A stretch of 64,000 nt of DNA from Verrucomicrobium sp. BvORR034 (lineage in GTDB: Bacteria; Verrucomicrobiota; Verrucomicrobiia; Verrucomicrobiales; Verrucomicrobiaceae), in NCBI RefSeq assembly GCF_000739635.1, contig NZ_BATQ01000166.1, forward strand, positions 1 through 64,000, read 5' to 3'. Below, in pieces: positions 1-64,000 of this stretch. The notes under the pieces were generated by a model. The model searched no databases and was not told the DNA's origin. It saw nothing but the letters and a program-made list of their open reading frames with translations. How positions within the stretch are numbered: position 1 is the stretch's first letter; the number at the start of each line of letters is the position of its first letter. The translations under genes were made by a program, and so were the position numbers.

Positions 1-27
1 ATAGGCGCCTGCAAAGGGACGTCGCTG

Positions 28-140
28 GCATCCGCTCCGGGATGCAATTCCTATGCTGATCATCCGGAGGTGTCAGTCGCTACGCTCCTTCAACCTCCGG
101 CTAAGGGCTGTGATGCCTCCGGCATCGGCTGGCATCACAG
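28..140. repeat. Cluster of three intergenic inverted repeats
   Basis: The first 379 bases hold no convincing gene. They contain three inverted repeats: GCATCC/GGATGC (28-33 and 40-45), CCGGAGGT/ACCTCCGG (64-71 and 93-100) and a perfect 10-bp pair CTGTGATGCC/GGCATCACAG (108-117 and 131-140). The cluster lies downstream of the DUF1501 gene on the minus strand. It resembles REP/BIME-type extragenic palindromes more than a terminator, because no T-run follows. No second copy was found in this window. Confidence 0.5.
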
Positions 141-379
141 GATGCGGGTCAGATCATCTGAAGCAACATCCCGGTCGAGAAGCACCCCTCAAACACCTCT
201 ACTTCGCGATGAGGGTCCGCTTTCCCCTCATCGCCATCTACACCCCCACGTCAGTCTCACAGGTTCCTTGGCAGGCACTAGCTTCCCCGTATGCGATGCC
301 AGCCCCGTGGCAAGCAACCGCGTGCCCAAGGGGTGCTCCCCGGCCGCGAGGGGTAGCGGGATCAAACACGCCTGCCCTC

Positions 380-1738
380 TCACGCCAGCAACTCGGTCAT
401 CACATGCCCGTGCACATCCGTGAGGCGGAAGTCCCGCCCCGCATGACGGAACGTGAGACGCTCATGATCCATGCCCAGTTGATTCAAAATCGTGGCATGC
501 AGGTCATGCACCTCCACCGGCTTCTCGATTGGATACTTGCCGATGTCATCCGTGGCCCCGTGCACGTGACCCGGCTTGAATCCGCCGCCTGCCACCCAGA
601 CGCTGAAGCAGTCCCGGTGGTGCCCACGTCCATTGGTCCCCTCGCGGCCTGGGGTGCGCCCAAATTCCGTGGCCCAGAGCACGATGGTGTCTTCCAGCAT
701 GCCCCGCTGCTTGAGGTCGGTGATGAGCGCCGCCGTGGGTTGGTCCACATTGGAGGCCAGTTCCGCATGGTCCTTCATCTCCCCGTGTGAATCCCAGTTC
801 GGGCGGGAGCCGGTGTCGATGAGTTCAATGAAACGCACACCTCGTTCCGCCAGCCGGCGGGCCACCAGACACTGCCAGGCGAAATCCGCCCCTGGCCCCT
901 TCACGTTGCGATCCAGGCCGTACAGTGCGCGGATGTGCGCCGGCTCCGTGCTCAGGTCAAAGGCTTCCGGGGCCGCCTGCTGCATCTGAAACGCCGTCTC
1001 GAAAGACTTGATGCGCGCCGCCAGCGCGGTGTCATGCGCACGGGTGGCGAAGTGCCGCTGATTCAACCGGTCGGCCAGGCCCAGCTCCAGGTTCTGCAGG
1101 TCACGCCCCGATTCCGGTGAGCGCAGATTGGCAATGGGGTTGTTTCCAGGAATCACCCGGGTGCCCTGATGGCATGCGGGAAGAAAGTCACTGCCATAAA
1201 CCTGCGTGCCTCCGTACGGCAGTTGCGGAGCAATGACGATGTAGCTGGGCAGGTTCTGGTTGAATGTCCCCAGTCCATAGCTCACCCACGAGCCCATGCT
1301 GGGCCGGGCAAAGGTGGGCGACCCGGTGTGCATTCCCAGCGTGGCCTCTGAGTGGTCAAAGTGGGAGGCCTTCATGGTCCGGATCAAACAGATCTCATCC
1401 ATGACGTTGCGCACATGCGGGAAGATGTCGCTCACCTCGGTACCGCAGCTGGCGTTGTAGCCTGAACCGAAGAGGTTGCCCATTAGATTGTCCGGCCCTG
1501 TGCCATCGCGACCCTTTTTGATCGTTTTGGGGTCAAACGTATCAATATGCGATACCCCACCGGTGGCATAAATAAAGATGACCCGCTTGGCACGAGCGGA
1601 GGTATGGGAGCGATGAGCCGCCAGCGGATCCTGGCTGTCGTCAGCACCCAGCAGTTCAGACAACATGCCCGGCCCGAGCAGGGAACTGCAAAAGAGGGAG
1701 CGCAGGAAGGCGCGACGGGGTTGTTGGAAGGAGTTCAT
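380..1738 (-). CDS. DUF1501 family secreted protein
   Basis: About 452 residues from the ATG at 1738; a GTG lies two codons further upstream. The N-terminus has a twin-arginine-like signal (QQPRRAFLRSLF, then a hydrophobic stretch), so export by Tat is likely. The body matches DUF1501, an alkaline-phosphatase/sulfatase-fold family common in Planctomycetota and Verrucomicrobiota: YATGGVSHIDTFDPK near the start, DSHGEM in the middle, and WATEFGRTP and GRGHH towards the end. DUF1501 genes are nearly always paired with DUF1549/DUF1553 haem proteins, as here, where the partner ends 18 bases upstream. The substrate is not known; roles in polysaccharide or sulfated-compound breakdown at the envelope have been suggested. 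It is the last gene of a leftward run. Confidence 0.9.
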   Translation of the reverse strand: MNSFQQPRRAFLRSLFCSSLLGPGMLSELLGADDSQDPLAAHRSHTSARAKRVIFIYATGGVSHIDTFDPKTIKKGRDGTGPDNLMGNLFGSGYNASCGTEVSDIFPHVRNVMDEICLIRTMKASHFDHSEATLGMHTGSPTFARPSMGSWVSYGLGTFNQNLPSYIVIAPQLPYGGTQVYGSDFLPACHQGTRVIPGNNPIANLRSPESGRDLQNLELGLADRLNQRHFATRAHDTALAARIKSFETAFQMQQAAPEAFDLSTEPAHIRALYGLDRNVKGPGADFAWQCLVARRLAERGVRFIELIDTGSRPNWDSHGEMKDHAELASNVDQPTAALITDLKQRGMLEDTIVLWATEFGRTPGREGTNGRGHHRDCFSVWVAGGGFKPGHVHGATDDIGKYPIEKPVEVHDLHATILNQLGMDHERLTFRHAGRDFRLTDVHGHVMTELLA

Positions 1739-1756
1739 GGTCACAACCGGAGGCTG

Positions 1757-4201
1757 TCAGTCGAGGTACAGAAATTCATTGAGCCGGAACAGACTGCGCA
1801 GGAGGCTGGACCAGGCCATCGTCTCGGCCTGTTCACTGTCTCCCAAAGTCTGGCGCACCGATGCCAGGTGTTCCTGAAGCATCTGGGTTTCGGCCTCGTC
1901 GGGTTCGCGGGCAAACAGGCTGGTGTAGAGCTGACGCAGACGGGCCTCTTCCGACCCACCCTCCTCTTTCAGCAGGGCTTTGGCCAGCCGGTCAGCCTGC
2001 TCATGAACGAACTTGTCATTCACAAAAAAGAGGGCCTGCAACGCCGTCACCGAACGATCCCGCGTGCTGGTGCAAACATTCGGATCCGGCCCATCAAAGG
2101 TCTGCAGATACGGCTTCGCAGTGAGCCGCTTGGTCATCTGGTACACGCTCCGTTTGTTGCTTGGGTAGTCGCTCTTGAACGGATGGTGCTGCGTGTAGTC
2201 CCACCTGGCTGTCGGCGGCATCGCGTAGGGTTGGTGCTGCGGGGCAAGGTCCAGACCACCACTGACAAACAAAAGCGTATCACGGAGCGATTCCGCATCC
2301 AGACGTTGCCGCCCAAACTTCCAGTACAGGCGGTTGCCGGGATCACTGGCCACATTGTCCTCCGTGTCCTGGCTGGAGAGCTGGTACGCCCGCGAGGTCA
2401 TGATGAGGCGGTGTAGTTGTTTCATGGACCACCCGCTGCGCATAAACTCCGCCGCCAGCCAGTCCAGCAACTCGGGATGGGTGGGGGCCTCCCCGCGCAG
2501 GCCAAAGTCACTGGTGCTGGGGACCAGCCCGGTGCCAAAGTGCCGCTGCCAGATGCGGTTCACGATGACCCGTGCCGTCAGCGGGTTCTGCTCAGCTGCC
2601 ACCCACTGGGCGAGCTGCAACCGACCACTGCCCGCCTGCGTCTCCACCGGCAGGGCCGCGCCACCCAGAATCTCCAGGAACTTTCTGGGCACTTCCGCAC
2701 CCAGACGGTCCGGCTCGCCTTTGATCTGGATCCGGGCGTTCTGGGGTTTCCCTTCCTGCACGGCATACGCGGCGGGCAGCACCGGAAGTTGTTTCAAATA
2801 ATCCGCGAGAGCCTCGCCGGCCTTTCGCGCCTGGAACAGCAGCCCGTCCAGCTCCCCTTTCTTCCGCCGTTGCTCCTCCAGAGTCCGCTCTTTTTCCAGG
2901 GCGGCATTCTCGATCTTCAGCTTTTCGCACCGGGCCAGCAGGGTCTCCAGTTCCACCGTCAGCCGGTCTTTTTCTGCCTGATAGGGGGCCATGGACTCAG
3001 CCACCTCCAGCTCTGGAATCAGCGGCACAAAATCCCGCTGCGCCTTGAAGAGTTCAAGCCCCGGGAATGGGTACTGGGTGCTCGCGAAGATGCCGTAGAG
3101 CCCATAGTAGTCCCGCGTGGAAACGGGATCAAACTTGTGATCATGGCAGCGGGCGCAGCTCAGGGTGAGCCCCAACAGGGTGCGCCCCATGTTGTCGATC
3201 GTGTCCTCAATGGTAAGATGCCAGGGATAACGCTCCACCAGCGAGCCAAACCGCCGCGCCATCGCCAGGTATCCGGTGGCGATGTTCAATCGGTTGCGTT
3301 CCTCCTGGCTCCCGGCAGGCAGCAAGTCACCAGCAATCTGTTCGGTGATAAACCGGTTGTACGGCACGTCCGAGTTCAAGGAATCAATAATATACTGGCG
3401 GTACAGATAGGCCTGCGGGATCGGGTAGTCGGAGTTGTCCCCGGCCGTGTCAGCATAGCGTACCCAGTCCATCCAATGCCGCCCCCAGCGCTCTCCATAG
3501 CGGGGGCTTTCCAGCAGACGATTCACCAGGGCCACCATCGCGGCTTCCCGCCCCTCTGGTCGAGAGAAGGACTGAACAAACTGCTCCACCTCCAACGTCG
3601 TTGGTGGAAGCCCGGTCAGATCATAGGTGGCGCGACGGATCAATGTCCGGGCGTCCGCATCGGGAGAAGCTTCCAGGCCTGCGGCCTCACGTCGCGACTG
3701 CAGGAACCGGTCCACTGGCGTTAACGGCCAATCTTGATCCTTGACCTCCGGCACCACTGGATGCGACAAAGGCTGGAAAGACCAATGCTTGCTGGCGGCG
3801 ACTTTGGCCGGCTCTGCGGCACCGGGACTGTCTGGCCAGATTGCCCCTGCAGCGATCCAGGTACGGAGCACCTCGACTTCCTGGATAGTCAGCCGCTCCC
3901 CTTTCGGCGGCATCTGCTCATCCTTGTGGGCGGATGACACCCGTTTGAGCAAGGCACTTTCCTCGACATTGCCCGGAACGATGGCGTGGGCTCCGGAGTC
4001 GGCCTGGGCAAATGCCCCCTGCTTGTGATCGTAGCGCAAGCCGCCGTTGCTCTCTTCAGGTCCATGGCACTTCACGCAGTGACGCTGCAGAATGGGCTGC
4101 ACATCCCGTGCAAAGTCCACCTCCGAGGCCGCAAACATCTGGCTCCACCCTGTGAACAGGGCGACCGGTAGCAACACACAAAACTGCCACCAACCAATCA
4201 T
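1757..4201 (-). CDS. PSD1 / DUF1549 / DUF1553 haem-binding protein
   Basis: 814 residues with an N-terminal signal peptide (about residues 1-25). A planctomycete-type cytochrome c domain follows, with the haem motif CVKCH at about residues 42-46. DUF1549 comes next (SPRYGERWGRHWMDWVRYAD and a second haem-like CARCHDHKFDP), then a charged coiled-coil stretch of about 60 residues (QAEKDRLTVELETLLARCEK onwards). DUF1553 closes the protein (NPLTARVIVNRIWQRHFG and GWSMKQLHRLIMTSRAYQ). The family is envelope-located and typical of Planctomycetota/Verrucomicrobiota; its biochemical role is unproven. The start codon overlaps the stop of the GntR gene by four bases (ATGA), so the two are probably translationally coupled. 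The DUF1501 gene follows directly and the pair is expected to work together. Confidence 0.9.
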   Translation of the reverse strand: MIGWWQFCVLLPVALFTGWSQMFAASEVDFARDVQPILQRHCVKCHGPEESNGGLRYDHKQGAFAQADSGAHAIVPGNVEESALLKRVSSAHKDEQMPPKGERLTIQEVEVLRTWIAAGAIWPDSPGAAEPAKVAASKHWSFQPLSHPVVPEVKDQDWPLTPVDRFLQSRREAAGLEASPDADARTLIRRATYDLTGLPPTTLEVEQFVQSFSRPEGREAAMVALVNRLLESPRYGERWGRHWMDWVRYADTAGDNSDYPIPQAYLYRQYIIDSLNSDVPYNRFITEQIAGDLLPAGSQEERNRLNIATGYLAMARRFGSLVERYPWHLTIEDTIDNMGRTLLGLTLSCARCHDHKFDPVSTRDYYGLYGIFASTQYPFPGLELFKAQRDFVPLIPELEVAESMAPYQAEKDRLTVELETLLARCEKLKIENAALEKERTLEEQRRKKGELDGLLFQARKAGEALADYLKQLPVLPAAYAVQEGKPQNARIQIKGEPDRLGAEVPRKFLEILGGAALPVETQAGSGRLQLAQWVAAEQNPLTARVIVNRIWQRHFGTGLVPSTSDFGLRGEAPTHPELLDWLAAEFMRSGWSMKQLHRLIMTSRAYQLSSQDTEDNVASDPGNRLYWKFGRQRLDAESLRDTLLFVSGGLDLAPQHQPYAMPPTARWDYTQHHPFKSDYPSNKRSVYQMTKRLTAKPYLQTFDGPDPNVCTSTRDRSVTALQALFFVNDKFVHEQADRLAKALLKEEGGSEEARLRQLYTSLFAREPDEAETQMLQEHLASVRQTLGDSEQAETMAWSSLLRSLFRLNEFLYLD

Positions 4202-4863
4202 CGCCGCGCAAAGCGTTCAGGGTTCAGAATGCGACGCTTGCCCGCCTCAAGGTGGGCCGTCATCAGGTCCGCGGCTTGTAGGCCGTCGCCGGCGCAAACA
4301 GCCTCCACAATGCCCACATGCTCCTCCACGCTCTCCGCCGGACGGGTGCGGTCCGTGTCCGTGACACGGAGGATCACCTGGTGAATTTTGTCGCGCAGCC
4401 GTTCCATGGTGGAGATGATCTCCCGGTTGTTGAGGAACGAGCATAACAGGTAGTGCATCTGCTCGTCGAGATGCATGAGCTTCACGAGATCATCTGCCTC
4501 AAGGGCGACCTTTTGCTGGGCGATGTTCTCCCGCAGCTTTGTCTCCTGCTCCAGCGAGAGCCTCCCAGCCATCCGGCGCACCACCCAGGCCTCGATGGCC
4601 TCCCGCAGCTCATAGTGATCGACAATGTCGTCCACACTCATGCCACGCACCACAATCCCCTGCTGGGCCGAGATGGTCACAAACCCCTCGGACTCCAGAC
4701 GCTCCAGCGCCACGTGAATAGGCGTCTTGCTCATGCCAAACTGAATCGCAAGCTGCCGTTCCGACAGGAAGGTGCCGGGTGGGAACTCTCCCGACGCGAT
4801 GAGTCGGCGAAGTTCGGCATAGGCCCGGGATTGGAGCCGGGAGGGCGGTGCGGAGTCAGGCAT
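4198..4863 (-). CDS. GntR family regulator, FCD subfamily
   Basis: 221 residues from the ATG at 4863. A longer open frame reaches 4986 but would overlap the upstream gene and add a non-homologous tail. Residues about 8-75 form the GntR winged helix (AYAELRRLIASGEFPPG, LSERQLAIQFGMSKTPIHVAL, LESEGFV). The C-terminal FCD domain keeps its metal-site pattern: D-x3-H in LDEQMHYLL, H in EEHVGIVEAV and H in TAHLEAGKR. FCD regulators sense small carboxylates or sugar acids and usually repress neighbouring catabolic genes. The four-base overlap with the PSD1 gene suggests that it controls the PSD1-DUF1501 pair; this is inference. Confidence 0.9.
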   Translation of the reverse strand: MPDSAPPSRLQSRAYAELRRLIASGEFPPGTFLSERQLAIQFGMSKTPIHVALERLESEGFVTISAQQGIVVRGMSVDDIVDHYELREAIEAWVVRRMAGRLSLEQETKLRENIAQQKVALEADDLVKLMHLDEQMHYLLCSFLNNREIISTMERLRDKIHQVILRVTDTDRTRPAESVEEHVGIVEAVCAGDGLQAADLMTAHLEAGKRRILNPERFARR

Positions 4864-4972
4864 GGCAAGGTGACTTGAGTTGGGGAAATCGCACTGAAAT
4901 CCAACTGGTATGCCAGTGGATACGCGGTCCGCCCAGCCATCTTTCTGCTCCTTCCCAAGGAACTGCAAAAAA

Positions 4973-6259
4973 CTACGGCGCGTCACGCGAGCCCGGGAGA
5001 ACCAGTGTGTCGCCCAGAATCATGCGCAACTGAGCCCGATCGGCATTGGTCAGCCAGTCGGTGTCGGTATCGGTATCGGCCGTGTCTTTCAACCTCAGCG
5101 CCAACCGCTGAAGCAGCACCTTTTTGAACTCGCCAGGCAGTGCTTCGAAGCTGGCAGAGTGGATCATGTAACTGCACCGGTGCTTGAAAAGGCGTGTTCG
5201 CAGATCGAAGTCCCGCAGCGAACTGCCATCCGAGGCCACCCGTCGCGATTTGCGAAAAGCCTCCTGAAACGCCGGACTGCCCTGCACGCCGCCACCGGTG
5301 AGTTCCTGCTCCTCCGTAAAGAGCAGCTTGGCCACGAGTCGGTCGGCATGTTTCTGCAACATTCGCCTCCCAGTAGATTCCGGCAGCGGTGACTCTGCGC
5401 CCGGGGTGATCCGCTCCAAGATGGTGCGGGCGGCCCGGGCCGTCTCGGTGAGGGCATTTTGAGTACTGTACTGGTGCTCCAGCACCATGAGCGCGACGAT
5501 GTCGCTGGTATCGGTGAGATAAGTCGCCTTGGGCAGCAGGAAAGACAGCGTCTCTGCCGGGGCTGTCGCCAAGGGACGTTTGCCGTCGATGAGATTGCCC
5601 AAATGGGCTTCCCTGCCAGAGCTGCCAGTCACATACCAGCCACCCCACCGCTCGCCGAGCGGGCTGTTTTCCGTGATGGAGAAGTTCACACTACCTGTGA
5701 GGGGCTGCCCCTCGGCATCCACCCGCACGGACTGCACCTGCAGGGCCGCGCCGCCATGGCAGCTGAAGCAATCCTTGCCCACCTGGAAGACGGGCCCCTT
5801 CTCCAGCCCAGCGACCGAACGCTGCAGCAGGTAGTACTTAGGGCCTTCCACAGCATCCACCCCAATGAGCTCGATCGCCCCACCCTTCACCCAGCCCACG
5901 TAGCACTCGTCATTGTAGTAGATCGCACGCGGCTGTTGCGGTGAGATCAGATCCCGCTGGAGGCTGGTCTTGGAGAACACCAACACCTGAGAAGCCACGG
6001 GCACGTCCAGCTCCCGAAGCACGCTCTTCAGAAAGGCAGACTCCGAGCTGACATCCAACTGCACCCGTCCATCCGCCACCTGCTTCCACAGGCGGCGGAC
6101 TGGATCCGGCTGGTTCTCCACATTCCTCGAACTCAACTCCACTTCAGCGGCCCGGCTGATGAAGCCCGTGGCGGTGATGATGACCGATATCACCAGCCAG
6201 CGGGCCCAGGAACCAGACCGCCGCTGAAGCAGATGGGAAGCTGAGGGGACAACGCTCAT
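4973..6259 (-). CDS. Secreted monohaem c-type protein of unknown function
   Basis: 428 residues. A signal or anchor sequence occupies about residues 18-37 (WARWLVISVIITATGF). A single haem-attachment motif CFSCH lies at about residues 164-168, followed by GG. Other conserved-looking blocks are AIYYNDECYVGWVKGG, FSITENSPLGERWGGWYVTG and AHLGNLIDGKRP. I do not recognise a named family; similar single-haem proteins occur in Planctomycetota/Verrucomicrobiota. Its start overlaps the hmp stop by four bases (ATGA), so it is very likely co-transcribed with the NO-detoxifying flavohaemoglobin and under the same nitric-oxide control. The C-terminus has a short Asp-Thr repeat (ADTDTDTDW). Confidence 0.75.
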   Translation of the reverse strand: MSVVPSASHLLQRRSGSWARWLVISVIITATGFISRAAEVELSSRNVENQPDPVRRLWKQVADGRVQLDVSSESAFLKSVLRELDVPVASQVLVFSKTSLQRDLISPQQPRAIYYNDECYVGWVKGGAIELIGVDAVEGPKYYLLQRSVAGLEKGPVFQVGKDCFSCHGGAALQVQSVRVDAEGQPLTGSVNFSITENSPLGERWGGWYVTGSSGREAHLGNLIDGKRPLATAPAETLSFLLPKATYLTDTSDIVALMVLEHQYSTQNALTETARAARTILERITPGAESPLPESTGRRMLQKHADRLVAKLLFTEEQELTGGGVQGSPAFQEAFRKSRRVASDGSSLRDFDLRTRLFKHRCSYMIHSASFEALPGEFKKVLLQRLALRLKDTADTDTDTDWLTNADRAQLRMILGDTLVLPGSRDAP

Positions 6260-7518
6260 ACCGGGCAGACCGCAGACCCAGCGCGAGGACGCTCCAGCTC
6301 CTGACGGGGACCGAAGAACTCGAAGCGGGCCTGGGAGGCGGGGATACCCCAGGCAAGAAGCTGATGGTAGATATCGATCATGAAAGGTTTGGGCCCGCAG
6401 AAATAGTAGTCCGCATCCCTCCCCGGCACCAGGGATTCAATGAGCGCTGCGTCAATACGCCCCTCGCTCGTATGGTCCCGGTGCATGCGCAGGCGGTCCA
6501 TCTCAGTCGGATCGTCATAACGATGATGCACGACCAGATGGGAGTGATCCTTGGCCAGCCCATTGAGTTTCTGACGGAACGCATGGTGACGGCTGTTCAG
6601 GCAGCCGTGCAGGAAGAAGATCTTCCGGTCCGGCGTGACCTCCAGCGCGCTGAGCAGCATGCTCATGACCGGGGTGATGCCCACCCCTGCGGAAAGCAGC
6701 ACCAGCGGGCGGGCGTGCTTCTCCGTGACGTCCAGGAAGAACTCGCCGCAAGGCGGGCCGACCTCAAGACGATCCCCCACCCGCACCTGATCATGCAGGT
6801 AGGAGGAAACAAAACCGTCCGGCGTGCTACCGGCGCGCGCCGCTTCACGCTTCACACTGATACGATACCACGACTGGCCCGGCTTGTCCGAGAGGCTGTA
6901 GTTCCTCATGGTGGTGTGCCCACACGGGCTGGGCAACCGCAGCGTGATGTACTGTCCCGGTTTGAAGTCCGGCACATTGCTGCCATCCACGGTCTCCAGA
7001 TAGAACGAGGTGATCTGCTCACTTTCCTGCTCCTTGCGCGTGACGAAGAAGGATTTGAAGCCCTCCCAGCCATTTGGCACCTCACGATGCCCCCGGTAGA
7101 TCTGGCTCTCCCGGCCAATCAAGATGTCCGCGAGAAACTGGTAAGCCTCGGCCCAGGCGTTCACGATCTCATCCGTAGCCGCACTGCCGAGCACCTCGCG
7201 AATCGACGCCAAAAGGTTCGCACCAACAATCGGATAATGCTCGGCCTTGATCTGCAGAGAGGCATGCTTCTGGGCGATCAGTTCCACTGCCCCGCCCAGC
7301 ACCTCCAGGTTGTCGATGTTTGCCGCATAAGCACAGATCGCGGCCGCCAACGCCTTCTGCTGGGAACCACTGGTCTGGTTCGCCCGGTTGAAGAAGGGAG
7401 CGACCTCCGGATTGTGCCGGAACATCCGCTCGTAGAAGTGACGAGTCAGGAGTTCTCCATTCTGCTCCAGGACAGGAGCGGTGGCTTTGACGATGGCGAT
7501 GGTTTGTGGGCTTAGCAT
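6256..7518 (-). CDS. hmp: Flavohaemoglobin, nitric oxide dioxygenase
   Basis: 420 residues. It oxidises NO to nitrate using O2 and NAD(P)H in the cytoplasm. Residues 1-140 are the globin domain. Key residues fall at the Escherichia coli Hmp positions: Tyr29, Gln53, proximal His85 and Tyr95. The ferredoxin-reductase part follows, with FAD-binding RNYSL, nicotinamide-binding LLSAGVGITPVMSML and the C-terminal FCGPKPFM motif. Length is slightly above the usual ~400. It starts with ATG at 7518, facing a divergent Rrf2/NsrR-type gene across a 104-base gap that holds a strong palindrome. The downstream monohaem gene overlaps its stop by four bases. Confidence 0.97.
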   Translation of the reverse strand: MLSPQTIAIVKATAPVLEQNGELLTRHFYERMFRHNPEVAPFFNRANQTSGSQQKALAAAICAYAANIDNLEVLGGAVELIAQKHASLQIKAEHYPIVGANLLASIREVLGSAATDEIVNAWAEAYQFLADILIGRESQIYRGHREVPNGWEGFKSFFVTRKEQESEQITSFYLETVDGSNVPDFKPGQYITLRLPSPCGHTTMRNYSLSDKPGQSWYRISVKREAARAGSTPDGFVSSYLHDQVRVGDRLEVGPPCGEFFLDVTEKHARPLVLLSAGVGITPVMSMLLSALEVTPDRKIFFLHGCLNSRHHAFRQKLNGLAKDHSHLVVHHRYDDPTEMDRLRMHRDHTSEGRIDAALIESLVPGRDADYYFCGPKPFMIDIYHQLLAWGIPASQARFEFFGPRQELERPRAGSAVCPV

Positions 7519-7540
7519 GGTTGTCAGTTCAGGTTGGCCT

Positions 7541-7567
7541 TAAATAGGTACATTAAATACCTATTTA
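7541..7567. promoter_or_regulatory. Putative NsrR-type operator between hmp and its regulator
   Basis: Ten-base arms TAAATAGGTA (7541-7550) and TACCTATTTA (7558-7567) form a perfect inverted repeat with a 7-base spacer. AT-rich dyads about 23-27 bases long are typical NsrR/Rrf2 operators. The site lies 22 bases upstream of the hmp start and 55 bases upstream of the regulator start, so one site could repress hmp and autoregulate. The binding protein is inferred from the adjacent gene. Confidence 0.75.
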
Positions 7568-7622
7568 AAAGGGTATATGTTGCGCCTATTTTGCGGTCGT
7601 CGGCCCAATCAAGCTCTCGTAC

Positions 7623-8078
7623 GTGCAGCTCACCTACCACACGGACTACGCCCTACGTCTCCTCATTTACCTCCTCTCCCATCCGGAGAGGAACGTAAGC
7701 ACCCGGGAGATGGCGGAGTTCTACGGCGTGTCCGTTAATCACCTTGTGAAGGTGGCCAAGTCCCTGACCCAGGGTGGCTGGCTGGTCTCCAGCCGCGGAA
7801 TCGGTGGCGGAGTCATGCTGGCCAACCATACTCCAGAGGCCAAGGTGGGCGACATCGTCCGCTATACGGAAAATACCGACATCGTGGAGTGCTTCCAGCC
7901 CAAGACGAACACCTGCCCCATCCACCAGAGTTGCGACTTGAAGCCCATCTTGTTTCAGGCCCGTCGGGCATTCTTCGATGTGCTGGACTCCTTCACGGTG
8001 CGGGATCTGGCCCGCCACCCGAATGAGTTGCTGGCCCTCACCCGGTCGGCAAAACGCGGCAAATCAAAGCCCACCTGA
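7623..8078 (+). CDS. nsrR: Rrf2 family Fe-S regulator, NsrR-like
   Basis: 151 residues, GTG start at 7623. The N-terminal winged helix matches Rrf2 (TYHTDYALRLLIYL, STREMAEFYGVSVNHLVKV, SSRGIGGG). Three cysteines at 90, 98 and 104 sit in VECFQPKTNTCPIHQSC, the cluster-binding loop of NsrR. Asp8, the fourth ligand reported in Streptomyces NsrR, is also present. NsrR carries an NO-sensitive iron-sulfur cluster and represses hmp; the divergent hmp and shared palindrome fit this exactly. The symbol rests on these features, not on a database match. The convergent SDR gene ends six bases beyond its stop. Confidence 0.88.
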   Translation: MQLTYHTDYALRLLIYLLSHPERNVSTREMAEFYGVSVNHLVKVAKSLTQGGWLVSSRGIGGGVMLANHTPEAKVGDIVRYTENTDIVECFQPKTNTCPIHQSCDLKPILFQARRAFFDVLDSFTVRDLARHPNELLALTRSAKRGKSKPT

Positions 8079-8084
8079 CTTGCA

Positions 8085-8864
8085 TCAACGGAGATAGAGC
8101 GTGCCGCCATCCACAGGATAGGCCACGCCTGTGATGAAGCTGGCCTCATCACTGCAGAGGAAGACAGCTGCCGCCGCCACTTCGTCAGGTGTGCCCATGC
8201 GCCCGATCGGTTGCGTCTTCGAGAGCTTCTCAAACATCTCCGCCTGCCGATCGGGGTAGTTCTTGGCAATAAAGCCATCCACGAACGGCGTGTGAATTCG
8301 CCCAGGGCAGATGGCATTGCACCGGATGCCCTGTTTCAGGTAGTCCTGGGCCACCGAGTAGGTCATGGCGAGCACCGCTCCCTTGCTCATGCTGTAGGCA
8401 AACCGGTCGCCAATCCCCATCTGGGCCGCAATGGAAGCCATGTTCAAGATGACTCCGCCCCCCTGGCCGGCCATGATCTCCACCGCCGGTCGGAGACAGT
8501 TCGCCACCCCTTTCACATTGACCCGATAGATCCGGTCGAGGTCTGCCTCGGAAGTCGTCTGCACATTGCCGACATGAGCGATCCCCGCGTTATTGACGAG
8601 GATATCCAACCTCCCATACTTGGCGGCCACATTGCGGATGGCGCTGGCTGCGGAATCCGCGTCTGCAATGTCGCATGCAGCGGCCCCCGCCTGCCCGCCC
8701 TCCTGAATCACCGACTGCGCGACTCGACTCGCAGCCCCTACATCAAGATCGAGGATTTCCACGTTGGCCCCCTGGCGCGCAAAAGCGCGCACGATCGCTT
8801 CGCCGATACCCGACCCACCACCGGTGATCACCGCGGTTTTTCCATGCAGGGAGAACATGCTCAT
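8085..8864 (-). CDS. Short-chain dehydrogenase/reductase
   Basis: 259 residues with all classical SDR marks: TGGGSGIG cofactor loop (about 14-21), NNAG, catalytic Ser in NMASIA, Tyr-x3-Lys as YSMSK and the C-terminal PVDGGTLYLR. Asp in EILDLD after the second strand favours NAD(H). The substrate cannot be read from sequence; several sugar-acid and 3-oxoacyl SDRs look alike. It is monocistronic here, with 375 bases of non-coding DNA upstream. Confidence 0.9.
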   Translation of the reverse strand: MSMFSLHGKTAVITGGGSGIGEAIVRAFARQGANVEILDLDVGAASRVAQSVIQEGGQAGAAACDIADADSAASAIRNVAAKYGRLDILVNNAGIAHVGNVQTTSEADLDRIYRVNVKGVANCLRPAVEIMAGQGGGVILNMASIAAQMGIGDRFAYSMSKGAVLAMTYSVAQDYLKQGIRCNAICPGRIHTPFVDGFIAKNYPDRQAEMFEKLSKTQPIGRMGTPDEVAAAAVFLCSDEASFITGVAYPVDGGTLYLR

Positions 8865-9239
8865 GAACTCAGCCTAGCCATGGCCCCCAAGTGCTCAACC
8901 ACGGAATGGTGCGCTGACACAGAACCACTTCCATCGGTCACTTTTGTATCGCGCCCCATGTGTCCTCACCCGGCATGCAAATCGAGGCGCCTATCTAGGG
9001 CCAACCACCACCCGTGACTCGGAATGTTTCTTATCACCCATCCACCAAACAGCTCAGCCATGGCCAATTCGTCCCAATCTGTCCGAATTTCACCGGCAAT
9101 CATCCCTGCTATGCACCTCAAGTTGATAGGTTTCCGACAGAAACTACCTCTCCATCAAGAATAGAACTTGCCCCATCTGCCATCTAGGGTGATGGATTGC
9201 GCGCACCAGAGTCCCCTTCGACCTTTGCCTTGAAACTTC
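8865..9239. other. Intergenic stretch without a recognisable gene
   Basis: This gap separates the leftward SDR gene from the rightward toxin-antitoxin pair. Both probably have their promoters here. I see no ORF with coding character, tRNA or strong hairpin. Confidence 0.6.
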
Positions 9240-9521
9240 ATGGAGTTTGACTGGATAGACGTCCCTTTCGACCTGACCACGCTGCCTCCCAAGGATATCG
9301 AGGAGTCTTTCGAAGACCCTTTTGCCCTAAAACTTCTGCCCGACGGTGAGAGCGAAGATGTCCGCGCAGCGCGTTACTTTTCCCTCGGCAAGTCCCTCTC
9401 CGGGCGGGGAATTTTCAGCGTCTTCTGGACGGACGGCAAGCGCTACCGAGTGATCCTCTCCCGTCCCATGAGCCCCGAAGAAGAACACTTCTACGAGCGC
9501 AAGAAGTCCGAAGATCTCTAG
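9240..9521 (+). CDS. BrnT-like toxin of a type II toxin-antitoxin pair
   Basis: 93 residues. The pattern fits BrnT (RelE/ParE-fold ribonuclease toxins): an N-terminal FDW strand, EESFEDPFALKLLPD, then RYFSLGKSLSGRGIFSVFWT and YRVILSRPMSPEEEHFYER. In known BrnTA modules the toxin is encoded first and the antitoxin follows, as here with a 45-base gap. The family inhibits translation by RNA cleavage; activity in this protein is inferred. The N-terminal half is more divergent than usual, so a degenerate or neofunctionalised toxin is possible. Confidence 0.72.
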   Translation: MEFDWIDVPFDLTTLPPKDIEESFEDPFALKLLPDGESEDVRAARYFSLGKSLSGRGIFSVFWTDGKRYRVILSRPMSPEEEHFYERKKSEDL

Positions 9522-9566
9522 TTCCTCTCCTCCCTCCCCCATCCGGCATCCCTGAACTCCCCCCAC

Positions 9567-9836
9567 ATGAAATTGATCCGCACCTGGAGTGAAATGCCTC
9601 ATTTTGAGAATGAGGAGGAGGAAGCCAAGTTCTGGATGGTGCACCAGCTGGACGCCCGGCTCATGCAGACCTCCATGCACCGTCCTGACGTGCGTGAGTC
9701 CACCACCATCACCCTGCGCTTTGATCCCCGCATGCTCTCCCGCATCAAGCGCATCGCGCGCCGGCGGTACCTGAACTACCAGAGCATGATCAAGCAGTGG
9801 CTGAGCGAGCGGATGGAGCAGGAATTGAAGGATTAG
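9567..9836 (+). CDS. CopG/BrnA-type antitoxin
   Basis: 89 residues. The N-terminal acidic block HFENEEEEAKFWMVHQLD is typical of the CopG antitoxins paired with BrnT. The C-terminal ribbon-helix-helix is clear: STTITLRFDPRMLSRIKRIA as strand plus helix, then YLNYQSMIKQWLSERM. It should dimerise, neutralise the upstream toxin and repress the pair. A RAYT transposase locus begins about 55 bases downstream. Confidence 0.82.
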   Translation: MKLIRTWSEMPHFENEEEEAKFWMVHQLDARLMQTSMHRPDVRESTTITLRFDPRMLSRIKRIARRRYLNYQSMIKQWLSERMEQELKD

Positions 9837-9881
9837 GCTGGGCGGCGACTGAGGCGACATAGCCTTTTGCAGGTCGCAACA

Positions 9882-9936
9882 CCCCAGTCCAAGGAGCGGC
9901 GGTTTGTGCTTGCACAACCGCCGAGGTTAACGGAGG
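9882..9936 (+). repeat. REP palindrome copy 1
   Basis: The hairpin at 9897-9923 has arms CGGCGGTTTGTGC and GCACAACCGCCG, a 12-bp stem with one bulged T. The tetranucleotide GGAG (9893-9896) abuts its 5' foot. Conserved flanks are CCCC-A-GTCCAA upstream and GGT-AACGGAGG downstream. A bulged stem with a GTAG/GGAG foot is the hallmark of REPs recognised by RAYT transposases. It is oriented with, and upstream of, the RAYT gene. Confidence 0.9.
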
Positions 9937-10020
9937 AGAGAAACGAATGCGGACTAGCGACGCGACGACTCCGGTTGACGGCAAGTTTGCCATCCGCGCT
10001 GACATTTTGCGATCTTGCCC

Positions 10021-10662
10021 ATGGACGAGGTGTCGTTCAGATTTTTCAATCCGTTTGCGGCCACATTAGAAACGAGAAACCGACTCCACCACTGGGAACA
10101 AGACGGGACTCTCTATTTCGTCACCTTCCGGCTCGCCGACTCGATCCCAGCGGATGTTTTGCATGCCTGGAAATCGGAACGCAACCTATGGTTGGCTGAT
10201 CATCCAAAGCCCTGGAGTCCAGCGCTTGAGAAAGAATACCACCAACGTTTTTCAGGGTGCATCGAACGCTGGCTGGATGCTGGCCACGGATCCTGTGTGT
10301 TAAGAGGAGAATCGGCGCGTGCGGAAGTGATGAACGCCCTCCTCCACTTTGACGGGACTCGCTGCCGGATGGTCTCTTGTATCGTGATGCCGAATCATGT
10401 TCATGCCTTGTTCGTCCTCAATCCGGATTGGAACCTCACGACCCTCATTCACTCGTGGAAACGTCACTCGGCGCAAAAGATCAACCCGCTGTTGGGTCGA
10501 GCCGGGAGTCTTTGGCAAAAGGACTATTTCGACCGGATGATACGAGACGGCCACCATTTTGGAAATTGCATCAAGTACATTCGCCGCAACCCGACGAAGG
10601 CCAAGCTTCCTGTCTCGGACTTCACGCTCTTTGAAAGCGAACTGGCCAAGACGGTTGAGTAG
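10021..10662 (+). CDS. REP-associated tyrosine transposase (RAYT, Y1/HUH family)
   Basis: 213 residues from the ATG at 10021; an in-frame TTG lies two codons upstream. It belongs to the IS200-like Y1 transposases, RAYT branch. Evidence is YFVTFRLADS near residue 30, the HUH metal motif in VMPNHVHAL (His126-x-His128) and the C-terminal block SLWQKDYFDRMIRD, then NCIKYIRRNPTKAK with the likely nucleophile Tyr186. RAYTs nick and join single-stranded REP DNA. Both neighbours carry matching REPs, the upstream one with a GGAG foot. The frame is intact and all catalytic residues are present, so it is probably active. Confidence 0.92.
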   Translation: MDEVSFRFFNPFAATLETRNRLHHWEQDGTLYFVTFRLADSIPADVLHAWKSERNLWLADHPKPWSPALEKEYHQRFSGCIERWLDAGHGSCVLRGESARAEVMNALLHFDGTRCRMVSCIVMPNHVHALFVLNPDWNLTTLIHSWKRHSAQKINPLLGRAGSLWQKDYFDRMIRDGHHFGNCIKYIRRNPTKAKLPVSDFTLFESELAKTVE

Positions 10663-10708
10663 TTTGCCAACGGGGTCTCAACACATATCCCATCACCACC
10701 ACCCATTT

Positions 10709-10749
10709 CCTCCGTTGACCCCCGGCGGTTGTGCAAGCACAAACCGCCG
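10709..10749 (-). repeat. REP palindrome copy 2 (inverted)
   Basis: The 27-base bulged palindrome of copy 1 recurs on the opposite strand at 10723-10749, about 60 bases after the RAYT stop. The GGTCAACGGAGG flank is kept, but the GGAG foot and GTCCAA flank are lost (GTGGG instead), so this copy may not be a good substrate. Confidence 0.88.
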
Positions 10750-10914
10750 CCCACAACGAGCAACGTCCTCGGGGATGCATCAGCCTTTTGTTAACTCATC
10801 GAACTAGCCTCATCCCTCATCCGTGTCCAGTCTCGCAATTCTCGGCACCCGCCATAGTTCCATAGAATCCCGCAATCCAGCAGGGGTGCCCTTCGACGAC
10901 AACACTTCACAACT

Positions 10915-10968
10915 CCCCTGTCCAAGGAGCGGCGGTTTGTGCTTGCACAACCGCCGGGGTGACCGGAG
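10915..10968 (+). repeat. REP palindrome copy 3
   Basis: The palindrome at 10930-10956 is identical to copy 1, with GGAG at 10926-10929 and CCCC-T-GTCCAA before it. It lies downstream of the minus-strand RAYT remnant and points towards it. Confidence 0.9.
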
Positions 10969-11280
10969 CGCAAAAGGGCTACATGATGACATGGAACCCT
11001 ATGTTCCCAGACAACCACTGGTCAATCCACGGTTTTCGCGATCTCGTTTTCATAGAGGGGCGAACCCTGATGAGCCCAATCCTGCTTTTCCGGGATTGCG
11101 CCGAATGCACCGGATACACTTTTCAAAATGGCAGCCATCACGCACTTCGTCCATGGCCCTTAGTCGCACCGGTTCCATTCAATGCCTGAGATTCCTTCAA
11201 CGTGACCATTGCATCAAGCGCTCCAATCCGCCGACCTCTTCGTTGACCCCGGCGGTTGTGCAAGCACAAACCGCCGCTCC
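10926..11280 (-). mobile_element. REP-flanked, internally deleted RAYT unit
   Basis: This 355-base unit repeats the REPtron layout in the opposite direction: REP copy 4, RAYT remnant, inverted REP copy 3. Both REPs keep the GGAG foot and a perfect core. It looks like a non-autonomous, MITE-like derivative that the neighbouring RAYT could act on in trans; this is inference from the layout. Confidence 0.65.
11022..11154 (-). pseudogene. RAYT remnant with internal deletion and frameshift
   Basis: Read on the minus strand from the ATG at 11154, it gives MDEV, the same first four residues as the intact RAYT. It jumps directly to RDGCHFEKCIRCIRRNPGKAG, which matches the intact C-terminal RDGHHFGNCIKYIRRNPTKAK. 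After about 34 codons a one-base shift is needed to reach YENEIAKTVD and the stop at 11022, matching FESELAKTVE. About 170 internal codons, including the HUH motif, are missing. The catalytic Tyr codon is Cys. It is clearly non-functional as a protein. Confidence 0.82.
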
Positions 11281-11290
11281 TTGGACAGGG
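11238..11290 (-). repeat. REP palindrome copy 4 (inverted)
   Basis: The core palindrome is at 11250-11276 on the minus strand. CTCC at 11277-11280 is the GGAG foot, followed by the complement of GTCCAA and AGGGG. It lies upstream of, and in the same direction as, the RAYT remnant, mirroring copy 1 and the intact gene. Confidence 0.9.
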
Positions 11291-11389
11291 GTCGACCGCA
11301 TGCTTTCATCGCTGGCCTCACCCTACCGTCATCCCAACCCTCTTGCACTCCGCCGCCACGACGCATAGCGTCGAAAAACGCGTTCCACA

Positions 11390-11956
11390 ATGGCTCCCCC
11401 TTCTTCCTCCCCTCCCCTCCAACCTGGACAGCTCCTCTGCCGCCCCTGCCGCAAGACCTACACCCCCGCCGAGGTGCAGGGCCGCAAGTCCTGCCCCAAG
11501 TGCAGGGGTCCGTTGGTCAGCAGCCAGCAACTCGAAAGCTACCAGGCGGATACCCACACCAGCTTGAGTCGGTTGAAGCATCAGTCGTCTTCCACCTTGG
11601 CCGGCGGTGCGCTCCTCGCCATGGGCATCCAAACGGTCATCAACATCATCAAGCACGACTCTGACTTTCACGTGCTCACCTTCATGGTGTTTGCTGGCGG
11701 CATCCTGAGCCTCGTGACCACCGGCCTTTGGTGGCATACCGCCCGCCCTTCCTTGATGCTCGTGGCTTCCCTGGTGTTTCAAGCCACGGCATTCGTCTAT
11801 TTCTTTTCCGTTTTTGCCGCTTCCGGCACCCTGGACATCCTGGAATCGAAATGGGGAATGCGGATCACTTTTGTTGTGGCACTCGCCCCCTTCTGCATCG
11901 CCCTGCTCGCCTGGCATCAGTATCGAAGTTACCTGAGAGTGCTGAAGCCGCGGTGA
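11390..11956 (+). CDS. Zinc-ribbon membrane protein, unknown function
   Basis: 188 residues. An N-terminal zinc ribbon uses Cys17-x2-Cys20 and Cys35-x2-Cys38. A short linker is followed by four likely membrane helices (GGALLAMGIQTVINI, LTFMVFAGGILSLVTTGLWW, LMLVASLVFQATAFVYFFSV, ITFVVALAPFCIALLAW). No named family is recognised. It converges on rpoC, and the two share the hairpin at 11982-12009. Confidence 0.8.
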   Translation: MAPPSSSPPLQPGQLLCRPCRKTYTPAEVQGRKSCPKCRGPLVSSQQLESYQADTHTSLSRLKHQSSSTLAGGALLAMGIQTVINIIKHDSDFHVLTFMVFAGGILSLVTTGLWWHTARPSLMLVASLVFQATAFVYFFSVFAASGTLDILESKWGMRITFVVALAPFCIALLAWHQYRSYLRVLKPR

Positions 11957-11981
11957 ACCAGAATTGAGCCCCAACAAACAA

Positions 11982-12009
11982 AAACGCCCTCCGTTTCCGG
12001 AGGGCGTTT
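11982..12009 (-). terminator. Rho-independent terminator of the rpoBC operon
   Basis: A perfect 12-bp stem (AAACGCCCTCCG / CGGAGGGCGTTT) closes a 4-base loop. On the minus strand it is followed by TTTTTGTTTG, 32 bases after the rpoC stop. The stem ends in GTTTG on the plus strand, so it may also work weakly for the convergent gene. Confidence 0.92.
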
Positions 12010-12040
12010 GAGAATTCAGTCTTGCGTTAGATCAGCCAGC

Positions 12041-15000
12041 TTACGCCACGGCTTCTTCGCCTTCGGTCGAGTACTGCACCTTCACGGTCTCTACGACGTT
12101 GAAGTTGCGGTTGGTGCGGAAACCAGTGCCGGCAGGGATCAGGTGACCCATGATGACGTTTTCCTTGAAGCCGCGGAGCAAGTCGTTCTTCGCCAGGGTA
12201 GCCGCTTCGGTAAGCACACGGGTGGTGTCCTGGAAGCTGGCGGCACTGATGAAGCTGTCCGTCTCAAGGCTGGCCTTGGTGATACCAAGGAGCACCGGCT
12301 CGGCCGTCGCGGGCTTGCCGCCCTCGTCGGACACACGCTGGTTTTCACGCTCGAACTCGAGACGGTCGATCTGGTCGCCCCACAGGAAGGCGGTGTCACC
12401 GGGTTCGGTGATCTTCACCTTGCGAAGCATCTGGCGGATGATGATCTCGACGTGCTTGTCGTTGATCTCCACACCCTGGGCACGGTACACTTCCTGAACC
12501 TCATTGACGAGGTGTTCACGAAGGGCCTGAGGCCCAAGGATCTCCAGGATCTCATGCGGCACGACCGCACCTTCCGTAAGCTGGTCGCCCTTGCTCACGT
12601 GGTCGCCGTTCTGCACGAAGATGTGCTTGTTCCGCGGGATGAGGTGCTCTTCCTGCTGACCCGTCTTCTGGTCGGTGATGATCACGCGGCGCTTGCCACG
12701 AACCAGTCCGCCGATTTCGATGTTGCCATCAATCTTGGCGATTTCGCACGCGTCCTTCGGCTTGCGGGCTTCGAAGAGCTCGGCCACACGGGGAAGACCA
12801 CCGGTGATGTCCTTGGTCTTGGCAGCCTTGCGCGGCGTCTTGGCGAGCACCGTACCGGCATCCACCTTCTCGTTGTTCTTCACCGCAAGGTGAGCGCCAG
12901 CGGGAATGGTGTAGCTGGCCAGGATCTCCTTGGTCTTCGGATCCACAATGACGATCTGCGGGTGCAGGTCTTCTTTGTGCTCGATGACGACGGTTTCCTC
13001 GTTGCCGGTGGCCTGGTTGACTTCCTTGGTGATGGTCACACCACCAAGCATGTCGCGGAATTCAATCTTGCCCTGCTTCTCGGTGATGATCGGCACGTTG
13101 TACGGATCCCAGGTGACGATCGTCTCGCCCTTCTTGACCTTGCCGCCGTCCTCTTTCGAGATGAGGGCGCCGAGGACAATCTTGTGGGACTCGAGTTCGC
13201 GACCCGCGTCATCGTGAATACTGATGGTGCCGTTCTTGGTGAGCACCACGCTGCCTTCCGGCGTGTTGACGATACGAAGCTCGTTGTACCGGATGGAACC
13301 CGCGTTCTTCGTGACGATGATGGGCTGCTTGAAGGCACCTGCGGCCACACCACCGACGTGGAAGGTACGCATGGTAAGCTGCGTTCCAGGTTCACCGATG
13401 GACTGGGCGGCCACGATGCCGACGGCTTCACCCACCTTGACCACGCGGCCAGTGGCGAGGCTGAGACCGTAGCACTTGGCACAGCAACCGCGCTTGCTTT
13501 CGCAAGTGAGCACGGAGCGGATCTTGAGCTTCTCCACACCGATCTTCACAAGGTGGTTGGCCACCTCTTCGGTGATCAGCTGGCCATATTCCACCAGGGT
13601 GGTCTTGTCGACCGGGTCATGGATGGTCTCGCAGGAGACACGGCCATAGATACGGGTCTTGAGGTCCACCACTTCGTCGTCACCCTGATAGATGGAGGCG
13701 AGCGTGATGCCGTTGACCGTGCCGCAATCTTCCTCGGTCACGATGACGTCCTGGGCCACGTCAACCAGCTTGCGGGTCATGTAGCCGGAGTCAGCCGTCT
13801 TCAACGCGGTGTCGGAGAGACCCTTACGGGCACCGTGGGTGGAGATGAAGTACTCCAGCACGGTCAGACCTTCACGGAAGTTCGAGGTAATGGGCTGCTC
13901 GATAATCTCACCGCTCGGCTTGGCCATAAGACCGCGCATCCCGGCGAGCTGCTTGATCTGCGTCTGGTTGCCTCGGGCACCCGAGGTGACCATGACGTAG
14001 AGCGGGTTGTGGAGCTTCTTGCCGTCGTTGTACTCGAGCGTGCGGAACACTTCCTTGGTGACTTCTTCACCCACGCCGGTCCAGATGTCGATGACCTTCT
14101 GCTGGCGCTCACCGTTGGTGATGATGCCTCGCTTGTACTGCTTCGTCACAAGCTCAACATCGGCGCGAGCCTTGTCGAGAGCCTTGTACTTGGCTTCAGG
14201 AATCACCATGTCGGTGATGCCGATGGAGCAACCGGAGCGCATAGCTTCGCGGAAGCCAAGCTGCTTGAGCCGGTCCAGCGCTGCCACCGTTTCCTGGTGA
14301 CCGGCCTTCTGGAAACAACGCCAGATGATGTCGGAGAGCTGCTTCTTGCCAACGGTATTGTTGTAGAAGCCAAGCTCTGCCGGCCAGATCTCACTGAAGC
14401 GGATACGACCCGGGGTGGTCTCGACGACCGCCTTGGTCGGGTCGCCATAGGTGCGGCCCTTGGTGTTGTAGTCCGGATTGCGGTAAAGCACCTTCTGGTT
14501 CACTTCGACCGCGTTTTCGCTGAGGGCGAACTCGACTTCGGAGGGATCGTTGAAGATGGAGAGGCGACGCTCGTCCTTGGGAGCTCCTGGAAGCTCACGC
14601 AGATACGTGAGGGCGAAGCAACCCAGAGGAATGTCCTGGGAAGGCGTCATCACGGGCTTGCCGCTCGCAGGGGAGAACAGGTTGTTCGGAGCGAGCATGA
14701 GGAGGCGGGCCTCCATCTGGGCTTCGATCGACAGCGGGACGTGCACAGCCATCTGGTCACCGTCGAAGTCAGCGTTGTAAGCCGTACAAACGAGGGGGTG
14801 AACGCGGATAGCTTCACCTTCGATGAGCTTGGGCTCGAACGCCTGGATGGAGAGACGGTGCAGGGTTGGCGCACGGTTCAGGAGAACCGGGTGGCCCTTG
14901 GTCACTTCGTCCAGAATGTCCCACACTTCAGGGGTGCGACGCTCAATCATCTTCTTGGCGCTGCGCACGGTGTGCACCAGACCAAGTTCCTTAAGACGGC

Positions 15001-16171
15001 GGATGATGAAGGGCTCGAACAAGACGAGCGCCATCTTCTTGGGCAGACCACACTGGTTGAGGGTGAGGTCCGGACCGATCACGATAACGGAACGGCCGGA
15101 GTAGTCCACACGCTTGCCCAGAAGGTTCTGGCGGAAGCGGCCGGACTTGCCCTTGAGCATGTCGGACATGGACTTGAGCGGACGATTGCCTGCCCCGGTC
15201 ACCGCACGGCCGTGACGGCCGTTGTCGAAGAGGGCGTCCACCGCCTCCTGCAACATGCGCTTTTCGTTACGGATGATAACATCCGGCGTCTTGAGCGCGA
15301 GAAGGTTCTTGAGACGGTTGTTGCGGTTGATGACACGACGATAGAGGTCGTTCAAGTCAGAAGTCGCAAAGCGACCGCCTTCCAGCGGCACCAACGGACG
15401 GAGGTCCGGCGGGATGACCGGCAGCACTTCCATCACCATGTACTCAGGGCGGGAATGCGAGGCTGCAAAGCCCTGGCAGAGCTTGAGGCGCTTGGCGATC
15501 TTCTTGCGAAGCTGCTTGGAGCGAGTCTTGGTCATGGACTGCTCGAGCTCCTTCACCATTTCGGCGAGGTTGGCTTGAGCCAGAATGTCACGGATGGCTT
15601 CCGCGCCCATGCCGACCTTGAAGCTGTCGGCACCGTACTGGTCCTCAGCTTCACGCAGTTCCATTTCCGTCAGCAGCTGGCCGCGCTGAAGCGGCGTGCT
15701 CCCGGGGGAAACCACGATGTAATCTTCATAGTAGATCACGCGCTCCAGCGAGCGGGCCGTCATGTCCAGCATGAGGCCGATGCGGGAAGGCATGCACTTG
15801 TAGAACCAGATGTGCGTCACCGGCACGGCCAGCTCGATGTGGCCCATGCGCTCGCGACGGACGCGGCTCAGGGTCACTTCCACGCCGCAACGGTCGCAGA
15901 TCACGCCTTTGTGCTTGATGCGCTTGTACTTGCCGCAGGCACACTCCCAGTCACGGGTGGGTCCGAAAATGCGCTCGCAGAAGAGGCCGCCTTTTTCGGG
16001 CTTGAACGTGCGGTAGTTGATGGTCTCAGGGTTCTTGACCTCACCATGGCTCCAGGACCGGATACGGTCCGGGGATGCCACGGAAATGGAGACCATGTCG
16101 AAGCCTCCGGTGCGATGCTGCTCCCCGAAGAGTTCCTTGAGATGGTTGTCGAAGCTCGAAGTTTCTTGCAT
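12041..16171 (-). CDS. rpoC: RNA polymerase beta' subunit
   Basis: 1376 residues from the ATG at 16171. An upstream in-frame ATG at 16207 would overlap the rpoB stop and add 12 residues. The catalytic Mg motif NADFDGD is present. The N-terminal zinc site is [20 protein letters not shown] and the second zinc site is [38 protein letters not shown] is the usual clamp region. It follows rpoB by 25 bases and ends at a strong terminator. Confidence 0.99.
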
Positions 16172-16196
16172 GTTCGTGAGATTCAGGGGTTGCTTC

Positions 16197-20045
<3,849 letters not shown>

Positions 20046-20163
20046 ACGGCGGGGTGGCTGGGTGTTGGCAATGAGTTGCGGGCAAACCGGCCTGTTAAGC
20101 CGGGGAAAAGAGAGTCAGGGCGGCGGACAAAAACGGTTGTTTTTGCGGCCTATGTCGGAGGAC

Positions 20164-20192
20164 AAAAAAACCCCCGGGCGCGCAAGCGCCCG
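20164..20192 (-). terminator. Terminator-like attenuator between rplL and rpoB
   Basis: On the minus strand a perfect 7-bp stem CGGGCGC/GCGCCCG with loop TTGC is followed by GGGG and seven T. It sits about 175 bases after the rplL stop and 119 before the rpoB start. An attenuator at this point that lowers rpoBC expression relative to ribosomal proteins is well known in E. coli; the same role is inferred here. Confidence 0.78.
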
Positions 20193-20324
20193 TGGCGAAA
20201 AACAGTCTCATCAAACTTGGGTTCGTTCCCCAACTCACATCCGACGACCTTGCGGGCGGATTGGAAGTTGTTGTACGGGAAGAGAACGGGCATTGAGGAA
20301 ACGCTGGTTTTTTGAAAGGGTTCC

Positions 20325-20344
20325 GCCGCCCCCACTGGGGCGGC
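20325..20344 (-). promoter_or_regulatory. GC-rich hairpin just after rplL
   Basis: A perfect 8-bp stem GCCGCCCC/GGGGCGGC with a 4-base loop lies 22 bases after the rplL stop. No T-run follows, so it is not a terminator. In E. coli an RNase III site occupies the rplL-rpoB gap; this hairpin could be a processing or stability element. Confidence 0.5.
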
Positions 20345-20366
20345 GAAACCTGCAAAAGAAACAAAC

Positions 20367-20747
20367 TTACTTGATCTCGACCTTGGCACCGGCGGCCTCG
20401 ATCTTCTTCTTGATCTCTTCGGCTTCTTCCTTGCTGACGCCCTGCTTGAGAGGCTGGGGAGCCTTTTCCACAAGGGCTTTCGCTTCGGCGAGGCCAAGGC
20501 CGGCCACAACGGCACGGACTTCTTTGATGACGCCGATCTTGTTCGTGCCACCTTCGGTAAGGATGACGTCGAACTCGGTCTTCTCAACTGCGGCTGCGGC
20601 TGCAGGGCCGGCAGGGCCAGCGGCGGCCACGGCGACAGGAGCAGCGGCGCTCACGCCCCACTTGTCTTCAAGGGATTTCACAAGTTCAGCGACTTCCAGG
20701 ACGGTAAGGGCGCTGAGTTCGTCAACGATTTTATTCAGGTCTGCCAT
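20367..20747 (-). CDS. rplL: 50S ribosomal protein L7/L12
   Basis: 126 residues. The N-terminal dimerisation helix ([21 protein letters not shown]) is followed by an Ala/Gly/Pro-rich hinge (about residues 33-55). The C-terminal factor-binding domain contains [21 protein letters not shown] and ends VEIK. This is the usual size. It forms the stalk with L10 and recruits translation GTPases. It lies 159 bases after rplJ and upstream of two hairpins before rpoB. Confidence 0.98.
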
Positions 20748-20906
20748 AGTAGTATTTCGGTATCGCCGTCCCCTGAAGCTTCAGAGGTTTTGAGCCTGAC
20801 AGCCGCCAGACCGGCAAGGAACCATTGGATTTTAGGTATTCAGGTGGAGTTGCCCCCACCATCGAGTCAAATTGGAAAAAGGGTTGCCGGGGCAACCCAC
20901 GGAAAA

Positions 20907-21428
20907 TTAAGCGGCTTGCTCTTGATCGCCCTTGGCCTTGAGCACGCGAGCCAGAGAGGCGGCGGGCTCGTTGAGCAGGCGGACCAGCTTGGAAGCCGGG
21001 GCTTGCAGAACGCCAAGCAGGGTTGCAAGAAGCACTTCGCGGGAAGGAAGGTCTGCCAGGACCTGGATGCCGGAAGCATCAAGGTACTTGCCGTCCAGAA
21101 TGCCGGCTTTCACCTGGGGCTTCTGGAACTCGGTCGCGAAGGTCTTCATGACCTTGGCGGCAGCGCACACGTCTTTCTCACCGGTGACCACAGCAGACTG
21201 GCCCGTCAGGACATCACCGATTTCCACGGGATACCCGGCGCGTTCAGCGGCCTTCTTCACCAGCGTGTTCTTGTACACGTGCATCTCAGCGCCTGCAGCG
21301 CGGAGGCGCTTGCGAAGCTCTTCGAATTTGTCCACTTTCAGCCCGGTGTAGTCCACCACGAACATGAACGGGGAGGCGTTGACCTTTTCCAGAAGGTGCT
21401 CAATGAGGATCGTCTTTTCAGCTTTCAT
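20907..21428 (-). CDS. rplJ: 50S ribosomal protein L10
   Basis: 173 residues. KAEKTILIEHLLEK, FMFVVDYTGLKVDKFEELRK and LRAAGAEMHVYKNTLVKKA are characteristic. The C-terminal helix (ASKLVRLLNEPAASLARVLK) binds L7/L12 dimers. The gene is 21 bases after rplA. In E. coli L10 represses its own mRNA through a leader; the gap here is too short to hold a comparable leader, so any feedback site must lie elsewhere. Confidence 0.98.
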   Translation of the reverse strand: MKAEKTILIEHLLEKVNASPFMFVVDYTGLKVDKFEELRKRLRAAGAEMHVYKNTLVKKAAERAGYPVEIGDVLTGQSAVVTGEKDVCAAAKVMKTFATEFQKPQVKAGILDGKYLDASGIQVLADLPSREVLLATLLGVLQAPASKLVRLLNEPAASLARVLKAKGDQEQAA

Positions 21429-21449
21429 CGTCGTTGTTCTCCTTCAGAT

Positions 21450-22154
21450 TTAGGCGGCAGATTTCACGTACTTGCCCAGATCAAGCTTGAGCGCAGGAGA
21501 CATGGTCGCGCTGAAGGTGATGCTCTGGATGAACTTGCCCTTGGCAGAGGCGGGACGGGCACGAACCACGGCGTCAATGAGAGCCTGGGCGTTTTCCACG
21601 ATGGCTTTCGGCTCGAAGCTGACTTTACCCACGCCAGCGGAGATGTTGCCGTTCTTGTCGAGTTTGAAGTCAGCACGACCGGCCTTGACGGCCTTCACCG
21701 CACCAGCGGTGTCATCGGTCACGGTGCCCGTCTTGGGGTTGGGCATCAAACCACGAGGACCAAGTTGTTTACCAAGCTTGCGGACTTCAGTCATGGCGGC
21801 GGGAGTAGCGATGGCCACATCGAAACCCGTAAAACCAGCCTTGACCTGGGCGATGAGATCCTCAAAACCGACGAATTCTGCACCGGCGGCCTTGGCGGCG
21901 TCTGCGGAGTCGCCCACGGCGAACACTGCGACTTTCACGCTCTTGCCGGAACCGTTCGGAAGGGGGCAGGTACCACGCACCATCTGGTCGCTCTTACGAG
22001 GATCCACACCCAGACGGAAGGAAAGAGAAACCGTCTCGGAGAATTTGGTGGCGGGGAGCTTTTTCACGAGCTCTGCTGCTTCTTCCAGTGAGAAGAACTT
22101 GTCGGCCGGGATGAGTTCCGCCGATTTTTTGTAACGCTTGCTTCTTTGTTTCAT
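21450..22154 (-). CDS. rplA: 50S ribosomal protein L1
   Basis: 234 residues, normal length. RSKRYKKSAELI at the start, SFRLGVDPRKSDQMVRGT and LGPRGLMPNPKTGTVT are diagnostic for L1. It lies 69 bases after rplK. L1 binds 23S rRNA at the E-site stalk and in many bacteria autoregulates the L11-L1 mRNA. Confidence 0.98.
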   Translation of the reverse strand: MKQRSKRYKKSAELIPADKFFSLEEAAELVKKLPATKFSETVSLSFRLGVDPRKSDQMVRGTCPLPNGSGKSVKVAVFAVGDSADAAKAAGAEFVGFEDLIAQVKAGFTGFDVAIATPAAMTEVRKLGKQLGPRGLMPNPKTGTVTDDTAGAVKAVKAGRADFKLDKNGNISAGVGKVSFEPKAIVENAQALIDAVVRARPASAKGKFIQSITFSATMSPALKLDLGKYVKSAA

Positions 22155-22223
22155 GGTCTTGTGCAGTTCGAACGAGCCTGAGTCTTAAGCAGGCTCTCCT
22201 GCCATGGTTTGAGTTTTGGAAAA

Positions 22224-22649
22224 TTAACCGACAACTTCGATACCCATCTGACGGGCAGTGCCAGCCATGATGCGGGCAGCGGCGTCGAGGTCTTGGGTGT
22301 TGAGGTCAGCCAGCTTCAGCTTGGCAACTTCTTTGAGTTGAGCCTGGGTGAGCTTGGCCACCTTCTTCTTGTTGGGCTCACTGGAACCAGAAGCCAGGTT
22401 GGCAGCCTTCTTGAGAAGGATGGATGCCGGGGGCTGCTTGGTGATGAAGGTGAAGCTCTTGTCCTTGTAAACGGAGATGACGGTCGGCAGGATGTCGCCA
22501 GCCATCTTCTGGGTGGCGGCGTTGAACTCCTTGCAGAACGCCATGATGTTCACACCGGCTTGACCCAGGGCAGGACCGATGGGCGGCGCGGGGTTGGCAG
22601 CTCCAGCTTTAATCTGGAGCTTGATCATTTTAACGACTTCTTTGGCCAT
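22224..22649 (-). CDS. rplK: 50S ribosomal protein L11
   Basis: 141 residues. [20 protein letters not shown] followed by [12 protein letters not shown] is the diagnostic N-terminal block. [14 protein letters not shown] and the C-terminal rRNA-binding [16 protein letters not shown] are intact. It is 64 bases after nusG in the standard order. Confidence 0.98.
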
Positions 22650-22713
22650 CGCTTGTTCTTGTTACTACGGTTTGAGTTGAAAGGGGTGGAGGAGCTTGGC
22701 TGAACCAGGAAAA

Positions 22714-23283
22714 TCAGGCCTTCTCGACCTGCCAGTATTCCAGATCCACCGGAGTGGAGCGGCCGAAGATGTTCACGGAGACACGCAGCAGGCCCTTCTC
22801 CGGATCAATTTCTTCGATGATGCCGGTCTGGCTCTCGAAGGGACCGTCCGCCACGCGGACCGTGTCTCCCACGGAGAACATAAACTTCGGCTTTACGCCT
22901 TCCTCACGCTCGCGCACCTGGGCGAGCAGGACTTCGACCTCTTTCGGACGAAGGGGAATCGGGTGATCCTTGGTGCCGGCAAAGTTCAGGAAACCGTCGG
23001 TTTCTTTAACAAAGTGCCAGGTCTTCACCACGGGCTTGTTGTTCTCATCCAGCAGCCACATGTTGGCGAGGATGTAACCCGGGAACACTTTGCGGGTGGA
23101 TTCGCTGCGCTTGCCCTTTTTAACTTCAGAGACGCGCTCGGTGGGAACCACCACTTCGAAAACGAGGTCCCCCATTTCCTCTGACTGGATGCGGCGCTCC
23201 ATATTTTCACGCACGCGCTGCTCGAGCCCGGCGCGGACGTGAAGGACATACCACTGGTCGTGAGGAGCGGGGATCGCGGGCAT
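22714..23283 (-). CDS. nusG: Transcription termination/antitermination protein NusG
   Basis: 189 residues. The N-terminal NGN domain begins QWYVLHVRAGLEQRVRENM and includes KVFPGYILANMWL. The C-terminal KOW domain is FSVGDTVRVADGPFESQTGI onwards. NusG binds the RNA polymerase clamp and couples it to ribosomes or Rho. It sits between secE (53 bases upstream) and rplK. Confidence 0.97.
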   Translation of the reverse strand: MPAIPAPHDQWYVLHVRAGLEQRVRENMERRIQSEEMGDLVFEVVVPTERVSEVKKGKRSESTRKVFPGYILANMWLLDENNKPVVKTWHFVKETDGFLNFAGTKDHPIPLRPKEVEVLLAQVREREEGVKPKFMFSVGDTVRVADGPFESQTGIIEEIDPEKGLLRVSVNIFGRSTPVDLEYWQVEKA

Positions 23284-23336
23284 GATGGAAAAGTAAAAGA
23301 GAAGCCGGACGGGACTAAACAGACAGGACTGGCAGA

Positions 23337-23549
23337 TCAGAGGATCGTCGCCGCCTTGAAGAACATGCGCATCACGAAGTCAAAAGCGCCCGTGAAGCCA
23401 GCAAAGATCAACATGGCAACAAAGACCACAGTCGTGGCATCGGTCAGCTCCTTGTAACGGGCGAAGCCCTTCTCCTTGGGATCCCACGGCCACGTGGCCT
23501 TTTTCATTTCGCCCCAGACTTCGGAAAGATAGCGTGACACTCGGCTCAT
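23337..23549 (-). CDS. secE: Preprotein translocase subunit SecE
   Basis: 70 residues from the ATG at 23549; a longer frame runs into the tRNA and is rejected. The amphipathic helix SEVWGEMKKATWPWDPKEK and a single membrane helix (TTVVFVAMLIFAGFTGAFDF) are the SecE signature. It clamps SecY in the inner membrane. It lies 35 bases after tRNA-Trp and directly before nusG, the classical position. Confidence 0.96.
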   Translation of the reverse strand: MSRVSRYLSEVWGEMKKATWPWDPKEKGFARYKELTDATTVVFVAMLIFAGFTGAFDFVMRMFFKAATIL

Positions 23550-23584
23550 GTTGTTCGTCAGGCAAAAAAGACTGTCAGGTAAGA

Positions 23585-23660
23585 TGGCACGCCAGGTAGG
23601 ACTTGAACCCACAACCAATGGTTTTGGAGACCACTACTCTACCAATTGAGCTACTGGCGT
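23585..23660 (-). tRNA. tRNA-Trp (CCA anticodon)
   Basis: A full cloverleaf can be folded on the minus strand: acceptor ACGCCAG/CTGGCGT, anticodon stem GTGGT/ACCAT with loop CTCCAAA, and T arm GTGGG-TTCAAGT-CCTAC. Discriminator G is followed by an encoded CCA. tRNA-Trp before secE-nusG is a common bacterial arrangement. Confidence 0.97.
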
Positions 23661-23683
23661 GTTTATCTTGACGAACAGTCTTT

Positions 23684-23711
23684 GTATTACAGCACAAATT
23701 AGAAACTGCAA
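23684..23711 (-). promoter_or_regulatory. Candidate promoter for tRNA-Trp-secE-nusG
   Basis: On the minus strand TTGCAG (-35) is separated by 16 bases from TAATAC (-10), the latter with an extended TG. It ends 23 bases upstream of the tRNA. The boxes are imperfect. Confidence 0.45.
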
Positions 23712-23797
23712 GTGTTGTGATGCCTTTTGGCGACAATGCCGCCGTGAGACTTTTGCAAGCCTCGCGGCGGCTGCCACCCAAACGGCAATCAACAAAA

Positions 23798-24982
<1,185 letters not shown>

Positions 24983-25045
24983 GGGTTTGGGTGTTGTAGT
25001 ATGCGCGTTTGGTTTGGGGAACTGAAAATCAAATCCAAGGGTCGA

Positions 25046-25120
25046 TGGAGCTCGTGGCGGGGATTGAACCCGCGACCTCGTCCTTACCAAGGACGTGCTC
25101 TACCACTGAGCTACACGAGC
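25046..25120 (-). tRNA. tRNA-Thr (GGT anticodon)
   Basis: The minus strand folds with acceptor GCTCGTG/CACGAGC, D arm GCTC-AGTGGTA-GAGC, anticodon stem CGTCC/GGACG with loop TTGGTAA, and T arm GCGGG/CCCGC. Discriminator T precedes an encoded CCA. It lies 63 bases before tuf and is probably processed from the same transcript. Confidence 0.97.
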
Positions 25121-25226
25121 GCACCATTAACCGTGGATGTGCCACCTTTGAGGGGGACCAGAATGCCTGCCTTGCGTCTTCACGCAGAGGAAATCATCAC
25201 TCGCCGACCCGAAAAAAGTGGATCGC

Positions 25227-25280
25227 AAGTTAGTTGATCGAGCCGCCCTGTCAAAAAAATTTGAAATTATTTTTGCCGAT
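25227..25280 (-). promoter_or_regulatory. Candidate strong promoter for tRNA-Thr-tuf
   Basis: On the minus strand a perfect -35 TTGACA (25249-25254) is preceded by a very AT-rich stretch like an UP element (25255-25280). A weaker -10 (TAACTT, 25227-25232) lies 16 bases downstream. Such a layout is typical of stable-RNA and tuf promoters. Confidence 0.55.
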
Positions 25281-25390
25281 TTTGAGCTTTTTTGGTGTCA
25301 CCAGCGTCACTTTCCCTCAATTCGTTGAATTTGAAGGGGTTGGACGACCATCCCCGCAGGGTGGTCGCCAGCGCTCAGGTGGCCTCTCGA

Positions 25391-26764
25391 TCAAACGGGA
25401 GTCACTTCGAAGCCTTTGCGGTAGGTTTTGCTCAAGAAGGCCTCCGCGGCGGGTTTCCCAGCGATCTTCATTGCCGCGGTGTCCCACTCCAAGGTCTCAC
25501 CTGGGAAACGAGCTGCCACATTGCCCAGCTGCACCGCTTCCGCGAGCGGGCCGGCGTAGTGGAAGCCTCCGTCAGTCTTGGTCCCTTCAAAGATGTGATT
25601 GATCCAGACATGCCAGTGTGGCGTCCCTGTGACATCTCTGGGATAGGCAAAGCTTTGGAACTTTTCCAACGGGTAGAGCCTGGGACCGGCCACGTGGGGA
25701 ATGATCGCATTCCCCTGCTCTCCAATCACGAGGGAACCCGCCTTGGGCAGATTGAGGGTCTCCGGCATCTGGGCGAGCTCCTTGGGCGGCTGCAGCTTGC
25801 CATCGTACCAGGTGATCTTGACGGTGTTTTCTGCCGTGAACTTGGTGCCAGGGAACACGTAGTGCACCCGCTCCGGCCCAGGCCAGATCTCACCGTTAAT
25901 GCCCTCGTGCTCCGCGCGGACGGACACTGGCGCCGTGAGCTCCAGGGCGGTGAACAGTGGGTCGAAGATGTGGCAGCCAAAATCGCCCAGCGCACCGGAA
26001 CCGAAGACCTGCCAGTCGCGCCACACAAACGGGTGGTAGGCATCCGCCACATAAGGACGCTCAGGAGCGGCACCCAGCCAGAGATTCCAATCCACATTGG
26101 GCGGAGGGGCGGTTTCCTTTTCCTTCGCAGGGCGATCAAGGTAGTCGGTCCGCTCGCGGCCATCCACCCCTACCCAGCTGTGAATCTCCTTCACCTTGCC
26201 GATTGCCCCTTCGCGCAGGAGGCGCACTGCCAGCCGGTACTCGAGGTTGGAGTGAATCTGGTTTCCCATCTGGGTCACCACCCCGGTCTTCTCCGCCCAG
26301 AGGCGCATCTGGCGGCACTCCCACACGGTGTGCGCGAGCGGCTTCTGGCAGTACACGTGCTTGCCGCGCTTCATGGCCTCGATTGAGGCCCGTGCGTGCG
26401 CGTGATCTGGTGTGGAGACGGAAACGGCATCCACCTTGTCCCCCAGCTGCTCCAGCATCTGCATGTAATCCACGTAGTGAGGCACGCCGGGATACTCCTT
26501 GTCGGCCTTTTCAAAACGGTTGCTATCGATGTCGCAAAAGGCCACCAGCTTGGCCTTGGGATGGTTGCCGATGTTCTTGAGGTCGGCGAAACCCATGCCA
26601 TCCACACCGATGTTGGCCACCTGCAGCATGGAGTTGAGCGGCTTCGAGTAGGAGCCGCTGGGGAGGATAAAGGGGGCCGCGACGGCGCTCGCGGCAGTTT
26701 GCAAGAAACGGCGGCGGGAGTTGAGCGATGTCGGCCGGGAAGTGCTGGGAAGATCAATTGCCAT
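25391..26764 (-). CDS. Gfo/Idh/MocA family oxidoreductase, Tat-exported
   Basis: 457 residues from the ATG at 26764; the frame extends upstream without homology. A twin-arginine signal is clear (NSRRRFLQTAASAVAAPFI). The NAD-binding Rossmann part follows (VANIGVDGMGFADLKNIG, AFCDID), then the family's Lys-Pro motif as YCQKPLAHTVWECRQM. GNQIHSNLEYRLAVRLLREG and GKVKEIHSWVG are typical of the secreted Planctomycetota/Verrucomicrobiota branch. These enzymes act on sugars or inositols; the substrate here is unknown. Confidence 0.92.
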   Translation of the reverse strand: MAIDLPSTSRPTSLNSRRRFLQTAASAVAAPFILPSGSYSKPLNSMLQVANIGVDGMGFADLKNIGNHPKAKLVAFCDIDSNRFEKADKEYPGVPHYVDYMQMLEQLGDKVDAVSVSTPDHAHARASIEAMKRGKHVYCQKPLAHTVWECRQMRLWAEKTGVVTQMGNQIHSNLEYRLAVRLLREGAIGKVKEIHSWVGVDGRERTDYLDRPAKEKETAPPPNVDWNLWLGAAPERPYVADAYHPFVWRDWQVFGSGALGDFGCHIFDPLFTALELTAPVSVRAEHEGINGEIWPGPERVHYVFPGTKFTAENTVKITWYDGKLQPPKELAQMPETLNLPKAGSLVIGEQGNAIIPHVAGPRLYPLEKFQSFAYPRDVTGTPHWHVWINHIFEGTKTDGGFHYAGPLAEAVQLGNVAARFPGETLEWDTAAMKIAGKPAAEAFLSKTYRKGFEVTPV

Positions 26765-26880
26765 GCCGCGACTACACACGGAACAGCCAGGGTGTTTCAG
26801 CGCGGGGCCAAGACTATCACATTCGGTGACTTCCTGCATAGGCCCGCCAGGGGCAGCTCCCGCACCTCTGAGCACTCCAG

Positions 26881-27900
26881 CTAGTCCTGTACTCGAAGCG
26901 ATCCGCCAATCATCTTGAAGAGAGCCTGGTACTTCTTGATCCGAACTTCCCCCACCGTTCCCTCCCCCGGCCCAAAAGTGTTGATCTGAAAGTTGATCAT
27001 ATGCCTGCCCCGGAACACGCGAATGACTTCAGCCGCACGCAAAGCTTTCTCACCCAGTTGCTCATAAGGCTGCCTGCGCGTGAACATGAATGCAGGCATG
27101 CCGTTCACCTTGGTCTTGAGAAAGGAAGTGAGCTCGATCCCAAGGACTTCGTAGCTCTGCCTCAGCATGTCCTCGGTGTACCTGGCATGCAATTCATCCG
27201 CTCTCACCGGCACCCCGTTCTCATCCACCGTGGGATTGATCAGCACAGTCATCCAGACATTTCCATGCCCGTAGCCGTTGCGGAAGCCAACCAGTTCCTT
27301 CTTCGGCGACGCTTCCGCCTTCCAGCTCATGGGCACTTCAAAAGTCACTTCCATCCCACTATTGGCCGTATGCTGAATCCGCCGAGTGAAGCCGTCAGAG
27401 AACTCCTTCTCAGGTGACTTTGCATAGGCAGGGTGGTTCCAGAGGAGATTCCCGCGAACCAGGTCAACTTCGATCGCCCCCTTGGCCCGGCTGTCCACCA
27501 GCTTCAGGAATTCCCGGGCCGTTTTGACGGTTGCGATATCATCATACTTGGCCAGCTCCTTCCAGCTTGCCGCGTCCAACTGGGCAAGTACGGCTTTCCC
27601 TTGCTCGGGGGCTTTGTTGATGATGTCGGCTTCGATCGCATCGCATCCACTGGCGAAGGGTGACGAAAGCCATGAAGCTCGTGCCGCATACACCTCTACA
27701 GCCAGACTTGGAAACGCCTTCTCCAGCTTGTTGAGCTTCCACTCAATGCCCCTGGCGTACATCCTGGACTGAAGCAACTCGGTGGGGAGATCCCCTTTGG
27801 GCGTGCCAGGGATCGCCAGAGATGGCTCCGCTGCCAAAACCAATGGAGACAACAACATCTGAAAGAACAGCAGGGGCAGGCAAAAAGCGCTTCTGATCAT
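26881..27900 (-). CDS. Secreted hypothetical protein
   Basis: 339 residues from the ATG at 27900, chosen because it starts a signal peptide (IRSAFCLPLLFFQMLLSPLVLAAEP). The frame runs a further 28 codons upstream. The mature part is mixed alpha/beta, with MEVTFEVPMSWKAEASPKKE, GYGHGNVWMTVLINPT and HMINFQINTFG. No family is recognised. It lies 87 bases downstream of a sulfatase gene on the same strand and may be co-transcribed. Confidence 0.75.
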   Translation of the reverse strand: MIRSAFCLPLLFFQMLLSPLVLAAEPSLAIPGTPKGDLPTELLQSRMYARGIEWKLNKLEKAFPSLAVEVYAARASWLSSPFASGCDAIEADIINKAPEQGKAVLAQLDAASWKELAKYDDIATVKTAREFLKLVDSRAKGAIEVDLVRGNLLWNHPAYAKSPEKEFSDGFTRRIQHTANSGMEVTFEVPMSWKAEASPKKELVGFRNGYGHGNVWMTVLINPTVDENGVPVRADELHARYTEDMLRQSYEVLGIELTSFLKTKVNGMPAFMFTRRQPYEQLGEKALRAAEVIRVFRGRHMINFQINTFGPGEGTVGEVRIKKYQALFKMIGGSLRVQD

Positions 27901-27987
27901 GCAACCCTTTAGGTCAAAAAGACCGGCCTGTCCAGCAGCCCTGCTCCATCCGGCAATGAGCTCCCCGCCCCTGATGTGGAACATCCG

Positions 27988-29406
27988 TCATTGCTGCCGA
28001 CGCGCTTCCGTCATTTCCTTATGCCATGCCAGTAGTGCCGTCTTTAGCCGTTGCACTACCTCGGGTTCGCTTGTTGCGAGATTTTTCGTTTCTCCGAAGT
28101 CTCTGGTGAGATCGTACAGCTGCACTGCAGAGCCATCATAGTCACAAAGCAATTTCCAGGAACCTTCCCGCATGGCGAGGTCCGGGAGAGGCTCTTTGTT
28201 TTTGGGCCCCATCGTTTTGCGATCAGGCGGACGGGACCAGAAAACAGGGGCCTTGCGGGAGGCCTCACTCTTCCCAAGCAACACGGGAGCCAGATTCTCG
28301 CCATCGAAACCCACCGGACCGGCATCCGCGCCGGCCAGCGCCAGCAATGACGGCGCGATGTCCATGGCGGCAAAGACAGAGCGTTCATTGCGGCTCGCCG
28401 CCTTCCCCGATTCCATGAGGCCGGGTGCCCACACAACGAGGGGCGATCGCACCCCGCCTTCATACAGCGTGGCCTTGGTGCCTCGAAACAACCCCGCCGA
28501 ACCCGCCCCCGGCTCGGGGCCATTGTCCGAACACACCAGCACAATGGTGTTATCTCGCAACGCGGGCGTGTCCCGCAGATGGTCAAACAGGCGCCCCAAC
28601 TGGCGATCCATTTCCTCCAGCACCGCCAGATAAAGGCCTCGCTTCCCCTCCCGCCACTTTTCCACCGGCGGCCAGAAAGGGCTGTGCACATCGTCCGGCC
28701 ACAAATTGACGTAGAACGGCTTTCCTGCCTGGGCTGACTTGTCCATGAAATGGATCGCAGCCTCCACAAACCCGCCGGTGATCTTTGACCGTTGTATCCA
28801 GGTCACCGGTCCCCCGAGTCGCTCGGCATTGGCCCAGATCTTCCCCGGCTCAGTGTCTCCGGGCTTGAGCGTCAGCGGCAAAAGCTTGGGTCCCATGCCT
28901 TCAAAATTGGTGAGCGACTCATCGAACCCGTAGGCCGTGATGGGCGGCGCATCATCCACATCCCGCTGACCGCCCAGATGCCATTTGCCGAAGTGACCCG
29001 TAGCGTATCCCCTGGCCTTCAGAGCCTTCGCCAAAGTGGGAGCCTGCACATCCAGCCAATTCACCATGCCCCGCCGCGCATTGGATTCACGATTCTCCAG
29101 AAACGAAGTGATCCCCCAGCGCTGGGGATACTGCCCCGTGGTGAGAGCGCAGCGCGAAGGTGAGCAGATGGGCGAGTTCACATAGAACTGGGCAAACCGG
29201 ATCCCCTCCACGGCCAACCGATCAATGTTTGGAGTCTGAGCCTCCTTGTTGCCAAAACAGGAAAAGTCCCCCCAGCCCATGTCATCAATGAGCACCATGA
29301 CGATGTTCGGACTGCTGGCAGCGACGGAGGCTCTGGGGGCAGCGATTCCTGTCACCAGCCAAAGAAGGATCAGAGCCAGGGGCGATAACGACATTCTTGA
29401 GGGCAT
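27988..29406 (-). CDS. Formylglycine-dependent sulfatase
   Basis: About 472 residues from the ATG at 29406. A GTG seven codons upstream and an ATG four codons downstream are alternatives. A signal peptide (SPLALILLWLVTGIAAP) directs export. PNIVMVLIDDMGWGDFSCFG supplies metal-binding aspartates. The active-site motif is C-S-P-S-R in NSPICSPSRCALTTGQ, in which Cys is converted to formylglycine by a sulfatase-modifying enzyme not present in this window. GHFGKWHLGG and LVCSDNGPEPG complete the fold. It probably removes sulfate from algal or animal glycans in the periplasm. Confidence 0.95.
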   Translation of the reverse strand: MPSRMSLSPLALILLWLVTGIAAPRASVAASSPNIVMVLIDDMGWGDFSCFGNKEAQTPNIDRLAVEGIRFAQFYVNSPICSPSRCALTTGQYPQRWGITSFLENRESNARRGMVNWLDVQAPTLAKALKARGYATGHFGKWHLGGQRDVDDAPPITAYGFDESLTNFEGMGPKLLPLTLKPGDTEPGKIWANAERLGGPVTWIQRSKITGGFVEAAIHFMDKSAQAGKPFYVNLWPDDVHSPFWPPVEKWREGKRGLYLAVLEEMDRQLGRLFDHLRDTPALRDNTIVLVCSDNGPEPGAGSAGLFRGTKATLYEGGVRSPLVVWAPGLMESGKAASRNERSVFAAMDIAPSLLALAGADAGPVGFDGENLAPVLLGKSEASRKAPVFWSRPPDRKTMGPKNKEPLPDLAMREGSWKLLCDYDGSAVQLYDLTRDFGETKNLATSEPEVVQRLKTALLAWHKEMTEARRQQ

Positions 29407-29504
29407 CCCTCTGCAACGTTTCCGCACAGGTGGAAATTCAGGCGATTCAGGAAATTCCCCCTCCCCCCTGGGCCATCAGCACGCCTATGCACCCGTTTTG
29501 TGGG

Positions 29505-30179
29505 TCACACCAATTCGCCAAACCGCTCAGGGCATCGCGAGTTGAACCCCTCAATCTCCACAGATCCCGATCCGCCCTTCAGCAAGTGGTACTCCTCCGC
29601 AAAGAGACTGAAGCTGCAGAGATCAATCGGCGTCACCTCGGAGGCGTTGATCTTGCCAATCACTCCCCCCGCCTCGAGGGCGGCTGCCGCAAGTTCCGAG
29701 CAAAAGAATCGGGCAAAATCCTCCTCGTTGCGGGTCGCGGCCCCCAGCATCGGTGTGTCATCCAGGGCATCCAGCGCGGAGCACACCGCCTGAGCCACGT
29801 CATACCCTTTGCCCTGGTGAGCCATGAGAAATCGGGCCAACTGCTCAAGATCCAGTCTCTCACGAGCATCGGCACTCAGAGGCAGCCACCAAATGTGCCC
29901 CTCATAGCTCTCGATGTGGTGACAAAGCCGGTTCCGCAAGACGCCACCAGAGCTTTTCCCGGTGGTGTGGTCGCGGTGCAGAAACGTGGACTCCATGATG
30001 TGCACCGCCACATCCCCTGACCCAGTCTCCACGCTGCACACGATGCCCACATGGGAGACGGTCGCCCCAGTCGCCCATTTGATCACATCCGAAAAATTAT
30101 TCTTGCCGGAGAAGGCAACCACATCGCCGGGCAACATCCTGGCCCGGATCTCATGATAAGAACTGGTGATGAGGGGCAT
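29505..30179 (-). CDS. YiiX/YebB-like permuted papain-fold hydrolase
   Basis: 224 residues from the ATG at 30179. MLPGDVVAFSGKNNFSDVIKWATGATVSHVGIV holds the His near the N-terminus and RFFCSELAAAAL holds the Cys near the C-terminus. This is the circularly permuted NlpC/P60 order of the YaeF/YiiX group. Members hydrolyse amide or ester bonds in peptidoglycan, lipids or other substrates. No signal peptide is visible, so a cytoplasmic location is likely. Confidence 0.8.
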   Translation of the reverse strand: MPLITSSYHEIRARMLPGDVVAFSGKNNFSDVIKWATGATVSHVGIVCSVETGSGDVAVHIMESTFLHRDHTTGKSSGGVLRNRLCHHIESYEGHIWWLPLSADARERLDLEQLARFLMAHQGKGYDVAQAVCSALDALDDTPMLGAATRNEEDFARFFCSELAAAALEAGGVIGKINASEVTPIDLCSFSLFAEEYHLLKGGSGSVEIEGFNSRCPERFGELV

Positions 30180-30280
30180 GGCTCGAGACAATTCGGGTCG
30201 GACAAGCGCGTCTACACTATCGCTGGCTCGGTGAGTTGCAACTCTCTCGCACCGTCAGCCGGATGGAAAAAGGCGAGGGC

Positions 30281-30525
30281 CTATCGGCCCATCAACGCAC
30301 GTGCTGCCTGGATCAGATTGAGCACGGCGATCCCAAAGAAAAGGATCATCAAGGCGTTGTTCCCCCTCGACTCCAGGAGGGGCAACGACCCAGCAGGCGG
30401 CACATAGCCGGTTTCCCTCCACCTCCCACCACGCCCCGGCGAAAGCCATGGACCTTGAGCAGCGCCACCGTGAGAAATGTGACGCCGACTACAGCAGGAG
30501 GCAGCCAATCTGAAACCATCGCCAT
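30281..30525 (-). pseudogene. Small two-helix membrane protein with a frameshift
   Basis: One frame encodes VSDWLPPAVVGVTFLTVALL then KVHGFRRGVVGGGGKPAMCR up to CPSWSRG. The next frame continues with NNALMILFFGIAVLNLIQAA and RALMGR. The switch falls at a run of five G near 30366; one more or two fewer G would join them into about 81 residues with a helix at each end. Either this is a genuine frameshift or a sequencing error in the homopolymer. Function is unknown. Confidence 0.6.
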
Positions 30526-30690
30526 GGGAGCAGTGTGTCTGCCCATTCTCCCGGAATGCTCACCTGCCGTCAATGCTCTGACAGCGTTCAGCCTGCCGCA
30601 CGCCTTCCATGGGAGGTTGAAATGCCAGGGGCACTTTCGCATTCGCCAGATCTCTCAATATCCCGTGCCCCCTTCTTGAACGGAGGCGGC

Positions 30691-31185
30691 TCAAGCTCGT
30701 CGCCGACGCATAAGGAACACGGCCAGCGCCGCGATGCAGATCACGATCTCAAACAAGAACGTCCAATGAAACACGAAGCTCCACACCCACCAGCTGCGAG
30801 TGGCGGGTACAGTGACAAGGAAGAACGAATGGTCTGACAGAGGGTAAAGCCAGCGAATCCCTGCAAAGGGCGTGTCGAGCAGCAGATGGAGGAAGACGCC
30901 ACCGACAAATGAGGCGGCAGCCAGAGCCAGGGCCCGGCTGCGCAGGATCAACGCCAGGAGCAAAGTTGCACCCAGAGCCGCCAGCCAAAAGACAGGCAGG
31001 TGTGTCCAGTAATCGTGATGAAGATGCCGCCCTCGATCGATAAGGTAGAAATAGAGCATGTCGGCATCTGGAAAGATGCTGCCGAGCACGAAGGGGGCGA
31101 ACAAGAGACGGCGGCGCGCTTGAGCCGTCCTCCGGATTAGCAGGCATGCGCCGAGATAACCCGCGGGAAGGTGGGCAATGAACAT
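30691..31185 (-). CDS. DUF457/YdjM-like membrane protein (predicted metal-dependent hydrolase)
   Basis: 164 residues with about four or five membrane helices. FIAHLPAGYLGACLL, GSIFPDADMLYFYL, HHDYWTHLPVFWLAAL and FLHLLLDTPFAGIRWLYPLS carry the conserved His/Asp residues of the YdjM/DUF457 group, which is related to membrane metal-dependent hydrolases. The C-terminal tail is Arg-rich (MRRRRA). The substrate is unknown. Confidence 0.8.
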   Translation of the reverse strand: MFIAHLPAGYLGACLLIRRTAQARRRLLFAPFVLGSIFPDADMLYFYLIDRGRHLHHDYWTHLPVFWLAALGATLLLALILRSRALALAAASFVGGVFLHLLLDTPFAGIRWLYPLSDHSFFLVTVPATRSWWVWSFVFHWTFLFEIVICIAALAVFLMRRRRA

Positions 31186-31267
31186 AGGGGGATTTTTTTG
31201 GGGTGGTCTTCACCCTAAAGGATTGCTCCAAGGAGATCCACAACGAAATTCCCCCTCCCCATGGACC

Positions 31268-31978
31268 TCAACTAATAAGCAGCAGCCGCGCCGGCTGCCC
31301 CGGCTCGATCACCGGCGCACGATGAATGCAAGGCGGCACCAGGCTTTCCGGATGGGCAATGGCGATGCGCCACAGGTTGCCTATGCCGAAGAAGTAAGGT
31401 TGGGCCTCTGGCAAGGGTGCGTAGTGAAGGTTGAAACAGTTGTCGCTGAGGAACTCCTCAAATTCCTCGTCATCCTCGCCCCCATACAGTTCCAGCAGTT
31501 CCGCGCGGATCTCCGGCACGTCCACCTTGCGCACGGCCTCTTCATTGAGCAGCCCTTCCGAGGCGGTGTGGTTGTAACTGCATAGATAGGTATCCGCCTC
31601 CACTGGTGCGCTGTCGACGTGGAAGGAGTACACATCCGTGATCACCGGGCCGCCCTCCTCATCCCGTGGATAGCCGTGAATGCAATCCAGCACGGGTGAG
31701 AGACCATGGTCCGCCAGCGCCTTGCGATCTGCGAGCAGGACCTCCCGGGCAGCCTGCCCGGCTAGACTCAACGTCAAGCCGCTGAGGGTGGCTTCATCCA
31801 GTGCGAGCCTTCCTTCCTTCACGTCAAACTGGGCCACAATCTCATCGAAGTCACCCGGCAGCGTTCTCGCCCAGCAGAGCGCATTGACGCCGTCCGCGAA
31901 CTTGGTCGAAACGAGCTCCTCAAAGCTGTGTACGTACTTGATGCGGGGACAATCTGGCTGGGGAGGGCTTGAGGACAT
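31268..31978 (-). CDS. Hypothetical protein with an HxD-type motif (possibly DUF1826-like)
   Basis: 236 residues from the ATG at 31978. FADGVNALCWARTLPGDFDEIV opens the protein. SFHVDSAPVEADTYLCSYNH resembles the HxD core of DUF1826 or 2-oxoglutarate-oxygenase-like proteins. An acidic patch (YGGEDDEEFEEFLSD) precedes FFGIGNLWRIAIAHPESLVP. Family assignment is tentative. It is followed on the minus strand by no close gene. Confidence 0.6.
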   Translation of the reverse strand: MSSSPPQPDCPRIKYVHSFEELVSTKFADGVNALCWARTLPGDFDEIVAQFDVKEGRLALDEATLSGLTLSLAGQAAREVLLADRKALADHGLSPVLDCIHGYPRDEEGGPVITDVYSFHVDSAPVEADTYLCSYNHTASEGLLNEEAVRKVDVPEIRAELLELYGGEDDEEFEEFLSDNCFNLHYAPLPEAQPYFFGIGNLWRIAIAHPESLVPPCIHRAPVIEPGQPARLLLIS

Positions 31979-32023
31979 ATGAAGGAGGCGGGGGCCAGAA
32001 TAGGACCACACCCAGCAACGACG

Positions 32024-32548
32024 TCAAGAGAGCGCCCCCGCCGTATAGTTCCACTCAGCGGGAAGCGGTTGCAGACATGCCGGGCATTCATAGACCTCAT
32101 CCTTGATGACGCAGGTCTGGAGGCATCGTTGGCAGTAGCGGAATTCGAACGCAGCAGTGAATCCCTGAACACCCGGGAATCCTGCTGCTTTTAGGGCGAG
32201 ATCGAGAGCAACCCATGCACTCGATTCAGGACAGTATCCGGTTGAGAGATTGGATGCCTCTTCGACCACCATGCCCCTCTTGGACCTGCGAAAGGCAATT
32301 TCACCCGCACATTCCACGGGCGAGCCTCTGGCACAGGCGATGTGCTCAGAATGCCGGTCCGCGATGAACAAGTGATGCCCAGGCAGCACGGTGTAGGTAA
32401 AGACCTCTGAAGGGGTGCCCTGAGAAAAGTATCCCGCATCAAGCGCCCACTTCACCAAACCATCCGCCGTGCACACCTCATGCCTAGGGGTGGTCATGTT
32501 GACCTTCTCCTTGATGGCAGCAGGCCCCGCGCAAGGATAAATTCGCAT
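32024..32548 (-). CDS. Conserved hypothetical with C-terminal zinc ribbon
   Basis: 174 residues. LFIADRHSEHIACARGSPVE and VEEASNLSTGYCPESSAWVA form a pattern recalled from scattered uncharacterised bacterial proteins. The end is a four-cysteine zinc ribbon (RYCQRCLQTC, then ECPACLQPLP). An alternative ATG exists at 32497. It may be an immunity-like or regulatory protein; nothing in the neighbourhood decides this. Confidence 0.6.
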   Translation of the reverse strand: MRIYPCAGPAAIKEKVNMTTPRHEVCTADGLVKWALDAGYFSQGTPSEVFTYTVLPGHHLFIADRHSEHIACARGSPVECAGEIAFRRSKRGMVVEEASNLSTGYCPESSAWVALDLALKAAGFPGVQGFTAAFEFRYCQRCLQTCVIKDEVYECPACLQPLPAEWNYTAGALS

Positions 32549-32563
32549 GCAGAGAGCAGGTCT

Positions 32564-32863
32564 TCATGAAGCAGGCACTTCACCGGCAGGCTGCGATTTC
32601 AAGCGCTTCCTCTCCACCAAACATCCAATCAGTCCCGAGAAAAACAATACCACGCCAACGAATGCCAACACCATTCCCACCGCGGTTGAGACCAGGGATT
32701 GGCCAATGCCTGCACTCAGCTGTTCAGGATCACCGACCCCGCTGGATCCCAGGACCTCGAAGCTCCGAGTCATTCCCATCACCGTTGCCAACATCCCAAA
32801 CACCGGCCCTCCCAACGTGAGCAGGCCACCGATGATCATCATCCATTTGAATGCGGGTTTCAT
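32564..32863 (-). CDS. Short MotA/TolQ/ExbB-like membrane protein
   Basis: 99 residues from the ATG at 32863; the upstream extension lacks coding character. Two membrane segments flank a loop (WMMIIGGLLTLGGPVFGMLA and GMVLAFVGVVLFFSGLIG). GPVFGMLATVMGMTRSFEVL and GIGQSLVSTAVGMVLA recall the last two helices of ExbB/TolQ proton channels. It lacks the first helix and cytoplasmic domain and has no ExbD/TolR partner nearby. Confidence 0.6.
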   Translation of the reverse strand: MKPAFKWMMIIGGLLTLGGPVFGMLATVMGMTRSFEVLGSSGVGDPEQLSAGIGQSLVSTAVGMVLAFVGVVLFFSGLIGCLVERKRLKSQPAGEVPAS

Positions 32864-33015
32864 CAGAGAACCACCATGCGCAATGAAGCGCCCCCTGTCA
32901 ACGCCTGCCCCAGCACCGGAGAGTACAAGCTCCACGACTTGGGATATCACTCTCGATTGGCAATCGCATATTGCCCGCGATTCGCGAGGAGGCGAGCAAG
33001 CCATTCCGAAAACTC

Positions 33016-33357
33016 TCACCCACACACCCTTTGAATGACCTGCTCAATCTGACTAAACTCCATCTTACCACAAATGGCGGATGCGCCTGCACGGACCAAG
33101 GCAGCGTTGCCTTCATCATGGGAGGAAACGGCCACGATGACGATCTGGTCCCCCGACGCCCGGACCTCCCTGACAAGCGCATCTCCTTTGCCGTCATCGA
33201 GATCAAAGTCCACCAGCATCAAATCGAAAGCCTCCGTAGTTCGCACTTCCAGCGCCCCGGCGATGCTCGGCACGACGGTGACCGCATGCTGCGCAAGGAA
33301 CAGGCGAATGACGTTCGCCGCAAAAACGTCGTGATTTTCGACATAGAGAATCGTCAT
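33016..33357 (-). CDS. Stand-alone response-regulator receiver domain
   Basis: 113 residues, receiver domain only. The phospho-acceptor is Asp50 in LMLVDFDLDDGKG, with a Ser switch residue in VAVSSHDEG and Lys98 in AICGKM. The usual N-terminal acidic pair is Glu-Asn (YVENHD) rather than Asp-Asp or Glu-Asp, so metal binding may be weakened. The start codon overlaps the stop of the upstream pentapeptide gene (TGATG), implying coupling. No histidine kinase is in the window. Confidence 0.85.
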   Translation of the reverse strand: MTILYVENHDVFAANVIRLFLAQHAVTVVPSIAGALEVRTTEAFDLMLVDFDLDDGKGDALVREVRASGDQIVIVAVSSHDEGNAALVRAGASAICGKMEFSQIEQVIQRVCG

Positions 33358-33662
33358 CAGCTCTTGTCGGATTCAGCGATAGAGCCATCGGCTGAACTCC
33401 GATAGACGCGAAGCAACTCGGTGACGAGAATGCCGTCAATCAGCATCCCCTCATAGCACGCATCTTCAATGGTCAGGTGAGAGCAGTTGGCATTGCGAAT
33501 GATGGTGTGCGTCAGGGCCACGTCCTCGAAACGTGCGCCCGAGAGATTCACATCCGTGAACTCGGCACCCGCGAGGCTCACATCAGAGAACTGCGCGGCA
33601 CTCAGGTTGGTGTTGACGAATTCAGAGCCACTTAAGTCCGCGTTCTCAGTCTTGGTTTTCAT
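33357..33662 (-). CDS. Pentapeptide-repeat protein, copy A
   Basis: 101 residues. The first 60 are pentapeptide repeats of the A(D/N)LxX type (NADLSGSEFVNTNLSAAQFS, then LAGAEFTDVNLSGARFEDVA). The tail NCSHLTIEDACYEGMLIDGI is not repetitive. It is nearly identical to copy B at 35822-36109. The first 15 or so C-terminal residues after LLRVYRS differ between copies. It lies between a truncated GNAT gene and the receiver gene. Confidence 0.88.
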   Translation of the reverse strand: MKTKTENADLSGSEFVNTNLSAAQFSDVSLAGAEFTDVNLSGARFEDVALTHTIIRNANCSHLTIEDACYEGMLIDGILVTELLRVYRSSADGSIAESDKS

Positions 33663-33983
33663 GATGCAGTCTTGGGCGCCCAGTCAGATGGGTCCGGTAG
33701 TTTCCATCAGCCTTTTCGAGAGGTAAAGCTTGGTGTGACCACGCGAATCCCAGTCGGGGATTTGACCGACCATACTGAAGCCGTGTGTGCGATAGAAGCG
33801 AGGTGCGTGGTATTCCATCGTGTCCACGTAGACATACTTGCAGCCCCGCGCGACCGCCAGCCTTTCCGCCTCGGCGAGCAGCGCGGCCCCAATGCCCTGC
33901 GAGCGCCACCCAGGATCTACCGCCATAGTGGAGATGCGCAACCAGGCCAACTGCGTCTCTCCAAAGAGCCCGCCCACCACGCG
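33397..33983. repeat. 587-bp direct repeat, copy A
   Basis: This segment covers most of pentapeptide copy A and the C-terminal part of the GNAT gene. It is collinear with 35844-36430, with equal length and scattered substitutions. The end at 33983 is where copy A loses homology to the intact GNAT gene. Confidence 0.85.
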
Positions 33984-34046
33984 CGCGGGCCAACTCGCAT
34001 CTCCGCGGTAGCAACCACACCCTGCCCACTTGTGAAGGCTCACCAT
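33684..34046 (-). CDS. GNAT acetyltransferase, N-terminally truncated copy A
   Basis: 120 residues from the ATG at 34046. From RVVGGLF onward it matches the intact GNAT at 36131-36613, keeping the acetyl-CoA motif RSQGIGAALL and the C-terminal strand region. The first ~65 residues of the intact gene are missing and are replaced by an unrelated Cys/Trp-containing stretch (HKWAGCGCYRGDASWPA). It is probably a non-functional duplicate remnant, though the frame is open. Confidence 0.65.
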   Translation of the reverse strand: MVSLHKWAGCGCYRGDASWPARVVGGLFGETQLAWLRISTMAVDPGWRSQGIGAALLAEAERLAVARGCKYVYVDTMEYHAPRFYRTHGFSMVGQIPDWDSRGHTKLYLSKRLMETTGPI

Positions 34047-34063
34047 CGGCAACGAGCCTCACG

Positions 34064-34996
34064 TTACTTGCTTTGGGCCCTTACAAAGGTGTGCGTCCAA
34101 GTATCCTTTCTCCCTCGAAATGTCCGATCAGCACCAATGTATGCACCCCAGATTTTGACTTTCTCGTAAGTTTCTGGAATCAAATTGGAAGGATCACAGA
34201 TCGTTGTGAAGCGGTTCTCGACCACCAATTCATCCCCGGCTTGCAGTTGCAAAATCTCGGTCACATCGGCGCCTAGCATTCCATCCAGCACCTTCTTGAT
34301 CTCCTCCTTTTTCGGCTTTTGCACAACGGTCAGCTTCACCGTGCCGGGCTTTGGCCCCGCGTCCACCCGGTAGACAAACAGATTCTCAACGGGTGTGCCA
34401 GCCGTGTGGCCGGTCGGGCCTGATTGCACTGAGGATCCGCCCAGCTCCGCCCCGACATTGCCGCTCCACACTTGAACCATTCGGTTCCAATCCTCAAGAG
34501 CGCGAACTTGCAGCGTCTGTTCATTGGTCAAGATCTTCACGAACTGCTGAAACATCGGATCTTGTGACCCGCGAATCGCTCCGATTTCCTTTGCGACATG
34601 GGCTTTCACAAACTCCAGGTTCTCCAATCCAATAGGTTGCGCATTGGAATTCAATACAATGTCGGGCAAAATCGGCTCTACCTGCCTGGAGATATATTCA
34701 AGCTGCACCAACGGATCCTTGAACTTGGGTGCATCTTCCTTGGTGATCTCCCGATAGTCATTGAACCTGACATGACAGGTTTCTCCAATTCTCTCCAATC
34801 GCCAAGTATACTGGGAGCGCGAGGTTAAATGCTCGTTTTTGTTGCCTATGGATGTGTTGCGCTCGAAAACCCGATCAACATTTAGAGATAGCCCATTGGG
34901 CCAGTCAAACTTTAAGTCTACCGTGCGCTTTTCTTCCTGAGCCTGAAGCGCTCCCGCCACGATCAGAAAGTAAATCTGCAATAGGATCTTCTTCAT
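34064..34996 (-). CDS. Secreted hypothetical protein
   Basis: 310 residues with a clear signal peptide (KKILLQIYFLIVAGALQAQ). The mature protein has no recognised domain; TVKLTVVQKPKKEEIKKVLD and GDELVVENRFTTICD are typical blocks. Base composition is more AT-rich than in neighbouring operons. It lies between the two copies of the GNAT/pentapeptide repeat and may have come in with the rearrangement. Confidence 0.75.
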   Translation of the reverse strand: MKKILLQIYFLIVAGALQAQEEKRTVDLKFDWPNGLSLNVDRVFERNTSIGNKNEHLTSRSQYTWRLERIGETCHVRFNDYREITKEDAPKFKDPLVQLEYISRQVEPILPDIVLNSNAQPIGLENLEFVKAHVAKEIGAIRGSQDPMFQQFVKILTNEQTLQVRALEDWNRMVQVWSGNVGAELGGSSVQSGPTGHTAGTPVENLFVYRVDAGPKPGTVKLTVVQKPKKEEIKKVLDGMLGADVTEILQLQAGDELVVENRFTTICDPSNLIPETYEKVKIWGAYIGADRTFRGRKDTWTHTFVRAQSK

Positions 34997-35081
34997 AGTT
35001 TACGGGGTATGCATCGCTCTAAAGCGGTCGGTCCATCTCAACCACAGATGTCGGGGCACCGCAAAACAATTCCATCGTTTG

Positions 35082-35774
35082 TCAGCCCCTGACACGATGT
35101 CCATTGATGATCGCCAGCTCAAGGTTTGGGTGACTGAGAAGCTCCGCATACGCTGTGAGCCGACTGCAGGTTGTGATGACCAGCTTCTTCAAATTTGGCG
35201 CTATCGTGGCAAGCTGGGATAGGGAAGACAGGTTCCGGCCTCGATGAACTTGAAGTTCCGCCAGACCCTCCATGACCGGCAGCCCCTCCAAGTTGCCCGG
35301 GCTGAGCCAAGTCAGCTCAAGTCTCTCAATCCCCTTCGGGATGGCGATACCATCAAATGACTTCGTCCGCGGGTTGAAGTGCCAGAGATAGAGAGACTTA
35401 ATTGACGACTCACTAAATCCAGAATCTCTCTTGTTCCAGTGACAGACCAAGGTGGTGAGACATTTGAATCGCGAATAATCAATCCCCGGTCGCTTCTCCA
35501 TGACGCCACAGTCGTCCAGATCAGCCAGCGAATACAATCCGTCGACGTTGTCGAAAGAGCAATCCCAAAACCAAACCCTGCGGGCAGACGAGCACTTCGA
35601 CAGGAAGTCCAGGTTAGTTCCCCGAAAGCCAAATGAGGGACTGCCAAAGACACCGCCGAAGCCCCCTGCATGGTAGTGGGCCAGACATTCGTCCACTCTC
35701 GCCGACTCAATGCCAATGCTGGGCGGAGAGTTCGCATCACTGATCCAGAAGCCTTTTTTGCGGTGGATGTTCAT
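35082..35774 (-). CDS. Leucine-rich-repeat-like hypothetical protein
   Basis: 230 residues with irregular LRR-like units: SARRVWFWDCSFDNVDGLYS, SIKSLYLWHFNPRTKSF, GIERLELTWLSPGNLEGLPV, LAELQVHRGRNLSSLSQL and NLKKLVITTCSRLTAYAEL. No signal peptide is seen. Similar short LRR proteins often serve as immunity proteins in polymorphic-toxin clusters, but no toxin is seen here. Codon use is more AT-rich than the conserved operons. Confidence 0.7.
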   Translation of the reverse strand: MNIHRKKGFWISDANSPPSIGIESARVDECLAHYHAGGFGGVFGSPSFGFRGTNLDFLSKCSSARRVWFWDCSFDNVDGLYSLADLDDCGVMEKRPGIDYSRFKCLTTLVCHWNKRDSGFSESSIKSLYLWHFNPRTKSFDGIAIPKGIERLELTWLSPGNLEGLPVMEGLAELQVHRGRNLSSLSQLATIAPNLKKLVITTCSRLTAYAELLSHPNLELAIINGHRVRG

Positions 35775-35821
35775 CAGTCTTGGCTGGCGGGCAATCAGTA
35801 GTTAATGAGGCTGATTCAGAA

Positions 35822-36109
35822 TCACTTTGCCTCGCTGCTCTGGCTCCGATACACGCGAAGCAGCTCGGTGACGAGAATGCCGTCGATCAGCATCCCCTCA
35901 TAACACGCATCTTCGATGGCCAGGTGGGAGCAATTGGCATTGCGAATGACGACGTGGGTCAAGGCCACATCCTCAAAACGCGCCCCCGAAAGGTTCACAT
36001 CCGTGAACTGGGCATCAGCGAGGCGCACATCGCGGAACTGCGCCGCACCCAGGTTGGTGTTGATGAATTCAGAGCCACTTAGGTCAGCGCTTTCGGTCTT
36101 AGTTTTCAT
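35822..36109 (-). CDS. Pentapeptide-repeat protein, copy B
   Basis: 95 residues, nearly identical to copy A up to LLRVYRS and then different. It lies 21 bases after the intact GNAT gene, the same spacing as in copy A. No receiver gene follows this copy. Confidence 0.88.
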   Translation of the reverse strand: MKTKTESADLSGSEFINTNLGAAQFRDVRLADAQFTDVNLSGARFEDVALTHVVIRNANCSHLAIEDACYEGMLIDGILVTELLRVYRSQSSEAK

Positions 36110-36430
36110 GGCGGAGTCTTGAATGCCTGATTAGATGGGTCCGGCAGTTCCCATCAGTTGTTTTGAGAGGTAGAGCTTGGAGTGACCACGCGAGTCCCAG
36201 TCCGAAATCTGGCCCGCAATGCTGAAGCCATGGGCGAGATAGAATCGAGGCGCGTGGTATTCCATCGTATCCACATAGACATACTTGCAGCCCCGCGCGA
36301 TCGCCAGCCTTTCCGCTTCGGCGAGCAGCGCGGCCCCAATGCCCTGCGAGCGCCGCTCAGGATCCACCGCCATGATGGAGATGCGCAACCAGGCCAACTG
36401 CGTCTCCGCAAAGAGCCCGCCCACCACGCG
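35844..36430. repeat. 587-bp direct repeat, copy B
   Basis: The partner of 33397-33983. Copy B is part of a complete GNAT-pentapeptide pair, so it is probably the source or ancestral arrangement. Confidence 0.85.
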
Positions 36431-36613
36431 GGAATCTGCGCTGGCAAGCAGCACAAGCGGCTGCGCTTGATGCTCCGGCTGCTGAAGCTGCTCCATGAAT
36501 TCCGGATTCACAGCCCAGTTGTGTTCCCGCAGCCACTGACGCACGAGATCGCACCCCGCTGCTGAGGCATCGGCCACGGTTGCGATTTCAACAGGTTTGG
36601 ATGGTGTGCTCAC
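36131..36613 (-). CDS. GNAT family N-acetyltransferase, intact copy B
   Basis: 160 residues from a GTG at 36613 that overlaps the stop of the DUF2071 gene (GTGA). A longer frame upstream lies antisense-like within DUF2071 and is rejected. Motif A is RRSQGIGAALLAEAERLAI and the C-terminal part is VYVDTMEYHAPRFYLAHGF. It transfers acetyl from acetyl-CoA to an unknown amine. The order DUF2071, GNAT, pentapeptide suggests one operon. Confidence 0.88.
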   Translation of the reverse strand: MSTPSKPVEIATVADASAAGCDLVRQWLREHNWAVNPEFMEQLQQPEHQAQPLVLLASADSRVVGGLFAETQLAWLRISIMAVDPERRSQGIGAALLAEAERLAIARGCKYVYVDTMEYHAPRFYLAHGFSIAGQISDWDSRGHSKLYLSKQLMGTAGPI

Positions 36614-37386
36614 ACAGGTGATTGGGGTTGAGAGGCAATTGGTTCCGAAGTGGCCACACCTTCCGTAAACATATCCGGCTCCCCGTGCCACTGATGCCTC
36701 GTGTCTCGCATGATGAGCGCGTGATCGAAGCAGACACTGCCCGCAGGAAATGCCGAGTCGTCGGCAAAGAAAGTGGACCCGACGTGCTCCACTTCCAGTG
36801 GGCGCACCTGCCAGCTCTCGGTCTGAAGACGGACACCGTCGAGACGGCAGCAATCCCGGGTCACGGAGTACCCGATGCAGCCTGGTTCGAAGAAGGCAGA
36901 CGACTCGGCGAGGGACTCAAAGCAAGAGGACTCCGGCAGAGAGTCGCTCTCATGAGCACGAAGCTGAAGGGCCATGCCTCCGTCGCGGGCGCGGATGCCC
37001 AGAGAAATGCGGGATCCATCGTCGCTGACGTCAAAGTCGGCGAGATGATGCTCGCCAGGAAAAACGCGGCCACCCGCGAAATGGTTGAGCCAGGAACCCG
37101 TATCCCGGCGCGGGATAAACACCCCCTCGCGCGTTTCGCCCGAAGGCCCATCCCAGACCACCGCAATACGGTGAGCCGCGTTTTCGCTGGCGATACCGCA
37201 AAAGGGCGGAAGCCATCCCGGACGGATCTGCTCCAGCCGGATCAGACAAATGCCCGCAACCGCATACCCACGGTGCAACTTGGGACGGAATGGCGGCGGC
37301 AAATAACGCCCCATCACCTCAGCATCCACCCGGTAGTTGACGAGCAGTCTGCGGCGGATCAGACCTTTGATGAGTGGAAGGCGCAT
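36610..37386 (-). CDS. DUF2071 family protein
   Basis: 258 residues. NYRVDAEVMGRYLPPPFRPK, GYAVAGICLIRLEQIRPGWL and GVFIPRRDTGSWLNHFAGGR match DUF2071 (YqjF-like, acetoacetate-decarboxylase-like fold). Biochemical function is unknown. It is the first gene of the unit with GNAT B and pentapeptide B. Confidence 0.8.
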   Translation of the reverse strand: MRLPLIKGLIRRRLLVNYRVDAEVMGRYLPPPFRPKLHRGYAVAGICLIRLEQIRPGWLPPFCGIASENAAHRIAVVWDGPSGETREGVFIPRRDTGSWLNHFAGGRVFPGEHHLADFDVSDDGSRISLGIRARDGGMALQLRAHESDSLPESSCFESLAESSAFFEPGCIGYSVTRDCCRLDGVRLQTESWQVRPLEVEHVGSTFFADDSAFPAGSVCFDHALIMRDTRHQWHGEPDMFTEGVATSEPIASQPQSPV

Positions 37387-37823
37387 GAAAAAGGGATTCC
37401 GTCTCTCGGAGCGATTGTCGGCTTGGACTTGCCATCACTCAATGGATGTCTGACTCACCATGGCCATCACCAGCCCCAATCGCCAAAACATAGTGCTCAA
37501 CCAGTTGATGGCCAGGAAAAAGTTACACCGTCACCTGGGGCAAATTCATTGAATTCGTTCGTCGTTCTCGCCGTCAGGCGTCCCTCCTCGATGCGACAGA
37601 CAGCCATCTCGGGTGACAGCCTTCAGCGTGCCTACGCCTTCATTGACCTGGAGGTTCCCTTCTGCCTGACCTCACCAAAGGCGTTTGTAGTTGTCGACGT
37701 AAGGAGGCACTAGCTGAGGCGTTTGCTGGATACCTTGCCGAGAGCCTGAACTTACGCCCAAGGAGGAATTGGGAGGTAGAAGCAGCGGGATGATGGGATC
37801 AAGTTGGATCTGATGTTCGCTCC

Positions 37824-37849
37824 GGGGTTGGAGTCCCGCCTTTAGGCGG
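37824..37849 (+). repeat. GTTGGAG-hairpin repeat, copy 1
   Basis: GGGGTTGGAG is followed by TC and a 5-bp stem CCGCC/GGCGG with loop TTTA. It shares its layout with the copies at 49475 and 55312, but the stem differs by paired changes. Confidence 0.72.
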
Positions 37850-37902
37850 CGTATTCGAGCGCTTTCGAATGTTGAGAGTGTGAACCTCCGGCGACTCAGT
37901 CA

Positions 37903-37931
37903 TACCGCTCTGCGTGGACGGTACTCCAACC
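37903..37931 (-). repeat. GTTGGAG-hairpin repeat, copy 2 (inverted, divergent)
   Basis: On the minus strand GGTTGGAG runs into TACCG and, 11 bases later, CGGTA. The loop is longer than in other copies. With copy 1 it forms an inverted pair about 110 bases across. Confidence 0.5.
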
Positions 37932-38141
37932 ACACTACGAACGATGGAGGGAGGTTAGAGGAGACCATCGCACTGGTAATGTCTTGAGATGCCCATGGCG
38001 GTTGGGGACGCCGTAGATCGGAACGAAGGTGGCACATCCCCCATTCTTGCCATCCCGCTTGGCCTGCTCACGTTCGACTGTCGCTTCGAGGTGCCCATTG
38101 ACGCGGGTGGTGTTTCCCGAACTTTCTGCCCACCGCCGACG

Positions 38142-38555
38142 CTAAACTGGAATCGGAAGGTCCATCGCTTGGGCCGCACGCACAGGGTCGAAGTACTCTC
38201 GAATGAAGACAATCTTCCCTTCGACCACACGGAGAAAGACCACATATTTCTGCCGATAAACGCGCCCCGTGGATTTGATGATTCCCTCCGCCTCCACCTC
38301 GCCGACCGCACCCGCAGGATCCGCAAGCGGGTGAATGGCGAGATCAAAGAAACGGAAGCCTTCCACTGCACCCCTAAACCAGGTCACGTGACGCACCACC
38401 TCCTCCCGTCCGGAGAGTTGCGCGGGATGACCGATCGAAGGTGCGTAGGCCAGTTCCCACAAGATGTCGTCGCTGATCAATGTCTCCCAGATGGCCGGGT
38501 CATCGACGAGCGTCTCGATATGCTTTTGCAAGAGGTCAGTGGCGAGGGTGTTCAT
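38142..38555 (-). CDS. SnoaL-like protein, copy A
   Basis: 137 residues, NTF2/SnoaL-like fold: IETLVDDPAIWETLISDDIL, RVYRQKYVVFLRVVEGKI and REYFDPVRAAQAMDLPIP. SnoaL-like proteins include ketosteroid isomerase-like enzymes and binding proteins; no specific substrate is evident. It is about 80% identical by eye to copy B at 41147-41560. Confidence 0.82.
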   Translation of the reverse strand: MNTLATDLLQKHIETLVDDPAIWETLISDDILWELAYAPSIGHPAQLSGREEVVRHVTWFRGAVEGFRFFDLAIHPLADPAGAVGEVEAEGIIKSTGRVYRQKYVVFLRVVEGKIVFIREYFDPVRAAQAMDLPIPV

Positions 38556-38714
38556 ATTGGATTCGACACTTCAGCAATTTGTCAGCCATTCCCATCCGGC
38601 GGTTCGCCTAAACCGCAACTACAATCACCGGGCCCGCCTGTTTTGTGCAAAATAGGCATCGCCCACCCGGGGAACACCCAAGACAACCGTGCGGCAACCC
38701 GCTACGCTGACGGC

Positions 38715-40586
38715 ATGTCCAGCCGTCTTAACCTCTCTCCGGTCCGAGCAGCCATGCCCGCAACGGGCCATCGTGAACATCGGCCGGCTCCCGCAGAGCG
38801 CCTCTCCACGGCCAATCGGCTGGCAAGCTGGACCGCGGCCTTGGCGCTAATGTTCGCAACCGCAACCATGACCACGACATCGCAAGCCGCGGAGGACGCT
38901 GGCGCGAAGATGCATGCCCTCTTTGACCGGGAATGGGAATACGCGATGAAAGAGTCTCCTACCTGGGCCTCGTCGCTTGGAGATCGTCGGTGGAACGACC
39001 AGTGGGGAGACATCGGGCTGGAGGCAGTGCAACGACGGCAGGAACACGAACAGGCCTTGCTGGCAGAGTTCAACGCCATCCCACGAGCCTCACTCACTGC
39101 AGCAGACCAGCTCAACTTCGACCTCTTCAAGCGCGATCTGGAATCCTCCATGGAGGGGGCCCAGTTCCGCCTCTACCTCATGCCCATCACCATGCGCGAC
39201 GGGATCCAACTCGCCGACGACCTTGCGGACGCACTGAGATTCGAAACGGTGAAAGACTACGAAGACTGGATCGGGCGCCTGCGCCGTTTCCCGACTTACA
39301 TGAGCCAGACCATCGGACTGATGCGTGAGGGCATGGCCGCCCGCATCTTGCAACCGAAGGTCGTCATGCAGCGTGTCCCCGCCCAGATCGCGCGACAGAT
39401 CACGGAGAAGCCGGACGACAATCCGTTCTTCAAGCCCTTCACGAAGTTTCCTGACACCATCCCCGCCGCCGAGCAGGATCGCCTCAAAACTGAGGCCCGC
39501 GCCGCCGTCAAAACTTCCATCGAACCTGCCTTCCGTGACTTTCAGAAATTCTTCACTGAGGAATACCTGCCCGCGTGCTTCGATGACGTCGGAGCCTGGC
39601 AATTGCCACAAGGGCGCGATTGTTACGCATTTCTCGCTCGGCGCTTTACCACCACAACGCTGACGCCGCAGCAGATCCACGAGATCGGGCTTGCTGAGGT
39701 GACACGCATCCGCAGCGAGATGGAGAAGATCAAATCCGACGCCGGATTCAAAGGCACGCTGCCAGAGTTCTTTCACTTCCTCAAAACGGACCCGAGATTC
39801 TTCTACCAGTCACCCGCCGAATTGCTGGCCGGTTACGAAGCGGTCACTGTCCGCATCAACCCGACCCTTCCGCGAATCTTTAGAACGCAACCTCGGATCC
39901 GCTACAAGGTCCAGGCGATTCCCGCCAAAGTGGCACCCGACACCACGGCAGCGTACTACCGGCAACCAGCCGCCGATGGCTCGCGTGATGGGACCTTCTT
40001 TGTGAATCTCTACAAGCCCGAGTCACGCCCAAAGTGGGAGATGATGGCCCTCTCGTTGCATGAGTCGGTGCCAGGGCATCACTTCCAGATCGCATTGGCC
40101 CAAGAGCAGGGGGCGCTGCCCATGTTTCGCCGACACATGGAGTTCACGGCCTATGTCGAAGGATGGGCGCTCTACTGCGAATCCCTTGGCGATGAGCTGG
40201 GGCTTTACACGGACCCGTATGACAAGTTCGGTCAACTCACCTACGAGATGTGGCGCGCCATCCGTCTCGTCGTGGACACGGGCATCCATGAACTAAAGTG
40301 GTCCCGCGAAAAGGCCATCGCCTTCTTCATGGAAAATGCACCCAAGACGGAGTTGGACGTCACCAATGAAGTTGACCGTTACATCGGCTGGCCCGGCCAG
40401 GCCCTGGCCTACAAGATCGGTCAGATGCGCATCCGCGAACTGCGGACCTATGCAGAGAACGAACTGGGTGCTCACTTCGATCTCAAAGCCTTCCACGACG
40501 CCGTTCTGCTCGGCGGCTCCATGCCGCTCGACATTCTCGAAACCCGGGTCAACGGCTTCGTCAAAGCCAGCAAGAACGAACCGTGA
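38715..40586 (+). CDS. DUF885 family metallopeptidase-like secreted protein
   Basis: 623 residues from the ATG at 38715; the open frame upstream overlaps the SnoaL gene and is rejected. A hydrophobic stretch at about 32-48 (LASWTAALALMFATATM) is a signal or anchor. The zinc motif HESVPGHH matches the HExxPGH signature of DUF885, followed by YVEGWALYCESLGDELG. GWPGQALAYKIGQMRIRELR near the end is also diagnostic. It is probably a periplasmic or lipid-anchored peptidase. Confidence 0.92.
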   Translation: MSSRLNLSPVRAAMPATGHREHRPAPAERLSTANRLASWTAALALMFATATMTTTSQAAEDAGAKMHALFDREWEYAMKESPTWASSLGDRRWNDQWGDIGLEAVQRRQEHEQALLAEFNAIPRASLTAADQLNFDLFKRDLESSMEGAQFRLYLMPITMRDGIQLADDLADALRFETVKDYEDWIGRLRRFPTYMSQTIGLMREGMAARILQPKVVMQRVPAQIARQITEKPDDNPFFKPFTKFPDTIPAAEQDRLKTEARAAVKTSIEPAFRDFQKFFTEEYLPACFDDVGAWQLPQGRDCYAFLARRFTTTTLTPQQIHEIGLAEVTRIRSEMEKIKSDAGFKGTLPEFFHFLKTDPRFFYQSPAELLAGYEAVTVRINPTLPRIFRTQPRIRYKVQAIPAKVAPDTTAAYYRQPAADGSRDGTFFVNLYKPESRPKWEMMALSLHESVPGHHFQIALAQEQGALPMFRRHMEFTAYVEGWALYCESLGDELGLYTDPYDKFGQLTYEMWRAIRLVVDTGIHELKWSREKAIAFFMENAPKTELDVTNEVDRYIGWPGQALAYKIGQMRIRELRTYAENELGAHFDLKAFHDAVLLGGSMPLDILETRVNGFVKASKNEP

Positions 40587-40755
40587 CTTCGTCCAAATGT
40601 CTCACCGAACTCGCCCGACCAGGAAGTGCTCTCTGGTATGACTCGCCACCCAAGAGCCTGGCCCCACCGCCTTCAAAGTCCACATGCCCCGATCTGAATT
40701 GGGATGACCACGTGAGGCAGGCGTATGGAAAGCGTTGGACACGATGGGTCGTCCA

Positions 40756-41073
40756 CTACTTGCCATGACTCACTCTCACCACCCTGCCATCGCTCTGAGT
40801 GATCTCTGCAACGGCCACTCCCCCTACGCCCTTGCCGTGAAATGTGCCTTCTACGGTCCAGATGCCGTTGGCGAGGACCGCCCGATACGGTTTCTGTCTG
40901 GCAATTTTTTCGGCCCCGTAAATCGGCTCCCAGACCGCGACGGCGATCGCTGTTGCGGTCTTGGCATCGGCAACCAGCCCCTCCTTTGGCTTGGCGTTGT
41001 GTTTCGGAGCATCGGCTGCGATGGCAACGGCAGATGCAAGAGCGGCTGCACAAAGTAATAGCTGAGTCTTCAT
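40756..41073 (-). CDS. NTF2-fold immunity-like secreted protein
   Basis: 105 residues from the ATG at 41073, with a signal peptide (KTQLLLCAAALASAVAIAADA). KTATAIAVAVWEPIYGAEKI, then KPYRAVLANGIWTVEGTF and GVAVAEITQSDGRVVRVSHG, match the NTF2-fold immunity family (Imm-NTF2-2 type). Such proteins neutralise secreted toxins. No toxin is seen next to it, so it is an orphan, or has been reused. Confidence 0.72.
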   Translation of the reverse strand: MKTQLLLCAAALASAVAIAADAPKHNAKPKEGLVADAKTATAIAVAVWEPIYGAEKIARQKPYRAVLANGIWTVEGTFHGKGVGGVAVAEITQSDGRVVRVSHGK

Positions 41074-41146
41074 ATTCACAATGTGGTCAAACGGCTTAAA
41101 GTTAAGGCTCAGGCTACTGTCGGGCGAGGGAAAGTCGCGCCGTTGC

Positions 41147-41560
41147 TTAGATGGGTATCGGCAAGTTCATCGCTTGGGCCGCACGCACCGGATCGAAATA
41201 CTCGCGAATAAATACGATCTTCCCACCGGTTACACGAAGAAACACCACGTAATTCTGTCTATAGACGCGCCCGGTAGATTTGATGATACCCTCTGCCTCT
41301 ACTTCGCCGACTGCACCCGTGGGATCCTCGAAAGGATGGATGACGAGATTGAAGAAACGGAAATTTTCCACCGCTCCCCGGAACCACGTAAGGTGACGCA
41401 CGACCTCCTCTCGCCCGGAGAGCCGCGCTGGGTGGCCAATCGACGGTGCGTAAGCTAGCTCCCATAAGATGTCATCTGCGATCAGCGTCTCCCAGCGTGT
41501 CGCGTCATCGACAAGTGTTTCGATATGTTGTTCCAAGAGGTCAGTGGCATTCGTGATCAT
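41147..41560 (-). CDS. SnoaL-like protein, copy B
   Basis: 137 residues, collinear with copy A from DLL..HIETLVDD to AAQAMNLPIPI. The two copies lie on the same strand, about 3 kb apart, with the DUF885 gene between them on the other strand. Confidence 0.82.
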   Translation of the reverse strand: MITNATDLLEQHIETLVDDATRWETLIADDILWELAYAPSIGHPARLSGREEVVRHLTWFRGAVENFRFFNLVIHPFEDPTGAVGEVEAEGIIKSTGRVYRQNYVVFLRVTGGKIVFIREYFDPVRAAQAMNLPIPI

Positions 41561-41694
41561 ATTGTTTGCGACAATTGCACGCTCATTCGCCTGACATCAA
41601 AGATCGGCCGACCAGTGGCAATCGATGCGCACGGCGCGAGCAGAGAGTGTCAAATTGGGTTTAGCCTGTCAAGAAAGGCCAACGGACAACAAAA

Positions 41695-41724
41695 ACGGGC
41701 AGACAGCCTCAGCCATCTGCCCGT
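41695..41724 (-). terminator. Rho-independent terminator of argG
   Basis: On the minus strand a 9-bp stem ACGGGCAGA/TCTGCCCGT with a 12-base loop is followed by TTTTTGTTG, 47 bases after the argG stop. Confidence 0.85.
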
Positions 41725-41770
41725 CATCACCACAAAACCCGTTTGAAGTTTCGTGTTTGAATTCTGAAGT

Positions 41771-43057
41771 TTACTTCTTCTTCGCAGCCTTCTTGGCCTT
41801 GGGAGCCGCTACCGCCTTCTTCGGCGCATTCACCTCGGCCTCTACCGTGGCCCCCACCTTGAGGCGCAGTCCATTCAGGCGGATGAAGCCAGTGGCGTCG
41901 TCCTGGTTGTAGGCCTTGGTCGGGTCCGCTTCCATCGTGGCGATATGCGGGTTGTACAGGCTGTAGGCGGACTTGCGGCCTGCAGCGTAGATGCCGCCCT
42001 TGTAGAGCTTCACGCGCACCGTGCCGGAGACGTTCTTCTGGCTCTCCGTTACCAAGGCCTGGAGGGCGAGGCGCTCAGGAGCGTACCAGAAGCCGTTGTA
42101 CACCAGGGTGGCGTACTTCGGAATCAGGCTGTCGCGCAGATGCATCACTTCGCGGTCCATGGTCAGGCTCTCGATCTGGCGATGAGCGAAGTGCAGGATC
42201 GCACCGCCAGGGGTCTCGTACACACCGCGGCTCTTCATGCCCACAAAGCGGTTTTCCACCATGTCCACGCGGCCCACGCCGTGCTTGCCGCCCAGCTTGT
42301 TGAGCGCCTTCATCACCTGGAGCGGGCTCAGTTCCTTGCCGTTCACGGCCACGCAGTCACCCTTCACGAACTCCAGCGTGACGTATTCCGCTTTGTCGGG
42401 AGCATCTTCCGGGGCAACCGAAAGCGTGAACATGTCCTTGTTGGACGGGGCAAAAGCGTCAAACCAGGGGTCTTCCAGGATGCCGGCCTCAAAGCTGATG
42501 TGCAGCAGGTTGCGGTCGCTGGAGTAGGGTTTCTTCGCGCTGGCCTGCACTGGGATGTTCTTGTCCGCGCAATACTGAATCATCTCAGCTCGGCCGGGGA
42601 AGGCGGTGCGGAAACGCTCGTCACGCCAGGGGGCGATGATTTCGATCTCGGGGGCCAGAGCGGCAGCAGTCAGTTCGAAACGGACCTGATCGTTCCCCTT
42701 GCCGGTCGCACCGTGGGCGATGGCGGTCGCGCCTTCAGCCTGGGCGATCTCCACCATGCGCTTGGCGATGAGCGGGCGGGCAATGCTGGTGCCCAGGAAG
42801 TACTGGCCCTCATAGATGGCTCCGGCCTGCATCATCGGGTAGATGAAATCACGGGCAAACTCCTCCTGGAGGTCGTCGATGTAGATCTTGGAGGCCCCGG
42901 TCTTCTTGGCCTTGGCGTTCAGGCCCTTCAGTTCGTCGTCCTGGCCGATGTTCGCGCAGAAGGCGATCACTTCCGCGTCATAGGTGTCTTTGATCCAGGA
43001 AAGCAGGACGGACGTGTCGAGACCGCCGGAATAGGCCAGAACGATTTTCTTTTTCAT
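41771..43057 (-). CDS. argG: Argininosuccinate synthase
   Basis: 428 residues from [20 protein letters not shown] (ATG at 43057); an upstream extension is rejected. It joins citrulline and aspartate with ATP in arginine synthesis. The PP-loop [23 protein letters not shown] and the APWRDERF block are intact. The C-terminus has an unusual Lys/Ala-rich tail ([19 protein letters not shown]), about 20 residues beyond the usual end. It is monocistronic with its own terminator. Confidence 0.97.
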
Positions 43058-43185
43058 GCTGAAGGGTTGGAGTGGAGCTGTCGGGGGAGTCGGTTTGAAA
43101 TGAACCGCCAAACAAACACCGAATTGCCCCGCCATCAAGGGCGGACGCGGAGTCTGACCAAAATGTCAACCGCGATGCCTCCCTT

Positions 43186-43659
43186 TCATTCTCGCACCGA
43201 TCGCCAGGCGAGCCAGCCCGAGAGCACGCTGCAAAGAAACAGTGGCAGAGCGCCCAACCAGGCAGTTTCACCCCGCATGGGGCCAAAAAGGGTCATCGAT
43301 TCCGCCTGCAACCACCATGAACGCCAGGATTCCAGCGTCACCAGGGCGCAGGCCCAGAAGGCCAACCGCTCACCGTGCACGATCATGGCATAAAACGCCG
43401 CCGCGACGAACAGGAGCCACAGCACTCCCAACAATGAGGCGGCACCGCCCGCCACTGACATGAGCCAGGAAAATGGCACCAGAGCTATATTGTCAAAAGG
43501 GAACACAAAATGCACCGCGCCACGCGCCCAGTGCAAGGCTCCGAAGACCGCTCCGGCAAAGTGTCCCGCCCAGCAGCAAAGAGCGAACACGAGCGCGCGC
43601 CCCCACACTGAGGTGATCCCTTCAAAAAAGACGGTCACTTGATCGATGGAATGTCGCAT
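43186..43659 (-). CDS. Hypothetical membrane protein
   Basis: 157 residues from the ATG at 43659, chosen because upstream codons overlap the GT2 gene's 3' region and lack homology. About four membrane helices are visible (ALVFALCCWAGHFAGAVFGA, PFSWLMSVAGGAASLLGVLW, LLFVAAAFYAMIV, LGALPLFLCSVLSGWLAW). No family is recognised. Confidence 0.7.
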   Translation of the reverse strand: MRHSIDQVTVFFEGITSVWGRALVFALCCWAGHFAGAVFGALHWARGAVHFVFPFDNIALVPFSWLMSVAGGAASLLGVLWLLFVAAAFYAMIVHGERLAFWACALVTLESWRSWWLQAESMTLFGPMRGETAWLGALPLFLCSVLSGWLAWRSVRE

Positions 43660-43796
43660 CAAAACGCTTCGAGGCGAACCCTCGTCTGAGCAAGCAGACT
43701 GTGGCAAATCTTTTGCGTTCGTCGAAAGAGCGACGGCCCGCTTCCTCATCATGCGATAGCCACTGGGTAGTTCACCATTTCGGTCCGGCGGTGAAT

Positions 43797-44855
43797 CTAC
43801 CTGTCCTTCCCACTCCCCTTCCACAGTCGCCGCAAGCGATTCCACCAGCCCTTCGATTTCCGGGCCGCAGCCAGATCCTTCTGGAGCCGCTGGATCTTTT
43901 CGTCCCGATCTGCCAGACGCTCTTTCAAGTCGGCCACCTTCTCACGTAGTGCGGCGACCTTCTGCTCCATGATGCCCCAACCGTCCACACCCCCTTGGGC
44001 CACCAGCCTCAGTTCCATAAACCAAGCGTAGGTGTGGAGCGCATCCCGGCAACCCTGACGCAAACCCTCAATCACTCCAGGTTCATCGCACAGGCGTCTC
44101 CAGAAGACTTCCTGCTCCCTCACCCCTTCAGGCACCGGCCAATGCATCACCTCCGACAAACGGCCCGGCTCACTATGCAAAATCTGCCAGACCTGCTCCT
44201 TGTCTGGTGCCATTTCTTTCAAGCGCCAATGAGCCCGGAAATGCAGACCGGTCAGGACGGGCACGTGGCGGATGCACGACTCTCCGTAGGCGGTGATGAT
44301 CCGCCCCCAAAGCTCGAGGTCCCCCTGTCGGGCGATGGTCTCGTTCCAGTAGCCCACTTTCTCAAAAGCACTGCGGCGATGCATAAAGCAACACGCCGGA
44401 ATGCGGTTCCACCGGCAGGAGAGAAACTCCTGCCTCATGACGCGATCTTCCAGCGTGAACACGGCGGGTACAATTTCCCCTTCCAAGCCCACCCAGACCG
44501 CATCACTCCACACGAAGTGCGCGCCGGGATCCTCAAATGCCGCCACTAGGAGGGCCAGATGATCCGGCGTCACCAGATCATCATGAGCCATGAAGCCAAT
44601 CAACTCCCCGCGCGCCTCGCGCAGCGCCAGATTACGATTCGCATAGCCAAGTCCCGGGCCCTTGGGATACGGGAGCCACTTCACCCGGGAATCTTGTTGG
44701 GCGTATCGCAGCACCACCTCTTCAGTCGCGTCGGTGCAGCCATCACCACAGATCAGAAGCTCATAGTCCGTGAAGCTCTGGGCGAGCACGGACTCAATGG
44801 CAAAGGGCAGCACATCCGCGCGGTTGTGCGTGGGCAGCAGGATGCTGAGTTTCAC
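43797..44855 (-). CDS. Family 2 glycosyltransferase with coiled-coil tail
   Basis: 352 residues from a GTG at 44855 that overlaps the upstream cupin gene by four bases. The GT-A fold begins VKLSILLPTHNRADVLPFAI, with ICGDGCTDATEE and the metal-binding region FMAHDDLVTPDH. The C-terminal ~60 residues are a charged coiled coil (EQKVAALREKVADLKERLAD) ending in a basic patch (WWNRLRRLWKGSGK). It adds a sugar to a surface glycan; donor and acceptor are unknown. Confidence 0.92.
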   Translation of the reverse strand: MKLSILLPTHNRADVLPFAIESVLAQSFTDYELLICGDGCTDATEEVVLRYAQQDSRVKWLPYPKGPGLGYANRNLALREARGELIGFMAHDDLVTPDHLALLVAAFEDPGAHFVWSDAVWVGLEGEIVPAVFTLEDRVMRQEFLSCRWNRIPACCFMHRRSAFEKVGYWNETIARQGDLELWGRIITAYGESCIRHVPVLTGLHFRAHWRLKEMAPDKEQVWQILHSEPGRLSEVMHWPVPEGVREQEVFWRRLCDEPGVIEGLRQGCRDALHTYAWFMELRLVAQGGVDGWGIMEQKVAALREKVADLKERLADRDEKIQRLQKDLAAARKSKGWWNRLRRLWKGSGKDR

Positions 44856-45409
44856 TCTTCTCCTTTCACGTTGCGGAAACGGTACGGGATCAAGTCGGTG
44901 TCCCACGGCAGGCGAATCTTGTCTGGAGCAGCGTGGTTGTATTGAATGGTTGGAAAGTTCACCACCAGCAGGTCTTTGTTACCGATGTTCTCGTCTGCAT
45001 GCCACACGCCACTGGGGATGTTGATAAGCTGGCGTCGCTGCTCGGAGAGGTAGATCTCTTGCACCGCCCCAAACGTGGGGGAGCCCTCCCGGGCATCGTA
45101 CATCACCACCTTCATCTCCCCCTGCAGCAGGCAGTACCGGTCCTCATGCCGCTGGTGCATGGCCCAGCCCTTTACCCAACCCGGCCGGATGGTGAAGCTG
45201 TATACGAATACCAGAGGATCTGCATGCCAGCCCCAGCGGGGGTCGAACATCTCACACACTGCGCCACGCTCATCTGTATGCAGCGTCAGGTCGCGAATGT
45301 TCACGCCTTCGATCAACCTTCGGCAGGAGGCCCCGTCGGATTTCACGGTCTGGGAATCGGCGACGGCGGCGGCAATGAGTTTTTCCTGCACGGTCTGAGA
45401 GTGGGACAT
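44852..45409 (-). CDS. RmlC-like cupin (dTDP-4-dehydrorhamnose 3,5-epimerase-related)
   Basis: 185 residues from the ATG at 45409. DLTLHTDERGAVCEMFDP, WVKGWAMHQRHEDRYCLLQG and IPSGVWHADENIGNKDLLVV follow the RmlC/WxcM pattern. The basic residue and His of the RmlC active site are present as HQRHEDRY, but the family also includes sugar-nucleotide isomerases. It is coupled to the GT2 gene by a GTGA overlap, which supports a role in making a deoxysugar for it. Confidence 0.85.
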   Translation of the reverse strand: MSHSQTVQEKLIAAAVADSQTVKSDGASCRRLIEGVNIRDLTLHTDERGAVCEMFDPRWGWHADPLVFVYSFTIRPGWVKGWAMHQRHEDRYCLLQGEMKVVMYDAREGSPTFGAVQEIYLSEQRRQLINIPSGVWHADENIGNKDLLVVNFPTIQYNHAAPDKIRLPWDTDLIPYRFRNVKGEE

Positions 45410-45547
45410 TTGCACTGGTAGCGGCACCCGGATGCCCCGGCAACAGGCTCAGACACAGCAAATCGCGTGGGGTCAGGTTCCGACCACCCACATTTGGGCA
45501 TTGCGGCATCCCTTTTTCTGGCCATCCCTCTCTGACCGTCATCTTCC

Positions 45548-46315
45548 ATGCCCGAATTCCTCAGCCACACGCTTTTTACCAATCACCCTGAAGTGCTCTG
45601 GCTGGCCATCATCGGTGCCCTCTGCATTGGCATGGCCAAGGCGGGCCTGGCTGGCACCGGGCTGGTCAGCGTTCTCCTCTTTGCCCAGGCCTTCGGTGCC
45701 AAGGCCTCAACCGGGGTGGTGCTGCCCATGCTCATCGCCGCGGACCTCATGGGCTACTACCTGCTGCGGGGCAGTGGAAAGTGGCGGCAGATCATCCCGT
45801 TAGTCCCTCCCGCCATCGTGGGGGTGATCATCGGCTGGTGGCTCCTGGACCTGCTGGACAATGCCACCGCCCGCCTGGCCATCGGCTGGCTCATCATCGT
45901 CCTGCTCGCAGTGAAGCTGGTCCTGGACTGGAAACGGGATCAACTGGCGGAGCTACACAAGCATCCCGTTTTCACCGCCATCTTGGGGATCGCCGCTGGC
46001 ATCGCCACCATGCTGGCCAACGCCGCGGGCCCCGTGATGACCGTTTACCTGCTGGCCCAGCGGTTTGAGAAAAGCGAGTACCTGGGCATTTTCAGCCGCT
46101 TCTTTCTGTTCATCAATCTGGTCAAGGTCCCCTTCAGCGCCCAGATCGGCCTGATCACCGGCCCCACCCTGCTCACCAATCTCTGCCTGCTGCCCGTGGT
46201 GTTCCTAGGCGCAGTCATCGGCTGGCGCATTGTGAAGGTGCTGCCGCAGAAGATCTTCGAGTGGGTGATGTTCGTCTTCGCCCTGGTGGCGGCCGTCCGG
46301 CTGGTGCTGGCGTAA
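45548..46315 (+). CDS. TSUP family permease (TauE/SafE)
   Basis: 255 residues with about seven or eight membrane helices. LWLAIIGALCIGMAKAGLAG and ANAAGPVMTVYLLAQRFEK are the paired TSUP signatures. Members export sulfite or organosulfonates or move sulfur compounds. It is transcribed towards the molybdenum enzyme 165 bases downstream; a functional link is possible but unproven. Confidence 0.92.
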   Translation: MPEFLSHTLFTNHPEVLWLAIIGALCIGMAKAGLAGTGLVSVLLFAQAFGAKASTGVVLPMLIAADLMGYYLLRGSGKWRQIIPLVPPAIVGVIIGWWLLDLLDNATARLAIGWLIIVLLAVKLVLDWKRDQLAELHKHPVFTAILGIAAGIATMLANAAGPVMTVYLLAQRFEKSEYLGIFSRFFLFINLVKVPFSAQIGLITGPTLLTNLCLLPVVFLGAVIGWRIVKVLPQKIFEWVMFVFALVAAVRLVLA

Positions 46316-46480
46316 TCCCTTCTGGGGAGACGCGGCGAGCGCCCGCATTCCCCTCACCGTTCGATTGCGCCACCCGCTTGACGCTTTGCGCTGTCCCGCA
46401 AAGAGGCCTCACGTTCCAGTCTTGTAAGCCCGGCAAACCAAGTCCAAAATAGCTTCAGGTTCGCTATTCCCCTGCCCACC

Positions 46481-48808
46481 ATGTCTTCCCGCAACGCGCC
46501 CGCTTCAGAGCCTGTCCTGCCCGCCGCCCAGCCGCCGGAGGAACACACCGGCATCCACGTCGGCAGCCCCTCTCATGCTGCGGCCGGTCTGCCCGCCGTG
46601 CTCTCCTCTTTGAACCACGTCTTCGGCCAGGCCGGGGTGGTGCGCGGGACGGAGGCATTGCTCAAGCTGAACCAGAAAAACGGCTTCGACTGCCCAAGCT
46701 GCGCCTGGCCGGATCCTGACAATCACCGCGCCACTACGGAGTTCTGCGAAAACGGGGCCAAGGCCATCGCGGCCGAGGCCACCACTCGCAAGGCCACCCG
46801 TGACTTCTTTGCCAGCCACAGCATCACCGAGCTGGCGGCCGAGTCCGACTATTGGCTGGAGCAGCAGGGTCGCCTGGTGGAACCCATGCTCCTGGAGGCA
46901 GGCGGCACTCACTACCAGCCCGTCACCTGGGATCAGGCTTTCCAAATCATCTCCACAGAGCTGAACCAGCTCCCCTCTCCGGACGACGGCATCTTCTACA
47001 CCAGCGGCCGCGCCAGCAATGAAGCAGCCTTCCTGTACCAGTTGTTCGTCCGCCAGTTTGGCACGAACAATCTGCCGGACTGCTCCAACATGTGCCATGA
47101 ATCCAGCGGCTGCGCCCTGAAGGCCACGGTAGGCGTGGGCAAGGGGACGGTGCGACTGGACGACTTTGATCAGGCAGACACCATTCTGGTGGTGGGACAG
47201 AACCCCGGCACCAACCACCCCCGCATGCTCAGCACCCTCCAAAGTGCCGTGCGGAAGGGGGCCAAAGTTGTCGCCGTGAACCCGCTCATCGAGCCCGGCC
47301 TGCTGGGCTTCAAGCATCCGCAGGAGGTCAGCGGCATGATGGGTCTCTCCACCAAGCTCACCACCCAGTACCTGCAGGTGAAGGTGAACGGCGACATGGC
47401 CCTCTTTCGCGGCATCGCCAAGGCGCTCCTGGCTCTGGAAGAAGCCTCGCCCGGCAAAGTGCTGGATGACGCCTTCCTCCGTCAGCACACCACCGGCTTT
47501 GCCGAGTACGCCACCTTGGTGCGCCAGACCTCCTGGTCCGAGATCGTGGATGGCAGTGGCATTGCGCAGGAGGAGATCGAGAAGCTCGCCCTTCAGATGG
47601 CCGGCGGAGAGAAGCGTGTGATTTCCTGTTGGGCCATGGGCCTCACCCAGCACCGCAACGCCGTCGCCACCATCCAGGAAGTCACGCATGTACACCTCAT
47701 GCTGGGTGCTCTGGGCCGGCCTGGTGCAGGACTGTGCCCCGTGCGCGGGCACAGCAATGTGCAGGGGGATCGCACCATGGGCATCTTTGAGAAGATGCCG
47801 GACTCGTTCCTGGACAAGCTGGGACAGGTGTTTTCCTTTAACCCGCCGCGCCATCATGGGTATGACGTGGTCCTGGCCATCAAGGCCATGCACGAGAGCC
47901 CGGGGAAGGTCTTCATCGGTCTGGGGGGGAACTTCCTCTCTGCCACGCCGGACACCGAATTCACCGCCACCGCCCTGAGGAACTGCACCCTCACCGCGCA
48001 CGTTTCCACCAAGCTCAACCGCAGCCATCTTATCACAGGCAAGCGCGCCCTCATCCTGCCCTGCCTGGGCCGGTCAGAGATGGACTACCAGAGCGGCATG
48101 CCCCAGTTCGTCACCGTGGAGGATTCCATGAGCGTGGTCCACATGAGCCAGGGGAACCTGCGCCCCGCTGGCGATCAACTCCTGAGTGAGACCATGATCG
48201 TCGCCCGCATCGCCGAGGCCACCCTGGCCAAACAGACCACTGTGCCCTGGGCGCAACTCGCTTCCAACTACGACCTCATCCGCGAAAAGATTGAGGCGGT
48301 CATTCCTGGGTTCGAGAACTTCAACGAGCGGGTCCGTCGCCCCGGTGGCTTCTACCTGCCCAACGGTGCTCGTGAGCGCAACTTCGACACCCCGGCGCAC
48401 AAGGCCACCTTCATTGCCAATGCCCTGCAGTCGGTCCAGCCCGAGCCCGGCCAGTTTCTCCTGCAAACGCTCCGCAGCCACGACCAGTTCAACACCACCG
48501 TGTACGGTCTGCATGATCGCTACCGCGGCATCAGCAACGAGCGCCGTATCATCTTCCTGAATCCAGACGATCTGCGTGGACTCGGCGTGCTGCCCCTCCG
48601 CCCGGTGGATATCACCAGCCACTGGCAGGGTCAGGCCCGCCTGGCACGCAACTTCCTCGCCATCCCGTATGACATGCCCCGGGGCAGCGCTGCTGCTTAT
48701 TTCCCGGAAGCCAACGTTTTGGTGCCGGTGGACAGCACTGCAGAGCAGAGCAACACGCCCACATCCAAGTCGGTGATCATCACCATCGCCCCCGCTGCCT
48801 CCGCATGA
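46481..48808 (+). CDS. FdhF/YdeP family molybdopterin oxidoreductase
   Basis: 775 residues. The N-terminus has QKNGFDCPSCAWPDPDNH, a cysteine pair typical of the YdeP branch in place of a full Fe-S motif. The molybdopterin part follows (YTSGRASNEAAFLYQLFVRQ, CHESSGCALKATVGVGKGTV, GQNPGTNHPRMLSTL). CPVRGHSNVQGDRTMGI and the C-terminal dinucleotide-binding domain (LQTLRSHDQFNTTVYGLHDR) complete the fold. YdeP is linked to acid resistance in E. coli; its physiological substrate is unknown. There is no Tat signal, so it is cytoplasmic. Confidence 0.92.
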   Translation: MSSRNAPASEPVLPAAQPPEEHTGIHVGSPSHAAAGLPAVLSSLNHVFGQAGVVRGTEALLKLNQKNGFDCPSCAWPDPDNHRATTEFCENGAKAIAAEATTRKATRDFFASHSITELAAESDYWLEQQGRLVEPMLLEAGGTHYQPVTWDQAFQIISTELNQLPSPDDGIFYTSGRASNEAAFLYQLFVRQFGTNNLPDCSNMCHESSGCALKATVGVGKGTVRLDDFDQADTILVVGQNPGTNHPRMLSTLQSAVRKGAKVVAVNPLIEPGLLGFKHPQEVSGMMGLSTKLTTQYLQVKVNGDMALFRGIAKALLALEEASPGKVLDDAFLRQHTTGFAEYATLVRQTSWSEIVDGSGIAQEEIEKLALQMAGGEKRVISCWAMGLTQHRNAVATIQEVTHVHLMLGALGRPGAGLCPVRGHSNVQGDRTMGIFEKMPDSFLDKLGQVFSFNPPRHHGYDVVLAIKAMHESPGKVFIGLGGNFLSATPDTEFTATALRNCTLTAHVSTKLNRSHLITGKRALILPCLGRSEMDYQSGMPQFVTVEDSMSVVHMSQGNLRPAGDQLLSETMIVARIAEATLAKQTTVPWAQLASNYDLIREKIEAVIPGFENFNERVRRPGGFYLPNGARERNFDTPAHKATFIANALQSVQPEPGQFLLQTLRSHDQFNTTVYGLHDRYRGISNERRIIFLNPDDLRGLGVLPLRPVDITSHWQGQARLARNFLAIPYDMPRGSAAAYFPEANVLVPVDSTAEQSNTPTSKSVIITIAPAASA

Positions 48809-49410
48809 TGAAGTGGGGCATCGGCGCTCTGGTGCTCGGGGCTCTGATCTGGTATCAGACCAGCCGCGCCCCAGTCTCCCCCGCCCCCGGGGAGCTTGCG
48901 CCGCAGGAGCCCGGGCAACTCGCCCTCTCCAGGGAGGAACCTCCCATCCAGATTCAGGGTTGGACCCTGAAACCTCTCGCCTGGTTCGACATCCAGGCCC
49001 GCGTCTTGTCCAAGGAGAGGTACACCGGCGACTTCCCCTCCCCTCTTGCTCCCTACGACCTTGCCCTCGGGTGGGGCCCCATGTCCGACACCGTGGTGCT
49101 GGAAAAGCTGGATATCACCCAGAACAACCGCAATTACCACTGGCGCTACTGGGGCACCAGCCCCATCCCGGAGGCGGAGATCAACCGCCACAGTGCCAAC
49201 ATGCACCTCATCCCCGCCTCTCCCGCCGTGGCGGAAACGATTGCCGCCTTCCACATCGGCTCCGTGGTGAAGCTCACGGGCTACCTCGTCGAGGCCTCAC
49301 ACCCCCAGGCCAGCCATCCCTGGCGCAGTTCACTCACACGGGAAGATACCGGTCAGGGCTCATGCGAGATCATCTATGTGAAGTTCGCACAGGAGATTGG
49401 AGACAAGTAG
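48805..49410 (+). CDS. Membrane-anchored hypothetical protein coupled to the Mo enzyme
   Basis: 201 residues. An N-terminal membrane segment (MKWGIGALVLGALIWYQTS) is followed by a Pro-rich linker and a soluble domain (IQIQGWTLKPLAWFDIQARV, PYDLALGWGPMSDTVVLEKL, ITQNNRNYHWRYWGTSPIPE, and GSVVKLTGYLVEASHP). Its ATG overlaps the stop of the Mo enzyme (ATGATGA), with a second ATG next to it. Related proteins are uncharacterised; it may anchor or partner the oxidoreductase. Confidence 0.75.
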   Translation: MMKWGIGALVLGALIWYQTSRAPVSPAPGELAPQEPGQLALSREEPPIQIQGWTLKPLAWFDIQARVLSKERYTGDFPSPLAPYDLALGWGPMSDTVVLEKLDITQNNRNYHWRYWGTSPIPEAEINRHSANMHLIPASPAVAETIAAFHIGSVVKLTGYLVEASHPQASHPWRSSLTREDTGQGSCEIIYVKFAQEIGDK

Positions 49411-49474
49411 ACAGAAAACCCGCTTCGTGGAGCAGGGATGAAATGCAATCATTCCTCCAAAGGAAGATCGCGGC

Positions 49475-49500
49475 AGGGTTGGAGCACCGACTTTAGTCGG
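49475..49500 (+). repeat. GTTGGAG-hairpin repeat, copy 3
   Basis: AGGGTTGGAG, then CA, then stem CCGAC/GTCGG with loop TTTA. Compared with copy 1 the fourth stem pair is A-T instead of C-G, a compensatory change. It is followed by a partial second GATTGGAGCAC. Confidence 0.72.
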
Positions 49501-49521
49501 CCGATTGGAGCACTCCCTCCC

Positions 49522-51153
49522 TCACCGGCCGTTCCCACCTCCAAACAACCGCATCAATTTCTTGAACCCCTTGCCCAAACGACTTTGTGTCTTTGCATCA
49601 CCGGGCATCTTCGCAGCCTCTGCGGAGGAGCTCCCGACACTGGCGGCGTTGTCACCCTCTGCCACTACCTGCTTTTTCCGGTCGCCTTTGGGTTTCCGGA
49701 TATGAGGCACAATCGACAAACTGGCAATACCGATCCCGAGCGGTCGAGAGTCAACGCCACCCCCTCCCGATACATGGGAAGCCCTCGCCGTTTCGGGCAC
49801 ATGAAAATGAACCCTCACCCTGCCTTGGGAATTCTCCAGCACCTCCCGGGGAATGACTGCCTCAAGCTGGATTCCGCCTTCATGCAGACGCCGCTTCACC
49901 ACCGGAGTGTGGTCTTGAACCTGAATCTTCAGGGTTTCCAGCGCTTTGTCTGATATCGCGTGCCGCACATGACAGCGCAACAGCCCGTCTCCAGCCCCGT
50001 CCCAGTGGAGATCAACGTAGGACTCGCAGGTCGGCCCCGTCCACCGGAAGGGTCCAGTCGCATCCCGTTCCGGCGCGTACCAGCCAGCACCTGCAAACGG
50101 CTGGTCAATCTGGAAGTGGGTGGCCGGTTGCAACGAAGAACTCCCGGTTGCGGCCGATGCCTGGGCAGTCGTTGGCGAATCCTGCGATGGCCGGCGAGGG
50201 ACCTGGAACAACGGTGCCTGCATCTGCATAAGGACCTCCACGGCAATCAACGGAAATGGCGTCGTGCTGCGTGGCGCAATGGTTTGAATGGACCGTGCCG
50301 TATTGAGAAAAATCACGAGCGTGTTCCCCCTGACTGGAACCGTTCTGGCCAGTCTCAGCCCTTTCGATTCCGTCTGGAGACCGGCGCCAAAAAGGGGCTC
50401 CGCTCCTTCTTCAACGGCAAAAAACTCGTGGACCGCCTCCGGCCCGTCAAATCCCACCGGTGCCAGATAGAGGAATCCTTCAATGGGCTTGTCCAAGGTC
50501 TTGAGGTGGGGGCCGCGCTGCTGGGAAACAACTCCTTTGACGGGAGTGTGCAGAAGTAGCGGAGTATCAAGTTCCACCTCATTGGACTGCAGCTGCCTGG
50601 TGTATCGTTGCACGGCTTGAAGATCTGACAAGGCACCAAAGCGCTGCTCAAAATCCGGGTGCTCCCTCAAAAGAGCTTTGCCGAAAACGTGGAGCATGCT
50701 TTGCAGGGCTTCCTGCCCCGTATTAACGCGAACAAACTCCCCCCATACCTTCGGCAATGCCGGATCGGCCAGCAACTCAAATGCACGCCGCGCCATCTTC
50801 GTGTTGTCAGGGAGGTCGTCCCTCAGAGAGGCTGGATGACCTTCGGGATAGTGGTCCAGCCCGAGGGCGGGCCTGATACAGTTAAAGATGCCTGCGTTCT
50901 CCAAGTAGCCCGGCAGGGAACTCCTCAGCGCCTCGTACAGTTCCGACGGCAGGGCGTTTTCCACCACCAGCATGGGAAAAGGCTCCTCGTTCAGCATCGT
51001 GGCGTCGAAACCGGCAAGCAACGGCCGGAAACCCCAGGGGGAAACTTTGGAGTCGGCCAGCCCCGGCCCCACTGCCGGAAGGAGGGGACATAATGCATCT
51101 TCTGTGGGAGATTGCCCCACCTTACAATCAAAGGACGTCTCTGGGCGGGTCAT
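49522..51153 (-). CDS. 2OG-Fe(II)-oxygenase-fold protein with degraded metal site
   Basis: 543 residues. Residues about 55-310 align with the active-looking paralogue at 53506-54369 (PFPMLVVENALPSELYEALR against YPHIVIENALDEEIYAALEA). The expected His-x-Asp is His216-Leu-Lys218 and the second His is Gln290, while the 2-oxoglutarate Arg295 remains. Catalysis is therefore unlikely. A C-terminal beta-rich region (about 345-470) contains GWYAPERDATGPFRWTGPTC and the tail is basic. It lies in a glycosylation neighbourhood and may be a scaffold or binding protein. Confidence 0.75.
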   Translation of the reverse strand: MTRPETSFDCKVGQSPTEDALCPLLPAVGPGLADSKVSPWGFRPLLAGFDATMLNEEPFPMLVVENALPSELYEALRSSLPGYLENAGIFNCIRPALGLDHYPEGHPASLRDDLPDNTKMARRAFELLADPALPKVWGEFVRVNTGQEALQSMLHVFGKALLREHPDFEQRFGALSDLQAVQRYTRQLQSNEVELDTPLLLHTPVKGVVSQQRGPHLKTLDKPIEGFLYLAPVGFDGPEAVHEFFAVEEGAEPLFGAGLQTESKGLRLARTVPVRGNTLVIFLNTARSIQTIAPRSTTPFPLIAVEVLMQMQAPLFQVPRRPSQDSPTTAQASAATGSSSLQPATHFQIDQPFAGAGWYAPERDATGPFRWTGPTCESYVDLHWDGAGDGLLRCHVRHAISDKALETLKIQVQDHTPVVKRRLHEGGIQLEAVIPREVLENSQGRVRVHFHVPETARASHVSGGGGVDSRPLGIGIASLSIVPHIRKPKGDRKKQVVAEGDNAASVGSSSAEAAKMPGDAKTQSRLGKGFKKLMRLFGGGNGR

Positions 51154-51260
51154 GGCGGTCGGAAAGATGCTGTAAATCTCGCAAGCTTACTTTGAGCGAA
51201 CATCGACAAGAATTCTATAGGCCTCAGGACAATTTGAGTCGAGGAGGCAAAGGGGGGCTC

Positions 51261-51995
51261 GTGAAGAAACTCGCGGCGGTTTCATTGACGGATTCGATAA
51301 ATGAATCAAATGAATACCTCGTGATTCGCCTTTTTCTTGGTCATGATTCTCGTGAAAGTGTCGCCTGGCATGTGGCCGCCCACAGTGCCTTGTCGCGGGC
51401 ATCGGAACCTGTCTCCGTGACACCCGTTGCTCTTTCCCAGCTTCAACAGGTCTTTTCCCGGCCGCCAGACACCCAGCAGAGCACGGAGTTTTCCTTCAGC
51501 CGGTTTCTGGTGCCTTGGATGTGCGGGTACGAGGGCTGGGCGATCTTCATGGACTGCGATGTACTGGTGCTGGACGACGTCTCCAGACTCTGGGCGCTCC
51601 GAGACGAACGCTACGCCGTGCAGGTCGTAAAGCACGACCATCAGCCCAGGGAAACGGTCAAGTTCCTGGGCCAACCGCAGACGAGCTACCCCAAAAAGAA
51701 CTGGAGCAGTGTCATGCTGATCAATTGCGCCAAATGCACGGCTCTGACCCTGGAGTACGTGAATACCTCGTCCGGGTTGGACCTCCACCGTTTCAACTGG
51801 CTGGAGGATGAACATCTCGTCGGCGAGATCCCACACCGCTGGAATCATCTGGTGGACTATGACGACGAACTGCCTCTCGATGAGGTTTCCGTCTTGCACT
51901 ACACCAGCGGTGGGCCTTGGTTCCCCGACTATGCGAACTGTGGCTATGCTGACGAGTGGCGGCGCGAGGCCTCACATCTCCAATTGACCCTTTGA
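51261..51995 (+). CDS. GT8-like glycosyltransferase
   Basis: 244 residues from a GTG at 51261 preceded by GAGGAGG; a GTG at 51321 is an alternative, and the open frame reaches 51093. LFLGHDSRESVAWHVAAHSA, FSFSRFLVPWMCGYEGWAIF and the DxD motif in MDCDVLVLDDVSRLW match GT8-like transferases. VSVLHYTSGGPWFPDY is the usual C-terminal acceptor loop. It diverges from the degraded 2OG-fold gene and converges on the next gene. Confidence 0.82.
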   Translation: MKKLAAVSLTDSINESNEYLVIRLFLGHDSRESVAWHVAAHSALSRASEPVSVTPVALSQLQQVFSRPPDTQQSTEFSFSRFLVPWMCGYEGWAIFMDCDVLVLDDVSRLWALRDERYAVQVVKHDHQPRETVKFLGQPQTSYPKKNWSSVMLINCAKCTALTLEYVNTSSGLDLHRFNWLEDEHLVGEIPHRWNHLVDYDDELPLDEVSVLHYTSGGPWFPDYANCGYADEWRREASHLQLTL

Positions 51996-52009
51996 TGGCC
52001 AGCGAGGCT

Positions 52010-53509
52010 TCAAGCTCTGGGGCGGGAGAAAAACCTTCGCAACCTTCGCCCCAGCCGGATGACTGACGACACTTTTTCTACAGGCTTCTGAGGTGCTTTC
52101 TTAACCGGCTTCACTTTGGGAACTTTTGCACCCGCAGGCAACTCAAGTACGACCATGGTGCCTGGCTCAACCAGCTCGATCGAGCAGAAACGGATGGCAC
52201 GACGCCGTGGGTCATTGTGCAGAAGGATGTCGTTGTTGGAGACAAACTCAATCCGGACCTCACCGCCATTGGCGGGCAGTGGGATACCAAGTTCAAAAGA
52301 GAAGGGTGGTGCAGTAAGAGTGCAGATCAACGTGCCATCCACGTAGATCTCCGTGCGGACTCTTTCGGAAGCGCTTGGATGGGTTAGTTCCAGTTTCAAG
52401 CGCAGGCCGCCAATCGCGGCAGGGTTTGCCACCCGGAGTGAACAACGTCTCCCGGCCCATCCGTCGCGATCAATGCCAATCGGTCGAAGGCGATAAAGAA
52501 GCTGAACCTCGGTGGATTCGCCAAAACCGATGTGGCATGGGCAAATCTTCTCGCCCAGGCCTTTGACGGCTTCGTCGTAACAGGCGCGGATTGCCTCAAC
52601 GGATCTGAAATGGGCCACGCCAGCATGATGGGCCACGAGACTCCGCTGAAGGGTCGGATCCTCCGGCGGAAAGGGGGCTGAGGCGAGACATTCGGCCTTG
52701 CGCTGCTTTTCCAGAGTAGGATCACGCTCAAAGGTGCCTACCCTGCCATACTTGGACTGCGTAAGCGGACCCGCCGGCAGGTAGAAGAAGTGGCACCCTG
52801 AGAGAATGGACATCACAAAACTGCCCGCAATGTCATTGGCACAGGAGTAGCGAAACCGTCTGCACAGATCATGCAACCGCAACAGAAACTGCCCGTCCCG
52901 CAGATGGCCGCAGGAAACCACCCGCAGACCGGCGTCTTCATACGGTTTGTGCAGCTGCCTCACGTAGTCTTTCCAGTAGGTGCACACGACCACCGGCTGA
53001 TACTCGGCAGGAAGTTCCACCAAACGCTTGGCAAAAGCCTCGCGGTCGAAGTCAGTGTCCATCAAGAGAGTGGACTTGTCTGGAAAGACCAGAGTGCCAC
53101 GCCTCTTCACCTCACTGACTTCCGGATGAAGGCGTCTGAACCACGCCTTCGCATACAGGTAGGTGGAGCCTATCGTGTGCACCACCGGCATCCCTGCCCG
53201 CTGATAGATGCCCGCACTTTCTTCACGCACCGCCAGGTACACTGACAACCCGCATTGCAGGTCGTACTCATAGGCTTTGCTCAAGTCATACGGGATGGCG
53301 TGCTCGATTGCGAACGGCAACGGCTCGTCCAAAGGCAGCCCCGCATACTGCTTAATCACGATGGCGTTGCCATGAAACTCGTTCATGTGCGCATATTCAT
53401 CCCAGTCCAGGGGACGCTCCGCGCATAGTTCCTCCAGATTGGCCTGGTCGTAGAGCAGCCCTTCCAGGGGATCTCCAGTTGATGAACTGTCGCACTCTTC
53501 CATGGTCAC
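52010..53509 (-). CDS. Hypothetical protein of the glycan cluster
   Basis: 499 residues from a GTG at 53509 that overlaps the upstream stop (GTGA); an ATG two codons later is equally possible. The N-terminal ~330 residues include HAIPYDLSKAYEYDLQCGLS, VVHTIGSTYLYAKAWFRRLH and YQPVVVCTYWKDYVRQLHKP, suggesting a GT-B-like or polysaccharide-processing protein. The C-terminal ~140 residues form a beta domain (RCSLRVANPAAIGGLRLKLE, TEIYVDGTLICTLTAPPFSF) similar in style to that of the 543-residue neighbour. No named family is recognised. Confidence 0.7.
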   Translation of the reverse strand: MTMEECDSSSTGDPLEGLLYDQANLEELCAERPLDWDEYAHMNEFHGNAIVIKQYAGLPLDEPLPFAIEHAIPYDLSKAYEYDLQCGLSVYLAVREESAGIYQRAGMPVVHTIGSTYLYAKAWFRRLHPEVSEVKRRGTLVFPDKSTLLMDTDFDREAFAKRLVELPAEYQPVVVCTYWKDYVRQLHKPYEDAGLRVVSCGHLRDGQFLLRLHDLCRRFRYSCANDIAGSFVMSILSGCHFFYLPAGPLTQSKYGRVGTFERDPTLEKQRKAECLASAPFPPEDPTLQRSLVAHHAGVAHFRSVEAIRACYDEAVKGLGEKICPCHIGFGESTEVQLLYRLRPIGIDRDGWAGRRCSLRVANPAAIGGLRLKLELTHPSASERVRTEIYVDGTLICTLTAPPFSFELGIPLPANGGEVRIEFVSNNDILLHNDPRRRAIRFCSIELVEPGTMVVLELPAGAKVPKVKPVKKAPQKPVEKVSSVIRLGRRLRRFFSRPRA

Positions 53510-54369
53510 CAGACGGGTGCGTCAAAGCGGGTATTGAAGAATGCCTCATCCGGAGGAGGGGAAGGATACAACCCCTTGTTTTTCAGGGTGTAAAGTCCTG
53601 CCACCAAGTTCACCAACCGACGGGGAACGGTCGTGCCCGTCCGGACTGACACGCCGTGAATCGATAGGGGCGAATTCATGAAAAACACTGCTGTATTGCG
53701 ACCGTAGCGCACAGTCCTCACGGGTTCGAGCTGGTCTTCCGAGATCGTGGTCGCAGTTTCAAAGGTGGGAGGTGGCTGCTTGACCCGATGCAACATCAAG
53801 TCCCCGCCCACCGACTCGTCTCCCGGAATGCGCATGTAAAACAGGCCGGTAAAGAGTTTGTTGTGCGCATCCAGGTGCGCAGAACGGAACGAAACCGGCT
53901 CCTCGCTCACCACGTTGAGTCCCGGCTGGCAATCCAGACATACATCTGGTAGAGAGGCCGCCAGAGGATCCCTGACCCCGGCGGTGAACTGGTCAAGCGG
54001 ATACCCTTTCTCCAATTCCAACCAGGGATAAAGCTGACGGACCCAAGGTGCGAACAGCGCCGCCATTTCCTGGTAAAATTCCTTGGAGATATGCCAGCGC
54101 ATGAAGTCCTTCCAAAGCGGTGAAATCCCCGGATGATTCAGCCCCTCATAGGCCTGAATCTGATCCCGGTTGTACACGTGCTTGGCCGACCTCACCAGGT
54201 CTTCAGCTGGGTAGCTGGCTTCCAGAGCAGCGTAGATCTCCTCATCCAAGGCGTTTTCAATGACGATATGGGGATAGGGATCCCAGCGGACGTCTTCCGG
54301 CCTTGCGTTTTTCAGTATGCTAAGCTGGGCGGCGCCAAAGGTGACAGGGGCTTCGGTCGGGGTGTGCAT
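53506..54369 (-). CDS. 2OG-Fe(II) oxygenase-like protein, intact triad
   Basis: 287 residues from the ATG at 54369; the frame runs 35 codons further. The facial triad His165-x-Asp167 ... His238 and Arg243 is intact (FRSAHLDAHNKLFTGLFYM and SIHGVSVRTGTTVPRRLVNL). Such enzymes hydroxylate small molecules, sugars or proteins using 2-oxoglutarate and O2. It is coupled to the following gene by four bases and is paralogous to the degraded 49522-51153 protein. Confidence 0.8.
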   Translation of the reverse strand: MHTPTEAPVTFGAAQLSILKNARPEDVRWDPYPHIVIENALDEEIYAALEASYPAEDLVRSAKHVYNRDQIQAYEGLNHPGISPLWKDFMRWHISKEFYQEMAALFAPWVRQLYPWLELEKGYPLDQFTAGVRDPLAASLPDVCLDCQPGLNVVSEEPVSFRSAHLDAHNKLFTGLFYMRIPGDESVGGDLMLHRVKQPPPTFETATTISEDQLEPVRTVRYGRNTAVFFMNSPLSIHGVSVRTGTTVPRRLVNLVAGLYTLKNKGLYPSPPPDEAFFNTRFDAPVW

Positions 54370-54474
54370 GCTTTGGTATAGATTGGGCGTAAAAAATTCA
54401 GGAGGCAAGCAGTAAACCTTTGGAGCAAAACGGGTGACCCGGACGCGGGCGCTTCGTGACTTGGCTCTCCTCAT

Positions 54475-54929
54475 TCACTCGCTTGTGCCACGCCCGCTAT
54501 GCCGTGGCATCATCACCTCAGGAACAGAGCCCTCTACGAGGACGCATGGCTACGCTCCAGACTGTTTGATGAGATATTCTGGTATCCCGAGCGACTGGGA
54601 GAACGACGTCGCATTTTTGAGGCCAGATCCAGCACCCCATGGCCGCCCTGTATCTCGAACCAACCGCCCCCGCACCTCACCAGGAATGGAAACTTGAAGG
54701 CGGCGATCAAATTCAAAGCCTGTTCAAACACCTGGGATCACACGCGACACAAGAGAACCATATCGGATCGCAAAAATGTGCACCGCTTCGACGACAAATA
54801 CGCGTTAACAGCTAGAACCATCCTACCGATACTGCGCCGCAGTGGTTGAGCGGCTCATTTCAAATCCAGCGCGCGCCGATCTGTCAGATCGCATTGTCAA
54901 TCCCCGCACGGGGATGCACCCCGAAAGGA
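54475..54929. other. Intergenic stretch with a doubtful ORF
   Basis: One plus-strand frame (54499-54849, about 116 residues) begins with HLRNRALYEDAWLRSRLFDE and looks coding for about 45 residues but then loses character. It might be a gene remnant. Small palindromes (CGATCT/AGATCG and CCCCG/CGGGG) lie near 54880-54915, downstream of tRNA-Lys. Confidence 0.4.
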
Positions 54930-55005
54930 ATGGTGGGTTCGGTGGGGGTCGAACCCACGACCAAGAGATTAAGAGTCTCCTGCTCTACCACTGAGCTACA
55001 AACCC
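54930..55005 (-). tRNA. tRNA-Lys (CTT anticodon)
   Basis: On the minus strand the acceptor is GGGTTTG/CGAACCC (one G-T pair), the D arm GCTC-AGTGGTA-GAGC, the anticodon stem GGAGA/TCTCT with loop CTCTTAA, and the T arm GTGGG-TTCGACC-CCCAC. Discriminator A and an encoded CCA follow. It stands alone, not in a tRNA cluster. Confidence 0.97.
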
Positions 55006-55311
55006 GTTTTAATTCCAGTGGACGGGCAGTTTTCCATCGAATTGAAAAGATGCAAGCAGAATGTGCAACCCATTGCTGCCGAAGTGGTAGGAGCGGTGTG
55101 GGGATGCTTGGAAGATCTTGGTGCGATTCCTCCCCTTCGCTCCCGCACCGACTGGGGACAGCCGGACTACTCCCCGATCCAAGTTCATCGCCCAACTTCG
55201 CCAATTGCACTGCGCAGCCTCTGCCGATTGCCAATCTGCGCTACCCTTTCGCCAGCCACCCGCCTCCTTCCCCCAACGGCCCAATCAAACCACTGCCCCC
55301 GTTCCGCAGCA

Positions 55312-55338
55312 GGGTTGGAGTACCGCTTTTAAGCGGAA
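55312..55338 (+). repeat. GTTGGAG-hairpin repeat, copy 4
   Basis: AGGGTTGGAG, then TA, then stem CCGCT/AGCGG with loop TTTA. The fifth stem pair is T-A, where copies 1 and 3 have C-G; both sides changed together. Confidence 0.72.
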
Positions 55339-55487
55339 TCACGCCGCAAACTTCCCATGACGTCCATCCATCCGCAGGTCACCCAGGCCATCGCCAGCCG
55401 GTCGATCGCTTTGCACCCAGACAACCTCAGGACCACGCGCCTCCTGATGCCATCCCGCACGCGGGACGGTTCCACCCCTGCCCTCAG

Positions 55488-55517
55488 GGTCTTCAGTCTT
55501 GTGTCTCCCGCGCAGCG
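55488..55517 (+). repeat. 30-base dispersed repeat, copy 1
   Basis: GGTCTTCAGTCTTGTGTC leading into TCCCGCGCAGCG is repeated at 59796-59825 with two mismatches. A small hairpin CCCGC/GCGGG overlaps its end. It lies just downstream of the Fe-S carrier gene. Confidence 0.6.
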
Positions 55518-55521
55518 GGCC

Positions 55522-55890
55522 CTAGGCTGCAAAACTCTCCCCACACGAGCAGGTCACCACGGCGTTCGGGTTCTTCACCTTGAATCCGCCGCTCTGGAGG
55601 TCGTCGCTGTAGTCCAGCTCGCTGCCGGAGACAAAGAGGGCACTCTTGGGGTCGATGACCACCCGGACCTCACTGGAGATCACCATGATATCCCTGTTGG
55701 CCGGGCCATCCACGAGGTCCATCTTGTACTGGAGTCCGGAACAGCCGCCACCCACCACCGCAATCCGCAGGGCCCCATGCTCTGCCCGCCCCTGCTTCTT
55801 CAGCAGCCCCAGCAGTCTGTCCGAAGCATTCGGCAGGATCTTGATCAGCTTTTCATTGCCGATTTTGTAGGCAGGCGGTGTGGCGGTCAT
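55522..55890 (-). CDS. A-type iron-sulfur carrier (ErpA/IscA/HesB family)
   Basis: 122 residues from the ATG at 55890; an upstream extension in the same frame is rejected. The three conserved cysteines are present: GGGCSGLQYKM and the C-terminal TCSCGESF. VVIDPKSALFVSGSELDYSD and FKVKNPNA are diagnostic. It carries Fe-S clusters to apoproteins. I do not assign ErpA versus SufA/IscA. Confidence 0.94.
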   Translation of the reverse strand: MTATPPAYKIGNEKLIKILPNASDRLLGLLKKQGRAEHGALRIAVVGGGCSGLQYKMDLVDGPANRDIMVISSEVRVVIDPKSALFVSGSELDYSDDLQSGGFKVKNPNAVVTCSCGESFAA

Positions 55891-56047
55891 GGAAGGCAGG
55901 GACACAGGGTACAGTAGCCTGGATACGCTGGGAGGGGAGGGAGAAGTGAAAAGGGGTAAGTAAAAAGTGAAAAGTTGGGCTCCCAACGCACTTCCCCACC
56001 TCCGCAAGCCCTCTACTTTTCACTCTTAACTTGTCACTTTTCACTGC

Positions 56048-58045
56048 TCATGACATCTGCCTGCGTAGGGACGCAAAGAAATCCGCCGCATCCTCCGGGG
56101 TCAGATCCTCCTTCATGTGGGCCGCGTGGTCGAAGATCTCCACGTGCGTCTTGTCCAGCTCCTTGAGGAAGCTGCTGGGCATGCAGGTCTGCTTCTGGCC
56201 CCACTTCATCCGGTAGCGACAGTGGCTCAGCGTGAGGCGGCGCATGGCGCGCGTGATGCCCACGTAGAAGAGCCGGCGCTCCTCGTCCTTGGTGCCTTCC
56301 TCAATCGAGCGCTTGTGCGGCAGGATGCCCTCCTCCAGACCTGGCAGCCACACGATGGGGAACTCCAGCCCTTTAGACGCGTGCATGGTGATCAAGCACA
56401 CGCCGGTCTTCTTCGTGATGTCATCCTTCTCCTCGCGATCGTCGTTGAGGCTGGTCTCATCCAGGAAGTCCTGCAGAGTGCCTTTGTTATCACGTTCATC
56501 GAACCACGTGAGGGACTGCTTGAGCATCTTCAGACCGATTTCCCAGTTCTCCACATCCGTGGGCGTCTTGGCCAGCTTGGCCAGGTAGTCGCGATACCCG
56601 ATCTCCACGATGACCTTCTCCGCCAGCGGGGCCAGCTCCACCATCGGCTGCGCGGCATGCGCTTTGAAAAGGTCGATCTGATCGATGAAATTACCCACCA
56701 GCATCTTCATGCGCTGGGTCAGCAGGGCCTGAAAGGCCGGATCCTTCAGCGCGGCGTAGATGCTCGTCTTTTTCGCAATCGAGTGATCCCGCGCCAGATC
56801 CGCCGTGCTCGTGCCGATGCCGCGCGTGGGCGTGTTCAGAATGCGCAGCAGGCTCACGTCGTCATCCGGGTTGGCCATGACGTGCAGATACGCCAGGATG
56901 TCCTTCACCTCACGGCGATCAAAGAAGCTGCGTGCACCCACGATGCGGTACGGGATCTTCTTCTTGCGGAACTCGCTCTCCAGAATGCGGCTCTGGTCAT
57001 TGGTGCGGAAGAGCACTGCCATGTCGTCGAACTTGTCGCCCTTGCGGTTCGCCTCCAGCATCTCATCGCAGATGAGCTCCGCCTCCTCCTTGTCATCCTC
57101 TGCCAACACCAGACGCACCGGCTGCGAGCCGGGATTCTGGCTCCACAGGCTCTTCGGACGACGGCCCACGTTGTTTTTAATGAGGCTGTTCGCCGTGTGC
57201 AGGATCGGGGTGGTACTGCGGTAGTTCTCCTCCAGCTTGATGACCTTGGCCCCGGGGAAGAAGGACTCGAACTCGTTGATGTTCGTGATGTCCGCCCCGC
57301 GCCATCCGTAGATGGACTGGTCGTCATCACCCACCACGCAGATGTTGTAGGGCTTGGCCACCAGCGCGCGCAGCAGACGCATCTGCAGCGTGTTGGTATC
57401 CTGGAACTCATCCACCATGGCGTAGCGCAGCTTCTGCTGCACCTGCTTGCGCACGTCCTCATGCTCCTCCAGCAGCTCCACCGCCTTCAGCAGCAAGTCG
57501 TCGAAGTCCATCGCGTTCAGCGCGCGCAGCTCATCTGTGTAGAGCTGCAGCAGCGCCGCATCCAGACTCTGCGCCGCATCGCCCAGGCTGATGCCGTAGT
57601 TCTTCGCCTTGCTGATGCGGCTCAGCGCCACGTTCGCATCCAGCGACTCCTCCTTCGTCATGAGGCGCGCCAGGATCTTCTTCACCAGGCTCACCTGCTC
57701 ACTCTGGCTGTAGATGCTGAAGTTCGTCTTGTAGCCGATCGCCTCCGCATGCACACGCAGCAGTTTCATGCAGAAGGCGTGGAACGTGCCCAGCGTGATG
57801 TCCTTGCCCTTCGCCGGACCGAGCATGTCCTTCACACGCTCGCGCATTTCATTCGCAGCCTTGTTCGTGAAGGTCACGGAGAGGATGTTCGCCGGTGAGA
57901 TGCCCTCATCCACCATGTGGGCGATGCGCATGGTCACCGTACGCGTCTTGCCCGTGCCCGCACCCGCCAGGATCAGCACCGGACCGTGAATGGTCTTCAC
58001 GGCTTCACGTTGCGGCAGGTTGAGCTGGTCGAAGGCGAAAGACAT
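56048..58045 (-). CDS. UvrD/Rep/PcrA family DNA helicase
   Basis: 665 residues, close to the length of E. coli Rep. Motifs run in order: Q-motif region FDQLNLPQREAV, Walker A GAGTGKTRT, Ia SVTFTNKAANEM, GTFHAF, II VDEFQDTN, III DDDQSIYGWRGA, IV NYRSTTPIL, V ITMHASKGLEFPIVWLPG and VI RRLFYVGITRAMRRL. It is a 3'-5' SF1 helicase used in repair and replication restart. Rep, PcrA and UvrD cannot be separated by eye. Confidence 0.96.
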   Translation of the reverse strand: MSFAFDQLNLPQREAVKTIHGPVLILAGAGTGKTRTVTMRIAHMVDEGISPANILSVTFTNKAANEMRERVKDMLGPAKGKDITLGTFHAFCMKLLRVHAEAIGYKTNFSIYSQSEQVSLVKKILARLMTKEESLDANVALSRISKAKNYGISLGDAAQSLDAALLQLYTDELRALNAMDFDDLLLKAVELLEEHEDVRKQVQQKLRYAMVDEFQDTNTLQMRLLRALVAKPYNICVVGDDDQSIYGWRGADITNINEFESFFPGAKVIKLEENYRSTTPILHTANSLIKNNVGRRPKSLWSQNPGSQPVRLVLAEDDKEEAELICDEMLEANRKGDKFDDMAVLFRTNDQSRILESEFRKKKIPYRIVGARSFFDRREVKDILAYLHVMANPDDDVSLLRILNTPTRGIGTSTADLARDHSIAKKTSIYAALKDPAFQALLTQRMKMLVGNFIDQIDLFKAHAAQPMVELAPLAEKVIVEIGYRDYLAKLAKTPTDVENWEIGLKMLKQSLTWFDERDNKGTLQDFLDETSLNDDREEKDDITKKTGVCLITMHASKGLEFPIVWLPGLEEGILPHKRSIEEGTKDEERRLFYVGITRAMRRLTLSHCRYRMKWGQKQTCMPSSFLKELDKTHVEIFDHAAHMKEDLTPEDAADFFASLRRQMS

Positions 58046-58214
58046 GGTCGGAGTCGGCGGAAACGAGAACGGGGAAAATCGGGGGCGCGAAGAATGGGCA
58101 GCAGAGCAGAAACTTCAAATACCAAACTGCAAACTTCAAACTCGAAACACGCCCCCCCTGGTGCGCAAGAACCACGCCCGCCCGCCCCGCATTCCTAATT
58201 CCTAATTTTGCATC

Positions 58215-59393
58215 TCATCCCGTCGGCAGACCCAGCTTCCGCCAGTCCGCCAGCACCTGCGGGTAGATCTCATGCTCCACGGTGTGAATGCGCTCCAGCA
58301 CCGTGTCCGCCGTATCACCGATATGTATCGGCACCTTCCCCTGCGCGAGGATGCGGCCGCCATCGATCTCTGCGTTCACCAGGTGCACCGTGGCCCCGGT
58401 CTCCAGCTCCCCTTCCTCCAGCGCCTGCACCCAGGCCTCCTTGCCCTTGTACTTGGGCAGCAGAGAGGGGTGCACATTCACAATGCGGTCTGCGAACTCC
58501 GAGAGCAGCGGGTCTTTCAACACCCGCATGAAGCCCGCCAGCACCACCACCTGCACGTCATGGCGCTTCAGGTGATCGCAGATCTCCTTCTGCACACTGG
58601 CCGGCAGCTTCCAGCCCGCGCCCCCTGCGTCCACGTGGATCGTATTCAGCCCCGCCTCCCGCGCCTTGCGGAGAATGCGCGACTCCGCGTGGTCAGAGAT
58701 CACCACCCGGATGTCCGCCTCCAGGTGCCCCTCCGCCACGGCCCGGTGGATCGCCTCGAAGTTGCTCCCATGCCCGGAGCCTAGAATGCCGATCCGCAGT
58801 GGGCCGGAGTCTTGGGGTGAGTTCACGGGAGTCGCCACCGCGCCTCCTGTCACCACCACTCCGCCCTGGTTCTGCCCCTGCTCCCGCTCCCCTTCCTTCA
58901 CTCGCTTCAGCGTCGCCGTGGTGGAGCGTCCCGGCACCAGCGGCAGGATCTTGATCTCCGCGCCCACCTGGTCCAGCGCCGCCTTCTCCTCCGGATTCAG
59001 CGTCTCCACGGTGTAGTCGCCCCCTTTGGCATACACATGGGGGGCGATGGCCTCGATCAGCTTGGTCACCCGCGGATCTTCGAACTTCACCACCGCGTTC
59101 ACGCACTCCAGGGCCATCAGGATCTCCGCGCGATCCTCCTCTGTGTTCACCGGCCGGGTCGGCCCCTTCAACTCGCGGACGGAGGCGTCCGAGTTCAGCG
59201 CCACCACCAGGGCATCCCCCAGCGCCCGCGCCTGGCGCAGGTAGCGCACGTGACCCGCATGCAGCAGGTCGAAGCACCCGTTCGTGAACACCAGCTTCTG
59301 CCCAAGTGCCTCAAGCTGAGCCCGGAACTCCCGCACCTGGTCCACAGTGCAAAGCCAGGTCTCGGGTTCAAAATCTTGCAAGGGATCGGTCAT
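58215..59393 (-). CDS. Fusion: RfaE2-like adenylyltransferase plus PurN formyltransferase
   Basis: 392 residues from the ATG at 59393. The N-terminal part (about 1-165) is a nucleotidyltransferase of the HldE/RfaE2 type, with FTNGCFDLLHAGHVRYLRQA and YAKGGDYTVETL. After a Gly/Gln-rich linker (about 170-200) comes a full PurN (about 205-392): GILGSGHGSNFEAI for folate/GAR binding and the catalytic residues Asn and His in VNVHPSLLPKYKG and Asp in EIDGGRIL. One half would activate heptose phosphate for lipopolysaccharide; the other formylates GAR in purine synthesis. Confidence 0.93.
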   Translation of the reverse strand: MTDPLQDFEPETWLCTVDQVREFRAQLEALGQKLVFTNGCFDLLHAGHVRYLRQARALGDALVVALNSDASVRELKGPTRPVNTEEDRAEILMALECVNAVVKFEDPRVTKLIEAIAPHVYAKGGDYTVETLNPEEKAALDQVGAEIKILPLVPGRSTTATLKRVKEGEREQGQNQGGVVVTGGAVATPVNSPQDSGPLRIGILGSGHGSNFEAIHRAVAEGHLEADIRVVISDHAESRILRKAREAGLNTIHVDAGGAGWKLPASVQKEICDHLKRHDVQVVVLAGFMRVLKDPLLSEFADRIVNVHPSLLPKYKGKEAWVQALEEGELETGATVHLVNAEIDGGRILAQGKVPIHIGDTADTVLERIHTVEHEIYPQVLADWRKLGLPTG

Positions 59394-60206
59394 GGGTGGC
59401 AGAGGCAACAGAAGTCCGGGTTGGAAGGAAAAAAGGGGGCGGTATACTGCCGCAGGATGGGGCGAGTTCAAGTCTCGGTAAATCGGTAGGCCGGTGATCC
59501 AGTAATTCAGTAAACCGGTGATTCATCGGCCGGGAGGCGGCGAGCAAATCGGAAGCAAGCGAAGCTGTTCGCAGTTCAATCTTTAGATTGTCATATTCGG
59601 CATTCAACGCCCGGTGCCGCGGGCAACTTCGACGACATGCAGCCCGCCCCCACATGAGCAGGCGGACAACTCAAACTCAGATTGAGAGCGACCTCCGAAT
59701 CCGTTCGCGGTCAGGACCGTGCAACACTGGCTGCTCGCGTGACCGGAGCCCACCACCACCATCCTCGCCTGGAAACATCGCGAGCCCTGAGCCCAGGTCT
59801 TCTGTTTTGTGTCTCCCGCGCAGCGCCTCCAAAGGCAGCCATCTGAAACTTGAACGACGAACCGCTTCCAGGTTATTGGAAACGTACCGGGTCGTCCGGA
59901 AATCTCGTCAGGCATTGGGATGCCGTCAGCCGCGCGACTGACGCACTGAAGTGCTGGACTATTTTTCCTGCTGCGGCTGCCCTTTCTCCATCACGCCTCC
60001 ACCGCCCTGCCCTCACTTCAAGGTTCAATGAAACCACCACTCCACCACTCCACCGCCCCACGCCTGCCCTCCATTCACCCTCCCTACGGAACAACTTCCA
60101 CTTGCACCGGCCGCTTTGGTCACCATAGTTATTACGCCAAGTCATATTTGCACAGCCTCCTCACACCAGCCCCTTGGTGGGGTCATTTGAAACTGAATGC
60201 ATCGAT
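59394..60206. other. 813-base gap without a clear gene
   Basis: Contains the second copy of the 30-base repeat (59796-59825) and a degenerate CCGGTGATYCA direct repeat near 59490-59530. No frame looks coding. Promoters for the two divergent genes should lie here. Confidence 0.5.
59796..59825 (+). repeat. 30-base dispersed repeat, copy 2
   Basis: GGTCTTCTGTTTTGTGTC leading into TCCCGCGCAGCG; two substitutions against 55488-55517. Flanking sequences are otherwise unrelated apart from CAGG or AGGG just before it. Confidence 0.6.
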
Positions 60207-62825
60207 ATGATCGACCTCGTCAAATCTGTGGCGTTGGACCTGCGTGCCGCGTTGGGCATGCTGTTCACCCGGCCGTTGAGAGTGCTTTGCTACCTGTATA
60301 TCATGCGGGTCCCGGTGCTGACACTCGGCATCATGATCTTGTTCCCGTTGCTGTCGTGGCTCGGGCCGCTGCGGGCGCTCACTGTGGGTGCCTATGAGGT
60401 GGAGTCCTTTGCCCAGGCCTTGCTCGCGACTCTCGGGTTCGTCCTTGCCGGGGGCAGTGCGTACTCCGTCGCCAGCGCCTTTGCAGAGGGCGTGGGCCTG
60501 CGCTACCCCGGCGCAGCCTATGACACCTCCCGGCGGGCCCTCCGGTGGTGGCGGCTGGCAGTGGGTGTCGCCGTTCTGGGGAACATCTGCTGGATGCTCG
60601 CCGCCTCGTGGCACAGCGTGGATCACACCTTCACCGCGCTCATTGCTGATCCGGGGGCCAGTTGGTGGTGGTTGCTGGCCGGAAGCCTCGTCGGACTGCT
60701 CGTCGCCACCCTCATGGGCGGCACCCCGTGGCTGAAAGCCCGGCTCTTCCACCCCATCGTGACCTGGCTGGGCAAGATGAAGCTGGGCGGCCTCACGGGC
60801 TTTCTGGTCCGCGGTGGCCTGCTCGGCTGGCTGGCGACCCAGGTGGGCAAGACCGCGGCGGGCAACCGGCTGGCGAAGTTTTATCAGTTCATGGGTGCCT
60901 CCGCCGGCGTCATCGCCACCGTCGTGCCGGGATCTCCCGTGACGCTTGAGAAAGGCCAGCCCCGCGCCCATGCCTACGCCCTGCTCACCCTTGGCGCCCT
61001 CCTGCTCGTCATCGTCACCGGCTTCCTCAGGCATGCCCTGGCCCCGGTGACCGCCATCTTCCTGCTCTTCACCGTCGTCATCTACGTCGGCACCGGCCTG
61101 ACCTACCTGCTGGACCTCTACCGCGTCCCGCTCATCCTCACCGTGGTCGCCTACTGCACCCTCATGACGCAGTGGCGGGAGAGCGACCACTTCTACGCCA
61201 TCTACCCCAGACCCAAGTCGGCCATCGAGTCCGAGTCGGGCGTGCTGGCACTCACCACCACTCCGCAGCAGGCGGTGCAATCTGCAGAGCTCGCCGCCCA
61301 GGTGGATCCCCCGCCAGACACCGGCCCCTCATCCACCGCCGCCCCTCCCAGGGTGGTTCAAGGAGAGAACCTCTACTTTCACAAAGACGGGAACGAATCC
61401 CTGGGGCTCCCGGCACAGATGCTCGGCCGCCACGGCCGGGAGCACCCAGACACCCCATTCGTCGTGCTGAGCCTGGCAGGCGGGGGCATCCAGGCCGCGG
61501 CATGGCCCCTCGCCCTGCTGGAGGAGATCGAGACCAGCCTGCAGACGGCGGACCCGCACAGCGTCCCCTTCCACCAGCAGGTGCGCATGATCAGCGGCGT
61601 CTCCGGAGGCAGCGTCGGCGCCATGTATTATGCCCATGCCTACAGCTTCACCTCTCCCAAAGGAGGTGCCACCTCCCCGGGTGCCAGCTCCCAGGGTGGC
61701 ATCCCCCTCCGCGCCGCCACCCTGGCCGCCCAGTCCAGCAGTCTTGCGGAGGTCACCCTCGCCATCCTGCGCGATGACTTCCGCAAGGTCGCCTTCCCCT
61801 TCCTCGTCCGGGAAAACGGCGGCCAGGTGCTCAAGGATCGGGGTGAGGCCCTGGAGCGCAGTTTCTCAGAGAACGCGGAGCTCCGTTTCGGCGCTGGCCC
61901 GAGCCTGGCCGACGCCTCCCTCTCCTCCTGGGGTCAAGACGCGCTAGAGGCGCAGCGGCCCGCCCTCATTCTCAACGGCACCGTCGTGGAGACGGGCGAG
62001 CGCATCAGCTTCTCCACCGTCCACACCTCACAGGAGCCCACCTCCGGCGGATGGGTCGAGTTCAGCCGGCGGTACAATGCCGACATCGCCCTGCCCACCG
62101 CCGCCCGGCTCTCCGCCACCTTCCCCCTCGTGAGCCCCGCCGCACGCCCCGCCATCAGTGATCACGAGTGGAAGGAGGTCAACATCATCCCAGGCCAGGA
62201 GAACTGGGCCTCCTTCCCCAACGGCTGCAGCCTCCTCCATGTGGTGGACGGCGGGTACTATGAAACCAGCGGCGTGGTGGGAGCCCTGGCCTGGCTCGAT
62301 GAGGCCCTGACCCAGCTCTCCAGCATCGCCGACTACCGCGCTCCCCTCCACCTCCCGCCGCCGCAGCACCAGTTCAAGATGCCCAGCCGCATCATCTTCA
62401 TCGCCATGAGCGGATTTCCTGAACCGCCGGCCAACACCTGCAAGGATGAAGGCAAGTCCACCGCCGGTTCCGTCTTCGACGCCGTCTCGCCCATCATCGC
62501 CGCCGTGGGAGTGCGCCAGGGCACCCAGAAGTACTATCCCGACGCCCTCCTCAAGATCTTCAAGTCAAGGTGGGACAGGCACGCCTCAGGCGTACGGTTC
62601 GACTACACCCGCATTCTCCCGGAGATCCCCCTGGAGGACTGGAACAACGAGCCCGCCAGCACCTCGGGATACCTCCCCCAGGCACCTCCGCTTTCCTGGC
62701 ATCTCCGTGCCTCCGAGCAGGCCCACATCGCGGCGCAGATGAAGTCCGACAGCACCCGCAAGCTGATCGAAAAAGTGCGCGCCCTCATCAACCAAAGCCC
62801 CTCCGTCCCACCCACCTCACCATGA
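60207..62825 (+). CDS. Polytopic membrane protein with patatin-like phospholipase domain
   Basis: 872 residues from the ATG at 60207; an upstream TTG is less likely. The first ~330 residues hold about seven or eight membrane helices (MILFPLLSWLGPL, ALLATLGFVLAGGSAYSVAS, LLAGSLVGLLVATLMGG, LLTLGALLLVIVTGFL and others). The patatin domain has the oxyanion motif GGGIQA at about residue 425, nucleophile Ser466 in ISGVSGGSVGAMY and Asp681 in VVDGGYYETSG, which complete the Ser-Asp dyad. The oxyanion loop has Gln where many patatins have Arg. It probably hydrolyses acyl lipids at the membrane. It overlaps the next gene by four bases. Confidence 0.88.
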   Translation: MIDLVKSVALDLRAALGMLFTRPLRVLCYLYIMRVPVLTLGIMILFPLLSWLGPLRALTVGAYEVESFAQALLATLGFVLAGGSAYSVASAFAEGVGLRYPGAAYDTSRRALRWWRLAVGVAVLGNICWMLAASWHSVDHTFTALIADPGASWWWLLAGSLVGLLVATLMGGTPWLKARLFHPIVTWLGKMKLGGLTGFLVRGGLLGWLATQVGKTAAGNRLAKFYQFMGASAGVIATVVPGSPVTLEKGQPRAHAYALLTLGALLLVIVTGFLRHALAPVTAIFLLFTVVIYVGTGLTYLLDLYRVPLILTVVAYCTLMTQWRESDHFYAIYPRPKSAIESESGVLALTTTPQQAVQSAELAAQVDPPPDTGPSSTAAPPRVVQGENLYFHKDGNESLGLPAQMLGRHGREHPDTPFVVLSLAGGGIQAAAWPLALLEEIETSLQTADPHSVPFHQQVRMISGVSGGSVGAMYYAHAYSFTSPKGGATSPGASSQGGIPLRAATLAAQSSSLAEVTLAILRDDFRKVAFPFLVRENGGQVLKDRGEALERSFSENAELRFGAGPSLADASLSSWGQDALEAQRPALILNGTVVETGERISFSTVHTSQEPTSGGWVEFSRRYNADIALPTAARLSATFPLVSPAARPAISDHEWKEVNIIPGQENWASFPNGCSLLHVVDGGYYETSGVVGALAWLDEALTQLSSIADYRAPLHLPPPQHQFKMPSRIIFIAMSGFPEPPANTCKDEGKSTAGSVFDAVSPIIAAVGVRQGTQKYYPDALLKIFKSRWDRHASGVRFDYTRILPEIPLEDWNNEPASTSGYLPQAPPLSWHLRASEQAHIAAQMKSDSTRKLIEKVRALINQSPSVPPTSP

Positions 62826-64000
62826 ATACAAGACGCAGCAGGTACTGGTTGTTCTGGTGGGCGCTGGTCGTTCTCATTTGCTACACCGTGTACCTCTCCG
62901 GAGCCGCCAACTGGAGCCCCACCATGAAGAAGCACACCGGGCTGGGCTTCACAGACGACGTCACCAGCCCCGTCATCGCCATGGGGCTGGCAGACGATCC
63001 CGGCGAGTTTCACGGCGTGCTTGGCATCCCCGCGAAGCAGGCCAGCCCCTCAGACTCCTCCGCGGAACTGGGGCAACACAGCAGCTCCCAGAAAGACATC
63101 GGGCAGGACACCGACTCCGCGCAAAAGCTCCTCCGGCTCGATTTCGGCTTTCTCGCCCTTTACACCCTCGCCTTGCTGTTGCTCATCTGGCACCTCACCG
63201 CGGCAAAGATCCTCCAGCCCACGGCCTTTGCCGTCCTTCTGGCCAGTCTGCCGCTCGTCATCGCCGCCGCAGACGTGGTGGAGAATGTCAGCGCCCTTTC
63301 CATGCTCGGCAGGGTAGAGCAGTCGCTCATCAGGGCCATGCGGGAGGTCGTGGAAGCCCAACAAGACAAATCCGACGTAACAGCGCGGGTCAAGGACGTG
63401 CTGGCCAATGCCGCCACCCGCAACCCCGACAGCCCGCCCGTCTGGCAGACCCTCCACGACAAGAAGGTCATCCTCCTGAGCGGCGATGGCAAAGATCCGT
63501 CCGCCATTGAGACCATCGCCAAACTCGAGAACATTCCCGCCACCGTCTATGACGCCGTCGTGGATGCCAAGACCGCGGACGAAAAGGTGCAGACCCTGGA
63601 AGCCTCCGGCTACATCTTGATAAAAGGGGACCGCCCCACCGCCCGCAGCGAGAAGCTGCAGGAGGCATTCCACGCCCAGACCACGCCGGCCCCCGCCACC
63701 GCCCCAGCCACGCCACGGACGAACCCACAAGGCTACATCATGGAGCAAGTGCGCCAGGCCTGTCAGGACGTGCCCCTGCACATGCGCCAGGCCAGCCTCG
63801 CCAAGTGGGGCCTGTCAGGCCTCTTCTTCGCGCTCCTCGGTTGGGTCCTGCTGAAACGTCGGAAACGCGGCCCCACCCTTGCCGCACCTCGCGTGAGCTG
63901 GTGCCTCTCCGGCGTGCTCATGATCACCGGCGCCCTCACTCTCCTCACCGGCACCTTCATCTGGCCCATCTGCATCGAGGCCGGATTCCTCTTCATCATC
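62822..64000 (+). CDS. Membrane protein partner of the patatin gene (partial, cut by window end)
   Basis: At least 393 residues, open to the last base. It starts at the ATG overlapping the patatin stop (ATGA). One helix is at the N-terminus (YWLFWWALVVLICYTVYL), another pair near residues 105-145 (FLALYTLALLLLIWHL, AFAVLLASLPLVIAAADVVE) and more near the end (KWGLSGLFFALLGWVLL, VLMITGALTLLTGTFIW). The middle is a soluble domain. No family is recognised; tight coupling suggests it works with the lipase. Confidence 0.8.
   Translation, partial: MNTRRSRYWLFWWALVVLICYTVYLSGAANWSPTMKKHTGLGFTDDVTSPVIAMGLADDPGEFHGVLGIPAKQASPSDSSAELGQHSSSQKDIGQDTDSAQKLLRLDFGFLALYTLALLLLIWHLTAAKILQPTAFAVLLASLPLVIAAADVVENVSALSMLGRVEQSLIRAMREVVEAQQDKSDVTARVKDVLANAATRNPDSPPVWQTLHDKKVILLSGDGKDPSAIETIAKLENIPATVYDAVVDAKTADEKVQTLEASGYILIKGDRPTARSEKLQEAFHAQTTPAPATAPATPRTNPQGYIMEQVRQACQDVPLHMRQASLAKWGLSGLFFALLGWVLLKRRKRGPTLAAPRVSWCLSGVLMITGALTLLTGTFIWPICIEAGFLFII

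Follow-up and report, generated by a model that had tools for sequence, protein, structure and literature searches.

In the GTAG-tagged TnpA-REP/RAYT systems of Escherichia coli (group 2) and of Stenotrophomonas and Marinomonas (group 3), a single-gene HUH-Y1 enzyme is accompanied by inverted REPs that carry a one-sided tag (PMC2817692, PMC8266576); the hairpins are bulged or perfect, and REPINs or BIMEs are present elsewhere. The REP tags reported in the open-licence literature are GTAG with its degenerations, GTGG, and CGTC (PMC2817692, PMC3733652, PMC6006769). How RAYTs recognize and spread REPs is an open question, in which GTAG has so far been treated as the defining signal. Here, we describe a locus in Verrucomicrobium sp. 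BvORR034, located in a 64,000-nucleotide stretch that was analyzed as a whole (the window), which shares all the above features of the GTAG-tagged systems except the tag itself. The system is a RAYT-REPIN variant in which CAAGGAG takes the place of GTAG.

An intact RAYT gene

The first-pass annotation had called an intact RAYT (REP-associated tyrosine transposase) with its HUH and Tyr residues in place, and the gene bears this out. The open reading frame (10021 to 10662, + strand) encodes 213 amino acids from an ATG, with a TTG at 10015 as a possible alternative start; its HUH motif is PNHVH (126 to 128) and its catalytic residue is Tyr186, both invariant among 13 aligned homologs. In profile searches, the protein matched Y1_Tnp at 34.7 bits, above the curated cutoff of 23, and NCBIfam REP_Tyr_transpos at 69.9 bits, below the curated cutoff of 80. 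The IS200 profile reached only 24.8 bits against the latter score, and 13 of 13 clade members match REP_Tyr_transpos; the kinship is with RAYTs rather than with IS200 transposases. The genome has 15 stretches matching Y1_Tnp, and among those listed the next match to the RAYT is 41% identical. The RAYT, a "domesticated" transposase, is a single gene in this genome, without IS-like self-multiplication.

The best match of the clade profile in the PDB was the TnpA-REP structure 4er8 (E value, 2.2e-5). A phmmer search of the PDB with the single window protein gave no significant match, and an AlphaFold model built from the single sequence had a pLDDT of 38. A guide-site-like motif, WQKDYFDRMIR, occupies residues 165 to 175. 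Its W..DYFDR..RD columns are invariant in the 13-sequence alignment of the clade and align with the guide-contact region of E. coli TnpA-REP (W94, Q95, E100 replaced by D, H101 replaced by R, and R104), the contact residues being taken from PMC6006769.

A dispersed REP family around the gene

Four identical 27-mers, CGGCGGTTTGTGCTTGCACAACCGCCG, lie at 9897 (+), 10723 (−), 10930 (+), and 11250 (−). The first two flank the RAYT gene in inverted orientation, as had been claimed in the first-pass annotation: REP 1 upstream (9897 to 9923, +), with the tag CCAAGGAG at 9889 to 9896 (+), and REP 2 downstream (10723 to 10749, −), where GTTGTGGG stands in place of the tag. REP 3 (10922 to 10956, +; tag CCAAGGAG at 10922 to 10929, palindrome at 10930 to 10956) and REP 4 (11250 to 11284, −; palindrome at 11250 to 11276, tag as CTCCTTGG at 11277 to 11284) form a long inverted pair, 10922 to 11284, downstream of the RAYT and its flanking pair. 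Thus, three window copies have CCAAGGAG immediately 5' of the stem, and the fourth, at 10723 just downstream of the RAYT, is untagged. As single-stranded DNA, the window REPs fold into 8+3 or 7+4 pairs with a 4-nt loop and the single bulged T that had been noted, at −11 to −12 kcal/mol (z about −2.2 to −3.4); the 27-nt hairpin of REP 1 folds at −11.5 kcal/mol (z, −2.7). The four copies are clustered as described, and no further copy of the 27-mer was found in the 64-kb window with up to five substitutions allowed.

In a syntenic comparison with two congeners, the RAYT and its four REPs make up a lineage-specific block (9837 to 11318) between conserved flanks. Upstream, at 9240 to 9836, the block adjoins a gene pair for a BrnT-like toxin (below the Pfam cutoff) and a CopG antitoxin. 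This region is 84 to 93% identical in both congeners, and the pair is therefore an inherited neighbor of the RAYT block.

A genome-wide search for the palindrome had been proposed as a check. In the host genome (G000; 8.58 Mb in 200 contigs), 39 copies were counted at up to three mismatches, compared to none for a reversed (backwards) control pattern, which excludes chance. At 12 places, the copies form inverted pairs with the tags outward, 164 to 171 bp long and mostly 165 bp, i.e., REPINs. Some REPIN partners carry loop insertions (CTTCAAG, CTTGCGCTTG) and are consequently missed by the palindrome pattern. Verrucomicrobium sp. BvORR106 has 31 REPINs, 22 of them exactly 165 bp long. By a rough test, none of the 26 REP loci checked falls within a coding-like open reading frame. 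The palindrome is a dispersed REP family, partly arranged as REPINs.

A CAAGGAG tag tied to the RAYT clade

When 131 REP copies of G000 and BvORR106 are compared, conservation is 97 to 100% at every position of CAAGGAG; the preceding base is C in 74% of the copies, and a pyrimidine stands ahead of that in 90%. The GGAG foot, which the first-pass annotation took to be a tetranucleotide of the kind read by RAYTs, is therefore only the 3' part of YCCAAGGAG, within which the 7-nt CAAGGAG is the conserved tag. Neither GTAG nor GTGG stands 0 to 2 nt 5' of the hairpin; the bases adjoining the stem are GGAG.

The window RAYT and its 20 closest homologs (21 loci) were compared with 34 more distant RAYT loci. 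Tag and hairpin occur together at 17 of the 21 closest loci, on both sides of the gene in 14, and at 1 of the 34 distant ones. Tag plus hairpin is seen 53 times in all at the closest loci, whereas 100 dinucleotide shuffles gave 0.11 on average and never more than 1. A blind k-mer count, in which no tag was assumed, returned AAGGAG as the 6-mer 5' of the hairpins in 15 loci, with 4 for the runner-up. On the RAYT tree, the tag label requires 6 changes, compared to 15.7 for shuffled labels. The hairpins beside homologous RAYTs differ while the CAAGGAG foot is the same (CGGCGATTGGCAATCGCCG, CGGCACTAGCCTAGTGCCG, CGGGACTTGCCAAGTCCCG, GGGCGGTTTTTAACCGCCC, TGATGGCTTCCAGCCATCA, and others, with CAAGGAGCGGGACTTGCCAAGTCCCG as an example from relatives); there are 30 distinct stems, and in 38 of 51 cases no base separates the tag from the stem. 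The CAAGGAG tag is real and tied to the clade of the window RAYT, while the palindromes vary between species. GTAG-tagged hairpins at the closest RAYTs amounted to sporadic matches only, several of them overlapping CAAGGAG hairpins.

These data also bear on whether the palindromes could be ordinary hairpins, terminators or mRNA stabilizers unconnected with the RAYT. Their stable single-strand folds and intergenic sites would suit such a role, but the invariant 7-nt tag on one side only, the inverted pairs at fixed spacing, and the recurrence of this tag beside homologous RAYTs whose palindromes differ make it highly improbable. The terminator reading in particular was rejected, given the lack of a T-run and the one-sided invariant tag.

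A few more distant RAYTs have AAAGGAG in place of CAAGGAG. Two RAYT loci from other families of the phylum (L268, which contains masked N runs, and L280) are flanked by AAAGGAG-tagged ACGGACTTTCCAGTCCGT hairpins, and AAAGGAG is possibly a sister tag. Unusual arrangements were seen at two further loci. In one (L293 1481 to 2375, G013:C5), six CCAAGGAG-tagged CGGGACTTGCCAAGTCCCG units lie within 0.9 kb, all in the same direction. In the other (L115 2011 to 4081, G067:C1), a 48%-identical RAYT at 1981060 lies within two tandem arrays of period 144 bp, built of GC-rich palindromes with the tag GTAAAGGAG; most units also have another tagged palindrome on the opposite strand.

REP copy number and presence of the gene in relatives

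A search of 84,980 species genomes, from which records of the host or of a very near genome may be missing, returned the exact tag-plus-palindrome from a single named organism, BvORR106, in 53 stretches. Within the family, the palindrome is present in 96 copies in BvORR106, 8 in the congener G067 (an assembly of one contig, 8,220,857 bp), and 0 in the other 65 genomes. RAYT homologs are present in 65 of 68 family genomes, the nearest being 57% identical and from another genus. No ortholog of the window RAYT was detected in BvORR106 or G067, where nothing is closer than 44 to 48%, and the syntenic site (CopG antitoxin gene to zinc-ribbon ORF) holds other DNA in both, without RAYT or REPs. With 96 and 8 copies where there is no ortholog, REP number does not track the window RAYT within the genus, contrary to what the first-pass annotation had led us to expect. 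In BvORR106, an ortholog might be hidden in an assembly gap, since several short contigs of this draft have REPs 130 to 300 bp from an end.

Eleven G000 REPIN sites were aligned to the congeners. At 6 or more of the 11, BvORR106 is occupied by a REP or REPIN at the corresponding position; much of the REP family is therefore inherited and predates the split. This, together with the copies in genomes without an ortholog and the missing RAYT at the syntenic site of both relatives, would be explained if the REPs were an old family produced by some other RAYT or transposase, whether lost or different, and the window RAYT were a later arrival among them. We regard this as rather unlikely: the copies immediately on either side of the RAYT match the genome consensus exactly, the nearest relatives of the RAYT combine this tag in their flanks with palindromes of their own, none of the other RAYTs inspected in the genus is flanked by the window palindrome, and the breaks near REPs in BvORR106 leave room for a gene in a gap. 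Nonetheless, because copy number does not track the RAYT in the genus and the syntenic site lacks it, we only infer that the window enzyme made these REPs; of the earlier proposal of a REP family made by this RAYT, the family itself (39 copies, 12 REPINs) stands.

A comparison was also made in a sister genus (48 genomes), in which ACTTGCCAAGT palindromes were counted. Where the best RAYT is flanked by the counted palindrome (five genomes), there are 10 to 35 copies, those beside the gene included, compared to a median of 1 in the remaining 43 genomes (Mann-Whitney P, about 6e-4, for genomes that are phylogenetically non-independent). At least 10 copies were found in 5 of 5 genomes with the matching palindrome and in 5 of 43 others (Fisher P, 1.5e-4, subject to the same non-independence). 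There are exceptions, such as G013, with 76 copies, whose one listed RAYT homolog, of three distant ones, is not flanked by the counted palindrome. Orphan REP populations also exist, then, and REPINs persisting without a RAYT are known from E. coli (PMC8049555).

Site occupancy and outer arms

REPIN occupancy differs between congeners. At one site (C193), the REPIN of G000 is missing in both relatives. At another (C168), BvORR106 has GACGGCTCCTTGGATCC at the position of the G000 REPIN; the opposite strand has ATCCAAGGAGCCGTC, which means that the CCAAGGAG adjoining the REPIN is present in the unoccupied site as well. CCAAGGAG is kept exactly at the G000 junction in one REPIN-free BvORR106 locus. 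The C168 pattern would fit insertion 3' of a tag-like target, as for IS200/IS605 elements, and would equally fit a deletion between GGAG repeats. Lone palindromes with a tag on each side, found in BvORR106 (L208) and G067 (L209) where G000 has a full REPIN (C160 and C187, respectively), are best read as REPINs collapsed by deletion between their inverted halves. Clean empty sites are few owing to the turnover of intergenic spacers; most REPIN sites gave none, and the evidence on target sites comes from one or two loci.

The mobile unit could be larger than the REPIN, either a composite of about 245 to 300 bp with arms (left ...GATTCAAGGTYGTGACGCCAAAGGAT, right ...GGGCAACTTGCTACACAGCTGAGCAAGGCCGGACGCCC) or REPINs nested in an older repeat at its own tag. 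Decayed arms do recur beside many REPINs, the left arm mostly at the side with the interior start ..CCGGAG. At one site (L170), BvORR106 differs from G000 and G067 by arms and REPIN together, and at another, BvORR106 (L213) has the arms and a single CCAAGGAG without a REPIN, where G000 (L049) has one. We nevertheless hold a larger unit to be doubtful, since over the 131 REP copies conservation is at background beyond 5 nt upstream of GGAG, the arms are missing or unrecognizable at many sites, and no other unit is nearly as conserved as the 165-bp core.

At L227 to L234, L142, L150, and L162, decayed outer arms lie upstream of the REP tags and may have outer inverted ends, GTCAGGTTAA...TTTAACCTGAC; they are either an older nested repeat or part of a larger composite element. 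As a separate abundant repeat, the arms were rejected: strict copies number 1 in G000 and 8 in BvORR106, and 7 of these 9 have a full REP, the two without being L230 and L226, which has a truncated REP start. The flanks of L038, L046, and L025 (query parts 881 to 1033, 2943 to 3083, and 4690 to 4811) contain at least three more families of dispersed intergenic repeats, with numerous copies in G000, BvORR106, and G067.

Proposed mechanism

Taken as a whole, the data make it probable that the window locus is a REPtron whose RAYT (TnpA-REP) recognizes the tagged single-stranded hairpin, nicks DNA with Tyr186, and spreads REPINs. Single-stranded DNA binding, tag-guided nicking, and mobilization by the window RAYT are steps that we infer on the model of E. 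coli and group 3 TnpA-REP biochemistry (PMC8266576). Recognition would most likely be of the tag-bearing single strand (CAAGGAG plus the bulged stem-loop) by the WQ..YFDR..R region, and the nick would most likely fall next to the hairpin. The inverted REP pairs (REPINs of about 165 bp) would then most likely be copied or moved into intergenic DNA at a low rate. The last two bases of the tag, AG, which are common to GGAG and GTAG, would select a CT cleavage site; in REPINs, the second hairpin is followed immediately on its 3' side by a CT (..CCGCCGCTCCTTGG).

It is conceivable, if speculative, that REPs with CAAGGAG form a superfamily of their own, the third after those of GTAG and CGTC, in which the element fixed for recognition by the clade is the tag rather than the palindrome, cleavage site and guide are combined in one contiguous 7-mer, and REPINs insert immediately 3' of a preexisting CAAGGAG. 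This reading concerns the clade of RAYTs found in the Verrucomicrobium family. Among the REPs of Pseudomonas and Xanthomonas, some have GTAGGAGCGG or GTGGGAGCGG (PMC2817692), which resemble CAAGGAGCGG, and CAAGGAG may thus be a derived tag.

One RAYT clade keeps a longer and different tag constant over at least 30 distinct hairpin stems, so that tag and palindrome are separable as recognition elements. The clade offers matched enzyme/REP sets outside Proteobacteria that could be used for swap experiments, and the genus, with REP populations with and without the RAYT, is a natural contrast for studying REP persistence after RAYT loss.

Comparison with known systems

The first-pass annotation had suggested that this family and its palindrome may be undescribed. 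The CAAGGAG tag and the window palindrome do look so; RAYT/REP systems in Verrucomicrobia are already known, given the GTAG families and REPtrons of Opitutus terrae (PMC3733652). The main text of that paper makes no mention of a CAAGGAG tag, titles and abstracts of the open-licence literature yielded nothing relevant on CAAGGAG with palindromes and transposases, and the RepRanger paper mentions neither Verrucomicrobia nor RAYT. The REP families and REPtrons of Opitutus, and the TIRYT/TIRtrons, likewise comprise verrucomicrobial REPs and RAYT-like genes between inverted repeats, but the Opitutus REPs are tagged GTAG or GTGG and the TIRs share GGGGWSAS or nothing (PMC3733652), unlike CAAGGAG.

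Compared with the GTAG-tagged TnpA-REP enzymes, the window RAYT has the same W-Q...D/E..R guide-contact positions in alignment with 4er8. It differs in a conserved stretch before the HUH motif, HPxPWS..EYHxRFS..WLDxGHGSCxLR, and its tag is CAAGGAG with GGAG abutting the stem instead of GTAG or GTGG. Subclass 2.7 of Quentin et al. (PMC6006769) resembles it in [ND]HVH, WQ, YI[LR].NP, the length of 213 amino acids, and occurrence outside Proteobacteria, a likeness of motifs and length only, by table description; the REPs of that subclass carry GT[AG]G, whereas the window system combines YIRRNP with CAAGGAG. The REPINs of Pseudomonas and E. coli (PMC3116915, PMC8049555) are the same kind of inverted REP pair with a spacer and, in E. 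coli, persist in RAYT-less genomes. In contrast to those, the REPINs described here have another palindrome and another tag, form an asymmetric 165-bp unit, and in many copies carry decayed outer arms.
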